DNA from: Paracoccaceae bacterium
Lineage (GTDB): Bacteria > Pseudomonadota > Alphaproteobacteria > Rhodobacterales > Rhodobacteraceae
NCBI GenBank assembly: GCA_020425125.1
Contig: JAGQRV010000018.1
Location: forward strand, 87,496 to 151,495
Reading direction: 5' to 3'
DNA: 64,000 nt
Positions within the stretch are counted from its first letter, which is position 1. Each line of letters starts with the position of its first letter. The translations under genes and the position numbers were made by a program. Shown in pieces: positions 1 to 64,000 of this stretch. Under the pieces are notes generated by a model. It ran no database searches, had not been told where the DNA came from, and worked only from the letters and a program-made list of their open reading frames with translations.

Positions 1-505
1 GCCGCCGTCCGACCCAGTCGACGATGTCGCCGGGAACGCGCGCCCGCGCGAGCGCGCGCAGGTCGTCGATCATCTCGACACCGTCAATTCGGATCGGCAG
101 CGCGGCGCCATAGCTTTCGAGCGTGGCCCGGCCGCCGTTCCTGAGCCAGAGGATTGCCGATGCGTCGCCGCCGTCCCCGGACATGAAATCCAGGAACATC
201 GCCTCGTGGTTGCCCATCAGACAGATGACCGCGGGATCGGCCTCCAACTCGATGCAGCGCGCGAGAACCCCCGCACTGTCCTGGCCGCGGTCGATGTAGT
301 CGCCGACGAAGACCGTTGCGCTATTGTCCCAGCCCTGCGCGGTGCGGTCCCTGGCGATGCGGTCGAGCAGGATCTCGAGAAGGTCGATCCGCCCGTGGAT
401 GTCGCCGACGACATAGACCGGCGTCTCGGGCATCGGCTGTGTCCCGTCTGCCGGCCGGGCGCCGGCCTTGCGGCCCCCGAACGATCCGAAAGCCCGGCGG
501 ATCAC
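1..505 (-). CDS. Metallophosphoesterase, Ser/Thr phosphatase-like (3' end outside window)
   Basis: Calcineurin-like phosphoesterase that should hydrolyse phosphomonoesters with a two-metal centre. Only the first ~168 residues are in the window. The three metal-binding signatures are visible in order: GDIHGR (res. ~34-39), GDYIDRG (~68-74) and GNHE (~97-100); a WLRNGG segment follows, as in bacterial PPP-type phosphatases. I place the start at a GTG whose last two bases overlap the TGA of the upstream rhomboid gene (GTGA), implying translational coupling; an internal ATG 24 codons later is the alternative. The physiological substrate cannot be told from sequence. Confidence 0.85.
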   Translation of the reverse strand, partial: MIRRAFGSFGGRKAGARPADGTQPMPETPVYVVGDIHGRIDLLEILLDRIARDRTAQGWDNSATVFVGDYIDRGQDSAGVLARCIELEADPAVICLMGNHEAMFLDFMSGDGGDASAILWLRNGGRATLESYGAALPIRIDGVEMIDDLRALARARVPGDIVDWVGRR

Positions 506-1185
506 GACCAGCGTCCGGAACGTTCCGAGCCGAACCGGCGGCGGCGGCTCTGGGCCAGGATGTTGTTGCTCCAGAAGACCGCGAGGATCCAGCCGGTGAC
601 GAAGCCGCCCAGATGCGTCTCCCAGGCAAGGTTGCCGGACAGCAGCACCCAGAAGACGAGATTGTAGAGCACGAGAAAGAGCAGCGCCCGCCCAGTAACC
701 CAGAGCGGATCGCCATAGCGGCGGCGATCGAGATAGTCCCAGCACAACCAGATCCCGAGCAGGCCGAACAAGGCGCCGGAGGCCCCCACCATGGGCACCG
801 GGCTGGGCGAGAGCAGTGCGAAGCCGACCCCGCCGCCGATGGCACAGAGAAGATAGGCGATCAGGAACCGCTTCTGTCCCAGGCGCCGGACGATCACGGT
901 GCCGAAGCTGAACAGCGCCAGCATATTGACCGCCATATGGATGAGCCCGCCATGGAGAAAGGCGTAGGTGAGGAACATGGTGGCTGGCTGTGCCGGGAAC
1001 ATCGGCGGACCGCCGTGCAGCAGCGTGAGCCAGAAGGCGCCGTAGCGGTAGGCGGTGGCACGAAGGTGGGGTATCCCGAGCAGGCCGGCATCCGAGGCCA
1101 TCAGGGCGAACTCGATGAGCGCATTCACTAAGATCAGCGCCAGAACGCTGAGCGGCATCCCGAAGATCATGAAGCGCTGCGGCAT
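502..1185 (-). CDS. Rhomboid family intramembrane serine protease
   Basis: A 227-residue polytopic membrane protein of the rhomboid family, which cleaves transmembrane substrates inside the bilayer. The catalytic serine lies in GASGALFG (Ser ~136) and the catalytic histidine in ETHLGG (His ~191); the HxxxN motif of TM2 is present (His ~83, Asn ~87). About six hydrophobic segments can be counted. The frame stays open far upstream, but the ATG starting MPQRFM is the natural start because the upstream part has no rhomboid character and overlaps the end of the exosortase gene in another frame. It overlaps the following phosphoesterase gene by three bases. Substrate unknown. Confidence 0.9.
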   Translation of the reverse strand: MPQRFMIFGMPLSVLALILVNALIEFALMASDAGLLGIPHLRATAYRYGAFWLTLLHGGPPMFPAQPATMFLTYAFLHGGLIHMAVNMLALFSFGTVIVRRLGQKRFLIAYLLCAIGGGVGFALLSPSPVPMVGASGALFGLLGIWLCWDYLDRRRYGDPLWVTGRALLFLVLYNLVFWVLLSGNLAWETHLGGFVTGWILAVFWSNNILAQSRRRRFGSERSGRWS

Positions 1186-1301
1186 CGCGGGCGCACCCTT
1201 GCTGGATCGGTGGCCGGTCGAAGGCGCCGGCAGGCAGACTAGCCTAGCCGAGCGCACCGTGTACGCAACCCGTGCTGGCCCCGCACCGGACGTTTGCTGC
1301 C

Positions 1302-2903
1302 CTATTCCGGAACGTAGCGCGGCAGGATCGGCAGGGCGTCGGCCATGAAGGCCTGCAACCGGGCGTCGGCCGCGGCCTCGTCGCCGCCCGTGATCGGCGT
1401 GACGAAGCGGACCAGCGCGCCGTCCAGCCGTCCGCGGGTCCAGCTGTCGTAGATCACCGCGAATTTCGCCATGAAGTCGTTGGTCATTCGCCGGCCGCGC
1501 TGTTCGAACCAGTAGTAGACGAGCTGCTTGTTCACCCCTTTCTGGATGACCGCGCGATTGAGCTCGAACGTGCCGTAGTCGGTGCCGGGGAAGCTCACCT
1601 GGTAGGGTGCCAGGTCCGAGACCTCCCAGCCGCCGACAGGCAGGCACACCTCGGGTGAATGGATCCCACCGCCGGCGGTCTGATTATCGTAATAGGCGAC
1701 AAACAGGCTGACGACGGGATCGCTGCCATTCTGGTAGGTGGCTGCAACGTAATCGTCGGCGTCCAGCGTCTTGGCCACTGCCGGATCGAGCGACTCGAAG
1801 GATCCGTAGAGATCGCCGATCTGGCGCGGAAACAGCATGAACGGGGTCCGGTCCGGTACCACCCGGTCCGGCGTCGGGGTGACAGCCCAGCCGAGCGAAA
1901 GGGCCGCCGTGACGAGGATCGTGGCGAGCATGGCCGGCGTGGCGCGAATCGTCAGCAGCCGGGCGAGGATCGGCCCGAATCCGTCAAAGTCGAGGTCGAT
2001 CGCCTCGCTCAGCGGCAGCGGGTTGCGGGTCAGGCGCTGAAGGCCCATCGCCATCGTGAACAGGATGCCGACGCAGGCGAGGAAGATCACCCAGCCTTCA
2101 AAGAAGTGCAGGAAGCCCTCGGCCTGCTCGATGCCATAATAGTTTACGAGGATCCCGATCACGCCGATCCGGAAGGAGTTCATGAAGACGGTGATGGGAG
2201 CTGCCGACAGGAGCAGCACCGCCTTGTGCCAGATCGGACCGCGATAGAGGATCGAGAAGAGATACGAGAAGCTGAGGATCGGGAAGAGATAGCGCAGACC
2301 CGAACAGGCTTCGGCCACCTGAAGCTTGAACACTCCGAGATCGATGATGTTGCCGTCGAGGAAGACCGGGATTCCGGCCAGCTGGACGAACCAGACACCG
2401 ATCACCGACGAGATGCCCTGCAGGAAGATCGACAATTGCCAGTAGAGTGCCTGGGGCAGGGGCAGCATGAAGATGAGATGCAGCACCGGTTTCCAGTGGC
2501 TACGCCCGCGCTGCCACCCGAAGGTCAGAAGCACGACGCCGAAGACCCAGACGATGAACGCATAGGCGACGATGTCGCCGATCAGCACCAGGTTGCCGAA
2601 CACCGCCAGAACGAGAGCGGCGAGGATGACCGGGATGCCGGTCCAGCGCTTCGCCGGCTCGATCGGCGCTGTGGCCGGAGCGTTCCGCAATTCGCGCAGG
2701 AACAGGTAGAGTGACACCAGCGGTATCAGCGGCCCGTGGCTGTATTCCGGGGTGCTCCACGCCGCGAGGAGCTCCGCAAATCCGAAGCGGAACACCGGAA
2801 GCGATGCCAGCACCAGCACGAGGAAGGCCCCGAAACCGACAGGATCGAGACTTGCACCCGCGATCTTGAGCGGTCGCCGGTCGATATCTGCTGTGGTCGC
2901 CAT
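1302..2903 (-). CDS. Exosortase fused to EpsI domain (XrtD-like)
   Basis: A 533-residue fusion. Residues ~20-290 are a polytopic exosortase with the catalytic triad-like residues Cys200 (in [11 protein letters not shown]), Arg245 (in MNSFRIG) and His266 (in LHFFEGW). Residues ~340-533 form an EpsI-type periplasmic domain with the HSPEVCLP motif. Exosortases are membrane transpeptidases that sort proteins with a PEP-CTERM-like tail and normally sit with exopolysaccharide genes, as here. The exosortase-EpsI fusion is the architecture of XrtD (VPLPA-CTERM type) known in Rhodobacterales; the XrtD assignment is from memory of the family and is less sure than exosortase itself. An ATG (MATTADI) is preferred over an upstream TTG. 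No substrate with a matching C-terminal tail was found in this window. Confidence 0.88.
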
Positions 2904-3012
2904 GGCCGGTACCCGTAAACGCGTAAACGCAACTGCGCTGATCGGATAGACCAACGCGCGCTGCTTTTCACCCCCGAATCATCCGGGTGAGGTCAAGTCT
3001 GCGTGGCTTCCC

Positions 3013-4932
3013 TTAACGAATTGACGCGAAGTTGCGCTGGAGGCCCACAAAGACCGAATTCGAGGTCGCGTCGCCGGTTCCGTCCTTGTTGCGATAGCGC
3101 CCCCGGTAGCCCATGTTCATGTTCCAGTCCTGGGTCAGCGAATAGGTGTACATCGCCGTCAGGTTTGCCCGTTCGTTGTCCTGCAGATTCGCATTCTCGA
3201 AGCGCTGGAGGCCACCGGAGACGATCAGCGAAAAGGCCGAGACCGGGGTGATCGAATGACGCCAGGACGCGTTGAGGTACGAATTCAGCGTGTCGTTTCC
3301 GTCTACGTCAACCGTCGCGAACTGCTGTGCACCGATCGAGAAGGTAGACCGCGGGAGCTGGTAGGAATAGGCGATCGTGCCGATCGGCCGCACACTCGTG
3401 TTCTGGCTTACAGTCGCACCGAGCGTCGCGGTCATCGAGGAATTGGTCCAGTTGACCAGCTTGCCGACGGTTGCGTTGTACCGGGTGCCGTTGTCGTTGA
3501 CCGTGGCGTTGGCGTCGCCGGTCAGCTGGCCGTTCAACTGAAGGATGACCACCGACAGATTGCCGACGACGCCTTCCTTGGTGCTGGTCCCCGTTGTGCG
3601 GTCGGTCTCGACCCGCGAATAACCAAGTCGGAATGTCGTATCGACGCGGGGATTCACCTGCGCACGGAACCCGGCATCGGCCTGGGTCGTCTTGCGCGAG
3701 TTGACGTTCGCGTTGGTGAAATCGCCGTAATTGTAGGCCGCCCCCATCAGCAATTGCAGGGTGGGGGTCACCTGGAAGCCGACATCGCCCAGGACGTTGC
3801 TGATCGTCTTGTCATTCAGGGACGTGTCGCTCGTGTCGTAGTATTTGGTCACGAAGGTGTCAGCCGCGAAATTCAGGCTCACCGGGCCCAGCGTGTTCAG
3901 GCCGAGGCCGAAATTGGCACGACCGGTTTCGCGCGTGCCGCTGCCGAAGGTGTTGTCGAAGTTTCCGTAAGGGTCGATCCCGGCGAGCGGGTCGAAGAAG
4001 CTCACGTCGGCGCGCTGGTAGTTCACCCCGAAGCTCAGGTTGTTGTCATCGACGACACGGCCGTAATTGACCGAAATGGTGGGGTTGTCGGCCTGGAAGT
4101 TGCTGTCATTGGAGCTGTTGATCGGCGTGTCGCTGACCCGCAGCGTCCCGGCAAAGTCTGCGGTCAGCGAATCGACTTCCGTCTCCCGCACGAACCCGGC
4201 CATCAGGGTGGTGTCCCAGATCAGGACGTCGCCAGGGGATGTCGTATCCAGGTTGTAGTTGTCGTCCCACTCGATGCCGGTGACGATCGTCGCGGTCGTC
4301 AGCTTGCCGGTCTGGTTGGGGGCCTGCGGCGGCCGGAACAGACCTCCCTGCTGCGGAAACGCCAGCCGGGCGTTCTGCGGAAATGTCGGGGCCGACAGGG
4401 TCGTCAGCGCGACCTGCGGCACGACGAGGCCGGTCGGGTTGTAGAAGCCCGCGGGCGGCACGACGGCCAGCGGCGGCGTATAGAGAAGACCCTGGGGTGC
4501 CAGGACGGACGGGGTGGGCGTGGCCAGGTTGATCTGCGGCGCCGTGTTGATCTGCGGCGCCGTGTTGATCTGCGGGGTCACGTTGAGCTGGGGCGACAGG
4601 TTGAGCTGCGGCGCGAGCGATCCAGACTGGCCGGAACGCCCCGAAGGGGCCGCGACCGTGGTCCCCTGACCGGGTGCGAGCGTCGTCGAAACCGTCGTGC
4701 TCGGCTGGCTTGACAGCACCGTTGGCGGCACGGCCGTGGTCGGTTGCACGGGCGGGACGCGCGCCGGAACCGCGGTGACCGGCTGGTTAGCCGGTACCCG
4801 CTGCTGTTGAACGGCCGGCTGCCGGGCGGCGGAACCGCCCTGTTGCTGGCCGATGGCCGTCTGGGTCGTCATGCCGACGACGATGAGGCCGATGCCACCG
4901 GTCGTGGCCAGTGCCGGAAGGAGCTTGGTCAC
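3013..4932 (-). CDS. Outer-membrane beta-barrel protein of the exosortase/EPS locus
   Basis: A 639-residue exported protein: N-terminal signal segment ending near residue 28 (AIG-QQQ), a Pro/Gln/Thr/Val-rich linker of ~200 residues, and a ~430-residue C-terminal part of alternating short hydrophobic strands and Gly/Asn/Asp turns typical of an outer-membrane barrel. The linker holds five consecutive hexapeptides of pattern x-[AST]-P-Q-[LI]-N. In composition and context it resembles the outer-membrane proteins that accompany PEP-CTERM/exosortase polysaccharide loci (TIGR03016-like), which are thought to help polymer export. It starts 12 bases after the Wza-type gene, so the two are co-transcribed. 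Confidence 0.75.
   Translation of the reverse strand: MTKLLPALATTGGIGLIVVGMTTQTAIGQQQGGSAARQPAVQQQRVPANQPVTAVPARVPPVQPTTAVPPTVLSSQPSTTVSTTLAPGQGTTVAAPSGRSGQSGSLAPQLNLSPQLNVTPQINTAPQINTAPQINLATPTPSVLAPQGLLYTPPLAVVPPAGFYNPTGLVVPQVALTTLSAPTFPQNARLAFPQQGGLFRPPQAPNQTGKLTTATIVTGIEWDDNYNLDTTSPGDVLIWDTTLMAGFVRETEVDSLTADFAGTLRVSDTPINSSNDSNFQADNPTISVNYGRVVDDNNLSFGVNYQRADVSFFDPLAGIDPYGNFDNTFGSGTRETGRANFGLGLNTLGPVSLNFAADTFVTKYYDTSDTSLNDKTISNVLGDVGFQVTPTLQLLMGAAYNYGDFTNANVNSRKTTQADAGFRAQVNPRVDTTFRLGYSRVETDRTTGTSTKEGVVGNLSVVILQLNGQLTGDANATVNDNGTRYNATVGKLVNWTNSSMTATLGATVSQNTSVRPIGTIAYSYQLPRSTFSIGAQQFATVDVDGNDTLNSYLNASWRHSITPVSAFSLIVSGGLQRFENANLQDNERANLTAMYTYSLTQDWNMNMGYRGRYRNKDGTGDATSNSVFVGLQRNFASIR
4528..4617. 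repeat. 18-bp tandem repeat, five units, inside the barrel gene
   Basis: Five head-to-tail 18-bp units (4528, 4546, 4564, 4582, 4600). The first two are identical; the others diverge at a few bases. Each unit encodes one hexapeptide of the x-x-Pro-Gln-[Leu/Ile]-Asn type in the periplasmic linker. Because the unit is a multiple of three, copy-number change would alter linker length without breaking the frame. Confidence 0.9.
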
Positions 4933-4944
4933 GCGCCGTCCTCG

Positions 4945-5532
4945 TCACTCGAAGAGGTGGCGTTCGGGAACCAGGATTACGTCGCCGTCGCGGAGCTGGG
5001 TGTTGCCCGAGATCTGCTTGCCGTCTCCGGCGGCCTTGAGGTTGAACAGGAAGATCGATTCCCGGCCGGTCGCAGGATCCGTGCGGCGAAGCTGGATCCG
5101 CTTGGTTGCGGCGAACGGAGTGAAGCCGCCGGTCTGTGTCAGCGCCTGCAGGAAGGAGATGCCGCTCTCGACCTGGTAGATGCCGGGCGCATTCACCTGT
5201 CCGACGATATAGATGTCGATCGACGACCCGCTCGCATTCGGGTTCTTGAGCTGGTTGACCGAAACGAAGACCGTGGGCTGGGTCGCGAAGTTCGGCGCCA
5301 GTGCCTGCCGCAGCGAGGATTGCACCTGCGATACGGTACGGCCGGCGGCCCGAACCGACCCGGCAAACGGGAAGGTGATGGTCCCGTCGGGCAGAACCAT
5401 CGCGCTGCGGTTGAGGCTGCTGTCCTCCAGCACCTCGATCGTGACCACGTCACCAGCTTGGAGCGTGTAGTTCTGGGCGAATCCGGGCAGAGCCGTCATC
5501 AGCAGGAGTATGAATCCAATCAGAAATTTCAT
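4945..5532 (-). CDS. Polysaccharide biosynthesis/export protein (Wza-like)
   Basis: A 195-residue periplasmic/outer-membrane export protein. It has a signal peptide (MKFLIGF... to ALPGFA-QN), then a Poly_export domain beginning YTLQAGDVVTIEV, and a SLBB-type domain (IYIVGQVNAPGIYQV) ending with GDVILVPE. These features define the Wza/ExoF-type auxiliary proteins that form the export channel for capsular or exopolysaccharide. It lacks an obvious lipobox cysteine. The longer open frame upstream is low-complexity and rejected; the chosen ATG has a GAAAGG-like ribosome site. First gene of the minus-strand EPS operon. Confidence 0.88.
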   Translation of the reverse strand: MKFLIGFILLLMTALPGFAQNYTLQAGDVVTIEVLEDSSLNRSAMVLPDGTITFPFAGSVRAAGRTVSQVQSSLRQALAPNFATQPTVFVSVNQLKNPNASGSSIDIYIVGQVNAPGIYQVESGISFLQALTQTGGFTPFAATKRIQLRRTDPATGRESIFLFNLKAAGDGKQISGNTQLRDGDVILVPERHLFE

Positions 5533-5698
5533 GGTATCCGTGCCTTTCAGGTGGTCGCGGCCGGCCCGGCCGCTTCGGGCGCAGCTAGACATACTGGATG
5601 CTGACGACAAAGTGAAATGTGGAAACGAATGCGGATTGCACGGCGGAACGTCATTATGCTGCAACAGGTTGCAACCCGGAGTTCGCGCACGTATAGGG
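5533..5698 (-). promoter_or_regulatory. Leader of EPS operon with GGTTGCAACC palindrome
   Basis: This 166-bp gap between uvrC's end and the Wza-type gene must carry the promoter of the minus-strand EPS operon. It contains a perfect 10-bp palindrome GGTTGCAACC at 5667-5676 flanked on one side by CTGCAACA, giving repeated TTGCA half-sites. No clear -35/-10 pair with correct spacing was found. The palindrome is a candidate operator; the regulator is unknown. Confidence 0.4.
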
Positions 5699-7558
5699 TC
5701 AGTTTGCGCCGCTGTGGAAGAAATCGTAGATGGTCTCGGCCAGGGTGTCCGAGATCCCGTCTACTGCCTTGAGATCGGCAAGATTTGCCCGGCTTACGGC
5801 CTTTGCCGATCCGAAATGCGCCAGCAGCGCGCGCTTGCGGGTGCCCCCCACGCCCGGCACGTCATCAAGCGGATTTGCGCCGATCGACTTGGCCCGCCGG
5901 GCGCGGTGGGCGCCGATCGCGAACCGGTGAGCCTCGTCGCGCAGCCGCTGCACGAAGTAAAGCACGGGGTCAGTGTGTCTCAGCGCGAACGGGCGGTGGC
6001 CGGGGCGGTGGAACTCCTCCTTCCCGGCATCCCGGTCGATACCCTTCGCAACGCCGATGACCGGGATGTCGTCGATACCAAGATCGGCAAGAATTCCGGC
6101 CACGGCGCCGACCTGTCCCGCCCCGCCGTCGATCAGCAGGAGGTCGGGCCAGGTGTCGCCCTTCCGGTCCGGGTCTTCCCGCACAAGTCGGCCGAACCGG
6201 CGCGTCAGTACTTCGCGCATCATCCCGAAATCGTCGCCCGGCGTCAGGTCCTCGCCGCGGATATTGAACTTGCGATAGGCGGACTTCATCAGCCCCTCGG
6301 GCCCCGCCACGATCATCGCGCCGACAGCATGCGAGCCCTGAATGTGGGAGTTGTCATAAACCTCGATCCGTGACGGCGGCGCGTCGAGCTCGAACCCCTC
6401 GGCGAGCGCAGCGAGCAGCTTGAGCTGCGTCGCGCTTTCCGACATCCGGCGCCCGAGGCTTTCGCGGGCGTTCCGCGCGGCGCCTTGCACCAGCTCCGCC
6501 TTTTCACCGCGTTGCGGCACCGTGATCTCGACCTTGCGGCCGGCCTTCTCGCCGAGCGCGTCGCGCATCAGGTCCGCATCCTCGATCGGATGGGACAGCA
6601 GGATCAGACGCGGAGGCTGCTTCTCGTCGTAGAACTGGCCGAGAAACGCCTCCAGCACCTCGCTGGCTTCGGCACCGGCACCTGTCCGGGGATAGAAGTC
6701 GCGATTGCCCCAGTTCTGGTGGGCGCGGATGAAGAAGACCTGCACGCAGGCCTGTCCACCCTCCATATGCAGCGCCACCACATCGGCTTCGGCCACGCCG
6801 CGCGGATTGATGCCCTGCGCCGACTGGACCTGGGTCAGTGCGCGAATCCGGTCCCTCAGCGCTGCCGCGCGTTCGAATTCCATCGCCTCGGAGGCTGTCG
6901 TCATCTGGCGGGCCAGATCCTCCTGCACCCGCGTCGAGCGCCCGGACAGGAAGCGTTCTGCATCGGCCACCAGTGCGGCATACTCGGTGTGTCCAATTTC
7001 GCCGGTGCAGGGGGCCGAGCAGCGCTTGATCTGGTAGAGCAGGCAGGGCCGGGTGCGGGACTCGAACGTCGAGTCGGTGCAGGTCCTGAGCAGGAACACC
7101 TTCTGCAGCTGGTTGAGCGACCTGTTGACTGCACCGGCACTGGCGAACGGTCCGTAATAGCTGCCCTTGGCAGATTTCCGGCCGCGGTGCTTGCGGATCT
7201 GGGGAAACGGGTGGTCCCCGGTGATCAGGATATTGGGGAAGCTCTTATCGTCGCGGAGCAGGACGTTGTAGTGCGGCTTCAACTGCTTGATGAGGTTCTG
7301 CTCCAGCAGCAGGGCCTCCGTCTCGGTCCGCGTGGTCAGGAACATCATCGACGCCGTCTCGGCGATCATCCGCGAGATCCGCGGGGAATGGCCGCCGGGA
7401 TTGGCATAGGACGAGACGCGCGCCTTCAGGTTCCGTGCCTTGCCGACGTAGAGCACGCGCGATTTCGCGTCGAGCATCCGGTAGACGCCGGGCGAGCTGT
7501 CCAGCGTTTTCAAGTAGGATCGGATGCAGGCGTGTCCGCGCAGCTCGGAATCGCTCAT
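5699..7558 (-). CDS. uvrC: Excinuclease ABC subunit C
   Basis: UvrC makes both incisions in nucleotide-excision repair after damage loading by UvrA/UvrB. The 619-residue product shows the GIY-YIG nuclease domain near the N-terminus ([23 protein letters not shown]), the central cysteine-rich and UVR region, the RNase H-like second nuclease domain ([22 protein letters not shown]) and C-terminal HhH motifs ([19 protein letters not shown]). Length matches the family. The ATG beginning MSDSEL is preferred to a TTG five codons upstream. It is followed by the EPS operon after 166 bp, so it separates the two halves of that locus. Confidence 0.97.
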
Positions 7559-7850
7559 CGGTTCGGTTCCCAACCGATTCTCGGGGCCCGCTGCACTTTT
7601 TTACCTTGGTGTACAAGACGTAACATATGCACGGTTTCTGTGGATAACTCTGCAGATAAGAAATGGGAGTCCCGGAATTTTCCTTGACTCCAAGCGACTT
7701 CCTTGACTTGCCCAAAAAATAGGCCGTACCCCAAGGCATTGAAAATAAGAAAAACTTTTTGGCGCCGCGGCAAGTAAATGAAAATTCTGACGTTTTCTTG
7801 AAGGGCCTGTGACATGCCGATTCAACGTGCAAAACTTGGGCGTGCAAGGC
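7559..7850 (-). promoter_or_regulatory. AT-rich uvrC leader with a consensus DnaA box
   Basis: This 292-bp gap is clearly more AT-rich than its surroundings, with A/T runs near 7713-7770. It contains TGTGGATAA at 7639-7647, a perfect match to the DnaA box TTATNCACA on the minus strand, and a 9-bp direct repeat TCCTTGACT at 7681-7689 and 7700-7708. It must hold the uvrC promoter. No convincing alphaproteobacterial LexA box (GTTC-N7-GTTC) was seen. No gene is recognisable in it. Confidence 0.45.
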
Positions 7851-8642
7851 TCATTCAGGACCGAGGACGTCAGGGGTTTGCCAGGCAAGATGCTGCCCGC
7901 CATCGACACAGATGATCTGTCCGGTCACCGACGGTGCGGCAATGAAATATCGCAAAGTGGCGGCAACCTCGTCGGGATCGGCCCCGCGTTCGAGGATCGT
8001 CGCAGCGCGCTGACGGGCGAAATGTGTCTCGCTCTGGCGTACGCCGCGAAGCGTAGGGCCCGGACCGATGCCGTTCACTCGGATGTGCGGTGCGAGCGCC
8101 TGAGCCGCGGTCCGCGTGAACGCCCAGAGTCCCATCTTGGCAATGGTGTAGGTCATGAAATAGGGGGTCGGCTTCAGCACGCGCTGGTCGATCATGTTCA
8201 CGACCAGGCCGGACGCCACCGGTTCGCCGTTGGCGTCACGCCCGGTGTCGGGCACCTGTGCGGCAAAGGTCTGGGTCAGCACGAAGGGCGCGCGAAGATT
8301 GCTGCCGATATGGCGGTCCCAGCTTTCCCGCGTGGCGCTGTCCAGCGTATCGGGCTCGAAGATCGAGGCGTTGTTGACGAGAACCGTCAGCGGCCCGTCA
8401 AGGGCCTCTGATGCGCGCGCGACGAGCGACTGGGTCTCGGACTCGTCCAGCAGATCGGCTCCCAGTGGAATGGCCTTGCGGCCGAGTGCGGCGATCTCGC
8501 GGACCGTGTCCTCGGCCCCATCACGGGACGAGGCATAGTGCACCGCCACATCGTATCCGTCTTCTGCCAGCGCCACCGCCAGAACGCGCCCCAGTCGCTG
8601 TCCGGCGCCGGTCACCAGCGCCCGGCCCGACGGCCCGTTCAT
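7851..8642 (-). CDS. SDR family oxidoreductase (pteridine-reductase/FolM-like)
   Basis: A 263-residue classical short-chain dehydrogenase. The Rossmann dinucleotide motif is present in variant form, TGAGQRLG (res. ~11-18), followed by a VLVNNAS motif (~90) and the catalytic YxxxK as YTIAK (~165). The RxG... variation of the glycine motif and overall look are those of pteridine reductase/dihydromonapterin reductase (FolM)-like SDRs, so NADPH-dependent pterin reduction is a reasonable but unproven guess. Its ATG overlaps the stop of the preceding zinc-ribbon gene (ATGA), making a tight operon S49 peptidase - zinc ribbon - SDR. Confidence 0.85.
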   Translation of the reverse strand: MNGPSGRALVTGAGQRLGRVLAVALAEDGYDVAVHYASSRDGAEDTVREIAALGRKAIPLGADLLDESETQSLVARASEALDGPLTVLVNNASIFEPDTLDSATRESWDRHIGSNLRAPFVLTQTFAAQVPDTGRDANGEPVASGLVVNMIDQRVLKPTPYFMTYTIAKMGLWAFTRTAAQALAPHIRVNGIGPGPTLRGVRQSETHFARQRAATILERGADPDEVAATLRYFIAAPSVTGQIICVDGGQHLAWQTPDVLGPE

Positions 8643-8809
8643 CCGCTCCGGCCCTTTGCGCGGCAGGTGCAGGTCTCACGCCCGATCAGGTAGCGCCCGC
8701 AGGTCGTGCAGCGCCGCGGCGCCTTGCGGTTTCCATTCGGTGCCACGAGACGTCCGACAAATCCGATCACCATCATGGCGACGAGAAACAGGGTGGCGAT
8801 CTTGACCAT
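8639..8809 (-). CDS. Small membrane-anchored zinc-ribbon protein (56 aa)
   Basis: A 56-codon gene below usual length cut-offs. It encodes one hydrophobic helix (res. ~4-22, KIATLFLVAMMVIGFVG) followed by a short basic region and four cysteines in the pattern Cys34-x2-Cys37-x9-Cys47-x-Cys49, a likely zinc ribbon. Its coding nature is supported by tight packing: it starts three bases after the S49 peptidase stop and its TGA overlaps the SDR ATG. Function unknown; it could be a small assembly or regulatory factor for the neighbouring peptidase, which is inference only. Confidence 0.75.
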   Translation of the reverse strand: MVKIATLFLVAMMVIGFVGRLVAPNGNRKAPRRCTTCGRYLIGRETCTCRAKGRSG

Positions 8810-8812
8810 CGG

Positions 8813-9616
8813 CTACAACCCGTAGCGCGCGAACAGCGCCCGCTCTTCGACCGTCGCGACCATATTGTCCATGAAGGCAAGACCGAGCCTCTGCAGCAGG
8901 CTCCGCTTGGCACCGTAGACGAGAAACTTCACGTCCTTGCCGAAGCGCTCCTGCATCTTGGGCACCAAATGGCCGATCCCGTCAGCGAGGCCGCGGTCGA
9001 CCGCCTGCCGGCCGATCCAGACATCGCCGGTGAACAAGTCTTCGCCATCGCCCAGCTTGGCGCCTCGGCGGGACTTCACCTGGTCGATAAAGGCGGCGTG
9101 AATCTGTTCCAGGATGCGGTTGAGGCGCTGCACGTCCTCATCCTTCTCCGGTCGGAACGGGTCGAGCATGCTTTTCGACCGGCCCGCGGTATGCACACGG
9201 CGCTCGATCCCATGGCGGGCAATAAAGTCATGCGCCCCGAACGACGCCGAGATCACTCCGATCGAGCCCAGGATCGATGCCGGGTCAGCCCAGATCTCGT
9301 CTGCCTGGACCGCAATCCAGTAGCCGCCTGAAGCTGCGACGTCCTCCACGAACGCGTAGACCGGAACCGATCGTTCCTCGGCAAGCCGCCGGATTCGCGC
9401 CCCGATCAGCGAGGACTGGACGGCGCTCCCTCCGGGGGAATTGATCGACAGAGCCACGGCACTGGGCTTGCCGCGCGTGAACGCGCGGTCGAGTGTCTGG
9501 GCCAGACCGTCATCGCTAAGGCCCTGGACGAACCTGCCACCGCTCGAGATCATGCCGCTCAGGCGCACCACGGCGACGCGGGGCCGGGCCTTCAGGAAAG
9601 GGATCCACCGTCTCAT
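8813..9616 (-). CDS. S49 family serine peptidase (SppA/SohB-like)
   Basis: A 267-residue protease of the ClpP/crotonase fold related to signal-peptide peptidase A and SohB, acting on membrane-associated peptides. The nucleophile serine is in NSPGGSAVQSS, after the LSINSPGGS oxyanion strand (~res. 60-66), and the lysine-bearing segment is VAASGGYWIAV. It is the short single-domain form. The start is uncertain: ATG beginning MRRWIP is chosen because relatives start this way and an ACGAGA precedes it; ATG 12 bases upstream (MSRDM) is possible. First gene of a three-gene operon. Confidence 0.85.
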   Translation of the reverse strand: MRRWIPFLKARPRVAVVRLSGMISSGGRFVQGLSDDGLAQTLDRAFTRGKPSAVALSINSPGGSAVQSSLIGARIRRLAEERSVPVYAFVEDVAASGGYWIAVQADEIWADPASILGSIGVISASFGAHDFIARHGIERRVHTAGRSKSMLDPFRPEKDEDVQRLNRILEQIHAAFIDQVKSRRGAKLGDGEDLFTGDVWIGRQAVDRGLADGIGHLVPKMQERFGKDVKFLVYGAKRSLLQRLGLAFMDNMVATVEERALFARYGL

Positions 9617-9675
9617 GTCTCGTGACATAAAGCCCGGGCGGCGGGACAACAAGCGGCGGGTGGCGTGAAAGCAGT

Positions 9676-9708
9676 AAGGGCCCCGGGCGGTGCTCGCCGG
9701 GGCCCTTT
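9676..9708 (-). terminator. Strong GC hairpin downstream of the spike-base gene
   Basis: An 11-bp perfect inverted repeat (AAGGGCCCCGG / CCGGGGCCCTT) with a 10-base loop lies between the spike-base gene and the S49 peptidase gene. The flanking T-run is short on either strand, but position and stem strength suit a rho-independent terminator ending the minus-strand spike gene. Confidence 0.65.
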
Positions 9709-9736
9709 GCGGACGCCTGTGCAGGGGCGTGCCGGG

Positions 9737-10000
9737 TTACCAGAGCGCGACGATGCCGGACGCGGTCGTGCCGGTCGCATTCACCTTGCGCAGACGCAGC
9801 GGCAGGATCATCCCGGCGGGCACCGCCGAGAAGGTGACTTGGGTACCGGATGCGAGTTCGGCGCTGATCGTTCCGGCCCCGCCGACATAGATGGCGCGGG
9901 AGACCTGACCCAGCGGCTGGGTGTCGTTCGGCGCCACCATTTCGCCGTCGATTGCGGGTGAGGTCAGGCTCGGCGTGTTGCTGGCGTAGACATCGGCCAT
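9737..10000 (-). CDS. GTA-type head spike base protein (Rcc01079/GhsA family)
   Basis: An 87-residue protein without a signal peptide. It carries the pattern remembered for the RcGTA head-spike base family: an N-terminal SLTSPA stretch, RAIYVGGAGTISAEL, VTFSAVPAGMILPLR and a terminal ATGTTASGIVALW. In Rhodobacter capsulatus GhsA and GhsB form the capsid spikes that bind recipient capsular polysaccharide and are encoded away from the main GTA cluster. No GhsB-like fibre gene is adjacent; the next gene is divergent and encodes a secreted protein. Start ATG (MADVY) has GGAG nine bases upstream. Family assignment is by motif memory. Confidence 0.72.
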   Translation of the reverse strand: MADVYASNTPSLTSPAIDGEMVAPNDTQPLGQVSRAIYVGGAGTISAELASGTQVTFSAVPAGMILPLRLRKVNATGTTASGIVALW

Positions 10001-10123
10001 GCATGGTCTCCGTGGCAAGGGCGCGGTCGCGCGACCGGGCCGGGAAAGGAATGGGCTTGCAAGCCCGGGGCGTATCTCGGCGAACTGGGAGGCGGCGATT
10101 CCCGATCAGGAGGCCGGTTCGCG

Positions 10124-11842
10124 ATGCATGGAAAATTGCCTAACTCACGGTTAACGCCCGCTTTCGCCTCCGTGCGGCGGTTCGGGCGTGCGGCAACGGT
10201 CCGCGTCCTGCAATGGTCCGGTCGCGACGCTGGCATTCTTGTTTTCGCGGTTGTTCTTGTCCTGTCGGGCCACGGCCCACTGGCCGATACCGCGGCCACA
10301 TTTGATCGTGCTGTGGTTGTTGCCTCCGCGACCACGACGCGGGATCCCGAAACCGGCATCTTCAGCGTCGAACTCGCGCCCGCCATCCTGCCTTCGGAAC
10401 TGGCCGTGATCGATCCGGGACGCTCCGACGCCGCGGGCAGGATGTTGCGACAGCTTTACGCCAAGGGCCGGGCTGCCGGGCTCGATGGTGTCCTCTACGA
10501 CAACCGCGACCGAGGGCATTCCGTGCTGCCGCCGGACGCCTTTCCTCAGTTCAGTCGGGCGGTCTATTCCCGCCCCTTCGTTGCCGAAGGGCTCGATTAC
10601 GGCGTTGCGGGCCTGATCCGCTTTCCTTTCCCGGTAATTGGAAATTCCTCCACGGCGCTGACGCGGGGGGCCCTCGCGCGGAGCCTCGGGCGGGTGGCCC
10701 TGGCGGACCAGGGCGCGGCGCTGCGCAGCTACGAACTTTATGCGGCGAACCACATCTATGTGTATCCGGGGCATCGCGACCATCAGCGGGATTTCGGCGA
10801 CCGCCTGTTCGCCAATACGCCCCTCTTCCTGCTGTCGCAGGGGTCCTCCGGCAGCGATCAGCCGCTTCTAGACGCCCTGGCACTGTGCCTGGCCGCGTTC
10901 AGGCCCGAAACGCGGATCCGTCTGGAAGATGCGGGCTTGATCGCCCCCACGGCCCAGATGGTCCTGCGGCGGACCATGGAAGGTGTCGATGGGCCGGCCG
11001 ATTACTTGTCCCCGATTGCCCATCCGCCGGTTTTCGATCCGGCGAGGCTTCGTCCCGATGCCATCGTGCGACTCGCCAACAGTCTTGCGGCCGACAGTAT
11101 CCCGCCGATGGTTCGGCTCGAAGTTCTCAGCGATTTCGGCGCCTTGGCCGGGCGTGACTTTCTGGGGGAAAACCAGTCCGAGCTGCTCTTTACGACGCCG
11201 ACGGCCGTGGGGCGGGCCTGGCGCAGTTTTGCGCACGAGCGGCGCGTTACCCTGAGCGCTGCGAACACAATCGATCCGAACGGCAGACCGCTGCGCTTTC
11301 ATTGGGTCACGCTGTTGGGGAATCCGGCCGATGTGCGAATTTCACCGCGGGATCCTGGCGGTGCGGTCGCCGATATCGAGTTCGACTGGCCACGACAGGT
11401 CCCCGTGCAGCCGCAGATAGGGCTTTCGGCCAGCCGTTTCGACTTGGCAGTCATTGCCGACAACGGTGTGACCTTCTCGGCTCCGGCGACCTTTTCGGTC
11501 AGCCTGCCGCTTTTCCAGAACCGGGACTACCGGCAGGGAACTGACGGTGCGTGGCGCCTGCGATCGCTCGATTATTGGGTCGATGCGGAAGACGCGTATG
11601 CCGACCCGACGATCTGGCCGACTGGAGACTGGGAAGACGGCATGATTTACACTGCCGAAGGGCGGCTCGACGGCTTCGAGCGGCGTTTCGAAGACGGTCA
11701 GGTCCTCCGCCTTCGATTCGGACTGGAAGGACTTGGCCGCGCCGACGCGGCGGCGCCGCAACGGCTGCATCATCTGGCGCTCCCCACGGAGAGCGGGCCA
11801 CTTGCCTACGTCATCTGGACAACGGAAGGCGCCGTTCAGTAA
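10124..11842 (+). CDS. Secreted protein of unknown function with PKD-like domain
   Basis: A 572-residue protein I cannot assign. A hydrophobic segment at ~res. 35-55 (ILVFAVVLVLSGHGPLA) suggests a signal peptide or anchor. Visible stretches include FLLSQGSSGSDQPLLDAL (~230-248), repeated aromatic/Asp-rich segments, and around res. 385-400 a TIDPNGRPLRFHW block that looks like a PKD/Ig-like strand pair. No cysteine-based or hydrolase active site is convincing. The start is well supported by AGGAGG ten bases upstream of the ATG. It converges on the tyrosine kinase gene with a 7-bp overlap of 3' ends. Its position inside the EPS locus suggests a cell-surface or polymer-related role. Confidence 0.8.
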   Translation: MHGKLPNSRLTPAFASVRRFGRAATVRVLQWSGRDAGILVFAVVLVLSGHGPLADTAATFDRAVVVASATTTRDPETGIFSVELAPAILPSELAVIDPGRSDAAGRMLRQLYAKGRAAGLDGVLYDNRDRGHSVLPPDAFPQFSRAVYSRPFVAEGLDYGVAGLIRFPFPVIGNSSTALTRGALARSLGRVALADQGAALRSYELYAANHIYVYPGHRDHQRDFGDRLFANTPLFLLSQGSSGSDQPLLDALALCLAAFRPETRIRLEDAGLIAPTAQMVLRRTMEGVDGPADYLSPIAHPPVFDPARLRPDAIVRLANSLAADSIPPMVRLEVLSDFGALAGRDFLGENQSELLFTTPTAVGRAWRSFAHERRVTLSAANTIDPNGRPLRFHWVTLLGNPADVRISPRDPGGAVADIEFDWPRQVPVQPQIGLSASRFDLAVIADNGVTFSAPATFSVSLPLFQNRDYRQGTDGAWRLRSLDYWVDAEDAYADPTIWPTGDWEDGMIYTAEGRLDGFERRFEDGQVLRLRFGLEGLGRADAAAPQRLHHLALPTESGPLAYVIWTTEGAVQ

Positions 11843-12693
11843 TATCCGTCCTCGTAGCCGTATGCGGACGTGCTGTAGCGGCTCTTGTTCAGCACGACAC
11901 CCAACACGTTGGTCGCGGCCGCGATCTCCGACTCGGCCACGTCCACCTCATGGATCGAGGTTTCTTCGGCCGCCGCCACAAGGATGGCCGCATCCACGAA
12001 ATCGAGAAATGCCGCCGTGTCGTCACTGGCGAGAAGCGGAGGCGCGTCAAAAAGAACTAGATCGGGGGCATAGGTCTTCTCGATCTCGACGATCTTCTCG
12101 CGCGCCATTCCCGAGAGCAGCAGATCCGACGGGTTCTCGGCCGGCACCTTGTTGGCCGCAAATGCGAGATTGTTGCCGTAGGCCAGCATGTGCGCCTCGG
12201 CCGGCTCGTCGCCGCTCAGCACGCGGGCAAAGCGGAGGTTCTCCTTGATGCCGAGCAGATGGGCGAGTTCGGGACGTCGCATGTCGGTCTCGATGACCAG
12301 CGTGCGGAAATCGGCCTGCCGTCCGAAGCTGAAGGCAAGGTTGGCGGTGATCGTAGTCTTGCCGCATTTGGGCGTCGGCGAGGTAACCAGGATACGGCGC
12401 CAGTTGTTGGCCTTGATCTGCTGGATGACCTTGGTGCGCATCATGTCGAAGGCGGTGGCCTCGCGCCCGCCGAAATAGGCGACCACCCGGTTGGATTTCA
12501 GAGTCCGTTCGTTGGGCTCGTACTGGGCAAGGCGTCGCCAGGCCTCCTGACTCGACGTGTTGAACTGTGCGTCACCGTTGCGTGCCGGCGCCACGCGTCC
12601 CACTGGAGCCTGCGCCACGCCTGCGGTTGCTGCCGCAGTCGCCTGCTGGCGGCGGTCACGGGCCCGGCTGAGTGCTTCCTGAAGTCGTTCCAT
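11836..12693 (-). CDS. Exopolysaccharide tyrosine-protein kinase (CpsD/BY-kinase-like)
   Basis: A 285-residue cytoplasmic BY-type kinase that would pair with the Wzz protein encoded just upstream to control polymer length. It has a P-loop at res. ~105-114 written SPTPKCGKTT (Lys112), a Walker A' segment VIETDMRRP (~132), a Walker B-like DLVLFDAPP, and a Tyr-rich tail (YSTSAYGYEDGYY), the usual autophosphorylation cluster. The P-loop departs from the family's usual PGEGKS/T: the first glycine position is Pro-Lys. It belongs to the group found in PEP-CTERM/exosortase loci. Its stop codon lies inside the 3' end of the convergent secreted-protein gene. Confidence 0.87.
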   Translation of the reverse strand: MERLQEALSRARDRRQQATAAATAGVAQAPVGRVAPARNGDAQFNTSSQEAWRRLAQYEPNERTLKSNRVVAYFGGREATAFDMMRTKVIQQIKANNWRRILVTSPTPKCGKTTITANLAFSFGRQADFRTLVIETDMRRPELAHLLGIKENLRFARVLSGDEPAEAHMLAYGNNLAFAANKVPAENPSDLLLSGMAREKIVEIEKTYAPDLVLFDAPPLLASDDTAAFLDFVDAAILVAAAEETSIHEVDVAESEIAAATNVLGVVLNKSRYSTSAYGYEDGYY

Positions 12694-12752
12694 CTGCGTA
12701 CCTTGCCTAAACTAACACGCCGCCTGACCCGCTCCGACTGCCGGATCGCGCC

Positions 12753-14351
12753 TTATCCTGTTACCGAGAAGCCGATCTTGTTCAACGCCGGCTCGATCAG
12801 CACATCGAGTGGCGTCACGAATGTGTGAACGGCGTAGAGTGAAACCGGAATGCCGATGACGAACACCGCCACCGCTCCCAGATAGACCATCTTCCGCATG
12901 AAGAGTTCCCGATCCGTGCGGATGTAGGGCAGCACGGCAATCGGTGTAATCCCCAGCCGATTAGTCAACTCGACGGGGCGCCGGATCGACCGGTTGAGAA
13001 GCTCCAGAAGAACCACCAGCGCGAGCCCGGCGGCGAAACCGCCGCCAATGCCCGCCCCGGCGATCATCAGCCGGTCCGGTTTGATCGGGTCCTGCGGCGG
13101 CGTTGCCTGTTCGATGACTGAGATCCGCTGGCCCTTTGCCAGGAGTTCGATCCGTTCGCCGGTATCCGCTGCCGACAAGCGGCTGACGGCGTTGTTGTAC
13201 TGGTTCTGGACGGCGGTGATATCACGCTGAAGCTTGGTCAGCGTCGCACCATTCTCGGCAACCTTTGAAATATCCGCATTCACCTCGTCCATCTTCGCCT
13301 TGGCGTTGTCAATCTCCTGCTGCAGGCCCGCAATCTGCGAGTCGAGCGCCGCGATCTGCGACTCATACATCGCCTGCTGCTGGCTGATCGGAGCACTTCC
13401 CGATCCGGTCGGAAGGCCGCTGTTGGCAGCCATCTGATCCGCAACCTGCTTCTGAAGCTGCTTGTACTGGCTTTCGAGGATCAGCAGCTTCGGGTTCTGG
13501 TCGGAATAGATCAGCTTCGCGTTGTTGTACTGCTGTTCGATGGTGTTGAGCTGCTGCTGAAGCGGGGTGAGCTGCTGGCCGGTCGTCTGAACCCCGCCGG
13601 TGGCATTGTAGAGGTCGGTAATGCGCTGCTTCTGGTCCTGGAGGGACTGAATCTGCTGCCGACGGCTGGTGATGAGGTTGTCGAGGCCGGTAAGCTGACC
13701 CTGAAGGAAGGTCAGGTTGGCCGGGACCGCGATGCCCGCCTGATTCTGGAATTCCAGAAGGCGCGCGCTCTGCGAGTCGAGTTCGGTGCCGAGCCGGGCA
13801 ACCTCCTGCTTGAAGAACTCAAGGGTGTCGCCAGCCTGCTCGGTGCGAATCTGGACGTTCTGCTGCAGGACCCTTGTGACGAACTCGTTGGTAACCTCCG
13901 CGGCGACGATCGGTGAGTCTGCGTCGAAGGTGATGCTGAGGACCGTCGCGTTCGGCGGCGCGCCACGCACTTTCGACGTGCCGCCGGTTGTCGTGAACTG
14001 TGTCCGGCTGCGCATGTCGTCGATCTTGTCTGCGACTGACATGCCTTCGCCCTTCTTCTTGGAGCGTTCGTAGACCTTCAGCTGGTTGGCGATGTCGAGG
14101 AGATTGTCGCGCGTCATCATGCGCTGCTGGATGATCTGCAGCTGCTCGGGCGCCTGGGTGGTGACGGTCGAGGACGCCAGATTCGCCGGAATCTGCGGCG
14201 ATTCCACCAGAAGGGTTGCCCGTCCCTCGAATTCCGGGGGCAAGATCATCGCGAGGGTCAGGCCGACCGACGCAAAGAGCGCTGCGACCAGCACAAAGTA
14301 CGGGCTGCGCCGCAGAAAGACGCTGAAGTAGTATTTGAAGTCAAGATTCAT
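12753..14351 (-). CDS. Chain-length determinant (Wzz/GNVR) protein of the EPS locus
   Basis: A 532-residue inner-membrane co-polymerase. An N-terminal helix (~res. 17-37) is followed by a Wzz domain, a long periplasmic region rich in heptad-like Gln/Leu coiled coil (~180-400), the GNVR-type segment and a C-terminal TM pair (~450-505). It controls polysaccharide length together with the adjacent kinase and matches the XrtA-system chain-length protein type. The ATG (MNLDFKYYF) has GGAG nine bases upstream and lies 11 bases inside the end of the ATPase gene, so the two are translationally coupled. Confidence 0.88.
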   Translation of the reverse strand: MNLDFKYYFSVFLRRSPYFVLVAALFASVGLTLAMILPPEFEGRATLLVESPQIPANLASSTVTTQAPEQLQIIQQRMMTRDNLLDIANQLKVYERSKKKGEGMSVADKIDDMRSRTQFTTTGGTSKVRGAPPNATVLSITFDADSPIVAAEVTNEFVTRVLQQNVQIRTEQAGDTLEFFKQEVARLGTELDSQSARLLEFQNQAGIAVPANLTFLQGQLTGLDNLITSRRQQIQSLQDQKQRITDLYNATGGVQTTGQQLTPLQQQLNTIEQQYNNAKLIYSDQNPKLLILESQYKQLQKQVADQMAANSGLPTGSGSAPISQQQAMYESQIAALDSQIAGLQQEIDNAKAKMDEVNADISKVAENGATLTKLQRDITAVQNQYNNAVSRLSAADTGERIELLAKGQRISVIEQATPPQDPIKPDRLMIAGAGIGGGFAAGLALVVLLELLNRSIRRPVELTNRLGITPIAVLPYIRTDRELFMRKMVYLGAVAVFVIGIPVSLYAVHTFVTPLDVLIEPALNKIGFSVTG

Positions 14352-15210
14352 GCGCCGCTTCTCCACCCGGAGCCGGCGCGCCGAAGAACACGCCGTCTGC
14401 CAGAACACAATCAATCGTCTCTGCCGTCACCACCGATTCTTCCGACGAGAAGGCATAGACAAGTCCGAGGTCGCAAAGCTGGTTGACGAGTCGGGGTATC
14501 CCACTGGTAAGACGATAGACCTCCGACACTGCGTCCTGTGCAAACTCTTCCCCGGTTCCACCGGCGACCCTGAGCCGGTGCGCGATATAGGCCGCGACGT
14601 TATCCTTCGACATCGCGGAAAGATGAAAGCTCGAACCGACCCGCTGCATGAACTGCTTCATCTCCGGACGCATGATCAGCGCGCGCAGCTCGGGTTGTCC
14701 GACAAGGACGAGTTGCACGAGCTCGTCCTTGTTGGAGTTGATGTTCGTCAGCATCCGCAGTTCTTCAAGCGTGTGCGTGTTGAGGTTCTGCGCTTCATCG
14801 ATGATCAGGATCACGCGATGGCCCTCTGCATAGGACTCGAGCAGAAAATCCTGAAGCTGCTGGAAAAGCTCCACGTAGGACGCGTGTGGTTCGAACTTCT
14901 CGCCCAGGGAGTACAGCACCCATTGCAGCAGCTCGCCCCGGTCACCCTGCGCGTTGGAGATGAGACCGACGATCACATCCTCGGGCATCGTCTTGAGCAG
15001 ATGCTGCAGAAGGGTTGTCTTGCCCGCGCCGATTTCGCCCGTCACCACCGTGATCGGCGACCGGGTGAGGATGCCATACTCGAGCATCGTGAAGGCCAGC
15101 CTGTGCGACTTTGACCAGAACAGGAAGTCCGGGTCCGGCACGAGCGTGAAGGGACGTTCGCGGAACCCGAAGAAAGAATTGTATATGTCGACCGGAGCTG
15201 TAGTGTTCAT
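14341..15210 (-). CDS. ExeA-like AAA ATPase of the exosortase/EPS locus
   Basis: A 289-residue ATPase of the ExeA/GspA type. Walker A is GEIGAGKTT (res. 58-66) and Walker B is ILIIDEAQN (~134-142), with sensor motifs near LVGQPEL and an arginine-finger-like SGIPRLVNQLC. Such ATPases recur in PEP-CTERM/exosortase polysaccharide loci (TIGR03015-type), where they are thought to energise or organise secretion. It is the first gene of the minus-strand trio ATPase-Wzz-kinase. The long leader upstream is shared with the divergent sugar transferase gene. Confidence 0.87.
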   Translation of the reverse strand: MNTTAPVDIYNSFFGFRERPFTLVPDPDFLFWSKSHRLAFTMLEYGILTRSPITVVTGEIGAGKTTLLQHLLKTMPEDVIVGLISNAQGDRGELLQWVLYSLGEKFEPHASYVELFQQLQDFLLESYAEGHRVILIIDEAQNLNTHTLEELRMLTNINSNKDELVQLVLVGQPELRALIMRPEMKQFMQRVGSSFHLSAMSKDNVAAYIAHRLRVAGGTGEEFAQDAVSEVYRLTSGIPRLVNQLCDLGLVYAFSSEESVVTAETIDCVLADGVFFGAPAPGGEAAHES

Positions 15211-15777
15211 AGGCCTGTAACCGGAGCACGACGAGTCCCGCCTGTGCCGAAATGCGTCCCTTTCAGGTCGGCAATTTTGACCTATACCTAGTTTCCGCTT
15301 CCCTTACGCGCAATCGAAGCGGTCAAGAAAGATCCCTCGCCCACTGCGCCCAAAAGGACGCAATAACGACCGATACCTGCATCGCTGCGCTGCGGCAACC
15401 GGGATCTTGGCGCCTGCGGCACGCAGTGCTGCTGCTGCAGAATCATTGTGAGCCTCAAGTGTTCGCGTTCTGCCGTGAACGCAGGGATTCGCCGCGTTGC
15501 GGAGATTCGCGCGATACGGGAATGCACGTTTTGCGTGCATCGAGCGCTGCCGCATGAAGAGAATCCGGGGCGAATGTGCCGTCTCAAGGGTGTTTTTGTC
15601 CGTTAATCAAAGCGATGAGTGTTGACCGAAAAGAAATGGCAAATACCTTCAAAGATTGAAACGAATAGCTGTGACGTGGTAAGACGAACCTGCTCGAGCC
15701 GCTTCGGATGAGTACTTTCGAGGCCGCAGTGGTTGAGTGTGTCAGGGTGTTTCTGTCGGTTAAAAGAGGTTGACGTT
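15211..15777. promoter_or_regulatory. Divergent EPS control region with imperfect direct repeat
   Basis: A 567-bp gap between the divergent ATPase and sugar-transferase genes, unusually long for this compact window, with no convincing gene. It holds an imperfect 19-bp direct repeat, GGGTGTTTTTGTCCGTTAA at 15588-15606 and GGGTGTTTCTGTCGGTTAA at 15745-15763 (17/19 identical, 157 bp apart), each followed shortly by GTTGAC, and an inverted repeat TGCACG-N5-CGTGCA at 15523-15539. The downstream repeat ends 14 bases before the sugar-transferase start. These are candidate operators; the regulator is not identifiable. Confidence 0.5.
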
Positions 15778-16449
15778 GTGACCGCACACTTTCCAAACTC
15801 ATCCGATGTGATTTCTGGAATAGTCGACTACACCCCCCAACGCAGCGTCTACCGCTCGCTGGCCAAGCGGGCGTTCGACATCGTGTTTGTGCTCACCTCG
15901 TCCGTTCTGGTGGTACCTGTCACCCTGCTGCTCGCGCTTGTGGTCATGGCGGACGGCGGGACGCCATTCTTCATTCAAGAGCGTGTCGGCAAGGACGGCC
16001 GCGTCTTCCGCATGGTGAAGCTGCGGTCGATGGTGAAGGACGCAGACCTCAAGCTGGCCGACTATCTGGCCCGCAACGAAAGTGCCCGCTCCGAGTGGAA
16101 CCGGTCGCAGAAGCTGAAGAACGATCCGAGGATCACCCGCATCGGGATGCTCATCCGGAAGACCTCGCTGGACGAGTTGCCGCAGTTCTGGAACGTCCTG
16201 CTCGGCGACATGAGCGTGGTGGGACCGCGGCCGATGTTGCCGCAGCAGCGCGAACTCTATCCTGGACAGGCCTATTATGCGCTAAAGCCCGGCGTGACCG
16301 GCATGTGGCAGGTCGGTGACCGGCACAATACATCGTTCGCCGCGCGCGCGCGGTACGATGCCGAATATTACCGCCGTGTCAGCCTGTCGACCGATATCGG
16401 ACTGATCCTGCGTACGGTGCGGGTGGTCTGCAGGGGCACCGGCATGTAA
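15778..16449 (+). CDS. Undecaprenyl-phosphate sugar phosphotransferase (ExoY-like)
   Basis: A 223-residue polyprenyl-phosphate hexose-1-phosphate transferase that starts polysaccharide repeat-unit assembly on the lipid carrier. It is the short form: one N-terminal membrane helix (~res. 15-45) followed by the catalytic domain with KLRSM, RKTSLDELPQFWNVL and MSVVGPRPMLP motifs. The extra N-terminal membrane domain of WbaP is absent. I choose the GTG preceded by AAGAGG at eight-base spacing rather than the open frame upstream. It is the only glycan-assembly enzyme in the window; no other glycosyltransferase, flippase or polymerase is seen. Confidence 0.9.
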   Translation: MTAHFPNSSDVISGIVDYTPQRSVYRSLAKRAFDIVFVLTSSVLVVPVTLLLALVVMADGGTPFFIQERVGKDGRVFRMVKLRSMVKDADLKLADYLARNESARSEWNRSQKLKNDPRITRIGMLIRKTSLDELPQFWNVLLGDMSVVGPRPMLPQQRELYPGQAYYALKPGVTGMWQVGDRHNTSFAARARYDAEYYRRVSLSTDIGLILRTVRVVCRGTGM

Positions 16450-16478
16450 CGATCGGGTGACCAGTCCGGATATCGGCT

Positions 16479-16510
16479 CGGTCGCGGGTTTCCGCGGCCG
16501 TTTTTATTTT
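16479..16510 (+). terminator. Rho-independent terminator after the sugar transferase
   Basis: A nine-pair stem, CGGTCGCGG / CCGCGGCCG with one G-T pair and a GTTT loop, is followed directly by TTTTTATTTT. Position right after the sugar transferase and before the PrsT gene is appropriate for a terminator or attenuator. Confidence 0.85.
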
Positions 16511-16559
16511 GGTAACGGGGCCCCTACATAAGGGGCTGGCTAAACCCACGGGTGATTCA

Positions 16560-19046
16560 ATGCGCATTCTCCATCTTTCAACCGCGGCTCTCCTGCTTTC
16601 CGCGACCCTGCTGGTCGGAGGCTGCGATTCTACCGAGGAGAAGGCTGAGCGCGCCTACCAGAATGCCGTGGAACTGGTCGACAAGGGGGACCTCGAGCGG
16701 GCGAAAGTTGTGCTGCGCACGGTGTTCAAGCTGAACGGCGGGCACCACGATGCGCGGATGCTCTATGCCTCGATCATGGAGGAGCAGGGCGACCCTCAGC
16801 AGGCATACAGCCACTACCTTTTGGTCACCGAGCAGTATCCGGAGGATATCGAGCCGCGCCTTGATCTCGCGCGGATCGCCATCACGCTCGGCGAATGGAC
16901 GGAAGCGGAGTCGGATGTGGAGGCCGCCCGCAAGATCGATCCGAACAATGCCGAGTTGCAGCCGATGATCCTTGCCGTCGACTACAGCGCGGCCGCGCGA
17001 CGGGCCGACAAGGCCGCCGAGGCAGCCGTCGTGGAAAAGGCGAAAGCGCTGCTTGCCACGCAACCGGGCAGCGTTTTCGCGCAGCAGATCGTGATCGACA
17101 GCTTGATCCGCGATCAGAAGCTTTCCGCCGCGCTCGAACAGATCGACAGCGCACTTCAGGCCGATCCGAAGAACCGCCAGATCAACCAGATCAAGCTGAG
17201 CGTCCTGTCCCAGTTGCAGGACATGCAGGGTCTCGGTGACCAGTTGAAATACATGGTCGAGACCTTCCCCGACGACACGGAAGTGCAGTCGGCGTTGGTC
17301 CGCTGGTATCTGGCGAACGGCGATGCGGACGGTGCCGAGGACTTCCTCCGCGGCGTGGTGGCGCGTTCGGGTGACGAAATCCCGCCGCGGGTCACCCTGG
17401 TGCAGTTTCTCAGCGAGGTTCGTGGCACGGATGCGGCGCTGGCCGAGCTCGACAATCTGATTGAGGAAGGTCTGGACAACGATACCTTTCGCGTCCTGAA
17501 GGCCAGCATCCTGTTCGACAAGGGAGATCGCTCGACCGCGATGACCCAGATCGAGGCGCTCGTTAAGGCGCAGGAGCCGTCTGACGCGCGTCGCAGCATG
17601 CAGACGACGCTTGCCCGCATGTATCTGGCCGACGGACAGAAGGATCGCGCCAAGGAGGTCGTCACCGAGGTCCTGGCGGAAGACAGCACCAACGTGAACG
17701 CGCTCAAGCTCAAGGGAAACTGGCTGATCCAGGAGGATCAGGTTCGCGACGCGGTTCTGGCGCTGCGGACGGCGCTTGATCAATCTCCGCGAGATCCGGA
17801 GACCATCACGCTTCTCGCCATGGCTTATGAACGCGGCGGCAATCGCGAACTCATGGTGGAAAGCCTTGCGCTGGCATTCGAGGCATCGAATGCGGCGCCC
17901 GCAGAGACGATGCGCTACGCCGGTTACCTGATCCAGAACGAGAAATATCTGACCGCCGAAAACGTACTGCTGCAGGCACTTCGTTTGTCGCCGACCAACA
18001 TCGACCTCCTCAAGTCTTTGGCCCAGGTCTATCTCGGACTCAATGACCTGCCGCGGGCGGACCAGGTGGTCAACTCTCTCCATCAGATCGGCACGCCTGA
18101 GGCGACGACCGTTGCGAACGGCATCGAGGCCACCATCCTGCAGCGGTCGGCGCGGACGGACGAAAGCATCAAGCTGATGCAAAGCATGATCAACGACGGG
18201 CAGTCGACGCTGGCCGCCCAGACTGCGATCATCCGGACCCGCCTCGCCAATGGCGAGATCGGGGAGGCCCGCGCCTACATGGACGAACTGCTGGCGGAGA
18301 CCCCGAAAGACAGCCCCGACCGGGTCGGAATCGACTTCCTCAACGGCGCGCTGACCGCGACAGAAGGAAATTACGATGCGGCACGGGCGATCTACCGCGA
18401 AATCCTGGCCACAGACCCACAGCTTGAAGCAGCCTGGCGGGCCCTGGTCTCCACCGCGGTTCGTCAGGGCAAGGATGAAGATGCCGAGGCAATCGTTGAC
18501 GAGGCGCTGGTGAAACTGCCGGATTCGGCAAACCTGCGCTGGATCAAGGCCGGGCTCGCTGAGAAGAACGGCCGGATCGACGAAGCCATCGACATCTACG
18601 AGGCGCTCTACGAAGCCGATTCGAACTCGACGATCGTTGCCAACAATCTGGCCAGTCTGATCACGACCTACCGTGACGACGACGACAGTCTTCAGCGCGC
18701 CTATGTGATTGCGCGGCGCCTGCGCGGCAGCACGGTCCCCGCTTTCCAGGACACCTATGGATGGATTTCGTACCGGATGGGCAACACCTCAGAAGCGCTT
18801 GAAAATCTGGAGCCCGCGGCTGCCGGACTCCCGAGCGATCCGGCGGTGCAATTCCATCTGGCCAAGGCCTATGAGGCCGTGGGCCGTCGCACGGACGCGC
18901 TGGATGCCTTGCAGCGTGCGGTAACCCTGTGGGACGGCTCGACCCTTGCGCTCGCCGACACCGCACGCGCTGATCTGGCCGCCCTCAAGGCGACAGGCGA
19001 CACGACCCCGGCACCTGTTCCCAATGCTCCGGCGGTGTCCGAATAG
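16560..19046 (+). CDS. PrsT-like TPR lipoprotein of the exosortase system
   Basis: An 828-residue lipoprotein: signal peptide with lipobox LLVGGC (acylated Cys22), then an almost continuous array of tetratricopeptide repeats to the C-terminus. This is the architecture of PrsT (TIGR02917-type), the large TPR lipoprotein found with XrtA/PEP-CTERM polysaccharide loci, probably scaffolding the envelope-spanning export machine. The ATG (MRILHL) is chosen over an in-frame upstream start because it gives a normal signal peptide. It follows the ExoY-like gene on the same strand after a terminator-like hairpin and is followed by another. Confidence 0.85.
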   Translation: MRILHLSTAALLLSATLLVGGCDSTEEKAERAYQNAVELVDKGDLERAKVVLRTVFKLNGGHHDARMLYASIMEEQGDPQQAYSHYLLVTEQYPEDIEPRLDLARIAITLGEWTEAESDVEAARKIDPNNAELQPMILAVDYSAAARRADKAAEAAVVEKAKALLATQPGSVFAQQIVIDSLIRDQKLSAALEQIDSALQADPKNRQINQIKLSVLSQLQDMQGLGDQLKYMVETFPDDTEVQSALVRWYLANGDADGAEDFLRGVVARSGDEIPPRVTLVQFLSEVRGTDAALAELDNLIEEGLDNDTFRVLKASILFDKGDRSTAMTQIEALVKAQEPSDARRSMQTTLARMYLADGQKDRAKEVVTEVLAEDSTNVNALKLKGNWLIQEDQVRDAVLALRTALDQSPRDPETITLLAMAYERGGNRELMVESLALAFEASNAAPAETMRYAGYLIQNEKYLTAENVLLQALRLSPTNIDLLKSLAQVYLGLNDLPRADQVVNSLHQIGTPEATTVANGIEATILQRSARTDESIKLMQSMINDGQSTLAAQTAIIRTRLANGEIGEARAYMDELLAETPKDSPDRVGIDFLNGALTATEGNYDAARAIYREILATDPQLEAAWRALVSTAVRQGKDEDAEAIVDEALVKLPDSANLRWIKAGLAEKNGRIDEAIDIYEALYEADSNSTIVANNLASLITTYRDDDDSLQRAYVIARRLRGSTVPAFQDTYGWISYRMGNTSEALENLEPAAAGLPSDPAVQFHLAKAYEAVGRRTDALDALQRAVTLWDGSTLALADTARADLAALKATGDTTPAPVPNAPAVSE

Positions 19047-19079
19047 GGTGCATCTGTCCCGGCATGCTGTCACACGCAT

Positions 19080-19113
19080 AAAGTGCCAGGGCGAGGGAAC
19101 TCTGGCGCTTTCC
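19080..19113 (+). terminator. Hairpin terminator after PrsT gene
   Basis: AAAGTGCCAG and CTGGCGCTTT form a ten-pair stem (one G-T) around a 12-base loop, ending in a short T-run. It lies between the PrsT gene and pgsA and should end the EPS transcript. Confidence 0.65.
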
Positions 19114-19144
19114 TCTCCAGGCGGGACGCGGTAAACGCGGCGCC

Positions 19145-19813
19145 ATGGTCTGGACCATCCCGAACACGCTTACCATTCTTCGCCTCATCGCCGCGCCCTG
19201 CGTCGCGCTGGTGTTTGTCGCCTTTCCTCGACCCATTGCCGACTGGGTGGCGTTCGCCCTTTTCGTGGGTGCGTCGCTCACCGATTGGTTCGATGGCCAT
19301 TTGGCCCGCCGGTGGAACCAGAAATCGCGTTTCGGAGCATTGCTTGATCCGATCGCCGACAAGGCCATGGTCGTGATCACGCTTGCGGCGGTGATGGCCC
19401 TTTCGGGTCTCGATCCCTGGCTCGTTGTTCCCGTCACCTTCATCTTGTTCCGCGAAGTGTTCGTCTCGGGACTGCGGGAGTTTCTCGGCGCCTCGGCCGG
19501 CCGTCTCCAGGTCACGCGCCTCGCCAAATGGAAAACGACCGTCCAGATGGTGGCGATCACGCTCCTGCTCTTCGGGCTTGCGCTCAAGGAAGAGTTGTTC
19601 TGGATCTACCGGTCGATGGTTCCGGAAGACTACCAGGCGCATATCGCCAGCGGGCCGCACGACTGGAACGGCGTCTGGCTACTGGCCAGGAGCAGTGCCA
19701 TCATTGCGCAGTCCGGGCTCGTGCTGATCTGGCTCGCGGCAGTTCTCACGGTGATCACCGGGTGGGACTATTTCCGGAAATCACTGCCGTACTTGCGGGA
19801 GCCTGCGGAATGA
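19145..19813 (+). CDS. pgsA: CDP-diacylglycerol-glycerol-3-phosphate 3-phosphatidyltransferase
   Basis: A 222-residue membrane enzyme making phosphatidylglycerol phosphate from CDP-diacylglycerol and glycerol-3-phosphate. The CDP-alcohol phosphotransferase signature DG-x2-AR-x8-G-x3-D-x3-D is complete (DGHLARRWNQKSRFG then ALLDPIAD, res. ~50-75), and several membrane helices follow. Its TGA overlaps the moaD ATG (ATGA), so the three genes pgsA-moaD-moaE are one operon, an arrangement common in this group. Confidence 0.95.
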   Translation: MVWTIPNTLTILRLIAAPCVALVFVAFPRPIADWVAFALFVGASLTDWFDGHLARRWNQKSRFGALLDPIADKAMVVITLAAVMALSGLDPWLVVPVTFILFREVFVSGLREFLGASAGRLQVTRLAKWKTTVQMVAITLLLFGLALKEELFWIYRSMVPEDYQAHIASGPHDWNGVWLLARSSAIIAQSGLVLIWLAAVLTVITGWDYFRKSLPYLREPAE

Positions 19814-20061
19814 CGCTCGATCTGCTCTATTTCGCCTGGCTGCGGGAGCGGGTGGGGCTTGCGCGGGAAAGGATCGAGACCGACGCCACCACCGTGGCCG
19901 ATCTGGTCGAGGATTTGCGCGGACGCGAGCCGCGCTATGCAGCAGCCTTTGCCGACGTCAGCGCTATTCGCGTTGCCGTCGATCAGGATCTGGCCGGCTT
20001 TGACGCGCCACTGGCCGGCGTCCGCGAACTCGCCTTTTTTCCGCCGATGACCGGCGGCTGA
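19810..20061 (+). CDS. moaD: Molybdopterin synthase sulfur carrier subunit
   Basis: An 83-residue ubiquitin-fold protein ending in the diagnostic Gly-Gly (PPMTGG), whose C-terminal thiocarboxylate donates sulfur in molybdopterin synthesis. It starts YFAWLRERVG in the usual MoaD manner. ATGA overlap with pgsA and an immediately following moaE support the assignment. Confidence 0.93.
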   Translation: MTLDLLYFAWLRERVGLARERIETDATTVADLVEDLRGREPRYAAAFADVSAIRVAVDQDLAGFDAPLAGVRELAFFPPMTGG

Positions 20062-20070
20062 GTGCCGGCG

Positions 20071-20532
20071 ATGGAAGATGTCCGCGTCCAGAGCGATCCG
20101 TTCGATGCCGCAATGGAGGCGGCGGCGTTTGCCGTCCGCGCCGGGGCCCTGGATGCCGGCGCTGTGGTCACGTTCAGCGGATTGGTCCGAGGCGGCACCG
20201 GACCGAAGCTGCTGCGGCTCGAGATCGAGCACTATCCGGGCATGACCGAGCGGGCCATCCATGCCATGCGCGATGAGGCCAGAGAGCGCTGGCAGCTTTC
20301 CGCAGCGATGGTCATCCACCGCTATGGATCGCTCGCGCCGGGAGAGCCGATCATGATGGTCGCGACCGCAGCGCGGCACCGGGCAGAGGCATTTTCCGCG
20401 GCTGAATTCCTGATGGACTATCTCAAGTCCCGCGCGCCGTTCTGGAAGAAGGAAGTGACCGAAGAGGGCGCAAACTGGGTCGCCGCACGCGACGCGGATG
20501 AAGCCGCGCTCGACCGCTGGCGCGGGGCGTGA
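20071..20532 (+). CDS. moaE: Molybdopterin synthase catalytic subunit
   Basis: A 153-residue MoaE that inserts two sulfurs into precursor Z with MoaD. Recognisable are VTFSGLVRGG, LEIEHYPGMTE and the C-terminal catalytic stretch APFWKKEV containing the essential lysines. A GTG nine bases upstream, directly after the moaD stop, is an alternative start; the ATG (MEDVRV) is chosen by comparison with relatives. It runs tail-to-tail, without a gap, into the coiled-coil membrane protein gene on the other strand. Confidence 0.94.
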   Translation: MEDVRVQSDPFDAAMEAAAFAVRAGALDAGAVVTFSGLVRGGTGPKLLRLEIEHYPGMTERAIHAMRDEARERWQLSAAMVIHRYGSLAPGEPIMMVATAARHRAEAFSAAEFLMDYLKSRAPFWKKEVTEEGANWVAARDADEAALDRWRGA

Positions 20533-20853
20533 TCATCGCGTTCCCATGTTCTGCTCGGAAATGAAGGCGCGAAGCTCTTCGGCGTCCTGACGCGCTTCGG
20601 TGAGCGCGCCGACCGCCGCGTCGAGATCCGATCTGGTCCGTTCAAGCTCGTCTTCTGCCTTCCTCCGCCGGCCGAGCGCCGTGTCCCGGGATTCCTCGGC
20701 GTGGTGCAGGGCTGCGGCCATCCGGTCGAGCTCGTCGAGGTCGCTCTTGGAAACGTGGCTCAGGCGATTGACGAGCCAATGCGTCAGGAAACCGATGCAG
20801 AAGGCGCCGAACAGCAGGATCGACGTCGCGAGGATGAGGTCAGTCCGGGTCAT
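20533..20853 (-). CDS. Small membrane protein with coiled coil, unknown function
   Basis: A 106-residue protein with one N-terminal membrane helix (~res. 7-28, ILATSILLFGAFCIGFLTHWLV) followed by a charged Glu/Arg/Leu heptad region (~35-100) predicted to be a coiled coil. Its start lies 14 bases inside the 3' end of the OmpA-family gene, so it is co-expressed with it. The arrangement suggests an envelope-tethered partner, but no function can be assigned. Confidence 0.8.
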   Translation of the reverse strand: MTRTDLILATSILLFGAFCIGFLTHWLVNRLSHVSKSDLDELDRMAAALHHAEESRDTALGRRRKAEDELERTRSDLDAAVGALTEARQDAEELRAFISEQNMGTR

Positions 20854-22756
20854 GCGCCGTCTCCGTGCCGGTCGTCTGCGTGTCGATCTGAGAACCGGGT
20901 TCGGTCGCTGCTTCCGAATCCTCGGCGAAGTCGGGCGTTGCGCCAGCGTCGTGAAGCGAGAACTCGATCCGGCGGTTCTCTTCGCGCCCGTCTTCGGTTC
21001 CGTTGTCGCCGATTGGCCGCGACTCGCCGTAGCCGACCGCTGTCAGGCTGTCGGCCGGGATTCCGTCGCTCACCAGCGCCGCTACCACCGCCTCGGCCCG
21101 TCCCAGGCTGAGATCGAGGTTCGACTCGTCGCTGCCCTGACTGTCGGTGTGACCGCTGATCTCGAGCGGCACGCCCGCGCAATCGCCCAGAACCGTCGCG
21201 ATCCGCTCGACGATCTCCCGTGCCGCCTCGTCAAGCTCGCTCGAACCGGGCGGAAAGGTGATCTTAGTTTCCGCCTGGATCGTGCGGACCTGTGCGATGC
21301 ATTCCTCAGGTGTAGGTCCCGCGAGGGCCGGGTCGAGGTCCGGGTCGTAATTGACGTCGAGCCGGAGCGGCGTGCCGCTTCCAAGCGCTGCGGCCAGGCT
21401 GGCGGCAAGCTGGCTGGGAAGTTCGGGATTGCCGGTGACACCTGTCAGTGTGACAAGATCGGGCGTCACCGACAATTCGCCGCGGTCGACCGTAGCCAGC
21501 GCGTCCAGTCCCGCCAGGATCTGTACCTGCCAGCCGTCGGGAACCGTCCGGCCCGGCGAGATCTCGGCGTCCACGGACCCCGCTGGGAATCGCGCCCGCG
21601 CGAAGGCCGCAATCACCGACGCCGCATCGGCTGTGCCGACCGGACCCTTGAGCTCGACAGGACCCGACTCGGGACGGGTTGCCGTGAAGTCCGCGGTCTC
21701 CGGCATTCCGGCGTCTCCGGACGTGGCGCCCGACAGGCGCTGCAGACGATATCCGTCGGGCAGTCCGGCGCCGAGATCCGACAGGGTCCGGGCGACCGTG
21801 CCGGGATCGGAGTCCTCGGCCGGCTCGAGCGATACGGTCATGTCCGACACCGTGACCGCGCCGGCACCGATCCGGGCGAGGGCATCGAGAGCGGCGACGG
21901 CGACATCAAGCCATTCCGGCCCGGGGGCGCCCAGAGCCAGTGTGCACTGCGTGTCAGCCGGTGCGCCGGCCGTGCGTCCCGCCGCCAGAAGCCGCGCGAC
22001 GCCGTCCTCGCTGCCGGCGGCACAGGCGTCGAACTCGGCCCGGTCCTTCTCTTTCCGGAACCGCATCGTGAACGGCGAGAGGACTGGCGGCGGCGATTCC
22101 AGGTCGAATCTGATCTCCATCCCGTCGCCCAGCCCGTATTCGAGATCGTCGCGAATCTTCGCGGCGCTCGTGCGGTCGGGCGCCATCCCCGTGAGTGTGA
22201 GCCGACCGGGCTCCAACACGATCCGCGCATCGCGCAGCGGCCTCAGCGCTGCCAGCACAGGGGAAAGGGAGGCCGGCCATCCGTCTGGCGGCGCCTCGGG
22301 ACTCGCGCTGGTGAGATCGGAAACATCGGCACCAGGAACGGCGGCTGCCACCAGTTGTCCGAGATCGCCGGTCGACACATCTCCGGGGACCAGGCCCAGG
22401 AGCGTGATCCGCTCGCCGGCCCGAAGGATTTCGAGCCGGAAGTCGGGCAGATCGGGCGGTGCGATCTCGGCGACACGCATCTCGTCGCGGATATTCTCCG
22501 GGGTCAGGACGCTGCCTGCGACGCCGAGCGCGCGAAACCGCGCAGTCTCGTCCGGGGCCGTGCCTGCGAGTCGCGCGACCAGCCCGTCCGTATCGACCCG
22601 GATCCAGTCGAAGCCCTGATCCGCGAAAGCCTGCGCGAGCGCTGCCCGATTGCGGAGTTCGACCTCGTCCGCTGCGCGTGTCGCCACCCAGACGCTGGCG
22701 GTCCCTGCCGCGATCAGTGCGGCGAGGCGCAGGATCATTTTCCGTGATGCTACCAT
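20840..22756 (-). CDS. OmpA-family protein with BON-like repeats
   Basis: A 638-residue envelope protein. An N-terminal hydrophobic anchor (~res. 8-25) is followed by several ~70-residue BON-like repeats (recurring LxGxxP/ LTGVxxD segments) and a C-terminal OmpA peptidoglycan-binding domain with ISGHTDSQGSDESN, LSLGRAEAV and ENRRIEFSL motifs (~res. 500-590). Such proteins bind peptidoglycan through the OmpA domain; the BON repeats are thought to contact lipids. Acidic tail. Longest antisense frame on the plus strand is an artefact of GC bias. Confidence 0.88.
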   Translation of the reverse strand: MVASRKMILRLAALIAAGTASVWVATRAADEVELRNRAALAQAFADQGFDWIRVDTDGLVARLAGTAPDETARFRALGVAGSVLTPENIRDEMRVAEIAPPDLPDFRLEILRAGERITLLGLVPGDVSTGDLGQLVAAAVPGADVSDLTSASPEAPPDGWPASLSPVLAALRPLRDARIVLEPGRLTLTGMAPDRTSAAKIRDDLEYGLGDGMEIRFDLESPPPVLSPFTMRFRKEKDRAEFDACAAGSEDGVARLLAAGRTAGAPADTQCTLALGAPGPEWLDVAVAALDALARIGAGAVTVSDMTVSLEPAEDSDPGTVARTLSDLGAGLPDGYRLQRLSGATSGDAGMPETADFTATRPESGPVELKGPVGTADAASVIAAFARARFPAGSVDAEISPGRTVPDGWQVQILAGLDALATVDRGELSVTPDLVTLTGVTGNPELPSQLAASLAAALGSGTPLRLDVNYDPDLDPALAGPTPEECIAQVRTIQAETKITFPPGSSELDEAAREIVERIATVLGDCAGVPLEISGHTDSQGSDESNLDLSLGRAEAVVAALVSDGIPADSLTAVGYGESRPIGDNGTEDGREENRRIEFSLHDAGATPDFAEDSEAATEPGSQIDTQTTGTETAHDPD

Positions 22757-22818
22757 TTCCCGGATCCGGTGCCGGTATCCCGAGCCCCGTCTTTAGGACG
22801 GTCGGACGCGCGGTGCAA

Positions 22819-23781
22819 TCAGACCAGCGCCGCGGCGGCGAAACTCAGGACGGGGAGCAGGCCGGCATTGCGGTTTGCGCGGAACAGCTTCAGGCAAACG
22901 CCACCGTCGGAGGTGTCGAGCGAGCGCAGCTGCCACCCGAGATGCAGCCACAGGAAGACCGGCCCCGACAGGGCCAGAACAAGGGGCAGGGTCCGACCGT
23001 CCGGTCCGAAGGCCAGCGCCACTGCCACCGCCAGCAGCGCAACCGAGACCCAGCGGAACCGCTTCAGCCATATGGGTGTCGCGTCGCCGAACAGCCGCGC
23101 CGTGGATTTAACCCCGATCAGCGCGTCGTCCTCGGTGTCCTGATGGGCGTAGATCGTGTCGTAGAACAACGTCCAGGCGATCCCGGACAGATAGAGGATG
23201 ACTGCCGGCCAGCCGAGATCGCCGCGATGTGCAGTCCAGGCCAGCAGAGCACCCCAGTTGAACGCAATCCCCAGGAAGACCTGCGGCCACCACGTGAACC
23301 GCTTCGCGAAGGGATAGATGCAGACCGGCAAGAGCGACAGGATGCCGAGCAGTATGGCGTTGACATTGAAGGTCAGCAGGATTGCGAAGGCGAGGAGGGA
23401 CTGAAGGCACATCCAGGCGGCCGCCTGACGGACGCTCACCTGTCCGGACGGAATCGGCCGCGACCGGGTGCGCGCAACTTGCGCATCGAAGTTTCTGTCC
23501 GTGATGTCGTTCCAGGTGCAGCCGGCGCCGCGCATCAGCCAGGCGCCTGCGGCACAGCCGATCCCGATCCACAGACCCTTCAGCCCGAAGCCCGAACCGC
23601 TTGCCGCGGAAAGCGCGAGCGCCCACCAGCAGGGCAACAGCAGCAGCCACGTCCCGATCGGCCTGTCTGCCCGGCTGAGTCTGAGATAGGGCCGGGACCA
23701 GGCCGGAGCACGGCTGTCGACCCAGTTGCCGCGGACCGCATCGGCGACCTGCCCCTCTGGCGCAGCGCGCGTCTCGATCAT
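22819..23781 (-). CDS. ubiA: 4-hydroxybenzoate octaprenyltransferase
   Basis: A 320-residue polytopic prenyltransferase of ubiquinone synthesis that attaches the isoprenoid tail to 4-hydroxybenzoate. Both aspartate-rich motifs are present: NDITDRNFD (~res. 93-101) and DTIYAHQDTEDD (~210-221). About eight to nine membrane helices. It is divergent from rsmE with only 11 bp between the start codons, so each promoter must lie within the neighbouring coding sequence unless the true starts are internal. Confidence 0.95.
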   Translation of the reverse strand: MIETRAAPEGQVADAVRGNWVDSRAPAWSRPYLRLSRADRPIGTWLLLLPCWWALALSAASGSGFGLKGLWIGIGCAAGAWLMRGAGCTWNDITDRNFDAQVARTRSRPIPSGQVSVRQAAAWMCLQSLLAFAILLTFNVNAILLGILSLLPVCIYPFAKRFTWWPQVFLGIAFNWGALLAWTAHRGDLGWPAVILYLSGIAWTLFYDTIYAHQDTEDDALIGVKSTARLFGDATPIWLKRFRWVSVALLAVAVALAFGPDGRTLPLVLALSGPVFLWLHLGWQLRSLDTSDGGVCLKLFRANRNAGLLPVLSFAAAALV

Positions 23782-23792
23782 ATCAAGGATCC

Positions 23793-24518
23793 ATGGTTGA
23801 GGCGAAGATCAGGCTCTATCTAGGCCAGACGCTCGGGGAAGGGCAAACGGTTCGGCTCGACGCGGATCAGGCGCATTACCTTTTTGGCGTCATGCGCCTG
23901 GGGACGGGAGATGCGCTTCTGGTCTTCGATGGAGTGAGCGGCGAGTACCTTGCCCGGGTGGCTGACGCAGGCAAGCGCACCGGCACGTTGAGCGTGGGCG
24001 TCCGCACACGGCCCCTCCAGCCGCCGCCGGACCTGTGGGTCCTGTTCGCGCCGATCAAGAAGGCACGAACCGATTTCATCGTCGAGAAGGCGGCCGAGAT
24101 GGGCGCCGCGCGGATCTGCCCGGTGCAGACCGAGTTCACCAATGCCGAGCGCATCCGCCGCGACCGCCTTCAGGCCCATGCCGTCGAGGCGGCCGAGCAA
24201 TGTGGCGGCACGTTCGTTCCCGAGGTGACCGAACTCGAACGTCTCTCCGCGGTTCTGGACGCCTGGCCCCGGGACCGGCGCCTGATGTTCTGCGACGAAA
24301 CCTGCGCAGGCGCAGGACTCGGCCTCGACGGGGCGGAAACGGGGCCGTGGGCGATCCTCATCGGTCCGGAAGGGGGCTTCAGCGATACCGAGCGGGCGCG
24401 GCTGGCCGCGATGCCACAGGCGCGGGCTGTCAGTCTCGGACCGCGGATCCTGCGCGCGGACACGGCCGCGGTAGCAGCCCTGACGCTCTGGCAGAGCCGC
24501 CTCGGAGACTGGTCATGA
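23793..24518 (+). CDS. rsmE: 16S rRNA (uracil1498-N3)-methyltransferase
   Basis: A 241-residue SPOUT methyltransferase that methylates U1498 of 16S rRNA. It has the N-terminal PUA-like part (LDADQAHYLFGVMRLGTGD) and the C-terminal trefoil-knot motifs IGPEGGFSDTE and LGPRILRADTAAVAAL. Length fits. Its stop is 76 bp ahead of a small membrane protein gene and gshA, a neighbourhood typical of the group. Confidence 0.94.
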   Translation: MVEAKIRLYLGQTLGEGQTVRLDADQAHYLFGVMRLGTGDALLVFDGVSGEYLARVADAGKRTGTLSVGVRTRPLQPPPDLWVLFAPIKKARTDFIVEKAAEMGAARICPVQTEFTNAERIRRDRLQAHAVEAAEQCGGTFVPEVTELERLSAVLDAWPRDRRLMFCDETCAGAGLGLDGAETGPWAILIGPEGGFSDTERARLAAMPQARAVSLGPRILRADTAAVAALTLWQSRLGDWS

Positions 24519-24594
24519 CCCTGTGCAGGACGAGAGGAAGCCGACGGCAGGCGTGGCGGTTCGTGTGCCGGACCGTCGTCCCGGAGGCCGGCTG

Positions 24595-25131
24595 ATGGCC
24601 GCTTTCCTGCGGCCGGAAGTGCGCGCGGCGGCCTGGCGCTGGCGCGAGGTTCTGGCTGGCAGCGCGGTTGCGCTGTTCGGGCTCTGGTGGATCGTCGCGA
24701 CAACGGCGCTGACCGCCTGGCTCGGAGGTGTCGTGGTGTTGTTTGGCGTTGCGCTGATCGTGACGGGGTTTCAGCGCGGGCGGTTCCGCACCGAAGGCGG
24801 CGGCCCCGGCATGGTGCGCGTGACCGAGGCCGAGATTGCCTATTTCGGGCCGCTGACCGGCGGTGTCATTGCGCTCGACCTGATCGACACGATCTCGCTC
24901 GATCCCACGGGCAAGCCGCTCCACTGGATTCTGATGGGGCGCGACGGGCGTCGGGTCCACATTCCGGTAACTGCCGCCGACGCCGAACTTCTGCTGGACG
25001 CCTTCGCGCAGCTGCCGGGGTTCCGGACCGAACCGATGCTTGATGGGCTTGCCCATCCGGGCCGCGCGGCGCAGGTGATCTGGCGCCGGTCCCCGCCTGT
25101 CGCAGTGGCGCTGCCGCCCCGGATCCATTGA
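24595..25131 (+). CDS. Membrane protein of unknown function (PH-like)
   Basis: A 178-residue protein with two adjacent membrane helices (~res. 22-60) and a soluble C-terminal part (MVRVTEAEIAYFGPLTGG, then DRRVHIPVTAADAELLLDAF-like strands) resembling a small bacterial PH-type domain. The start ATG follows GGAGG at good spacing; the frame extends further upstream but without a ribosome site. It lies between rsmE and gshA on the same strand. No function known to me. Confidence 0.8.
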   Translation: MAAFLRPEVRAAAWRWREVLAGSAVALFGLWWIVATTALTAWLGGVVVLFGVALIVTGFQRGRFRTEGGGPGMVRVTEAEIAYFGPLTGGVIALDLIDTISLDPTGKPLHWILMGRDGRRVHIPVTAADAELLLDAFAQLPGFRTEPMLDGLAHPGRAAQVIWRRSPPVAVALPPRIH

Positions 25132-25191
25132 CACCCCGGTCAATTCACTTCACGTCTTCGGCCCGAAGCGGCAGCGACCGGAGGATACGCC

Positions 25192-26562
25192 TTGTCCATA
25201 CCCCAATCCGGCGGCGGTCCGATCGAGAGCCGCGACCAGCTTGCCGCCTATCTCGAAGCCGGCTGCAAGCCGAAACCGGCCTGGCGCATCGGCACCGAGC
25301 ACGAGAAATTCGCCTATTGCCGCGATACGCTGAACCCGTTGCCCTACGACGGCGAGCGTTCGATCCGGGCGGTGTTGGAGGGATTGCGGGATTCCTTCGG
25401 TTGGAGCGAGATCTGTGAGGGCGGCAACATCATCGGGCTCGAGAAGGGCGGTGCCAATGTCAGCCTGGAGCCGGGCGGGCAGGTGGAGCTGTCGGGCGCG
25501 CCGCTGGTGTCGATCCACGAAACCTGCGACGAGGTGAACGCGCATCTGCGCGAAGTGCAGACGGTGGCCGACAAGATCGGCGTCGGCTTTATCGGCCTGG
25601 GCGCCGCACCGATCTGGACCCACGACCAGATGCCGATGATGCCGAAGGGGCGCTACAAGCTGATGACCGCCTACATGCAGAAGGTGGGCACGCACGGGCT
25701 TCAGATGATGTACCGCACCTGTACGGTTCAGGTGAATCTCGACTTCGCGTCCGAAGCGGACATGGTTCGGAAACTGCGCGTCGCGCTTGCGCTGCAGCCG
25801 GTCGCAACGGCGCTCTTTGCCAATTCCCCCTTCTTCGAAGGCAAGGTGAACGGCTTCAAGTCATGGCGGTCGCGGATCTGGCGCGATCTCGACCCGGCGC
25901 GGACGGGCATGCTGCCATTCGTGTTCGAGGACGGCATGGGGTTCGAGCGCTGGGTGGATTATGCGCTCGATGTGCCGATGTACTTCGTCTACCGGGACGG
26001 CAGGTATATCGACGCGCTCGGCCAGTCCTTCCGCGATTTCCTAAAGGGCGACCTGCCGGCCTTGCCCGGGGAATTGCCGACGCTGAGCGACTGGGCGGAT
26101 CACCTGACCACGATCTTTCCCGAGGCGCGGCTTAAGAAATTCATCGAGATGCGCGGCGCCGATGGCGGACCATGGCGGCGGCTTTGCGCGCTTCCGGCAT
26201 TCTGGGTCGGGTTGACCTATGATGAGGGCGCGCTCGATGCCGCCTGGGATCTGGCGAAAGGCTGGGATGCCGAAACCCGCGAGGCCTGGCGCGTCGCCGC
26301 GTCGAGGGATGGGCTGCAGGCCGAAGTGGGGGGGCGTTCGATGCGCGATGTCGCGCGCGAGGTGCTGGCGATCGCCCAGTCCGGTCTCGTGGAGCGGGCA
26401 ATGCCGGGGATGGGCGGTCTGGTCCGGGACGAGACCCATTTCCTCAATGCCTTGCAGGAGAGCGTCGAGTCCGGGCGCACGCCGGCCGACGAGTTGCTGG
26501 ACCACTACCATGGCGACTGGCAGGGCGATCTCAGTCGCATCTACGCCGAATACAGCTATTGA
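25192..26562 (+). CDS. gshA: Glutamate-cysteine ligase
   Basis: A 456-residue gamma-glutamylcysteine synthetase of the plant/alphaproteobacterial (GCS2-related) type, the first step of glutathione synthesis. Typical segments are RIGTEHEKFAY (~res. 33-43), ICEGGNIIGLEKGGANVSLEPGG in pieces, MMYRTCTVQVNLDF and GMLPFVFEDGMGFERWVDY. The start is a TTG, supported by GGAGG seven to eight bases upstream and by the absence of a nearer ATG. Single gene, flanked by the convergent serine hydrolase gene. Confidence 0.95.
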   Translation: MSIPQSGGGPIESRDQLAAYLEAGCKPKPAWRIGTEHEKFAYCRDTLNPLPYDGERSIRAVLEGLRDSFGWSEICEGGNIIGLEKGGANVSLEPGGQVELSGAPLVSIHETCDEVNAHLREVQTVADKIGVGFIGLGAAPIWTHDQMPMMPKGRYKLMTAYMQKVGTHGLQMMYRTCTVQVNLDFASEADMVRKLRVALALQPVATALFANSPFFEGKVNGFKSWRSRIWRDLDPARTGMLPFVFEDGMGFERWVDYALDVPMYFVYRDGRYIDALGQSFRDFLKGDLPALPGELPTLSDWADHLTTIFPEARLKKFIEMRGADGGPWRRLCALPAFWVGLTYDEGALDAAWDLAKGWDAETREAWRVAASRDGLQAEVGGRSMRDVAREVLAIAQSGLVERAMPGMGGLVRDETHFLNALQESVESGRTPADELLDHYHGDWQGDLSRIYAEYSY

Positions 26563-26568
26563 TGAGTC

Positions 26569-27594
26569 TCAGCTGCGCGCGGCCGGGAGAATCTTCTCTG
26601 TCAGAAGAGCCATCAGGTCGCCGAAATAGCCCGCGCTCCTGGCAGGCCGGGTCGGGTCCGAAGTGATGACGACGGTCAGGCGCCGTGCTGGCGCCAGTGC
26701 GACGACCTGTCCGCCATAGCCCCGCGCAAGGGCCAGGGTTGTTCTGTCGCCCCGCCCCAGGAACCAGCCATAACCGTAGGCGAGCCCCGAGTACGGCGAC
26801 CGGGTGCGGGGCCGGAGGCTCTCCTGCACCCAGTCACTGCTGAGGACCTGCGTGCCGCGCCAGTTTCCGTGTTGACGGACCATCTCGCCGAAACGCAGCA
26901 GTGCCAAGGGCGAAAGTGCCATCTCGTTGCCGCCCAGAAAGAAGCCCTGCGGGTCGCGGGTCCAGGGCGGGATGTCGATGCCGAGCGGTTCGCCGATCCA
27001 GTCGCGGCTCATGGCGAGCAGATTCTGGCCCGACGCTTCGGCCAGAGCGGCACCGAGGACATGATAACTGCCGGTGGAATAAAGCATCGCGGCGCCCGGA
27101 TCGGCGACGAACGGCTGGCGCAGGGCATAGGCGACCCAGTTCGGGCTCGCTACCCAGGCGCCGTAGTTTGGCCCCGAGGTTCGGGCGAGCCCGGCCCGCA
27201 TCGTCACCAGGTCTTCCAGGGTCAGTCCGGCGACCCGCGGGTCGGCATCCGGCGGGATCAGTCCAGGCGCCACGTCGCCCAGCGTCGCCCCGATCCCGGG
27301 CACCACACCCCGGTCGATCGCGGCGCCGGTCACGCTGGCGACCAGTGTCTTGGAGACGGATTTCACGTTGACCGGCCTATCCGGCTGCGGGCCGCGAAAC
27401 GACTCGGCAAAGACGGTGGCGCCATCCTGCGCAATCACAAGGCAGTGGAGCTGGTTGAGCTTCCGTGCGGCGTCGGCCGCCGCGGCGAAACGCTCCGGTC
27501 CGGCGGGTGCCCTGCGCGCCGCAGCGATACCCAGCATACCGCTCAGCACGGTGCGGCGGGCAACCATGAAGTCTGTCTGGGCCATGGCGGGCAT
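26569..27594 (-). CDS. Serine hydrolase, beta-lactamase/esterase family
   Basis: A 341-residue class C-type serine hydrolase, probably periplasmic. The nucleophile motif SxxK is SVSK (~res. 78-81, in VNVKSVSKTL), the second motif is YST/YH in MLYSTGSYHV, and a GYGG close to the C-terminus replaces the KTG box. The N-terminus has ARRTVLSGMLGIAAA, a Tat-like or lipoprotein-like signal. Substrate cannot be predicted; family members include esterases and peptidases rather than true beta-lactamases. A second ATG three codons downstream is possible. Ends seven bases from gshA, convergent. Confidence 0.85.
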   Translation of the reverse strand: MPAMAQTDFMVARRTVLSGMLGIAAARRAPAGPERFAAAADAARKLNQLHCLVIAQDGATVFAESFRGPQPDRPVNVKSVSKTLVASVTGAAIDRGVVPGIGATLGDVAPGLIPPDADPRVAGLTLEDLVTMRAGLARTSGPNYGAWVASPNWVAYALRQPFVADPGAAMLYSTGSYHVLGAALAEASGQNLLAMSRDWIGEPLGIDIPPWTRDPQGFFLGGNEMALSPLALLRFGEMVRQHGNWRGTQVLSSDWVQESLRPRTRSPYSGLAYGYGWFLGRGDRTTLALARGYGGQVVALAPARRLTVVITSDPTRPARSAGYFGDLMALLTEKILPAARS

Positions 27595-27620
27595 GTAGCG
27601 TCGCCTCTGCCTGAAGCCAG

Positions 27621-28394
27621 TCAGGACGCCCGAAATGGATCCTCGGGATAGCTGACGCCGGCCAGGTAGAGCCCGTGCGGTGGCGCGACCGGACCGCAGG
27701 CCGCGCGGTCGCGAGCCTCCAGTGCCGCTGCGACGTCTTCAGGTCGCCACGCACCGGCTCCGACGCGCTCGAGCGTGCCGACGAAGCTTCTGACCTGATT
27801 GTGCAGGAAGCTTCGGGCGCGGACATGGAAGCGGTACTCGACGCCGTCATGGCGCGGAATTTCCTCGACGCGGAGTTCGCCCAGTGTCTTCACCGGGCTG
27901 TCGGCCTGACATTCCGCGGCGCGGAAGGTGGTGAAGTCGTGGCGGCCGATCAGGCAGTCGGCGCCTGCCTGCATGGCCGGGGCGTCGAGCGGCGCGCGAA
28001 CCTGCCAGACCAGACCTGCTTCGAGGACTGCAGGGGCTCGGCGGGCCAGCACCCGAAAGAGATAGCGCCGTTCGGTGGCCGAAAACCGTGCGTGCCAGCC
28101 GTCGGGGGCTCGGGCTGCCGCCAGCACCGCGACCGGAGCCGGTTTCAGGTGAAAGTTCAGTGCTTCGGCAAGACGGAATGGTGCCCAGTCGCGCGTCAGG
28201 TCGACCTGGGCGACCTGTGCCAATGCATGGACGCCCGCGTCGGTCCGTCCGGCCGCAGCGATCGACGGAACGTCCGGTTCGAGCCTGGCGAGTGCTGCCT
28301 CCAGCGCGCCCTGGACGGTGGGAAGGTCGCGCTGGCGCTGCCAGCCCGAAAAGTCGGCACCTTGATATTCGATCCTGAGGGCGAAGCGCGGCAT
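27621..28394 (-). CDS. truA: tRNA pseudouridine38-40 synthase
   Basis: A 257-residue TruA that isomerises uridines 38-40 in the anticodon arm. The catalytic aspartate is Asp52 in [11 protein letters not shown]; other landmarks are [12 protein letters not shown] (~10-21), ERRYLFRV and [11 protein letters not shown]. The ATG (MPRFALRI) is the conserved start although the frame stays open far upstream. It is followed after 26 bp by the serine hydrolase gene on the same strand. Confidence 0.96.
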
Positions 28395-28589
28395 GGCGGC
28401 GGACCTAGCCAAGCCGGGCCTGTCCTGCAACCGGCAAGGTGTGATCGGTGCGGCAGCACGGACGGAGGTGCTGCCGCCAGCTGGCCTCGGTGACTTCAGG
28501 TCCGGCAGACCGTCCTTGCAGGCGGGATGGCTGGCAATCGCGGCGCCAAGGCCATATGTCGGGATGGAGGGGCGGAACGAGGACAGGCC

Positions 28590-30014
28590 GTGGTTCTGGG
28601 ACGACTGGCGGACGAGTTGACGCGCGGCATCGACACGGTCACCGGCGCGGTCGGCGAAGTTCTGTTCGAGCCGACGCTGCGACTGGGGGTGACGGGGCTG
28701 AGCCGTTCGGGCAAGACCGTCTTCATCACGTCGCTGATCGCGAACCTGCTGGACCGGGCACGCATGCCGCAATTGGCCGCGGCAGCAGACGGGCGGATCC
28801 TCTCGGCCTTCCTGCAGCCGCAGCCCGACGATACCCTGCCGCGCTTCGACTACGAGGCGCACTATGCGGCGCTCACCGCACCCGATCCGCACTGGCCCGA
28901 CAGCACACGTGCGGTGTCGCAGCTTCGCCTGTCGCTCCGGCTTCGTCCGGCAGGCCTGATCGGCGGGCTGACGGGCAGTGTGACCGGGCCGCGGACGCTG
29001 CATCTCGACATCGTCGACTATCCCGGCGAATGGCTGCTTGACTTGGCGCTGATGGAGAAGGATTTCGCCGCCTGGTCTGCCGATGCACTGGCGCGGATGG
29101 AGTTGCGACCCCGCCGCGACCGCTATCAGGCGGCGCTGGCCGCCACCGACCCGGCGGCCCGGCTGGAAGAGCCGAACGCGCAGGCGCTGGCCCAGGCCTT
29201 CACATCCTACCTGCATGCCGCACGCGCCGCCGGCTTCTCGGATTGCACACCGGGACGCTTTCTGCTGCCGGGCGACCTGGCAGGGTCGCCGGTGCTCAGC
29301 TTTGCGCCGCTGCCGCCGGGGCCGTCGCCGCGCGGATCGCTGCGTGCCGAGTTCGCCCGCCGGTTCGAGGCCTACAAGTCCAAGGTGGTCCGGCCCTTCT
29401 TTCGCGACCATTTCGCCCGTCTCGACCGCCAGATCGTGCTGGTCGACGCGCTGAGTGCGATCCATGACGGGCCGCGCGCGGTGGACGACCTGCGGCGGAC
29501 CCTCACGGAGGTTCTGACTGCGTTTCGCCCTGGCGTGGCAAGCTGGCTGGGCCGGCTGCTCGGGGCACGACGGGTTGACCGCATTCTCTTTGCCGCCACC
29601 AAGGCCGACCACCTGCACCACCGCCAGCATCCGCGGCTGACGCAGATCATGGAAGCGCTGGTGGCCGATGCCCGTCGCCGCGCCGATTTCGCTGGCGCCC
29701 GGACCGAAGCGATGTCGATCGCCGCCTTGCGGGCGACCGTCGAGGAGACCCGCGAGCATCAGGGCGCGAGTCTCGACATGGTCCGCGGCCGGATCGAGGA
29801 AACCGGGAAGACGGCGGCATTCTATCCGGGCGAACTGCCGGCCGAGCCGGGATTGCTGCTCGGCGCGGCCCGCGACGGGGCCGAGCGATGGCTCGACGCG
29901 GATTACGGGATGATGCATTTCGCGCCCGCGGTGCTGAACCTGAAATCCGGAGAGGGGCCGCCGCATATCCGCCTCGACCGCGCTGCGCAGTTCCTGATCG
30001 GAGACCGGCTGTGA
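28590..30014 (+). CDS. YcjX-like P-loop ATPase (DUF463)
   Basis: A 474-residue P-loop protein of the YcjX/DUF463 family, stress-associated GTPase-like proteins of unknown role. The Walker A motif is GLSRSGKT (~res. 34-41), and [10 protein letters not shown] is the family's conserved second motif. The GTG start is chosen because GAGG lies seven bases upstream and the N-terminus ([14 protein letters not shown]) matches relatives; the open frame extends about 20 codons further. It is followed after 37 bp by the DUF697 partner gene, a pair conserved across proteobacteria. Confidence 0.9.
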
Positions 30015-30051
30015 GCGCGCGCGGCCTCTCCGCCCGCGAAAGGACGTTGCC

Positions 30052-31065
30052 ATGAGCGTTCCCAAGGGTCCCGTGCTCATCGACCTCGAAGACGAAGGTG
30101 CGGCCGCTCCCCGACCCGACGAGGCACCGCCCGTGCCGGACGATGACGGGGCGGGGGGGGCGCCGACCGGCGCAGCGATGCAGCGCCTTGCGGCCTATGC
30201 CGGGCGGCCGCGCAATCGGCTGGCCGGGTGGTTCTGGGGACTTCTCGGCGCCATCGTTGCCGCCTTCGGCTCGCTCGCGCTCTGGGCAGCGGTCGATGCG
30301 GTCCTGGCCCGGAGCCCACTTCTGGCGACACTTCTGGGAGTGCTGCTCGTCGCATTCGCGGTGGTCTGTGCCGCGATTGTCCTGCGCGAGTCGCTGGCAT
30401 TCATGCGGCTTTCCCGGCTCGATCGGTTTCAGCACGCCGCCGCACAGGCGATCGCCGACCATGACCTCGCCTCGGCCCGTCGGGTTGCCGACGATCTTGT
30501 CGCCTTCTATGGTGCGCGCCCCGAGCTGAAATGGCGCCACGACGACGTTCAGGCGCGGCTGGACACGACCTTCGATGCGGATGCGGTGCTCGGACTGATG
30601 GAAACCGATATCCTGGCTCCTCTCGACGCGGAGGCGCGCCTGCGGGTCGAAGCGGCGGCGCGCCAGGTCGCCACGGTCACCGCCATCGTGCCGCTCGCCC
30701 TGGCTGACGTGGTCACCGCACTCACCGCTAACCTGCGCATGATCCGTGCCGTGGCCGAGATCTATGGCGGGCGGGCGGGTACGTTCGGCACGTGGCGGCT
30801 GATGCGATCGGTGATGGCGCATCTGGTGGCGACCGGGGCAGTGGCGGTCGGCGACGACCTGATCCATTCGGTGGCCGGGGGGTCCGTCCTGTCGCGGATT
30901 TCGCGCCGTTTCGGCGAGGGCGTGGTGAACGGCGCGCTGACCGCCCGGGTCGGCGTCGCCGCGATCGAGGTCTGCCGCCCGCTGCCGTTTCGCGCCGCGA
31001 AGCGCCCGTCGGTGTCGGGAATGGTGAAACGCGCCCTGACCGGACTGTTTCCGGGCGGAAGCTGA
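30052..31065 (+). CDS. YcjF-like membrane protein (TIGR01620/DUF697)
   Basis: A 337-residue inner-membrane protein. An acidic N-terminal region precedes two membrane helices (~res. 62-82 and ~88-115, [18 protein letters not shown] then [19 protein letters not shown]), a charged helical part, and a DUF697-type C-terminal domain. It is the usual partner of the YcjX-like ATPase directly upstream. The pair is often in envelope-stress regulons in other bacteria; nothing here shows the regulation. Confidence 0.88.
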
Positions 31066-31136
31066 CTCCGGCGTCACGTTCCGCCGGGGCCAAGCGGCGG
31101 GTACGACAGGGACGGAAGCGGTGGCAGGAGGGTGAG

Positions 31137-31967
31137 ATGTGCGCAACGGACGCAGTGGCAACGCATTACGGCTCGGGGACCCTGCTCGACCGGATCGCGG
31201 CCGGCGTGGAGAGGCTTGGCCTGCCCCGACACGGCCTTGACCCTTCGGCTCTCTCCGGGGTCGGTGAGTTTCATATCGGCGGGGCCGCCGCGACCGAGCG
31301 GCTTTTCGACCAGCTCGACGTGCCTTCCGGAGCGCGGGTTCTGGATGTCGGGTGCGGCATCGGCGGGACGGCACGCCATGTCGCCGCCCGCACCGGGGCT
31401 CGTGTCACCGGTATCGACCTGACCGGTGAATTCGTGGCGACGGGCAAGGTGCTGACGGACTGGTGCGGGATGGCCGACCGGGTGACGCTGATTGAAGGGT
31501 CCGCGCTGTCCATGCCCTTCGGGACGGGCGACTTCGATCTGGCCTACATGCTGCATGTCGGCATGAACATCGCCGACAAGACCCGCCTCATGGCCGAAGT
31601 CGCGCGGGTTCTGAAACCCGGCGCGGTCTTCGCGATCTATGACGTGATGCGGGTTGCACCGGGCGAGATTGCCTATCCCGTCCCGTGGGCGGCACAACCT
31701 GGCATCAGCGCACTCGCTTCGCCCCATGCCTATCTGGACGCTCTGACCGCGGCCGGGTTCGCCCTCGTCGCCCAGACCGACCGCACGGAGTTCGCGCTCG
31801 ATTTCTTCGCAACTCTTGCCGCCAGGGCGGCGGCCGCGGACGGGCCTCCGCCTTTGGGACTGCACCTCGTCATGGGACCTTCTGCGCCCGACATGGTTGC
31901 AAACATGGCCCGCAATATCCGAGCGGGGCTGATTGCGCCGGTCGAGATGATTGTGCGGCGACGCTGA
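31137..31967 (+). CDS. Class I SAM-dependent methyltransferase
   Basis: A 276-residue methyltransferase. Motif I is VLDVGCGIGGTARHVA (~res. 64-79), followed by the acidic GIDLTGEFV and a post-motif FDLAYMLHVGMN segment. It resembles the family that includes sarcosine/dimethylglycine and other small-molecule methyltransferases; the substrate is not identifiable. The start ATG has AGGAGG just upstream (CAGGAGGGTGAGATG). It stands alone between the ycjF-like gene and a convergent haemoglobin gene. Confidence 0.87.
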   Translation: MCATDAVATHYGSGTLLDRIAAGVERLGLPRHGLDPSALSGVGEFHIGGAAATERLFDQLDVPSGARVLDVGCGIGGTARHVAARTGARVTGIDLTGEFVATGKVLTDWCGMADRVTLIEGSALSMPFGTGDFDLAYMLHVGMNIADKTRLMAEVARVLKPGAVFAIYDVMRVAPGEIAYPVPWAAQPGISALASPHAYLDALTAAGFALVAQTDRTEFALDFFATLAARAAAADGPPPLGLHLVMGPSAPDMVANMARNIRAGLIAPVEMIVRRR

Positions 31968-31997
31968 CGGGGCGTTCAGAAGGCTGGGTGCGACCGC

Positions 31998-32414
31998 TCA
32001 GCCCAGTTTCGGAATTGCATCTGGTGGACGCCGGACATCCTCGACGCCCATGCGCAGGCCGCGCCCGATGCTGCGGGCCAGATCGCTCCAGGCCGCCGCC
32101 TTCTCGGACGGCAGCTCACGCCGTACTACCGTCTCGAACAGTCCCAGCCAGTGATCGAAATGCCAGCCCTCGACATTGCCCGCCCGCATGTGCGCGCCCA
32201 TCGGGCTGCCCCGAAAGCCGGGCTGGCGCAGGATCACACCGCGCCAGAAAGCAGCGATCTTGGCTTCGTGCGCCGGCCAGCCGTCCGGAGGCACATGGGC
32301 GGCAAAGACCGGCCCCAGAATCGAATGACGCCGCACCTCGGAATAGAAGGCACGGACCACGCGATCGATCTCGGCCGCGCTCACCTGAGGGGTTCGGAAC
32401 TCTGGGTCCGCCAT
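31998..32414 (-). CDS. Group III truncated haemoglobin
   Basis: A 138-residue 2-on-2 globin. Characteristic stretches are VVRAFYSEVRRHSILGPVF, AKIAAFWRGVIL and the proximal-histidine region MGAHMRAGNVEGWHFDHWLGLF, placing it with group III (TrHb3/ctb-like) proteins that bind O2 or NO and are linked with microaerobic or nitrosative stress. Monocistronic, divergent from the cupin gene with a 120-bp gap. Confidence 0.92.
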   Translation of the reverse strand: MADPEFRTPQVSAAEIDRVVRAFYSEVRRHSILGPVFAAHVPPDGWPAHEAKIAAFWRGVILRQPGFRGSPMGAHMRAGNVEGWHFDHWLGLFETVVRRELPSEKAAAWSDLARSIGRGLRMGVEDVRRPPDAIPKLG

Positions 32415-32534
32415 GTCGGGGCTCCGGAATCTGACCGAACTAACCTGAGTGAAAAACTAGGAAATGGCAAGGGGCGGGTTGTCGCTGGTCGTGCGGAGAC
32501 CGGACCGCTACGGTGCTGGCGGGAGGACGACGCG

Positions 32535-32900
32535 ATGAATTTCCTTCACCTGACCGAAGACGACGCGGGCGTCTCGCATTTTTCGGACGGAGAGATCGAG
32601 CTGCGGGCGGCGGAATTCGCCCCGCCGGCGCCGCCGATGCCGATCTCGGAGCCCGAGCCCTGCGCGCGGCTCATCCACCTGATCCTGCCTGCAGGCTGGG
32701 GTGGCAAGAAACATCCGTCGCCCTGCCGGCAAATCGCCTACATGCTGTCAGGCCGCGCCGAAATCGTCGCCGGCGATGGCGAGCGCCGCGAAATCGGCCC
32801 CGGCGACATCTGGCGGATGGAGGACGTCACCGGCAGCGGCCATACGACCTCTGTCCTCGGAGACGACAACGTACACATGGCCATTGTGCAACTCGACTGA
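32535..32900 (+). CDS. Cupin-domain protein
   Basis: A 121-residue single-domain cupin. The barrel is visible as ARLIHLILPAGWGGKKHPSPCRQ-type first motif and the PGDIWRMEDVTGSGHT second motif; metal-binding His residues are fewer than in canonical cupins. It may bind a small carboxylated or sugar-type ligand; function unassigned. The start is fixed by GGGAGG eight bases before the ATG, although the frame is open far upstream. Co-directional with the next secreted-protein gene (19 bp gap). Confidence 0.8.
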   Translation: MNFLHLTEDDAGVSHFSDGEIELRAAEFAPPAPPMPISEPEPCARLIHLILPAGWGGKKHPSPCRQIAYMLSGRAEIVAGDGERREIGPGDIWRMEDVTGSGHTTSVLGDDNVHMAIVQLD

Positions 32901-32919
32901 AGCCGGGAGGAGCGCTGAT

Positions 32920-33570
32920 ATGCGTCGCGTGCGGATCTTTCTGACAGCCACCGGATTGGCAGCTGGGATTGGGGCCTGCCCCGGCGCCGCGCAGGAGCAG
33001 GCCGGGCGCGATGCCTGCGTCGCGCATCTTCGCGAGACCGGCGGCCCGGATGCGGAGAATGGCATAGACGTGCTCAAGACCGAATGGGCCCAGGCAGGAA
33101 CGCTTGTGACCATGCGCGACGCGGGCGGCACGGTCTGGGAATGCATCGGTTACAGCGATGGTGCAATCGGCGCGCTGAACGTCGTCGATGCTGCCGACGA
33201 TGGCGAGGGCGCAATGGCCGGCAACACCGCCCGCGAAGGCCCGGAGGCCGGTGGGACGACCGGGACGCAGCCGGTCCATTTCGCCAAAGGGACGACCGGC
33301 TCCACCTACGACGGCACGCTCACGCCGGGCAGCAGCATGCGCTATGTGCTCGGTGCCAGAAAGGGGCAGTTTCTGGACGTTGCCGTGATGCCGGACGGAC
33401 CGGGCATCTCGTACCAGATCTTCAACCCAGACGGGTCGTTCCTTCTGGACATGATGGCACCTGACACTCCCTACCGCGGGCAGCTTTGGCAATCGGGCGA
33501 CCACGTGGTCGAGGTCATCAATCGCGGCGATGCGCCGGGCAGCTACCGGGTCAGCTTCAGCATCGAGTGA
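32920..33570 (+). CDS. Secreted protein with PPC-like C-terminal domain
   Basis: A 216-residue exported protein of unknown function. Signal peptide (MRRVRIFLTATGLAAGIGA to PGAAQ), a Cys-containing region (DACVAHLRE ... VWECIGYSDG, two cysteines likely paired), a Gly/Glu/Thr-rich linker, and a beta-rich C-terminal part (YDGTLTPGSSMRYVLGA, then DVAVMPDG and SYRVSFSIE) resembling bacterial pre-peptidase C-terminal domains. GGGAGGAG precedes the ATG. Probably co-transcribed with the upstream cupin gene. Confidence 0.8.
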   Translation: MRRVRIFLTATGLAAGIGACPGAAQEQAGRDACVAHLRETGGPDAENGIDVLKTEWAQAGTLVTMRDAGGTVWECIGYSDGAIGALNVVDAADDGEGAMAGNTAREGPEAGGTTGTQPVHFAKGTTGSTYDGTLTPGSSMRYVLGARKGQFLDVAVMPDGPGISYQIFNPDGSFLLDMMAPDTPYRGQLWQSGDHVVEVINRGDAPGSYRVSFSIE

Positions 33571-33859
33571 TGCGCGCGAGCAGGCGAAACCTGCGGCATC
33601 CGGCCGGAGAACGCGGCGCGCGCGTCGAGCGCTGACATTGCTTCGGAAGACCCGGACCCTTGCACTCGAGATGGCTGGCTTTACCTCGGCTCGAGGCATG
33701 CCTATAAGCCGCGGCATGATCCGGAGGTTGGCCCTCATCCCGCGAATTACCGGCCCGGCGCTCTGAATCGGAGCCGCCGGGATAAGGCGCATGGCATGCC
33801 GCGCCGCTTTCTTCCGCCCAGATCCGCATTGCAGATGACTGCCCCAAGGATGCCGCCCC
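33571..33859 (+). promoter_or_regulatory. ileS leader with candidate sigma70 promoter
   Basis: A 289-bp gap before ileS with no gene. It contains TTTACC at 33680-33685 and TATAAG at 33703-33708 with 17-bp spacing, a good sigma70-type promoter about 150 bp upstream of the start codon. No T-box elements are recognisable, as expected for this group. Confidence 0.5.
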
Positions 33860-36800
33860 ATGCCTTCCGACGCGACGCAGAAGCCCGATTACAAGAACAC
33901 CCTGAATCTTCCCGAAACTGACTTCCCGATGCGCGCGGGCTTGCCCCAGCGCGAGCCCGCCTGGCTGGAACGCTGGGAGAAGATCGGGATCTACGACCGC
34001 CTGCGTACGGCCGCGCTGGCTGGCGACCGTCCGCCCTTCACGCTTCATGACGGCCCGCCCTACGCCAACGGGCATCTCCATATCGGCCATGCGCTGAACA
34101 AGGTGCTCAAGGACATGGTGGTGCGCTCTCAACAGATGATGGGCCGCGACGCACGCTATATCCCCGGCTGGGATTGCCACGGCCTGCCCATCGAATGGAA
34201 GATCGAGGAGGCCTACCGCGCCAAGGGACGCAACAAGGACGAGGTGCCCATCGTCGATTTCCGCCAGGAATGCCGCCGCTTCGCCGAAGACTGGATCGAC
34301 GTCCAGCGCGCCGAGTTCAAGCGGCTCGGCGTGACGGGGAACTGGGACCATCCCTACAAGACGATGGATTTCCATGCCGAACGGGTCATCGCCGAGGAAT
34401 TCTTGAAGTTCCTGATGACTGGCACGCTTTATCAGGGGTCGAAGCCGGTAATGTGGTCGCCGGTCGAGAAGACCGCCCTGGCTGAAGCCGAGATCGAGTA
34501 CCACGACCACCAGTCGCACACGATCTGGGTCGCCTTCCCGGTGCGTCGCGGCGGCAACGCCATCATGCCGACCGACGATTTCGAGGAATTCGACGACGCC
34601 AACCAGGCGCTGCTGGCCGACCAGCTTCATGCCGCGCGGGTGGTGATCTGGACCACCACGCCCTGGACGATTCCGTCGAACAAGGCGATCGCATTCAACC
34701 CGACGATCTCGTACGGGCTCTACCAGGTCGACGCGACCCAGGACGAAAGCTGGACGACGCCGGGCGATCTTTATGTGCTCGCGGACACTCTGGCGGCCGA
34801 GACATTGGAGAAATCCCGCGTGACCAAGAGTACGCGGGTGCGGGACGTGACCCGACAGGAACTCGCCGGACTCACCTGCGCGCATCCCTTCGCCGGGATT
34901 GAAGGCGCGGAGGGGTTCTGGGACTACGATGTCCCGGTGATCGAAGGCGACCACGTCACCGAAGAAGCCGGCACCGGCTTCGTCCATACTGCCCCGAGCC
35001 ATGGTGCGGACGACTACGATTGCTTCGCGCGGCGCGGCTGGCTCGACCGGATGACCTACAACGTGGGCGAGGAAAGCGAATTCCTCGACCATGTGCCGTT
35101 CTTTGCCGGATTGCGTGTCTTCGATCAGAAGGGCAAGGACGGCAAGGCGAACGCGGCAGTGATCGACAAGCTGGTCGAGTCCCGCGGGCTGATCGCGCGG
35201 GGCCGGGTCAAGCATTCCTACCCGCATTCCTGGCGGTCGAAGGCGCCGGTCATCTTCCGCAACACGCCGCAATGGTTTGCTGCGATCGACCGCGCCGTCG
35301 GCGACGGGCAGGATACCTATGGCACGACGATCCGCGAGCGGGCGCTGACATCGATCGACCAGCTCGTCACCTGGACGCCGCAGACGGGACGGAACCGCAT
35401 CTTCTCCATGGTCGAGAACCGCCCGGACTGGGTGCTCTCGCGCCAGCGCGCCTGGGGCGTACCGCTGACCTGCTTCACCAGACGGGGCGCGAATCCGACC
35501 GATCCGGATTTCCTGCTGCGCGACCCGGCGGTCAATGCGCGCATCCTGGCTGCCTTCGAAGCTGAGGGTGCCGACACCTGGTATGCAGATGGCGCCAAGG
35601 AGCGGTTTCTCGGCAACGAGCACGATCCCGACGCCTTCGATCAGGTCTTCGATATCCTCGACGTGTGGTTCGATTCGGGGTCCACGCATGCCTTCGTGCT
35701 GCGCGACCGTGAGGACGGAACCGCGGACGGGCTGGCCGATCTCTATCTCGAAGGCACCGACCAGCACCGCGGCTGGTTCCAGTCTTCGCTTCTGCAATCC
35801 TGCGGCACGCGCGGCCGCGCGCCCTATCGCGGCGTGCTGACACACGGCTTCACGCTCGACGAGAAGGGCATGAAGATGTCCAAGTCGCTGGGCAACACCG
35901 TCGCGCCCGAGGATGTCATCAAGCAGTACGGCGCCGACATCCTCAGGCTCTGGGTGGCACAGGCCGACTTCACCGCGGACCAGCGGATCGGCCCCGAAAT
36001 CCTGAAGGGCACCGCCGACAGCTATCGCCGTCTGCGCAACACGCTGAGGTTCCTTCTCGGCTCGCTCGGCGCGTATTCCGATGCGATCCGGGTGGAGCGG
36101 GGCGACATGCCCGAGCTGGAGCGCTGGGTGCTGCACCGCCTGGCCGAACTGGATCAGAGAGTGCGCACCGGCTACGCCGCGTACGATTTCCAGGGTGTCT
36201 TCCGGGCGCTGTTCGATTTCTGTACCGTGGACCTGTCCTCCTTCTACTTCGATATCCGCAAGGACGCGCTCTATTGCGACGGCGCGGACAGTCTGCGGCG
36301 GCGGGCGGCGCTGACGGTGCTGGACGCCCTTTTCCACCGGCTGACCACGTGGCTCGCGCCAGTTCTGGTCTTCACGTCCGAAGAGGTCTGGCTGGAGCGG
36401 TATCCGGGCGACGAGAGTTCGGTTCATCTGCAGGACATGCCGCTGACGCCCGCCGACTGGCTGGACGAAGCGCTTGCGTCGCGGTGGGCGCAGATTCGCA
36501 GGGTCCGGCGTGTCGTCACCGCGGCCCTGGAGGTGCAGCGGCGCGACAAGGTGATCGGAGCGAGCCTAGAGGCCGCGCCTGTGGTGCATGTGGAAGCGTC
36601 CTCCGGTCCCAGTGGAGGCGGGGATCCCGGAAGTGTCGTCCAATGGTTGCGTGACTGCGATTTTGCCGACATCTGCATCACCAGCGACGTCAGCGTGACA
36701 GCCGATCCCGCTCCCAACGAAGCGTTCCGCCTGCCGGATGTGCCGGGGGTCGGGGTTGTCTTCGAGATGGCCGACGGCGAGAAATGCGAGCGCTGCTGGC

Positions 36801-36871
36801 GGATCCTTCCCGATGTGGGCACGCATCGCCACGACGGTGTCTGTGCGCGCTGCGACGAGGCACTCGGCTGA
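33860..36871 (+). CDS. ileS: Isoleucyl-tRNA synthetase
   Basis: A 1003-residue class I synthetase charging tRNA-Ile. The HIGH motif is GHLHIGHA (res. ~71-78), the KMSKS loop is GMKMSKSLGN (~670), the CP1 editing domain lies between (GTGFVHTAPSHGADDY), and a C-terminal zinc finger is present as CERCWRILPDV ... CARCDEAL. Length and all domains are complete. The 956-codon open frame on the opposite strand is a GC-bias shadow. Confidence 0.98.
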   Translation: MPSDATQKPDYKNTLNLPETDFPMRAGLPQREPAWLERWEKIGIYDRLRTAALAGDRPPFTLHDGPPYANGHLHIGHALNKVLKDMVVRSQQMMGRDARYIPGWDCHGLPIEWKIEEAYRAKGRNKDEVPIVDFRQECRRFAEDWIDVQRAEFKRLGVTGNWDHPYKTMDFHAERVIAEEFLKFLMTGTLYQGSKPVMWSPVEKTALAEAEIEYHDHQSHTIWVAFPVRRGGNAIMPTDDFEEFDDANQALLADQLHAARVVIWTTTPWTIPSNKAIAFNPTISYGLYQVDATQDESWTTPGDLYVLADTLAAETLEKSRVTKSTRVRDVTRQELAGLTCAHPFAGIEGAEGFWDYDVPVIEGDHVTEEAGTGFVHTAPSHGADDYDCFARRGWLDRMTYNVGEESEFLDHVPFFAGLRVFDQKGKDGKANAAVIDKLVESRGLIARGRVKHSYPHSWRSKAPVIFRNTPQWFAAIDRAVGDGQDTYGTTIRERALTSIDQLVTWTPQTGRNRIFSMVENRPDWVLSRQRAWGVPLTCFTRRGANPTDPDFLLRDPAVNARILAAFEAEGADTWYADGAKERFLGNEHDPDAFDQVFDILDVWFDSGSTHAFVLRDREDGTADGLADLYLEGTDQHRGWFQSSLLQSCGTRGRAPYRGVLTHGFTLDEKGMKMSKSLGNTVAPEDVIKQYGADILRLWVAQADFTADQRIGPEILKGTADSYRRLRNTLRFLLGSLGAYSDAIRVERGDMPELERWVLHRLAELDQRVRTGYAAYDFQGVFRALFDFCTVDLSSFYFDIRKDALYCDGADSLRRRAALTVLDALFHRLTTWLAPVLVFTSEEVWLERYPGDESSVHLQDMPLTPADWLDEALASRWAQIRRVRRVVTAALEVQRRDKVIGASLEAAPVVHVEASSGPSGGGDPGSVVQWLRDCDFADICITSDVSVTADPAPNEAFRLPDVPGVGVVFEMADGEKCERCWRILPDVGTHRHDGVCARCDEALG

Positions 36872-36937
36872 GGCCTCGGATCGCTGGGACGTTTGGCATA
36901 AGTCCGTGCATCGGTTGACGATTGTGCTACTCTCTGC

Positions 36938-36964
36938 GCCCAGGCGGCGACAGATCGCCTGGGC
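36938..36964 (+). promoter_or_regulatory. Perfect 9-bp hairpin in leader of acyl-CoA ligase gene
   Basis: GCCCAGGCG and CGCCTGGGC form a perfect stem with a 9-base loop, 25 bp upstream of the ligase start codon and 67 bp after the ileS stop. There is no T-run after it, so it is more likely an operator or an mRNA structure than a classical terminator. Confidence 0.45.
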
Positions 36965-36988
36965 TAGGCCCGCCGGGGAGGATAGCGG

Positions 36989-38551
36989 ATGGTCATTCAC
37001 GAGAGCCCGCATGCGCCAATTGCGCTGAGCGGGCTGACCGCGACGGAGCGGTTGTTTCAGGGCCTCGAAGCCCGCGGGGACGCAGACGTCCTGATCGAAG
37101 GACCGACCGGGCGGAGCGTGAGCGCGGCCGAACTCATTGATCAGATCCGCCGCCTTGCCGGCGGGCTGGAAGCGCGCGGCTACGGCGCGGGACGGACGGT
37201 CGCGGTGATGCTGCCGAACCAGCCCGAATTCGTCACCGTCTTTCACGCCGTCCTGTTTGCCGGGGGCACCATCACGACGGTGAACCCTGCCTATGGCGAA
37301 CGCGAACTGGCCCATCAGCTGGCCGACAGCGGCGCAGAGTTGCTGATCACACTGCCGGAACTCCTGCATCGCGGACGGGCGGCTATGGCGGGAACCGCCG
37401 TGCGCGAGATTGCCGTGGTCGGCGCGGTCGCGGGGGAATTGTCGCTGGACGACCTCATGGGGGCGCTGCGGGCCGAACAGGCCCCGGTCGATGTGGATCA
37501 GCACGTGGCGGTCCTTCCGTATTCGTCGGGCACCACCGGCATGCCGAAGGGGGTGATGCTCACCCACGCCAACCTCGTCGCGAACGTGGATCAATGCCTG
37601 GCCCTGGTCCGGGTGCGTCCCGGGGACTGGACCGTCGCATTCCTGCCCTTCTTCCACATCTACGGTCAGACGATCCTGATGAACCTGTTCCTGTCCGCAG
37701 GCGGTGGCATCGTCACGATGCCCCGCTTCGACCTGGTCCTGTTGCTGGAACTGGTTCAGAAATACCGCCCGCGGCACCTGTTCTCTGTCCCGCCGGTGAT
37801 CGTCGCGCTGGCCAAGCATCCGATTGTCGACGACTACGACCTGGGATCCATCGAGGTGGTCATGTCCGGAGCGGCGCCGCTGGGGCCCGCGACCGCCGAA
37901 CTCGCGGCTGCGCGGCTCGGCGCCATGGTCGTTCAGGGATATGGCATGACCGAGATGAGCCCGGTCAGCCATCTTGTGCCGTTCGGGTCCCCGCGGCCGG
38001 GTGCGGTAGGACCCGCACTGCCCAATACCGTGTTCCGTATTGTCGATCCCGAGACCGGAGAAGACAGGGCCGCGGGAGAAGAGGGTGAGCTTTGGGTGCG
38101 CGGGCCACAGGTGATGAAGGGCTATCACAACAATCCGGCAGCAACGGCGGCGACGTTGGCCCCCGGCGGATGGCTCAGGACCGGAGACCTGGCAGTCGTC
38201 GACGCGGACGGTCACGTCTGCGTGCGCGACCGCCTCAAGGAGCTGATCAAGGTGAAGGGGTTCCAGGTGGCGCCGGCCGAGCTCGAGGAAGTGCTTCTGG
38301 AGCATCCCGGCATTGCGGATGCCGCGGTGATCGGCGTGCCGGACGACGAAACGGGCGAGCGGCCCGAGGCGTTCGTGGTGGTCGCCAGCGGTGCCGGACT
38401 GACCGAGGCGGAGGCCATGGCTCATGTCGCCGAGCGGCTCGCCAGCTTCAAGCACCTCTCCAGAGTGACCTTCGTTGAAGCCGTGCCGAAATCGGCATCG
38501 GGCAAGATCCTGCGCCGGTTGCTGCGGGACCGGGTCGCCGAGCGCGCATGA
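36989..38551 (+). CDS. AMP-binding acyl-CoA ligase (4-coumarate-CoA ligase-like)
   Basis: A 520-residue ANL-superfamily enzyme that activates a carboxylic acid as acyl-AMP and then CoA ester. Motifs: [17 protein letters not shown] (A3, ~res. 175-191), [14 protein letters not shown] (A5), WLRTGDLA (A7) and the C-terminal catalytic lysine in [11 protein letters not shown] (A10). The sequence is closest in look to 4-coumarate/medium-chain acyl-CoA ligases; the substrate is not certain. GGGGAGG-type ribosome site precedes the ATG. It sits where pdxJ is usually found ahead of acpS. Confidence 0.9.
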
Positions 38552-38567
38552 CCGGCCGGCACGCGGG

Positions 38568-38975
38568 ATGATCATCGGCATCGGGTCGGATCTTGCCAAC
38601 ATCGAGCGGATAGCGGGCACGCTCGACCGCTTTGGCGACCGCTTCCGGACCCGTGTCTTCACCGACATCGAGCGGCGGAAATCCGAGTCCCGCGCCGATT
38701 TCGCGGGCACCTACGCCAAACGCTGGGCTGCGAAGGAGGCCTGTTCGAAGGCGCTTGGGACCGGGCTGAGGATGGGCATCCGCTGGAAGGACATGGGCGT
38801 GGTGAACCTGCCGACCGGTCAGCCGACGATGCAGCTGACCGGCTGGGCGGCCGAGCGGCTGGCCGAGCTGACGCCGCCGGGCCATGCGGCCTTCGTCCAT
38901 GTCACGCTGACCGACGACCATCCCTGGGCGCAGGCCTTCGTGGTGATCGAGGCGCGGCCGCTGCCTCCGGCGTGA
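38568..38975 (+). CDS. acpS: Holo-[acyl-carrier-protein] synthase
   Basis: A 135-residue phosphopantetheinyl transferase that activates acyl carrier protein. Motifs: [13 protein letters not shown] (catalytic Asp8) at the start and [18 protein letters not shown] (Mg-binding Glu and Lys, ~res. 50-67). Starts 16 bp after the acyl-CoA ligase gene and is followed by lepB-rnc-era, an order conserved in alphaproteobacteria. Confidence 0.95.
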
Positions 38976-39138
38976 CGCAAGGCGCCTGCGTTTGCCTCCC
39001 GATCGCGCTGTCCGGGCTGGCGGTGCGATGGATGCCGCGACCCCGCGTGACCCGGGTCCGCTTGTCCGGGGGTCTCGCTTGACTCCCATGCCCCGGACCC
39101 GCATGAAGCGGCGCGAGTAACGAGGCAGGATCCCGAAC

Positions 39139-39927
39139 ATGGCAGTCAAGGCCGAGAAGGATGGCGGTATCATCGAGAGCGTCAAGACGATCGTCTGGGC
39201 GCTGCTGATCGCCGGGGTGTTCCGCACACTCTTCTTCCAGCCGTTCTGGATCCCCTCGGGCTCGATGAAGGACACGCTGCTGATCGGCGATTTCCTGTTC
39301 GTCAACAAGATGGCCTATGGCTATTCCAAGTATTCCTGTCCGTTCTCGATGTGCGTCTTCATTCCCGGACGGATCTTCGCGAGCCAGCCCAAGCGCGGGG
39401 ACATCGTCGTCTTCAAGCATCCGGTCAGCGGCGAGGACTTCATCAAGCGGCTGATCGGCCTGCCCGGCGACCGGATTCAGGTCAAGGACGGCGAACTCTA
39501 CATCAATGGTGAACTGGCCCCGCAGGAGCCGGACGGAGAATTCATCGAGACCTACGAACCTCAGGGGCCGGCCGGGTCGCTGCCGATCTGTCAGAACGCC
39601 CCGGTGGGCATCGGCGGGGAATGCATCAAGTCGCGCTTTACCGAGACCCTGCCGAACGGCGTCAAGCACGACGTCCTCAACGCGCGCGACGGGGCACTGG
39701 ATAACACGCCGGTCTACACCGTCCCGGAAGGCGAGTTCTTCTTCATGGGGGACAATCGCGACAACTCCAACGACAGCCGCGTGCCGCAAGCCGCCCGGGG
39801 CGTGGGCTATGTGCCTTTCCAGAACCTGATCGGCCGCGCCGATCGCGTGATGTTCTCGTCCGCCGGACGTTCGATCTTCTATTTCTGGACCTGGCGCAGC
39901 GACCGCTTCTTCAAGGCGCTCGACTGA
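39139..39927 (+). CDS. lepB: Signal peptidase I
   Basis: A 262-residue membrane-bound serine protease that removes signal peptides from exported proteins. One N-terminal membrane anchor (~res. 17-33), the catalytic serine Ser42 in PSGSMKDTL, catalytic lysine ~103 in [14 protein letters not shown], and the C-terminal box [13 protein letters not shown]. The 163-bp gap before it may hold a promoter; a CGGGTCCG / CGGACCCG inverted repeat (39053-39060 and 39094-39101) lies in that gap. Followed two bases later by rnc. Confidence 0.96.
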
Positions 39928-39929
39928 TC

Positions 39930-40619
39930 TTGGGGCTCTCGGTCGAACAGCAGGCATTCTGCGGACGGCTCGGGCACGAATTCGGGCGCCCCGAACTTCT
40001 GCGGTCCGCGCTGACCCATCCGTCGATGTCGTCGACGGTGCGCGCGGACAACCAGCGCCTTGAATTTCTGGGCGACCGGGTGCTCGGGCTGGTGATGGCC
40101 GAAGCGGTGATGGCCGAGGACCTGGAGGCGCCCGAAGGCAGCCTCGCGCCGCGCTTCAACGCCCTGGTGCGCCGCGAGACGCTGGCGGAGGTTGCCCGTG
40201 CGCTCGACCTGGGATCCGCGCTTCGGCTCGGGCGGTCGGAAATGATCGCTGGTGGCCGGAAGCGTGACGCGGCGCTGGCCGACGCGATGGAAGCGGTGAT
40301 CGCCGCGATCTATCTGGATGCCGGGCTCGACGCGGCGCGGGCGGTGGTGCTGCGCCACTGGGGGCGCCGCGTGGCCGTCGCCGAGACCTTGGCGCGCGAT
40401 GCCAAGACGGCGCTGCAGGAATGGGCGCAGGCCCGCCGTCAGACGCCGCCGAGCTATGACGAGATCGCCCGCGCCGGCCCGGATCACGCACCGGTCTTCA
40501 CCATCCGCGCCCGACTGCAGAGCGGTGAAGAGGCCTCGGCGACCGCGGGGACCAAGCGCGCTGCCGAGCAGGCCGCGGCGCAGGCTCTGCTTGGCCAGAT
40601 CGAGACGGACACGGAATGA
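39930..40619 (+). CDS. rnc: Ribonuclease III
   Basis: A 229-residue double-strand-specific endoribonuclease for rRNA and mRNA processing. The signature [15 protein letters not shown] (~res. 36-50) carries the catalytic acidic residues, and a C-terminal dsRNA-binding domain ends near [13 protein letters not shown]. The start appears to be a TTG two bases after the lepB stop; no upstream alternative exists. The stop overlaps the era ATG (ATGA). Confidence 0.95.
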
Positions 40620-41554
40620 GCGACGTCGAGACATCCCCGCCTGCCGGACCGACCCGCGCGGGCTTCGTCGCGCTGATCGGCGAGCCCAATGCCGGCAAGT
40701 CCACGCTCCTGAACCGGATGGTCGGGGCAAAGGTCTCGATCGTGACCCACAAGGTGCAGACGACGCGCGCGCGCATTCGGGGCGTGGCGATGGAGGGCGC
40801 GGCGCAGATCGTCTTCGTCGACACGCCGGGCCTGTTCCGGCCCCGCCGGCGGCTCGACCGGGCGATGGTGGCCGCGGCCTGGGGCGGGGCGGCGGATGCC
40901 GATATCGTCGTCCTGCTGATCGAGGCGCATCGCGGGCTGACCGAGGGCGTGGAATCGATCCTCGCGGCGCTTACGGAGCGGACCGAGGGGCGCAGTATCG
41001 CGCTGGCGATCAACAAGATCGACCGCGTCGAGGCGCCCGCGCTTCTCGCGCTCGCACAGGAGATGAACACGCGCTACCCGTTCGCGCGAACCTTCATGAT
41101 TTCGGCCGAGCGCGGGCACGGCGTCGAAGATTTGCGCCGCTGGCTGGCCGCCGAACTGCCCGAGGGGCCGTGGCTCTATCCCGAGGATCAGATCGCCGAC
41201 CTGCCGGTGCGGATGATCGCCGCCGAGATCACCCGCGAGAAGCTGACGCTCAGGCTGCACCAGGAGCTTCCCTATCAGCTCACCGTCGAAACGGAACACT
41301 GGCAGGAGCGCAAGGACGGCTCGGCCCGGATCGATCAGGTGATCTACGTCATCCGGGACGGCCACAAGGGGATCGTCATCGGTCACAAGGGCGAGACGCT
41401 GAAGGCCGTCGGGCAGGCGTCGCGGGCCGAGATCGAAGCATTCCTGGGCCGCAAGGTGCACCTATTCCTCAATGTGAAGGTGCGGCCCAACTGGCTGGAA
41501 GAGGCCGAGCGCTACAACGAGATCGGCCTTGATTTCCGCGACGGGGACCAATGA
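40616..41554 (+). CDS. era: GTPase Era
   Basis: A 312-residue GTPase needed for 16S rRNA maturation and 30S assembly. G motifs: GEPNAGKST (G1, ~res. 22-30), FVDTPG (G3) and INKID (G4); the C-terminal KH domain shows [14 protein letters not shown]. Classic rnc-era coupling through an ATGA overlap, and another ATGA overlap with the next gene. Confidence 0.97.
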
Positions 41555-41883
41555 GCCGGCTTCGGGCCGATATCTGGATCCAGGCCTATTTGCGGCGGCT
41601 CGAACTGAACCTGATCCCCGCCTATGTCCTGGCGAAGGGGGATCCGACCGCCGGAACCGTGATCGTGAAAACCGCACGCCTTGACGGCACCGCACGGGCG
41701 CGAGAACGGAGCTTCGACCCGATGACCGGCGCGCGCGTCTGGGTGATCCTGAGCGACGGGCCGGAGACGGAGGTCGACGCGGTGCTCGCTCGCCAGCGGC
41801 GGATCGATCCGGATCTGTGGATCATCGAAGTGGAAAACCGGGACGGGCGCGACCTTCTCGACGAGCCGGGGCTTGCCGACTGA
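41551..41883 (+). CDS. DUF1491 family protein
   Basis: A 110-residue conserved alphaproteobacterial protein of unknown function, recognised by [18 protein letters not shown], the [15 protein letters not shown] strand and the [19 protein letters not shown] block (DUF1491). It overlaps era by four bases and precedes recO; this placement is conserved in the group, hinting at a ribosome- or tRNA-linked role, which is inference. Confidence 0.88.
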
Positions 41884-41929
41884 TCCGGGCCACTGGCGGG
41901 CGGGCACGCCATCGCCTAGGCTGCCGATC

Positions 41930-42667
41930 ATGGAATGGCGCGACGAGGCGGTGCTGCTCGCAGTGCGCAAGCATGGTGAATCCGCCGCGATCATCGAGGT
42001 CTTTACCCCTGGCCGGGGACGGCATGCGGGCGTCGTGCGCGGCGGTGCCGGGAGGCGGCTGGTGCCAGTCCTGCAGCCCGGCGCGCAACTTGATGTGACC
42101 TGGCGCGCACGGATCGAAGACCATATCGGTGCCTTCAGCGTGGAGCCGGTGCGCAGCCGTCTTGGTGTACTGATGTCGGACCGGCTGGGTCTGTCGGGGC
42201 TGGACGCGGTCGTCACGCTGCTGGCCTATGCGCTGCCCGAACGCATGCCCTATCCGGATCTGTACCTGCGCACGCTTCAGCTTCTCGACCTGATCGCCGC
42301 GACGCCGGCCTGGCCTCTGGCCTATCTGAAATGGGAACTTGCGCTCCTTGAGGCGACGGGCTTCGGGCTCGACCTGACCCGCTGCGCCGTGACCGGTGCG
42401 TGCGAAGGTCTTGCCTATGTCTCGCCCCGGACGGGGCGGGTGGTTTCGGCGCAAGGAGCGGGGGATCTTGCCCCGCGGCTCCTGCCTCTGCCGCCTTGCC
42501 TCATGGGGCAGGGAGATGCGCCGAACGACGAGATCGCGCTGGCGATGTCCACAACAGGATATTTCCTGGAACGGCACCTGGTGCCGCAGCATCCGGCTCA
42601 GCCGTTCCCGCCGGCGCGGGCACGCCTCGCCGCCTTGCTGGCGCGTCCGCAATTGCGATCCGCCTGA
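41930..42667 (+). CDS. recO: DNA repair protein RecO
   Basis: A 245-residue RecO, which loads RecA at gaps with RecF/RecR. The N-terminal OB-fold starts [16 protein letters not shown], with [15 protein letters not shown] following, and the C-terminal helical domain contains [22 protein letters not shown], a degenerate zinc-finger region. The start is the first ATG after the DUF1491 gene, 46 bp away. Confidence 0.93.
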
Positions 42668-42784
42668 CGGAACGGCGCCTCCGGCTACCGGCACGTCTGG
42701 AAAGCTGTGCTATGACGGAAGCGAATCGCGCATTAGCGGCCCGGCGGCGGCCGGCCGGAACCCATCGACCGAAGGAAGAGGCCC

Positions 42785-43321
42785 ATGACGACCGAAACCC
42801 AGAACACGTCCCGCACGATGATCGTCGAAGGCGCGATTTCACTGATCCTTCTGGCGCTGGCGTTCCTAGCCATCGCAGCATCCGATATCTCGGCCGGCAA
42901 TTCGCACAATTACTGGGTCGGCCTTGTCGTGATCTACGGGATTGCGAGTTTCATCTTCGATCGTCTCCATACCGGCCACAAGTGGACCGACTGGCGGTCG
43001 ATGGTGACCATCGTCATCCACTGGGCGGGCGTTCTGGCAACGATCCAGCTTGTGCACATGTTCGTCGCCGCGGGCCGCATCGACAACGCGAATATCGGTC
43101 TTGCGGACGGGTTGCTGCTGGCTTTGGGCACGTTCACGTCGGGTGCCGCCGGAAACTGGCGGATGATCGTGATCGGCATTGCCCTTGGTCTGGCGACCGC
43201 TGTCGTCGCCATGGTCGAGCAGTATCTCTGGGTTCTGCTGGGCGTTGCGGTGGTGACGGTTCTGATCGTCATTCTCGGCAGCCGGTTCCGCGCCAACAGG
43301 CGAGCCGGCATGGATGCCTGA
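42785..43321 (+). CDS. Membrane protein of unknown function (five TM helices)
   Basis: A 178-residue integral membrane protein with about five hydrophobic helices (EGAISLILLALAFLAIAA, then WVGLVVIYGIASFIF and others) and a short basic tail. No catalytic motif. Its last eight bases overlap the start of the AI-2E family transporter gene, so they are co-expressed. Function unknown. Confidence 0.82.
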   Translation: MTTETQNTSRTMIVEGAISLILLALAFLAIAASDISAGNSHNYWVGLVVIYGIASFIFDRLHTGHKWTDWRSMVTIVIHWAGVLATIQLVHMFVAAGRIDNANIGLADGLLLALGTFTSGAAGNWRMIVIGIALGLATAVVAMVEQYLWVLLGVAVVTVLIVILGSRFRANRRAGMDA

Positions 43322-44432
43322 CCCGGAACCGCCAGAGCCGGCAGAGCGGCCCGCGGCGGGATTGTCGGTGCCGCGGAACCACGGGGAACGTGCAATTGAC
43401 GTCGCCGTCCGTCTGGCGGTTCTGGCGGGCTTCCTGGGTTTGGTTATCGCGCTGATCCGGCCATATTTCGGGCTTCTCGTCTGGTCCGCGATCCTGACCG
43501 TCGCGCTTTATCCCCTGTTTGCCTGGCTCCGGGACCGACTGGGCGGTCGCAGCCACCTCGCCGCCATACTGGTCACGCTGCTGGCGCTCGTCGTGGTTTT
43601 CGGACCCGCCGCGCTTCTGGTCTCCAGCGTCGTCGTGTCGCTCGAAGGACTGGCCGCTGCGGTCCATGACGGGACGCTCGCACTGCCGCCCCTTCCCGCC
43701 GCAATCGAAAACCTGCCCCTTGTCGGCGCGACTCTGAAGAGCCTCTGGACCAATGGCATGGCCGGCGCCGAAGCGCTGCTGAGGGCCCACGGCGATGCGC
43801 TGGTCGGTCCGGGGAAGACCGTCCTGCAGATCATCGCCGGACTAGCCGGAAGCGTCGCCGTCTTCGCGGTGGCGGTCGTCGTGGCGGGCTTCCTGTTCGT
43901 TCCCGGACCGCGGATTGTCGCCGTTGTCCGCGAGGCGGCGCACAAAATTGCCGGTCCGCGCGGCGACCGGTTCATTGCGCTCGGGGGGGCCACGGTGCGC
44001 AGCGTTGCGCGCGGGATCATCGGCATCGCGATGCTTCAGTCCTTGCTGATGGGATCGGCGATGATCGTGGCCGACATTCCCCATGCCGGTCTGTTGACGC
44101 TCGCAGTCCTGATCGTGTCACTGGCGCAGATTGCGGCGGCCTTCGTCGCGGTTCCCGTGACGATCTGGGTCTGGTTTGCCCATGGCAGCGTGTTCGCGAT
44201 CGTCTTCAGCCTCGTCTTCCTGCCCCTCGGGGTCATGGAGATCCCGCTCAAGCCGCTTGCAATGGGCCAAGGGCTCGACACGCCGATGATCGTGATCGTG
44301 GCGGGGGTTGCTGGAGGGATGGTCGCGTTCGGTCTTCCGGGCCTGTTCCTCGGGCCCCTGGTCCTGTCCCTTGCCTGGGAAATGCTTGCCTATTGGCTGG
44401 CGGAGACGGGGGCGGGGCGGGGGGCGGAGTAG
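43314..44432 (+). CDS. AI-2E family transporter (PerM/YdiK-like)
   Basis: A 372-residue permease of the PF01594 family, a group including the AI-2 exporter TqsA, Na+/H+ antiporters and many uncharacterised members. It shows the usual arrangement: two to three N-terminal helices (res. ~30-80), a soluble helical stretch (~90-150), and five or six C-terminal helices with PLGVMEIPLKPLAMGQGLDTP and a final GLPGLFLGPLVL. Substrate unknown. Co-transcribed with the membrane protein upstream; convergent with the next small gene. Confidence 0.88.
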   Translation: MPDPEPPEPAERPAAGLSVPRNHGERAIDVAVRLAVLAGFLGLVIALIRPYFGLLVWSAILTVALYPLFAWLRDRLGGRSHLAAILVTLLALVVVFGPAALLVSSVVVSLEGLAAAVHDGTLALPPLPAAIENLPLVGATLKSLWTNGMAGAEALLRAHGDALVGPGKTVLQIIAGLAGSVAVFAVAVVVAGFLFVPGPRIVAVVREAAHKIAGPRGDRFIALGGATVRSVARGIIGIAMLQSLLMGSAMIVADIPHAGLLTLAVLIVSLAQIAAAFVAVPVTIWVWFAHGSVFAIVFSLVFLPLGVMEIPLKPLAMGQGLDTPMIVIVAGVAGGMVAFGLPGLFLGPLVLSLAWEMLAYWLAETGAGRGAE

Positions 44433-44439
44433 GGGCGGG

Positions 44440-44637
44440 TCAGCGGTAGAGGCCGGCGTTGGCGGCGCGCTTCTCGTCGCGTTCGGTGATCAGGCGCTTC
44501 AGGGTGTGTTCGAAATTCTCGGCCTCGGCGGGGACGTGCTCGTGATCCTCGGGGCTGGGGGCCGCAGCGGATTTTGCCTTGTCCTTCAATGACTTTTCGT
44601 CCGACTTGGCGGACTTCTTTTCGCTTTTCTTCGCCAT
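44440..44637 (-). CDS. Lysine-rich small protein, unknown function
   Basis: A 65-residue highly charged protein: a Lys/Ser/Ala-rich N-terminal half (MAKKSEKKSAKSDEK...) and an acidic-amphipathic C-terminal half (EDHEHVPAEAENFEHTLKRL). It looks natively disordered, in the manner of small histone-like or nucleic-acid-binding proteins. GGGAGAGG lies close upstream of the ATG. A longer in-frame version exists upstream but is not supported. First gene of the accessory region. Confidence 0.65.
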   Translation of the reverse strand: MAKKSEKKSAKSDEKSLKDKAKSAAAPSPEDHEHVPAEAENFEHTLKRLITERDEKRAANAGLYR

Positions 44638-44724
44638 TTCAGCCTCTCCCTGACCGATGTTGCGACTCAGTCTAGCGCAGGCTTCGGGCGGTGTGAACGG
44701 GGTTCGCACGGGGGAAACGGGGCG

Positions 44725-44763
44725 TCGGACATGCATCGGACTTTCATCGGACTTCTGTCGGAC
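44725..44763. repeat. Four-copy 11-bp iteron-like array (TCGGAC-N5)
   Basis: TCGGAC occurs four times with exact 11-bp periodicity, at 44725, 44736, 44747 and 44758, with variable 5-bp spacers. The array lies about 85 bp upstream of the BrnA-like gene start, in non-coding DNA. Same-face spacing close to one helical turn is what cooperative operator or iteron arrays show. No binding protein is known to me. Confidence 0.85.
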
Positions 44764-44848
44764 CGGCCGCACGGTGGCCAAGGGGGCGGTTAACCCTTCG
44801 GCAGGCAGGCTTTGCGCCCAGGATGCCCCGAAGCCGAGAGAGACGCCG

Positions 44849-45247
44849 ATGCCGAAACCCCGCGCCGCCCACCGCCAGAAGCCCGAGATCGGCCAGACGA
44901 AGACCGCGCGCATCGCCTATGAGCGGATGCTGCGGCACGTGCTGGAGATCGACTACGAAGGGCTGGTGCCCTATTACGACCTCTGCGAGATCATCCCGAA
45001 GGCCTGGGACACGCTGGAACAGGATATCGACGTCACCGAGAAGAAAGTGAAGGTCACGCTGCTGCTGGACGACAGCGTCGCCAAGTTCTTCCGCGCCCAG
45101 GGGCAGGGCTACCAGGCCCGCATCAACCGCGTGCTGGGCACTTTCGCGCAGATGAAGATCGCCGAGATCCGGCTCGCCGAGAAGCGGCTGGCGCGGATCC
45201 GCGAGGAGGAGGCGGAGCGGGTGCGGCGGGAGAGGGAGGGGCGGTAA
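44849..45247 (+). CDS. BrnA/DUF4415-like antitoxin, orphan
   Basis: A 132-residue protein whose C-terminal part (~res. 65-115) matches the BrnA/DUF4415 ribbon-helix-helix antitoxin type: ITEKKVKVTLLLDDSVAKFF-like sequence (DVTEKKVKVTLLLDD, FFRAQGQGYQARINRVL). BrnA neutralises the BrnT RNase and represses its own promoter as a dimer. Here no brnT-like gene is found on either side, so it is an orphan or a stand-alone regulator; the 11-bp repeat array upstream is a plausible own operator. GAGAGAG precedes the ATG. Confidence 0.75.
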   Translation: MPKPRAAHRQKPEIGQTKTARIAYERMLRHVLEIDYEGLVPYYDLCEIIPKAWDTLEQDIDVTEKKVKVTLLLDDSVAKFFRAQGQGYQARINRVLGTFAQMKIAEIRLAEKRLARIREEEAERVRREREGR

Positions 45248-45302
45248 GGGCTTGTGTTGGTAGTTGAATCACGCACCCTACGCTTATTGGGGGGAGGTGT
45301 TG

Positions 45303-45623
45303 ATGACGGTGAGACTGACGGAGATGCTGCCCGCGCTGGACCCAGCGCGCCGGGCGCGGATCGAGGCAGAGGCGGAGCGATTGGAGGACGAATACCGGAC
45401 GCTGCAGCAGTTGCGGAAGGCGCGGGAGTTGACCCAGACCCAGATCGCCGAGTCGCTGGGCGTGCGGTAGGCCAGCGTCGCGCAGATGGAGAATCGCAGC
45501 GACCTGATGCTGTCGACGCTTCGGAGCTACGTTGAGGCGATGGGCGGAGAATTGCGGCTGACAGTGAGCTTTCCGGGGCAGCGGGAGGTAGAGTTGGGTG
45601 GGTTTGGCAATGACGAGGCGTGA
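45303..45623 (+). pseudogene. HigA/XRE-type antitoxin gene interrupted by an amber codon
   Basis: A helix-turn-helix gene of 106 codons whose reading frame is intact except for one TAG at 45468-45470 (codon 56). Before it: RLTEMLPALDPARRARIEAE ending LTQTQIAESLGVR; after it in the same frame: ASVAQMENRSDLMLSTLR and EAMGGELRLTVSF to a TGA. The stop falls where relatives have Gln (LGVRQ-ASVAQME) in the recognition helix, so CAG to TAG is the simplest change. Typical HigA-like antitoxins pair with a RelE/ParE-type toxin; none is present. Read as a pseudogene, or a recoded or mis-sequenced gene. Confidence 0.75.
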
Positions 45624-45630
45624 GGGATGC

Positions 45631-45649
45631 GGTGGGCGGGAAGCCCACC
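45631..45649. repeat. GC-rich palindromic repeat element (copy 1)
   Basis: GGTGGGC-GGGAA-GCCCACC forms a 7-bp hairpin, followed by CTACAC. The first 12 bases (GGTGGGCGGGAA) recur at 47135-47146, also beside a CCTACAC, on the other side of the SIR2 gene; a CACCCTAC relic occurs at 45272-45279. It looks like a dispersed REP-type element and could also end the upstream transcript. Confidence 0.6.
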
Positions 45650-45720
45650 CTACACTTGCTATTGTAGCTGGATTCCCAAGAAACTAGTGGTTGTGTTGTA
45701 TCTGTTGAAACCCAGTGGCC

Positions 45721-47097
45721 ATGGAGGCTTTTTTGGAGAGCGATACGTCCTCGTACCAGCTAGAGGCAGATTCTGCAATTAGAGACTTGCTCCTTGAGTT
45801 CGAGTGCCAGCCGATCCTATTTGTCGGAAGCGGCTTGTCCAAGAGATATTTTGGCGCTCCGAATTGGTTAGAGTTGCTCGGGATAATTTTCGAAAGAACG
45901 GGAAAATCTAAGGAGGACTTCGAATATTACAGGCAAAAATTCAATAACGACCCGATTGAGATTGGCGATGTCTTGTCCGAAATTATTTTCGAGTAGGCCT
46001 GGGCCAAAGGAAGATCTGCATTTCCAAATGCCTATTTTTCCTCAGGGGCCGGAAAAGATTTATTCGTAAAGCGTCTCGTTTGCGAACATCTGAATGAGAT
46101 TACCCCTGAATTGTCGACTATCTCGGACAAAAAGATCGTTGCCGAACTTGGTGATCTAGCGGCGATCAAGCCACACGCAATTATTACTACAAATTACGAT
46201 TGCTTCCTTGAGAAGGTATTTGATGGGTATGAGCCAATAATCGGGCAGACGATATTGCGCTATAACACGAGTAGCTTCGGAGAGATTTTTCATATCCATG
46301 GCGACGTCTCGACGCCGGAATCTCTGGTTTTGACAAAGTCAGACTACGCCGATTGGAACATGAAGAAGAAATATGTTTCCGCAAAACTATTGACATACTT
46401 TGCTGAGCATCCAGTGTTCATCTTTGGGTATGGCCTCGGAGATCCCAACGTGAAGAGCATATTGAGGGACATTGGTGAGATCGTTGCAGATGATAGCGGT
46501 CTTATCCCAAATGTCTTTCATGTCGTATGGCGGCCAAGCCCCATAGAGAAGTTGCCACCTGACCAAGCCGTGTTTTCAGTGGATGGTAGGGAGTTTCGAA
46601 TAAAAGCTATTCATACGGGTGATCTGTCTTGGGTATTCAGGGCGCTCAGAAGTAGAGCTGCTATTTCCTCAATAAATCCAAAGCTAGTTAGGGCGTTAGC
46701 TGCTCGCACTATGAAGCTTATACGGCACGATATCCCGTTCGGAGAGGTCCAGGTTAACTATGACGTCCTTGAACGTGTCGCTGACGAAAAAGACCACTTA
46801 CCAAATCTTCTTGGGATTACCTCAGTTAGCAATCCAAATCAATCGCATCCTTTCACATTGACGCAGGTGGCAAAAAGAATTGGCCTGCGGAATTGGAATC
46901 AGGTAAGCAAGTTGATCAATCGAATAAAGGACGAAACGGGCACTGATTTGCGCTCTACCGACAATAGATACCACTGCAGAATCAAGACGGGGACAAAAGA
47001 CTCTAGCGCGACAAGGAAGTGGTCGCACGAGGCGATCGAGCTTTTCAAGAAGGTGAAAGTTGGTGATCCCTACCAATTGGGTCCGATGGACCTGTAG
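45721..47097 (+). pseudogene. SIR2-domain protein, defence-type, with one in-frame TAG
   Basis: A 458-codon gene, visibly AT-rich against its GC-rich neighbours, broken by one TAG at 45994-45996 (codon 92). The same frame continues without loss. SIR2 features: VGSGLSKRYFG (~res. 35-45), TTNYD with the NAD-contacting Asn (~158), IHGD with the catalytic-type His (~193) and FGYGLGDPN (~235). The C-terminal ~120 residues hold a possible HTH (LTQVAKRIGLRNWNQVSKL). Bacterial SIR2-like proteins of this kind are usually NAD+-depleting effectors of anti-phage systems. Homologues commonly read EYAW where this has E-stop-AW. Whether it is dead, a two-part product (restart near a TTG at 46111) or an assembly error is open. 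Confidence 0.8.
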
Positions 47098-47134
47098 TGT
47101 CATCTGCTAGAAATCCATAAGGCGATCCTACACT

Positions 47135-47146
47135 GGTGGGCGGGAA
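47135..47146. repeat. GC-rich repeat element (copy 2)
   Basis: GGTGGGCGGGAA, an exact 12-base copy of the left arm and loop of the element at 45631-45649, preceded by CCTACACT. The two copies bracket the SIR2 gene in direct orientation. Confidence 0.55.
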
Positions 47147-47207
47147 ACGTTCAAATGAGAATTCTATGTCACGCTAGGCCAAAACGAGGATCTTGATGTG
47201 TAGGATC

Positions 47208-47221
47208 CCCGCTTTCGCGGG
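47208..47221. repeat. Short CCCGC-TTTC-GCGGG hairpin (dispersed-repeat type)
   Basis: CCCGC-TTTC-GCGGG with flanking GGATC and AATTACA resembles a dispersed intergenic hairpin found in many proteobacterial genomes (the CCGC-TTTCG-CGGG type). It lies between the SIR2 gene and mcd and could terminate either transcript. The surrounding 47098-47357 gap holds no gene. Confidence 0.5.
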
Positions 47222-47289
47222 AATTACAGGCGTAGCGGGCAGGTCGAGTGGCGGAGTCAATCAGCCCGATGGCACCCAGCAACCCTACG

Positions 47290-47311
47290 CAATCACCTGC
47301 GCCTGGATCTC
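47290..47311 (-). repeat. Partial copy of the 3' end of mcd
   Basis: 22 bases match the last coding part of mcd at 47378-47399 with about three mismatches, in the same orientation and 88 bp away. Read on the minus strand it gives Glu-Ile-Gln-Ala-Gln-Val-Ile-Ala followed by TAG, copying the C-terminal segment of the enzyme. It looks like a recombination or duplication scar next to the accessory island. Confidence 0.65.
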
Positions 47312-47357
47312 GCAGTTCAGCCGAGGGCGGCGCCCGCTGGACGCCGCCTGAAATCGG

Positions 47358-49058
47358 TCAGCCGAGCAGTCTTCTTGCAATGACCTGCGCCTGAATCTCC
47401 GCCGCGCCTTCGAAGATGTTCAGGATCCGCGAGTCGCAGAGGATTCGGCTGATCGTGTATTCGAGGGCAAAGCCGTTGCCGCCGTGGATCTGCAGGGCGT
47501 TGTCGGCCGCGGCCCAGGCGACGCGGGCACCGAGGAGCTTGGCCATGCCGGCCTCCAGGTCGCAGCGCTGGCCGTGGTCCTTCTCCCACGCGGAGAAATA
47601 GGTGAGCTGGCGCGCCACCATGATCTCGACCGCCATCATGGCGAGCTTGGAGGAGACGCGGGGAAACTCGATCAGGGCCTTGCCGAACTGCTTGCGGTCG
47701 AGCGCGTACTGCATGCCGACATCGAGCGCGGAGCAGGCGACGCCGATGGCGCGTGCGGCGGTCTGGATGCGGGCGCTCTCGAAGGTCTCCATCAGCTGCT
47801 TGAAGCCCTGGCCGGTGACGCCGCCCAGGAGGTTCTCGCCCTTGACCTCGAAGCCGTCGAAGCCGAGTTCGTATTCCTTCATGCCGCGGTAGCCCAGCAC
47901 CTCGATCTCGCCGCCGGTCATGCCGGGGGTGGGGAAGGGGGCGTCGTCGGTGCCCGGCGTCTTCTCGGCGAGGAACATGGAGAGGCCGCGCCAGTCGGTG
48001 GTGTCGGGCTCGGTCCGGGCGAGCAGCGTCATGACATGGGTGCGGGCGGCGTGGGTGATCCAGGTCTTGTTGCCGGTGACCTTCCAGGTGTCGCCGTCCT
48101 TCACCGCGCGGGTGCGCAAGCTGCCGAGGTCGGAGCCGGTATTGGGCTCGGTGAAGACGGCGGTGGGGAGGATCTCGGCCGAGGCGATGCGGGGGAGCCA
48201 CTGCGCCTTCTGGTCGTCGGTGCCGCCGCAGAGGATCAGCTCGGCGGCGATTTCGGAGCGGGTGCCGAGGGAGCCGACGCCGATATAGCCGCGCGAGAGT
48301 TCCTCGGACACGACGACCATGGAGGCCTTGGAGAGGCCGAAGCCGCCGAATTCCTCGGGGATGGTGAGGCCGAAGACGCCCATCTCGGCGAGTTCGCCGA
48401 TGATCGACATCGGGATCAGCTCGTCCTTGAGGTGCCAGTCGTGGGCGAAGGGGATGACCTTTTCCACGGCGAAGCGGCGGAACTGGTCGCGGATCATCTC
48501 GAGCTCGTCGTCGAGGCCGGAATGGCCGACGGTGACGTTCGCGGCGTGCTCCTGCATGAGCGCGACGAGGCGGGTGCGGGCGGCCTGGGTGTTGGCGCCG
48601 GCCATCAGCGTCTCGACCGCGTCGGTGAGCATGGCGCGGCGGTCGTCATGGGTGAGGCCGAGGTCGGCGGGGCGGACGATCTCGCCCTGGTTCATCGGGA
48701 TGCCGCCGTGGATCTGCGAGAGGTATTCGCCGAACGCGATCTGCAGGATCAGCTGCTCGGTCTCGCCGAACTTGCCCATGTCGTCGAGCCGGCCGGCCCA
48801 GGCGCGCATCTGGCGCAGCGCCTCGACATAGGTGGCGAGCCAGGAGAGCCCGTGCGCCGCGGTCTGGTTCGCCTCGATCAGCCCGGCCGAGACCTTGCCG
48901 TCGGCGCTGCACAGCGCGCGCACCCGGTCGGTGGCGGTGGCGAGGAGCGCTTCGGCGGGGGGAACGGCGGCGCCGGTCAGGGCGAGAAGGTCGGGGAGGA
49001 TCACCGGCTGGGCGCCGGCGGCGGGCAGGGGCTGTCCGTCATGGGGCATGAGTCGCAT
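47358..49058 (-). CDS. mcd: (2S)-methylsuccinyl-CoA dehydrogenase
   Basis: A 566-residue flavoprotein of the acyl-CoA dehydrogenase family with the ~150-residue N-terminal extension typical of Mcd, which oxidises methylsuccinyl-CoA to mesaconyl-CoA in the ethylmalonyl-CoA pathway. Visible: the extension (YVEALRQMRAWAGRLDDMG, GEYLSQIHGGIPMNQGE), FGLTIPEEFGG, FTEPNTGSDLGSLRTRA (flavin site) and the C-terminal IHGGNGFALEYTISRI. The ATG with AGAGGAAAGG directly upstream is chosen; another ATG lies three codons in. The pathway name rests on the extension and family memory; a general acyl-CoA dehydrogenase is the alternative. Confidence 0.82.
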   Translation of the reverse strand: MRLMPHDGQPLPAAGAQPVILPDLLALTGAAVPPAEALLATATDRVRALCSADGKVSAGLIEANQTAAHGLSWLATYVEALRQMRAWAGRLDDMGKFGETEQLILQIAFGEYLSQIHGGIPMNQGEIVRPADLGLTHDDRRAMLTDAVETLMAGANTQAARTRLVALMQEHAANVTVGHSGLDDELEMIRDQFRRFAVEKVIPFAHDWHLKDELIPMSIIGELAEMGVFGLTIPEEFGGFGLSKASMVVVSEELSRGYIGVGSLGTRSEIAAELILCGGTDDQKAQWLPRIASAEILPTAVFTEPNTGSDLGSLRTRAVKDGDTWKVTGNKTWITHAARTHVMTLLARTEPDTTDWRGLSMFLAEKTPGTDDAPFPTPGMTGGEIEVLGYRGMKEYELGFDGFEVKGENLLGGVTGQGFKQLMETFESARIQTAARAIGVACSALDVGMQYALDRKQFGKALIEFPRVSSKLAMMAVEIMVARQLTYFSAWEKDHGQRCDLEAGMAKLLGARVAWAAADNALQIHGGNGFALEYTISRILCDSRILNIFEGAAEIQAQVIARRLLG

Positions 49059-49215
49059 CCTTTCCTCTGATCTGAGCCGGGATACGCATTTCGCAGTTGC
49101 AGCGCAACAAATTTTCAAAACGCTGCCGCAGCTTGCAGTTTTATAACTGACGCAACATTTTGCACTGCGGCGCGGAATGTAGCACAGAGGGCCGGACAAT
49201 CGGGGAGTGCGGGGC
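49059..49215. promoter_or_regulatory. Divergent control region of mcd with CAGTT-N4-AACTG palindrome
   Basis: A 157-bp gap between divergent mcd and the exporter gene. It contains an inverted repeat CAGTTTTATAACTG at about 49136-49149 and repeated TTGCA-type words (GTTGCAGCGCAAC, CTTGCAGTTTT, TTTTGCACTGC). These are candidate sites for a carbon-source regulator of the mcd promoter; no known consensus is matched with certainty. Confidence 0.4.
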
Positions 49216-49992
49216 GTGGAAGAACTGTCGGTTCCGATTTCGGCCGCGGCATTCGTCGCGGCGGCCGGGGTGACCATCGTCGCGGGGTTCGTGAAGGGCG
49301 CCGTGGGCTTTGCCATGCCGATGATCATGATGGCGTGCATGGTGATGTTCCTGCCGGCACCGATCGCGCTGGCGATGCTGATCCTGCCGACTCTGGTCAG
49401 CAATGCCTGGCAGGCGCTGCGGCAGGGGCACGCGGCGGCCTGGGCATCGGTGCGGCCGTTCCGGCGCTATCTGGCCATCCTGGTGGTGACCATCCTGCTG
49501 GCGGCGCATCTGGTGACGCGGCTGAGCCCGGAGCTGCTCTATCTGGTCCTGGGGGTGCCGATCATCGGTCTGGCGCTTCTCCAGCTGTGGGGCGTGCGGT
49601 TCCACATCCCGCCCGAGCGGCGCCTGGGGGCGGATCTGGGGCTGGGCGTCTTCGCCGGGTTCATGGGCGGGCTGTCCGGGTCCTGGGGGCCGCAGACGGT
49701 GCTGTATCTGACCGCGCTCGACGTGCCGAAGGCGGAATCGGTGCGGATTCAGGGGGTCATCTACGGTATCGGCAGCGTCGCGCTGCTGGCCGCGCACCTT
49801 CAATCGGGGGTCCTGAATCTCCAGACGCTGCCGCTGTCGCTTGCCATGATCGTTCCGGCAGCGTTGGGCATGGCGTTGGGGTTCAAGGTCCACGACCGGC
49901 TCGATCAGGCGCGGTTCCGGCGCTGGACGCTGATCGTGCTGGTGGTGGTTGGCGCCAATCTGGTGCGCAAGGGGCTTGCAGGGTGGTCCTGA
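49216..49992 (+). CDS. TauE/SafE (TSUP) family permease
   Basis: A 258-residue membrane protein of the sulfite/organosulfonate exporter family. About eight helices in two repeats, with family motifs GFVKGAVGFAMPMIM in the first half and GFMGGLSGSWGPQTVLYL in the second. Substrate not predictable. GTG at 49216 is preferred because GGGGAG lies eight bases upstream; GTG at 49207 is an alternative. Divergent from mcd. Confidence 0.85.
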   Translation: MEELSVPISAAAFVAAAGVTIVAGFVKGAVGFAMPMIMMACMVMFLPAPIALAMLILPTLVSNAWQALRQGHAAAWASVRPFRRYLAILVVTILLAAHLVTRLSPELLYLVLGVPIIGLALLQLWGVRFHIPPERRLGADLGLGVFAGFMGGLSGSWGPQTVLYLTALDVPKAESVRIQGVIYGIGSVALLAAHLQSGVLNLQTLPLSLAMIVPAALGMALGFKVHDRLDQARFRRWTLIVLVVVGANLVRKGLAGWS

Positions 49993-50115
49993 CCGCACCG
50001 CACCGTTAGCCTGACAGCGGATGGGTGTCCGCCTTGGCGCTGCGAGACGTTTCGCCTGCCCGCGCAGGGCAGCGCACGCCGCCGGGTCGGACCGGTGGAA
50101 AAGGGGAGCCGCAGG

Positions 50116-50874
50116 ATGAGGCAAGTCGCCGACACCGGGAAGGTCGTCTTCGTCACCGGAGGCGGGTCGGGCATCGGCCGCGGCCTTGCCGAAGCCTTCC
50201 ACGCGCGCGGCGCCCGGGTGATCATCGCCGGCCGCCGGCGCGAGGTTCTGGAGGCGGAGGCGGCGCGGTATCCGGGAATGGAGCTCGAGGAGATCGATGT
50301 CGCCGACCCGGACTCCGTGGCCGCCTGCGCGGCGCGCACGGCCGCGCGGCATCCCGACCTCGACACGGTGATCAACAATGCCGGCATCCAGCGGATCATG
50401 GACTTCTCGGGCGACGACCTGCCCGACCAGACCGAGATCGCGGCGGAGATTGCGGTCAACCTGGCGGGGGCGATCGGCGTTGCCCGGGCTTTCCTGCCGA
50501 TCCTGAAGCGCCGGCCGGCGGCCCGGCTGATCAATGTCGGCTCGGCGCTCGGCTTCGTCCCGCTGGCGGCGGCTCCGGTCTATTCGGCCACCAAGGCGGG
50601 GATGCACGCCTTCACCGTCGCGCTTCGGCGGCAGCTTGCAGGATCCTCCGTGACGGTGGTCGAGATCGTGCCGCCGGTGGTGGAGACCGGATTGCATCGC
50701 GACCAGACGCGGCGTCCGCCGAAGGCGATGCCGCTCGACACCTTCGTGCGCGCAGCCATGTCGGCGCTCGATGCCGGCGGGACCGAGATCGCGATCGGGC
50801 CGGCCCGCGCGCTGCGGCTGGGAGCGCGCGTCGCGCCCAAGCTGTTCCTGAGCCTCGTCAACAAGCCGCGCTGA
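50116..50874 (+). CDS. SDR family oxidoreductase (DltE-like)
   Basis: A 252-residue short-chain dehydrogenase: TGGGSGIGRG dinucleotide motif (~res. 13-22), INNAGIQ (~85), catalytic Ser in INVGSALG and YSATK (~153-157). The small length and RxxxPKLFL-type tail resemble DltE-like oxidoreductases. GGGGAG lies about eight bases upstream of the chosen ATG; an upstream GTG is less likely. Substrate unknown. Confidence 0.85.
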   Translation: MRQVADTGKVVFVTGGGSGIGRGLAEAFHARGARVIIAGRRREVLEAEAARYPGMELEEIDVADPDSVAACAARTAARHPDLDTVINNAGIQRIMDFSGDDLPDQTEIAAEIAVNLAGAIGVARAFLPILKRRPAARLINVGSALGFVPLAAAPVYSATKAGMHAFTVALRRQLAGSSVTVVEIVPPVVETGLHRDQTRRPPKAMPLDTFVRAAMSALDAGGTEIAIGPARALRLGARVAPKLFLSLVNKPR

Positions 50875-51010
50875 GGCCGGACGGGATCATCCTGCCTGAC
50901 CTGCGAGCCGCCGGATGTCTGGCGGACCGCGCCCCCTCAGATTGACCGGCTGCGCCCGCAGGCGCAGGATCGGATTCTGCCATTTCGATTTTCAACAAGG
51001 GAATGTCAGG

Positions 51011-51472
51011 ATGCGGCTTGCAGGCTCAAAGGCGGTCCGGCTTCTTCTCTTTCTCGCTGCCCTCGCGGCGTGTTCGCCGCTGATCGCTCCCTACAGCCTG
51101 ACGGCGTATCAGAACGCGACCAGTCTGAAAGCCAGAAGCCTGAACATGATCGACCGATCCGCGGAACCCTACTCCGAAAGCAAGGAGGCGCTCGACGCGC
51201 TTCTACTGGATATCGACGAAGCCTACGAATTCGCGGCCGGATTGAACCACAACGATATCAGCGCACGGCAATGGGCTCTGGTCCGGGGGCCGGGCGGCAA
51301 TTACTGGGGCGCCTTCATCCCTGTGTGGCGCGCAGAAGGAACGACCGGCCAGAGCTTCCGAGCCGAGACGAAAAAGGAGTTCGCGGCCGCATTTGACTAC
51401 ATCATTTGCCTGGAGGCGAACAAGCGGCAGAGCACCGAATGCGCGCCGAGCGACCAGGAAGGTGGAACCTGA
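51011..51472 (+). CDS. Putative lipoprotein, unknown function
   Basis: A 153-residue exported protein with a signal peptide and lipobox-like LAALAAC (Cys ~18 after processing region LLLFLAALAAC). The mature part is mostly helical and polar, with a WALVRGPGGNYWGAFIPVWR stretch. I know no family. It is followed after 17 bp by another small gene of unknown function, apparently its operon partner. Confidence 0.75.
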   Translation: MRLAGSKAVRLLLFLAALAACSPLIAPYSLTAYQNATSLKARSLNMIDRSAEPYSESKEALDALLLDIDEAYEFAAGLNHNDISARQWALVRGPGGNYWGAFIPVWRAEGTTGQSFRAETKKEFAAAFDYIICLEANKRQSTECAPSDQEGGT

Positions 51473-51489
51473 ACAGGGGGGACTGAGCA

Positions 51490-51819
51490 GTGCTGCCGAT
51501 CAATTTCGACACGGTCAAGGACAATTTCCTCAAGGGGCTGACTCCGCTTGCGGAGAACCTGTTCGGTGATCTGCGCAATCTGGCAATGAACGATGGAATG
51601 GAGCTTTGGGACGAGATCAGGACGGATCTTGACCGCCGCACCCAACTTCTGGCCGAAGGCAAGCTCACCCGCGAGGAATTCGATGCCCTGTTGAAGATGC
51701 AGGCGGGACGCATCGAAATGCATGCGCTGACGGCGGCCGGATTGGCGGCGGCCAGGATCCAGCGTTTCCGGACCGGGCTCATCAGTCTGCTGATCAACTC
51801 GGTCAGGCTGGCGCTTTAG
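51490..51819 (+). CDS. Small helical protein, unknown function
   Basis: A 109-residue largely alpha-helical protein without signal peptide, with SHOCT-like features: TQLLAEGKLTREEFDALLKMQAG is a short amphipathic helix-turn-helix. It starts with GTG after a G-rich ribosome site. Sitting 17 bp after a lipoprotein gene, it may work with it at the membrane; this is inference. Confidence 0.75.
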   Translation: MLPINFDTVKDNFLKGLTPLAENLFGDLRNLAMNDGMELWDEIRTDLDRRTQLLAEGKLTREEFDALLKMQAGRIEMHALTAAGLAAARIQRFRTGLISLLINSVRLAL

Positions 51820-51848
51820 GGGCGGACTGCATTGCCCGGCGCCGGGGG

Positions 51849-52613
51849 TCAGATCTGCTGGCCGCCCGAAACCTCGATCCGCTGGGCGGTAAGCCAGCCG
51901 AATTCGCCCATGAGCAGGCTCGAGATCGCGCCGCCGATATCGTCGGGGAGTCCGACCCGGCCGAGCGCGGTCTGGGCCGCGATGATGCGGTTCAATTCAG
52001 GATTGTCTCGCACTGCACCGCCGCCGAAATCGGTCTCGATGGCGCCGGGGGCGACCGTATTGACGGTGATCTTCCGCGGTCCGAGTTCCCTGGCGAGATA
52101 GCGGGCCAGAACCTCGACCGCCCCCTTCATCGCCCCGTATGCAGCGTAGCCCGGCAGGGCGAAGCGGGCGAGGCCGGAGGACAGCATCACGATCCGTCCG
52201 CCATCCGCGATCAGCGGCAGCAGGCGCTGAGTCAGGAAGAAGACGCCCCTGACATGGACATTCATCAGCTGGTCGAATTCGGCTTCGGTCGTGTCGGCGA
52301 ACGGCTTGTGGATGCCGATCCCGGCATTGTTGACCAGGAAGTCGAAGCTGTCGCGGTTCCAGATCTCGCGCAGGGCCGCGGAAAGTTCCGCGACGAAGCC
52401 CGGAAAAGCGGCGGTGTCGGTGGTGTCGAGCCGCAGCGCGATGGCCTTGCGGCCCTGCGCCTCGATCGCCGCGACGACCGCCTCTGCCTCGGCCTGTCCC
52501 GAGCGGTAGGTGAGGATGACGTCGCTCCCCCTGGCAGCGAGATGTTCGGCGGTGTTGCGGCCCAGCCCGCGGCTGGCGCCGGTGACGAGGGCGATCTTCG
52601 GTTCGGTGCTCAT
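51849..52613 (-). CDS. SDR family oxidoreductase
   Basis: A 254-residue classical short-chain dehydrogenase: TGASRGLGRN (~res. 11-20), LVNNAGIG (~92), catalytic YGAMK region (YAAYGAMKGA, ~160) and the terminal VSGGQQI. The substrate is unknown. It is divergent from an AraC-family regulator with a 168-bp gap, an arrangement in which the regulator usually controls the enzyme gene. Confidence 0.87.
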   Translation of the reverse strand: MSTEPKIALVTGASRGLGRNTAEHLAARGSDVILTYRSGQAEAEAVVAAIEAQGRKAIALRLDTTDTAAFPGFVAELSAALREIWNRDSFDFLVNNAGIGIHKPFADTTEAEFDQLMNVHVRGVFFLTQRLLPLIADGGRIVMLSSGLARFALPGYAAYGAMKGAVEVLARYLARELGPRKITVNTVAPGAIETDFGGGAVRDNPELNRIIAAQTALGRVGLPDDIGGAISSLLMGEFGWLTAQRIEVSGGQQI

Positions 52614-52781
52614 GGTGACCTCCGGGCTGCGCTGATCGTCCCCAGATAAAACATGCCGGCGGGGGAGGCCTGCCGGTTCCTCCGCGGGATCTGCCCGATC
52701 CTCCGAAACGCCGGAATGAGGCGGTTGCGGTCCCGGTGCCGAACCGCCTAGGATCGGAGGATCGAAGTCCGGACGGCTGCC

Positions 52782-53681
52782 ATGACCATTGACGAGCTTC
52801 GGCGCGCGGCCGCCGAATTTGCTGATCTTGCGCGCGCGGGTGCGACGCCGGTCGCCACGCCGGTGCCCGGTCTGACGATCGTGCGCAGCCGGGCGCCGAC
52901 CGAGATCGCGCCGGTCCTCTACGAGCCGCTGTTCTGCCTGGTCCTCCAGGGCGCGAAGCAGACGTCGGTCGATGGCAGGATGCTCAGCTTCCGGGCGGGT
53001 CAGTCGCTGGTGGTCAGCCACGACCGGCCGAGCCTGAGCCGGATCGTCGAGGCCAGCGCGGCGTCGCCCTATCTGGCGCTGGCGCTGACGCTTGACGTGC
53101 ACGTGGCGGCGGAGATCGCGGCGGAGATGGAGACCCATGGTGCGGTGCCCGAGGCCGCGGGCGGAGCGGTCCGGGTGGGGCCCACCTCGCCCGGAGAGCT
53201 TGATGCCATGGCGCGTCTTTTCGGATTGATCGGTGATGCGGCGGCGGTCCGGGTGCTGGCGCCGACGATCGCGCGGGAAGTGCATTTTCATGTGCTCGCC
53301 GCCGGACACGGCGCGGTCCTGAAGCGGCTGGGGCGCCGGGACAGCCATGCGAGCCGGATCACCCGGGCGATCGCGGCGATCCGGCGCGGCTATGCGGGGC
53401 CGCTCAGGATCGCGGACCTGGCCGGGGAGGCGGGGATGAGCGCCTCGGCGTTCCACGAGCATTTCCGGGACTTCACCGGCACGACGCCGCTGCAATTCCA
53501 GAAGCATCTGCGGCTGATGGAGGCGCGGCGGCTGATCCTGGAGGCAGGGCAGGGCGTGGCGCCGGCGGCCTATGCGGTCGGCTACGAGAGCCCGACCCAG
53601 TTCAGCCGCGAATACAGCCGTGCCTTCGGCGTGGCGCCGAGCCGCGACCGGCCGGATGGGGCGGAAATCGCGGCGGAATAG
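52782..53681 (+). CDS. AraC family transcriptional regulator
   Basis: A 299-residue regulator with an AraC_N-type ligand domain (PLFCLVLQGAKQTSVDG, ~res. 45-62) and two C-terminal HTH motifs (LRIADLAGEAGMSASAFHEHFRD in pieces, then AYAVGYESPTQFSREYSRAFG). It likely controls the divergent SDR gene. Its stop codon lies in an 18-bp unit that is tandemly repeated, giving a second in-frame stop six codons later. Confidence 0.88.
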   Translation: MTIDELRRAAAEFADLARAGATPVATPVPGLTIVRSRAPTEIAPVLYEPLFCLVLQGAKQTSVDGRMLSFRAGQSLVVSHDRPSLSRIVEASAASPYLALALTLDVHVAAEIAAEMETHGAVPEAAGGAVRVGPTSPGELDAMARLFGLIGDAAAVRVLAPTIAREVHFHVLAAGHGAVLKRLGRRDSHASRITRAIAAIRRGYAGPLRIADLAGEAGMSASAFHEHFRDFTGTTPLQFQKHLRLMEARRLILEAGQGVAPAAYAVGYESPTQFSREYSRAFGVAPSRDRPDGAEIAAE

Positions 53682-53699
53682 GAGATCGCGGCGGAATAG
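53664..53699. repeat. 18-bp tandem duplication across the AraC-regulator stop
   Basis: GA[A/G]ATCGCGGCGGAATAG occurs twice head to tail (53664-53681 and 53682-53699, 17 of 18 identical). The unit encodes Glu-Ile-Ala-Ala-Glu-stop, so the duplication adds a second in-frame TAG. Confidence 0.85.
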
Positions 53700-53702
53700 A
53701 CG

Positions 53703-53733
53703 AAAAGACGCCCCGGTCCTCCCCCGGAGCGCC
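53703..53733 (-). terminator. pckA rho-independent terminator
   Basis: Read on the minus strand, GGCGCTCCGG-GGGAGGA-CCGGGGCGTC forms a ten-pair stem with G-T pairs followed by TTTT, 36 bp after the pckA stop. A second GC hairpin (around CCGGCCCTGGGCCGG, 53739-53753) lies between. Confidence 0.7.
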
Positions 53734-53768
53734 TTCCGCCGGCCCTGGGCCGGAAACTCGTGCCGCGA

Positions 53769-55367
53769 TCAGCCGATCGCGACCGCCTTCACGTCGTCAT
53801 CGATATGGGCGACATACTGTTCGAAGTTCTCGGCGAACATCTCCACCAGCTTCTTCGCCTGTGCGTCGTAGGCCGACTTGTCGGTCCAGGTCGAGCGCGG
53901 GTCGAGCAGCTTGGCATCGACGCCCTCCACCGTCACCGGAACCTCGAAGCCGAAATTCGGATCCTTGCGGAAGGTGACCTCGTTGAGCGACCCGTCGAGC
54001 GCGGCGGTCAGCAGCGCGCGGGTCGCCTTGATCGGCATGCGGCTGCCGGTGCCGTAGGCGCCGCCGGTCCAGCCGGTATTGACCAGCCAGCAGGTCGCCC
54101 CGTGGGTGGCGATCTTTTCCTGCAGCAGCTTGCCGTAGACCTCGGGGCGGCGCGGCATGAAGGGGGCGCCGAAACAGGTCGAGAATGTCGGCGTGGGTTC
54201 GGTCACGCCGCGTTCGGTCCCGGCGACCTTGGAGGTGAAGCCCGAAAGGAAATGGTACATCGCCTGCGCCGGGGTCAGGCGGCTGATCGGCGGCAGCACC
54301 CCGAAGGCGTCGCAGGTCAGCATGATGATGTTCTTCGGATGCCCGCCAAGCGCGGTATCCGAGGCGTTCGAGATGTACTCCATCGGATAGGCGCAGCGCA
54401 TGTTCTGCGTCAGGCTGTCATCCTCGAAGTCAAGCTCGAAGGTCTCGGGGTCGAACACCATGTTCTCGATGACGGTGGCGAACTTCCCGGTCGTCGCGTA
54501 GATCTCGGGCTCGGCCGTGGCACTGAGCGAGATCGTCTTGGCGTAGCAGCCGCCTTCGAAGTTGAAGGTGCCGCGATCCGACCACCCGTGTTCGTCGTCG
54601 CCGATCAGGACGCGCGCCGGATCGGCCGAGAGCGTCGTCTTGCCGGTGCCCGACAGGCCGAAGAAGACCGCGGTGTCCACCGGGTTGCCGACCGCGTGGT
54701 TGGCCGAGCAGTGCATCGGCATCACGCCCTTTTCGGGCAGGATGTAGTTGAGCAGGGTGAAGACCGACTTCTTGTTTTCGCCGGCATATTCGGTGCCGCC
54801 GATGAGGATCATCTTTCGCGCGAAGTTGAGCGCGATCACGGTATCGGTGCGGCAGCCGTGGCGCTCGGGATCGGCGCGGAACGACGGGCAGTTGATGATG
54901 GTGAATTCCGGCACGAAGCTGTCGAGATCGTCGCGGGACGGACGGCGCAGCAGATGGCGGATGAAGAGATTGTGCCAGGCAAGCTCGGTCACCACGCGGA
55001 CATCGAGCCGGAGCGTCGGGTCGGCGCCGGCATAGAGATCCTGCACGAAATAGTCGCGGCCCTGCATGTGGGCGAGCATGTCGTCATAGAGCCGGTCGAA
55101 GCCTTCTGACGACATGCGGGCGTTGTTGTCCCACCAGATCTTGTCGGACACGTCGGGCGTGTCCACGACGTGCTTGTCCTTGGGCGAGCGGCCCGTGTAC
55201 TTGCCGGTGGTCACCAGAAGGGTTCCGCCGAGACCCAGCGTCCCCTCGTTGCGCTGCAGCGCGTGCTCGACAAGGGCCGGCTCCAGCAGATTGTAGTGTA
55301 CCTTGCCAAGCCCCTCGATGCCCTGATCCTCCAGACGTTGCGAAGGATTCACGCGACCTTGTGTCAT
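53769..55367 (-). CDS. pckA: Phosphoenolpyruvate carboxykinase (ATP)
   Basis: A 532-residue gluconeogenic enzyme converting oxaloacetate and ATP to PEP. The kinase P-loop [13 protein letters not shown] (~res. 230-242), the metal-binding [20 protein letters not shown] region and HCSANHAV are present. GGGAGTAG precedes the ATG (MTQGRVNP). In alphaproteobacteria the gene normally stands divergent from chvI; here the divergent neighbour is hprK. Expression likely responds to carbon source. Confidence 0.97.
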
Positions 55368-55749
55368 GTAGACTACTCCCGACGCCGCTGACGCGGCCGT
55401 TGTAAAGAAGAGAGCGGTGCCCGACCATGCCGCCACACCCTGCCGGCACGGCACCGCGCAGGTCAGATAGACCCGCCGCGGGACATATAGCACGTTCGCA
55501 AGCCGCCCAAACAGAAGGCAAACCCGAAGTTAGCGCAACCACTTACCTGTTTGCGCAATCAAAGTGAACAAAATCGGCCCGCTGATCGAAATATTGTTTC
55601 TCTGCTAAACCGTTGAGCCGGGCCGATGTCGGATCGATTCGCCCGGCGCGGAAATGCTTGCGGCAGCGCCGCATCCCGCTAGACTGTTGACAACTTTCCA
55701 ACGTCAGTCCGATGCAATCCACAGTGAGTTCCGATCGAGGTGCCGGGGC
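55368..55749. promoter_or_regulatory. pckA/hprK divergent control region
   Basis: A 382-bp gap with no gene and no remnant of chvI-chvG that I can recognise. It contains GTTAGCGCAAC (55529-55539), close to the GTTAGCGCTAAC-type palindromes bound by LacI-family regulators, and TTGCGCAA (55551-55558), a perfect 8-bp palindrome. These are candidate operators for carbon-responsive control of pckA. An AT-richer patch (about 55558-55605) may hold promoters. Confidence 0.45.
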
Positions 55750-56199
55750 GTGAGCCGTGACGAGGCGCCGGGTCCCGAAATCCGCCACGCGACCACGGTT
55801 GCGGTGGCCGGGCGCGGACTGATGATCGAGGGCCCGTCCGGAACGGGAAAATCGACGCTTGCCCTGGAATTGATGGCTTACGGGGCGGACCTCGTCGCCG
55901 ACGACCGCACGCTTCTTCGTCGGGGGGCGGGGCCTGTGGCGATCTGGGCCGAGGCCCCGCCGATGCTGCCCGCACTGATCGAGGCGCGGGGTCTTGGGCT
56001 GCTCGGGGCGCGGCTGGCCGGGCCGGTGCCGCTATGCGCCGTGGTGCAGCTGGATCTTGTCGAAACCTCCCGCCTGCCGGACCGGCGCAGCGTCACGATC
56101 CTCGGCCGCCAGGTCACGATGTTCCATCGGCCCGAACGAGGGCCTTTTGCTGCGGCGCTATTACAATATTTAAGGGCATCGGAAGAAAAGTGCTCCTGA
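55750..56199 (+). CDS. hprK: HPr kinase/phosphorylase, short alphaproteobacterial form
   Basis: A 149-residue catalytic domain only, as in most alphaproteobacteria. The P-loop GPSGTGKST (~res. 26-34) and the HprK signature region ([13 protein letters not shown]) are present; the N-terminal domain of the Gram-positive enzyme is missing. It phosphorylates HPr at the regulatory serine in response to metabolites. GTG start supported by an upstream GAGG. TGATG overlap with rapZ. Confidence 0.9.
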
Positions 56200-57116
56200 T
56201 GGCCGAGTCGACCCCGGCGCGCAGCGCCAGTTCCAGTTTCGTCCTCGTGACCGGCCCCTCGGGCGCCGGCCGGTCGACTGCTGTCCACGCGCTCGAGGAT
56301 CTCGACTGCGAAGCGATCGACAATCTCCCGCTCAGCCTCGTGCCACGGCTCTTCGACGGCGCGGCGTTGCGCCGGTCGCTGGTGCTGGGGATCGACGTGC
56401 GCAACCGCGATTTCTCGGTCGCCGTGTTCCTCGAAACGGTGGACTGGCTGCGCAGCCGCGAGGCGGGGGTCGAGGTTCTGTACCTGGATTGCGCGCCAGC
56501 GGTGCTGGAACGGCGCTATTCCGAGACCCGCCGCCGACATCCGCTTGCCCCGGCAGAAACCCCCAGCCAGGGGATCGAGCGGGAGATCGACCTTCTGGCG
56601 CCGATCCGTGCCCGGGCGGATATCGTCATCGACACCACAGAGCTCACGCCGCACGACCTGCGCGCGGAACTGGCGCGCTGGTTCGACCGTGATGGCACCC
56701 AGCGCATGGCAGTGACGCTGCATTCCTTCAGTTACAAGCGCGGCATGCCCCGAGGCATCGACATGGTGTTCGACGTTCGGTTCCTGAACAATCCCTACTG
56801 GGAGCCGGACCTGCGCGGGCTGGACGGGCGCGACGAGCGGGTTGCGGCCTATGTCGCGGGCGATAGCAGATTCGCACCATTCTTCGACAAAGTGAGCGAT
56901 CTGGCGGGATTCCTGTTGCCCGCCTACATCGCGGAGGGCAAGTCACATCTATCTATAGGGTTCGGATGCACGGGCGGGCAGCACCGGTCGGTGGCAATGG
57001 CGGAAGCGATTGCACATGCCCTGCGGGAGACGGGATGGCAGGTGGCTCTGAGGCATCATGAACTGGAACGCCACGGCCGGCTGACCGGCGGTCCTGCCCC
57101 GGCGGGGGCCGCATGA
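56199..57116 (+). CDS. rapZ: RNase adapter RapZ
   Basis: A 305-residue P-loop protein: Walker [10 protein letters not shown] (~res. 19-27), DNLP motif in [13 protein letters not shown], and the C-terminal RNA-binding/ligand domain with [24 protein letters not shown] and [10 protein letters not shown]. In enteric bacteria RapZ guides RNase E to GlmZ; its role here may differ. Fixed position between hprK and the EIIA gene. It overlaps the EIIA gene start by four bases. Confidence 0.93.
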
Positions 57117-57505
57117 TCGGGGTGGTGATCGTCGCCCATGGCGGGCTGGCGCGGGAATATCTGGCTGCGGTGGAACATGTCGTCGGGCCCCAGGCGAACA
57201 TGCGGGCGATCTCGATCGCCGTTCAGGAGGACCGCGACGCCAAGCGGGCCGAGATCGAGGCGGCGGCGGATGCCGTTGATACCGGGGACGGCGTGATCAT
57301 CGTCACCGACATGTTCGGCGGCTCGCCGTCGAACCTGTCGCTGCCGGCCTGCGCCCATGCCGACCGGCGGATCCTCTACGGCGCCAACCTGCCGATGCTG
57401 ATCAAGCTGGTGAAGTCACGCAAGCTGCCGCTGACCGAAGCCGTCACTGCGTCGCTTCGCGCGGGCCGGAAATATCTTGATTGCTTCGACGCTTTCGGCA
57501 ATTGA
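57113..57505 (+). CDS. PTS EIIA component, mannose family
   Basis: A 130-residue EIIA-Man domain. The phosphorylated His9 lies in [14 protein letters not shown] and the [11 protein letters not shown] loop follows (~res. 64-74). No EIIB/EIIC permease genes are near, so this is a regulatory phosphocarrier of the incomplete PTS typical of alphaproteobacteria (sometimes called manX). ATGA overlap with rapZ. Confidence 0.93.
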
Positions 57506-57513
57506 CCGTCGGG

Positions 57514-57792
57514 ATGACTGTACCGATTGTGCGCAAGCTGAAGATCGTGAACGAGAAGGGCCTGCATGCGCGGGCGTCGGCCAAGCTCGTGGAGGTGGTG
57601 GAGGCGCATGATGCCTCGGCCTATGTGTCGAAGGACGGTATGGGGGCCTCGGGCGACAGCATCATGGGTCTGCTGATGCTGGGCGCGGCGCGGGGAGAGA
57701 CCATCACCGTCGAGGCCTCGGGTCCCGAGGCCGAAGCGCTTGCCGCGGCGCTGGAGCGTCTCGTGGCGGAGCGGTTCGGGGAAGACGTATAG
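57514..57792 (+). CDS. HPr phosphocarrier protein
   Basis: A 92-residue HPr. The EI-phosphorylated histidine is His18 in KGLHARASAK, and the HprK-targeted serine is Ser49 in ASGDSIMGLLML. With hprK in the same operon this gives the serine-phosphorylation switch on PTS activity. Nine bases follow the EIIA gene. EI (ptsP/ptsI) is not in the window. Confidence 0.95.
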   Translation: MTVPIVRKLKIVNEKGLHARASAKLVEVVEAHDASAYVSKDGMGASGDSIMGLLMLGAARGETITVEASGPEAEALAAALERLVAERFGEDV

Positions 57793-57799
57793 GCGCGCC

Positions 57800-58729
57800 G
57801 TGAGCGATCTGCCCATCGCGGAGCCGCGCGGACGGCGGAGCCCTCTGCCCGCCGAGCTTCGACAGGCACACTCGCCGGACGCCAGGCATGTTCCTTACGA
57901 CGCGCGCAAGCTTTCCTACGCCGCGACCTTCGACGACGGCGCCCGCAAGGCGGTGATCCGCAGCCTCGAATGGCTGACCGGAAAGGTGACGCTGCTGCGG
58001 CTGATCCGCCAGTTCGAGCACGAAGGCGTGCCGGAGGGACAGGCCTTCTGGCGCCGGGCGCTCGACACGCTGGGGATCGACCTGACCACGCCCGACCGGC
58101 AGATCCGGCGCATCCCGCGCGAAGGGCCGGTCGTTCTGGTGGCGAACCATCCTCACGGGTTGGTCGACGGGATGATCCTGGCGGACGTGATCGGCCGGGT
58201 CCGGCCGGACTACAAGATCCTGACCCGATCGCTCCTCACCGGGGTCAGCGAAGTGGGGCGGTTCATGATCCCGGTGCCGTTTCCGCACGAGGCGGATGCG
58301 CGCGAGCGCAATCTGGAAATGCGCCGCCGCACGATGGAGCATCTGGCACTGGGCGGGCTGATTGCGCTGTTTCCCTCAGGCTCGGTGGCGGCGTCGGGCA
58401 CGATGTTCGGACCGGCGGTGGAGGCGGAATGGAACCCGTTTACCGCCCGCCTGATCCAGCGCAGCCGTGCCACGGTGGTGCCGGTCTATTTTCCCGGCCA
58501 GAACAGCCGCTGGTACCAGATCGCCAACCGGATCTCCGCGACCCTGCGCCAGGGGCTGCTGATCCACGAGGTCGTCCATGCGCGGAACCGCCCGCAAGCC
58601 CCGGTGGTGGGCGATCCGATCGCGCCGGACGATCTGCGAGACTGGGACAACGATCCGCGCGGACTGATGCGCTGGCTGCGCGCCCGAACGCTGGCGCTGC
58701 GGGACTTCGAAATCGCACGGTCGGATTGA
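57800..58729 (+). CDS. Lysophospholipid/glycerophosphate acyltransferase family protein
   Basis: A 309-residue acyltransferase with the HX4D motif in VANHPHGLVDGM (~res. 117-128) and a FPSGSVA substrate-binding block (~195). It is longer at the N-terminus than PlsC and resembles lipid acyltransferases that make ornithine lipids or haemolysin-like proteins; the acceptor is unknown. GTG start follows HPr after eight bases. Confidence 0.85.
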   Translation: MSDLPIAEPRGRRSPLPAELRQAHSPDARHVPYDARKLSYAATFDDGARKAVIRSLEWLTGKVTLLRLIRQFEHEGVPEGQAFWRRALDTLGIDLTTPDRQIRRIPREGPVVLVANHPHGLVDGMILADVIGRVRPDYKILTRSLLTGVSEVGRFMIPVPFPHEADARERNLEMRRRTMEHLALGGLIALFPSGSVAASGTMFGPAVEAEWNPFTARLIQRSRATVVPVYFPGQNSRWYQIANRISATLRQGLLIHEVVHARNRPQAPVVGDPIAPDDLRDWDNDPRGLMRWLRARTLALRDFEIARSD

Positions 58730-58752
58730 AGCGGCGGTCCGGCCGCGCCGGA

Positions 58753-60984
58753 TCAGCCGAAGCGGTTGTCCCGCGGGAAGCCGCGCGGGGCCATGCGCCC
58801 GGAGCCCGCGCGCCTGCCCAGCCATTCATCCAGTTCCGGCGGCCGGACGGTGCGGGTCCTGCCCTCGGCATAGGGCCAGCTCAGGCCCTCCTCGCGGCGG
58901 AAGGTGACCGCGTCCGATAGCCCGCCATCCTTGAACTTCTGCAGCCGGACGCCCTTGCCCCGGGTCATCTCGGGCAGATCGTCGAGCGGGAAGACCAGCA
59001 TCTTGCGGTTCTCGCCCACGGTGGCGACGTGGTCGCCGTCGACGCGGCGGCAGACCAGGGCCCGTGCCGGGGCGCGAACGTTCAGCACCTGCTTGCCGGC
59101 GCGGGTCTGCGCCAGAACCTCGTTCTCGGGCACGAGGAACCCGTCGCCCGCATCCGAGGCGACCAGCAGCCGACGCCCGGTCTGGTGGAGGAAAAGCGCG
59201 ACGATCTCGGCCTCGTTGGGCAGATCGACCATCAGCCGCAGCGGTTCGCCCATGCCGCGCCCGCCCGGCAGGTTTGCTGCCGACAGCGTGTAGAACCGCC
59301 CGTTCGAGGCAAAGGCCAGAAGCTTGTCCGTGGTCTCGGCGTGAAAGGCAAAGCGGCCCTCGTCGCCATCCTTGAACTTCAGCGGCTGGTCGAGCGGGAT
59401 ATGCCCGCGCATCGCCCGGATCCAGCCCATCTTCGAACAGACCACGGTGATCGGTTCGCGGTCGATCATCGCTTCAAGCGGCACTTCGGCGATCTCGACG
59501 GCCTCGGAGAAGCCGGTGCGGCGCCTGCCGCCCGGCGCACCGGCGCCGAACGCCTTGCGCACCTCGCGAATCTGATCGGCAATGCGGGTCCACTGCAGAT
59601 CGTCGCTGGCCAGCAGATCTTCGAGGCCGGCACGCTCCTCGGTCAGCCCGTCCCGTTCGCGTCGAAGCTCCATTTCCTCGAGGCGGCGAAGCGAGCGGAG
59701 GCGCATGTTCAGGATCGCCTCGGCCTGCACGTCCGTCAGGGTGAATTCGGCCATCAGCACCGGCTTCGGCTCATCCTCGGTGCGGATGATCTGAATCACC
59801 CGGTCCAGGTTGAGATAGGCGACGATATAGCCTTCCAGCACTTCGAGCCGGTGATCGATCTTGCCCAGACGGTGGCGCGAGCGGCGCAGCAGCACTTCGC
59901 GCCGGTGGTCGAGGAAGGCGCGCAGCACCTCCTTCATCGAGCAGACCTTGGGCGTGCGGCCGTCGATCAGCACATTCATGTTCATCGCGAAGCGGATTTC
60001 CAGATCCGACAGCCGGAACAGCGTCCCCATCAGCACATCCGCATCCACATTGCGCGAGCGCGGCTCGAACACGATCCGCACGTCGTCGGCACTTTCGTCC
60101 CGCACATCGGCCAGAAGCGGCACCCGCTTGGTCTGGATCAGTTCGGCGAGTTTCTCGATCAGCTTCGACTTCTGGACCTGATACGGGATCTCGGTGACGA
60201 CAATCTGCCACTGGCCGCGGCCCTGTTCCTCGATCTCCCACCGCGCCCGCAGGCGGATCGCGCCGCGGCCGGTCCGATAAGCTTCGGCAATCGCCGCGCG
60301 GGGTTCGACCACCACGCCGCCGGTCGGAAAATCGGGGCCGGGGATCAGATCCAGCAACGTCTCGTCGCGGGCCCCCGGCGACTTGATCAGATGCAGGCAG
60401 GCGGCGCAGAGCTCGTCGATGTTGTGCGGCGGGATGTTCGTGGCCATCCCGACCGCGATGCCGCTTGCCCCGTTCGCCAGCAGGTTCGGGAAAGCCGCCG
60501 GCAGCACTTCGGGCTCCTTCAGCGTGCCGTCGTAATTGTCGCGGAAATCGACCGCATCTTCGTCGAGTCCGTCGAGAAGCGCTTCGGCCGCGGCGGTCAG
60601 GCGCGCCTCGGTGTAACGGGCGGCGGCCGGATTGTCGCCGTCGATATTGCCGAAGTTTCCCTGACCGTCGACCAGCGGATAGCGCATCGCGAAGGGCTGT
60701 GCGAGACGGGCCATGGCGTCGTAGATCGCTGCGTCGCCATGAGGGTGATAGTTGCCCATCACGTCGCCGGTGATCTTGGCCGATTTGCGGAAGCCGCCGG
60801 TCGAGGACAGGCGCAATTCGCGCATTGCGTAGAGAATGCGCCTGTGCACCGGCTTCAGCCCGTCGCGCGCATCGGGCAGGGCGCGGTGCATGATCGTCGA
60901 CAGCGCGTAAGTCAGGTAACGGCTGCCAATCGCGCGGCGCAGCGGCTCGGTCGTTTCGGCGTCGGGGCGGTCGGGTGTCTCCAT
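58753..60984 (-). CDS. parC: DNA topoisomerase IV subunit A
   Basis: A 743-residue ParC, the breakage-reunion subunit that decatenates chromosomes. Catalytic tyrosine Tyr124 in [23 protein letters not shown], and the winged-helix/tower region; the short C-terminal beta-propeller (five or so blades with GxRGxxP-type loops) identifies ParC rather than GyrA. In the quinolone pocket the stretch is [11 protein letters not shown], with Ala where Escherichia coli has Ser80. Convergent with the acyltransferase gene. Confidence 0.94.
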
Positions 60985-61110
60985 GGATCGGTTCTAGCGA
61001 TGCGGGAGAAAAGAATAAAGTCCGTGTCCGCGGCGATGGATCCGTCCCCGGCACCCGTGCTAGTGGAGGCCGGCGGGGTAGACCGGCGGCCTCGGCTGGC
61101 AGGAGCGGAC

Positions 61111-61887
61111 ATGCTGTTTCGACTGACCTTTCTGCTCTGTGCGGGGCTCTTCGTCGCGATGTACTTCGCCCCCAACCGGCCGGCGCCAGTGCCGAAGCAG
61201 GCCACGCCGCCACCACCGGCGACCCAAGAAGCGGCCGCTCCGGTGCGAACCGCACCGCCTCCCGCAGCCGAGGCCGCGCCGGAGACGCTGCCGCAGGCAG
61301 GGTCCCCCACGGCGCCCGCGCGGACCACCTCGAGCCGCCCCGCCGTCTCGGTTCCAGCGGATGAAGCTGGTCCGGACGCCGCAGGTCTTGCGGACACTGC
61401 TTCGGGGACCGCCGAGACGGAGGCCGGGCCCGACAGTGCGGACGGCGCACCATTCGGTGCCGCATCGGCACCGGATCTTGCTGATACGGGTGCGGCCGAT
61501 CTCACCGGTCTCGGGCTGGGCAGGCTGGGGGCCGGGCAGACCTCGGATGCGCTGTCCCTTTCCGAAAGCGTGCGCAACCGCACAGAGGCCGCGACGTCGC
61601 CTGCCGCCGCTCCCGCGCCGCAGGCAAGGGGCCTGCTGGCGCCGACCGGGCAGGGAACCGCCGCGCCGGTCGGACCGGTGACCGGGCAGCGCGCGCTCGT
61701 GGTCGCAACTTCGGTCAATCTGCGGGCCGGGCCTTCGACGGGGGCCGCGGTGGTCGGACGGGTCGATTTCGGCGATACCGTGGTCGTGGTCACGCAGAAT
61801 GCCGCGCCGGGCTGGACCGGGATCCGCGATCCCGCGACGGGGCAGGTGGCCTTCATTTCCAGCCAGTTCATCCAGGTGCAGCCGTGA
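61111..61887 (+). CDS. Membrane-anchored SH3-domain protein
   Basis: A 258-residue protein with one N-terminal membrane helix (MLFRLTFLLCAGLFVAMYF), a long Pro/Ala/Thr/Asp-rich disordered linker (~res. 25-190) and a C-terminal bacterial SH3 domain (ALVVATSVNLRAGPSTGAAV ... FISSQFIQV). SH3b domains bind peptidoglycan or peptides, so it may act in the periplasm on cell wall. AGGAG precedes the ATG. The frame is open far upstream but without coding character. Confidence 0.82.
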   Translation: MLFRLTFLLCAGLFVAMYFAPNRPAPVPKQATPPPPATQEAAAPVRTAPPPAAEAAPETLPQAGSPTAPARTTSSRPAVSVPADEAGPDAAGLADTASGTAETEAGPDSADGAPFGAASAPDLADTGAADLTGLGLGRLGAGQTSDALSLSESVRNRTEAATSPAAAPAPQARGLLAPTGQGTAAPVGPVTGQRALVVATSVNLRAGPSTGAAVVGRVDFGDTVVVVTQNAAPGWTGIRDPATGQVAFISSQFIQVQP

Positions 61888-61915
61888 TCGGCGAGCCGGG
61901 CGAAGGACCGCGCCG

Positions 61916-62755
61916 GTGCTGACCGAACCGCGGCGCACGCTGCTGATCACCGGCTGTTCGTCGGGGATCGGCCTCGACGCAGCACAACGAATGCAGCAGG
62001 CGGGCTGGCGTGTCTTCGCCACCTGCCGCAAGGCCGAGGATTGCGCGCACCTGAATGCGGAGGGGCTCGAAAGCTTCCGGCTCGACTACGAGGACGCAGA
62101 CAGCATTGCGGCGGCGGTCGACGAGGCGCTGGTCCGCGGTGCCGGCAGGCTCGACGCGCTGTTCCACAACGGCGCCTATGCCATCCCCGCGCCGGTCGAG
62201 GACGTTCCGCCGGCGGCCATGCGGGCGATCTTCGAGGCCAACTTTCTCGGCTGGCACGACCTGACCCGGCGTGTCGTCCCGATCCTGCGCCGGCAGGGGC
62301 ACGGCCGGATCGTGTTCTGCTCGTCGATCCTCGGCTTCGTCCCGGCCAAATACCGCAGCGCATACATCGCCACGAAATATGCCGTCGAAGGCTATGCCGA
62401 CGTCCTCCGGCTGGAACTGCGCGCGGCGGGCATCCACGTGAGCATCCTGGAGCCGGGCCCGATTTCCACCAGCTTCCGCCAGAATGCGATCCGCCAGTTC
62501 GAGCGCTGGATCGACTGGCAATCCTCGGCCCTGGCAGAGGAATACCGCACGCACCTCCTCGACCGGCTCTACCGCGGGTCGGGCGGCACAAGGTTCGAAC
62601 TGCCGCCGGCGGCCGTGACGGCACGGCTGCGCCACGCCCTGGAATCGCCACGCCCGCGGGCGCGCTACCACATCACCGTGCCGACCCAGGCCATGGCGCT
62701 GGCCCGCCGCCTGCTGCCGGGCTCTGCAATCGACTGGATCTGCAGCCGCGGTTGA
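61916..62755 (+). CDS. SDR family oxidoreductase
   Basis: A 279-residue short-chain dehydrogenase: ITGCSSGIGLDAA (~res. 11-23), FHNGAYA in place of NNAG, catalytic serine in VFCSSILGF and YIATKYAVEGYADVL (~155-169). The FHNGAYAIP variant and length match a subgroup of NADP-dependent SDRs of unknown substrate. GTG start with AAGGA upstream. Confidence 0.87.
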   Translation: MLTEPRRTLLITGCSSGIGLDAAQRMQQAGWRVFATCRKAEDCAHLNAEGLESFRLDYEDADSIAAAVDEALVRGAGRLDALFHNGAYAIPAPVEDVPPAAMRAIFEANFLGWHDLTRRVVPILRRQGHGRIVFCSSILGFVPAKYRSAYIATKYAVEGYADVLRLELRAAGIHVSILEPGPISTSFRQNAIRQFERWIDWQSSALAEEYRTHLLDRLYRGSGGTRFELPPAAVTARLRHALESPRPRARYHITVPTQAMALARRLLPGSAIDWICSRG

Positions 62756-62842
62756 GCGAATTGGCGGTCGCCTTTTCCCCCACGAGCGGCTAAGTGCCAG
62801 CAGACCGCCCGGCACCGCGACATCACGGAGGCACTCAGGCAG

Positions 62843-63052
62843 ATGCTCCACGATCCGCTCTTCATCATCGTCGCCATCGCCTGTCTCGTGGTGGTGCTGA
62901 TCCTCGCACTCGGCATCGCGAGCTTCGGCCGGGGCGGCGAGTTCAACCGAAAGCATGCCAACCGGCTGATGCGGTATCGCATCGCGGCACAATTCGTGGC
63001 GGTGCTGCTGATCGTGCTCTTCGTGCTGGTCCGGCGAACGGGAGGACAGTGA
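62843..63052 (+). CDS. Twin-transmembrane small protein
   Basis: A 69-residue protein with two membrane helices (~res. 7-25 and ~48-63) separated by a Gly/Arg/Asn-rich loop (GRGGEFNRKHANRLMR) containing the RxxxN-type pattern of HIG1-like twin-TM proteins. It overlaps the adenosyltransferase gene by one base (TGATG), an arrangement seen widely in Rhodobacterales. Function unknown. Confidence 0.85.
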   Translation: MLHDPLFIIVAIACLVVVLILALGIASFGRGGEFNRKHANRLMRYRIAAQFVAVLLIVLFVLVRRTGGQ

Positions 63053-63624
63053 TGGTCGTTCTGAACCGCATCTACACGCGCACCGGCGATGGCGGCGATA
63101 CCGCGCTCGGCAACGGCGCGCGCGTCGCGAAACATTCGCTTCGGGTCACCTCCTACGGGACGGTGGACGAACTGAACGCCACGCTCGGTCTGGCGCGGCT
63201 CCATGCGGAGGGCGAGGTGGATGCCTGGCTCGCGCAGATCCAGAACGATCTCTTCGATCTCGGCGCGGATCTGTGCCGCCCGGACATCGCGAAGGACGCC
63301 GAGGCCGCCTATCCGCCGCTTCGGATGGCCGCAAGCCAGGTCGATCGGCTGGAAGCGCAGATCGATGCGATGAACGACCGGCTGACGCCGCTCAGGTCGT
63401 TCGTGCTGCCCGGCGGCACCGCGCTGGCTGCGCATCTTCATCTCTGCCGCACGGTGGCGCGGAGGGCCGAACGCCACGCGGTCGCGCTTGCCGCCGGGGA
63501 CGAGGTCAATCCGGCCGCGGTGACCTATCTCAACCGGCTCTCCGACTGGCTGTTCGTGGCGGCGCGGATCGCCAACGACGACGGCCGCGCCGACGTGCTC
63601 TGGGTGCCGGGCGCAAACCGCTGA
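63052..63624 (+). CDS. Cob(I)alamin adenosyltransferase, PduO type
   Basis: A 190-residue enzyme transferring adenosyl from ATP to cob(I)alamin. Family landmarks: RIYTRTGDGGDTALGNG (~res. 5-21), SYGTVDELNATLG (~34), and the RTVARRAER and YLNRLSDWLFVAAR helices near the C-terminus that form the ATP site. It supplies adenosylcobalamin for methylmalonyl-/ethylmalonyl-CoA mutases, which fits mcd in the same window. GGAGG lies eight bases upstream. The gene name is left blank because cobO, pduO and mmaB are all used. Confidence 0.93.
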   Translation: MVVLNRIYTRTGDGGDTALGNGARVAKHSLRVTSYGTVDELNATLGLARLHAEGEVDAWLAQIQNDLFDLGADLCRPDIAKDAEAAYPPLRMAASQVDRLEAQIDAMNDRLTPLRSFVLPGGTALAAHLHLCRTVARRAERHAVALAAGDEVNPAAVTYLNRLSDWLFVAARIANDDGRADVLWVPGANR

Positions 63625-63834
63625 CAGCGGGTGTGCGGAGCGCCGTTGCGCGGCACGCGCGCATGGTCGATGCCGGGACGGTTCGGGAATATGGTGGCGC
63701 CAACACCTTCCTCCGTGCTGCACGTGCCTGCCGTTGCGTGCGAAGAAGCGTCGTTTTATGCCTGTCGGCACACCGGGTGTGGGGTTAAAGACAGCCCGAA
63801 GTGACCGCCACAAATGAAGGTTGGAGGCAGCCTG
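63625..63834 (+). promoter_or_regulatory. etfB leader
   Basis: A 210-bp gap before etfB holding its promoter. GGAGG lies nine bases before the ATG. I find no unambiguous -35/-10 pair or operator; the sequence GCTGCACGTGCCTGC (about 63718-63732) contains an E-box-like CACGTG palindrome. Confidence 0.35.
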
Positions 63835-64000
63835 ATGAAGATACTCGTGCCTGTGAAGCGGGTGATTGACTACAACGTGAAGGTTCGCGTGAAGGGGGAC
63901 GGGTCCGGCGTGGACCTTGCGAACGTGAAGATGTCGATGAACCCGTTCGACGAGATTGGCGTCGAAGAGGCGATCCGTCTGAAGGAAGCGGGCAAGGTCG
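63835..64000 (+). CDS. etfB: Electron transfer flavoprotein beta subunit (3' end outside window)
   Basis: The first 55 codons of EtfB, starting [17 protein letters not shown] and containing [18 protein letters not shown], the conserved beginning of the subunit. EtfAB carries electrons from acyl-CoA dehydrogenases, such as the Mcd in this window, to ETF-ubiquinone oxidoreductase. The gene is cut by the window end. Confidence 0.92.

What the first reader, a model, noticed from the sequence alone, without database searches (positions are those of the whole stretch)
45721..47097. AT-rich SIR2 defence-type gene carrying a single in-frame amber codon
Seen: a 458-codon frame with SIR2 motifs (GSG near res. 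37, TTNYD, IHGD, GYGLGDPN) and a possible C-terminal HTH, interrupted only by TAG at codon 92, with the Rossmann-type catalytic residues after the stop. Known: bacterial SIR2-like proteins often deplete NAD+ in anti-phage systems. Inference: this is a recently inactivated, phase-off, recoded or mis-assembled defence gene. It has no HerA, pAgo or Thoeris-type partner beside it, so if active it would be a single-gene SIR2 system with an uncharacterised C-terminal domain.
Basis: partly seen in the sequence, partly recalled or inferred. Interest (0 to 1): 0.7.

Follow-up and report, generated by a model that had tools for sequence, protein, structure and literature searches.

The report
Broken SIR2-type phage-defence gene
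A bacterial gene that looks like a stand-alone, NAD-destroying anti-phage protein is cut short by one early stop codon; intact relatives are widespread, so this copy looks like a recently disabled (or mis-read) member of an already catalogued kind of gene rather than something new.

Summary
Window 45721-47097 (+) is a 458-codon frame with one internal stop, TAG at codon 92. It is a SIR2 gene (Pfam SIR2_2, E 5e-23; PADLOC candidate family PDC-S25, E 2e-71). Among 40 relatives (37 distinct) the codon-92 column is Trp in 38, Phe in 1, missing in 1. Apart from the TAG, the window departs at 0 of 60 near-invariant family columns, so the lesion is recent or a sequence error. Recoding or suppression is poorly supported: 8 of 48 likely genes of the window, this one included, end in TAG; no CTA-anticodon tRNA was found (the tRNA set is incomplete); the adjacent XRE gene has its own TAG where 4 of 4 relatives have Gln. 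An intact relative's model (pLDDT 85) matches ThsA, KomC and DSR2 and ends in a winged-HTH-like domain outside the matched part of the PDC-S25 profile. No common partner gene was seen in the neighbourhoods read. Most likely a recently inactivated copy of a single-gene SIR2 NADase-type candidate defence system in an accessory spot of a Rhodobacterales genome. Low interest.

The parts
45721..47097 (+). SIR2 gene, 458 codons, interrupted; ATG at 45721 (GTG at 45715 also in frame)
   Evidence: Pfam SIR2_2 E 5.2e-23; PDC-S25 E 2.4e-71
45994..45996 (+). in-frame TAG, codon 92; the column is Trp in 38, Phe in 1 and missing in 1 of 40 relatives
45826..45834 (+). GSG motif, residues 36-38, before the stop; kept in relatives that cover it but for one S->A
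46186..46200 (+). TTNYD, residues 156-160, with the predicted catalytic Asn158
   Evidence: TTNYD invariant in the 51 relatives of alignment A2
46291..46305 (+). HIHGD, residues 191-195; His193 aligns with His187 of relative L003, which aligns with KomC His146 and DSR2 His171, residues named as mutated in PDB titles
   Evidence: PDB numbering counted by me from the printed alignments
46426..46449 (+). GYGLGDPN, residues 236-243
46858..47058 (+). C-terminal winged-HTH-like domain, about residues 380-446 (carried over from the model of intact relative L003, residues 374-440)
45303..45623 (+). XRE-type HTH gene with its own in-frame TAG at codon 56 (45468-45470); Gln in 4 of 4 relatives
   Evidence: (HTH_3 E 4.7e-7)
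44849..45247 (+). BrnA-antitoxin-like gene; no BrnT recognised just upstream in the + frames
   Evidence: PF14384 E 2.4e-12

Best explanation
This is a recently inactivated copy of a single-gene SIR2 NADase of the anti-phage effector kind. In intact relatives the N-terminal SIR2 domain (GSG motif, catalytic Asn and His) would hydrolyse NAD+ and the C-terminal winged-HTH-like domain would serve as sensor or switch, so that infection triggers NAD+ loss and halts phage growth. Shown: SIR2 family and fold, the aligned catalytic residues, the predicted C-terminal domain, the stop, and conservation of the rest. Inferred: NADase activity, phage sensing, abortive infection. In the window copy translation should end after 91 residues, before the catalytic Asn and His; the part after the stop lacks the GSG motif, has a TTG at 46111 as its first possible start and no ATG until codon 214, so this copy should be dead. 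It sits in a variable accessory spot with a second amber-broken gene (XRE) and a BrnA gene without a recognised toxin, which fits an acquired island that is losing function.
For: SIR2_2 and PDC-S25 matches. Codon-92 column Trp in 38 of 40 relatives, Phe 1, missing 1. In columns kept by at least 95% of 36 relatives the window departs at 0 of 60, and in columns invariant in seven clade mates at 11 of 204; the mates' own figures run from 3 to 12. Model of an intact relative, pLDDT 85.1; the 50 PDB matches shown, of 362, are all ThsA, KomC/KomBC (HAM-SIR2) or DSR2. The catalytic His column agrees with KomC and DSR2. The adjacent XRE gene is broken too. One copy in the genome. At the same flank same-genus G391 carries a different AT-rich gene, and the stretches read in four other genus members lack BrnA, XRE and SIR2 there.
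Against: No reads, so a sequence or assembly error is possible. The lack of other damage is unusual for a pseudogene and fits an error or a conditionally read gene equally well. Whole-model TM-scores to the PDB matches are modest (0.37-0.42 by query length). NADase and anti-phage activity are not shown for this subfamily; PDC-S25 is only a candidate family and its name was in no paper of the held library.
Confidence: 0.78

Rival explanations
1. Sequence or assembly error, or consensus of a mixed population: the true gene is intact and works as a normal single-gene SIR2 system.
For: The rest of the gene is undecayed (0 of 60 near-invariant columns); the assembly is a 109-contig draft.
Against: A second in-frame stop in the adjacent XRE gene would need a second independent error; completeness 100 and contamination 0.44; 3 of 40 relatives are broken as well (L010, L019, L145).
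Confidence: 0.15
2. Amber read-through or recoding: a suppressor tRNA or programmed read-through gives some full-length protein, keeping a suicide enzyme low until needed.
For: Frame otherwise kept; a relative in another genus (G139, L019) has a TAG 8 columns or 10 columns further on; a third relative, L145, has a late TAG besides its frameshift; the adjacent gene is also amber-broken.
Against: TAG ends this very gene and 7 other likely genes of 48. None of 38 tRNA hits reads CTA. Of 17 hits of a CTA pattern (39 for its reversed control), 8 were held as loci and ARAGORN found no CTA tRNA in them, 3 more lie in tRNAs with other anticodons, 6 were not checked singly. The two ambers replace different residues. 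Caveat: no Tyr tRNA was found either, so the tRNA set is incomplete.
Confidence: 0.03
3. Split gene: re-initiation after the stop gives a working second protein.
For: The 366-codon remainder is open.
Against: The first possible start after the stop is TTG at 46111 and the first ATG is codon 214; the GSG motif lies on the other piece; 37 of 40 relatives are single open frames, one of them cut by its contig end. Ribosome-binding sites were not tested.
Confidence: 0.02

Closest known systems
PDC-S25 (PADLOC candidate single-gene SIR2 system)
   Same: The SIR2 core and the region after it match profile positions 9-357 of 517
   Different: The last 160 profile positions are not matched; the window family ends in a shorter winged-HTH-like domain. 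57 of 80 viral-contig relatives match only in part and run on 47-291 residues past the match, whereas those matching to the C-terminus stop within 25 residues of it
ThsA (Thoeris effector)
   Same: SIR2 fold and catalytic region, Foldseek E 1.3e-10
   Different: No ThsB/TIR partner found; the SLOG C-terminus of ThsA (recalled) is not what is modelled here
DSR2
   Same: SIR2 protein whose His171 aligns with the window's His193 column
   Different: About 1000 residues against 458 here
KomC / HAM-SIR2
   Same: SIR2 domain, Foldseek E 2e-10 to 4e-9; His146 aligned
   Different: 264-278 residues, too short for a like C-terminus; forms a KomBC complex (PDB titles)

Membership tests
SIR2-like domain (Pfam SIR2_2) | profile match over the curated cut-off | tested here: met
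   82.1 bits against 24.5
SIR2-like domain (Pfam SIR2_2) | catalytic Asn and His in the frame | tested here: met
   Asn158, His193; both after the stop
SIR2-like domain (Pfam SIR2_2) | hydrolyses NAD+ | not testable with these tools
   no assay
PDC-S25 | profile match over most of its length | tested here: inconclusive
   E 2.4e-71, but positions 9-357 of 517 only
PDC-S25 | anti-phage activity | not testable with these tools
   candidate family; 0 papers with the name in the held library
Thoeris | ThsB/TIR gene beside ThsA | tested here: not met
   none of 10 flanking window proteins matches a ThsB model (E up to 0.001)
SIR2-HerA / SPARSA | HerA or pAgo partner | tested here: not met
   none of 10 flanking window proteins matches; none among annotated neighbours of 4 plasmid relatives
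Intact, functional gene | uninterrupted reading frame | tested here: not met
   TAG at codon 92

The most novel reading that the evidence does not exclude
The amber is not a death mark but a low-leak switch: a suicide NADase kept off by a TAG and made only by occasional read-through. The frame is otherwise untouched, a relative in another genus carries its own TAG 8-10 columns away, and the neighbouring regulator gene is amber-broken as well.
Probability: 0.03. Interest if true: 0.7.

Novelty: new member of a known kind. Interest (0 to 1): 0.2.

Why it matters
It is one more record of a defence-type gene broken by a point lesion while otherwise intact, and it draws attention to a widespread (Proteobacteria, Exiguobacterium, haloarchaea; plasmids and viral contigs), apparently partner-free SIR2 subfamily with its own winged-HTH-like C-terminus, for which I found no test in the searches made. 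The window copy itself changes little.

Tried and rejected
Genetic recoding: set aside on TAG use as terminator (the 48 genes were picked by length and codon GC, and some may be spurious) and the two different residue columns. Suppressor tRNA: none found; the patterns used a gap range that misses ordinary class I tRNAs and count for little. Re-initiation: only a TTG, then a late ATG. Phase variation: no repeat of 14 or more bases at the site. RNA element: 0 Rfam matches over the gathering score in 43000-50000. A partner gene: none common to the neighbourhoods read (by eye), no SIR2-system partner among 10 flanking proteins (which gave only LeoA/LeoBC matches for 40616-41554 and a Csx23 match for 50915-51472). 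C-terminal domain as a known family: no Pfam family matched more than 1 of 15 members, PHROGs at most 2 of 15, the best E 3.2e-5 in one member to a family of unknown function; Foldseek against viral models gave weak antirepressor hits (E 0.028), a lead to a KilAC-like wHTH (recalled), not a test. The first structure model, from 6 sequences, was poor (pLDDT 60.7) and was replaced. Paper searches on broken or phase-variable defence genes listed 1 and 0 papers, none opened; a search for SIR2 with a winged helix listed 0.

Rows left out of the family count: L011 (distant), L012 and L013 (fragments), L022-L024 (partial matches), L148-L204 (match only in part). One search also dropped L010, L019, L144 and L145. 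The 40 relatives hold three identical pairs (L006/L015, L128/L146, L129/L130).

Full report
Observation. The frame 45721-47097 (+) is real: 458 codons, terminator TAG, one internal stop, TAG at codon 92. GC is 46% over the gene against 65.5% for the window (profile).

Identity. With the stop masked, the protein matches Pfam SIR2_2 (E 5.2e-23) and the PADLOC candidate family PDC-S25 (E 2.4e-71, profile positions 9-357 of 517). NCBIfam gave nothing for an intact relative; PHROGs gave a family of unknown function, phrog_2695. Relatives: 12 loci in genome contigs; 12 of 390 genomes of the order at E up to 1e-30, the window's own included; 168 plasmid records, 24 with at least 80% of the query; 8 phage records, none with 80%; 111 viral-contig stretches, of which the best 80 were kept. 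Plasmid carriers include Vibrio, Escherichia, Diaphorobacter, Exiguobacterium and haloarchaea (20 of 168 rows shown).

Codon 92. In 40 relatives chosen as full-length or nearly so, the column is Trp in 38, Phe in 1 (L147) and missing in 1 (L145). Three pairs are identical, so 37 are distinct. Three of the 40 are themselves broken: L010 by a frameshift, L019 by a TAG 8 columns or 10 columns further on, L145 by a frameshift plus a late TAG; L144 is cut by its contig end. Two random sites in 450 codons fall within 8 codons in 3.7% of draws, so the closeness of the window's and L019's TAG is a mild oddity, and the sets are too small to say more.

State of the rest. Leaving codon 92 aside, the window departs at 0 of 60 columns kept by at least 95% of 36 relatives, and at 11 of 204 columns invariant in seven clade mates, whose own figures run from 3 to 12. 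Either the gene was under selection until recently or the stop is an error.

Recoding and suppression. 48 likely genes picked by length and codon GC end in TGA 35, TAG 8, TAA 5, the SIR2 gene among the TAG ones. None of 38 tRNA hits reads CTA. A CTA pattern gave 17 hits, against 39 for its reversed control; ARAGORN found no CTA tRNA in the 8 held as loci, 3 more lie in tRNAs already read with other anticodons, 6 were not checked singly. Tyr and some other expected tRNAs were not found either, so the set is incomplete. The neighbouring XRE gene 45303-45623 has a TAG at codon 56 where 4 of 4 relatives have Gln (11 loci searched, 4 with a match), so no single meaning of TAG restores the usual residue in both genes.

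Structure. AlphaFold2 on an intact relative (L003) with 51 sequences gave pLDDT 85.1 and pTM 0.68, with weak stretches at 332-342 and 354-364. Of 362 PDB matches the 50 shown are all ThsA, KomC/KomBC (HAM-SIR2) or DSR2; TM-scores by query length are 0.37-0.42, probably because only the SIR2 part matches (the cause is inference). By sequence, His187 of the relative (window His193) aligns with KomC His146 and DSR2 His171, residues changed in PDB entries (numbers counted by me). The C-terminal block 374-440 is helix, helix, two strands, helix. The codon-92 column (L003 residue 87) falls in the helix 73-89 of the SIR2 domain. Relatives fall in two types: 23 of 80 viral loci (L144 is cut) match to or nearly to the C-terminus, while 57 match only up to residues 243-400 and run on 47-291 residues.

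Surroundings. Upstream lie recO, an AI-2E transporter gene and a BrnA-antitoxin-like gene, then the broken XRE gene; downstream an acyl-CoA dehydrogenase gene. Of six other genomes of the genus I read this place in five. In L090-L092 recO and the dehydrogenase gene are neighbours, in L089 two other reading frames lie between, and BLAST finds no match to BrnA, XRE or SIR2 in those four stretches. In the fifth, G391 (L088), a BrnA-like gene is followed by a different 386-aa gene of 43% GC and then the dehydrogenase gene. So this is a variable accessory spot. BrnA-like and XRE-like DNA occurs elsewhere in some of these genomes. G178, of the window's family, carries DNA identical to Aliishimia ponticola over 4323 bases, which NCBI places in Rhodobacterales; so, by inference, the window belongs there too. 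Around intact relatives I saw no common partner (by eye); L005 has DarT and a macrodomain gene next door, and the E. coli plasmid copy has restriction genes nearby. 10 flanking window proteins gave no SIR2-system partner in PADLOC.

Literature. 'PDC-S25' is in 0 papers of the held library. Passages only were seen: PMC10952713 lists SIR2 in Thoeris, SPARSA, DSR1, DSR2, Sir2-HerA, Avast type V and PD-T7-2, with NAD+ depletion, DSR1 without cell death; PMC11514479 on SIR2-HerA; PMC9519451 on a Sir2 homologue among selected systems; PMC10855318, which says that the PDC systems remain to be characterised.

Verdict. A recently broken (0.78) or mis-sequenced (0.15) copy of a partner-free SIR2 NADase-type candidate defence gene. 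Ordinary; the intact subfamily is the more useful object of study.

Noticed in passing
45303-45623 (+): XRE-type HTH gene with its own in-frame TAG at codon 56; Gln in 4 of 4 relatives; only match in the genome at E up to 1e-6.
   Followed up: yes
44849-45247 (+): BrnA-antitoxin-like gene; no BrnT found in the three + frames just upstream.
   Followed up: partly
47289-47311 and 47377-47399: 23-nt direct repeat, 91% alike, copying the 3' end of the acyl-CoA dehydrogenase gene; may mark an old insertion or a lost paralogue.
   Followed up: no
about 44712-44776: Dispersed repeat of about 30-60 bases: at least 10 further copies in this genome (82-97%) and 10 in same-genus G391 (79-88%) (capped).
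   Followed up: no
45631-45649: GGTGGGCGGGAAGCCCACC, an inverted repeat just upstream of the SIR2 gene; the looser 22-base pattern occurs once in the genome.
   Followed up: partly
L088:1489-2649 (-): 386-aa gene of 43% GC at the equivalent spot of same-genus G391, with a HEPN-like RNKLVH motif (recalled) and no Pfam, PADLOC, NCBIfam or PHROGs match: a candidate defence gene.
   Followed up: partly
L019:1498-2811: SIR2 relative in another genus with its own in-frame TAG, 8-10 columns from the window's.
   Followed up: partly
L005:5028-6808 (-): DarT and macrodomain genes next to an intact SIR2 relative.
   Followed up: partly
50915-51472 (+): 185-aa protein matching the PADLOC model Csx23 (E 5.1e-9); no CRISPR context was looked for.
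   Followed up: no
G000, whole assembly: No Tyr or Ile tRNA among 38 tRNA hits; the assembly is probably missing pieces.
   Followed up: partly
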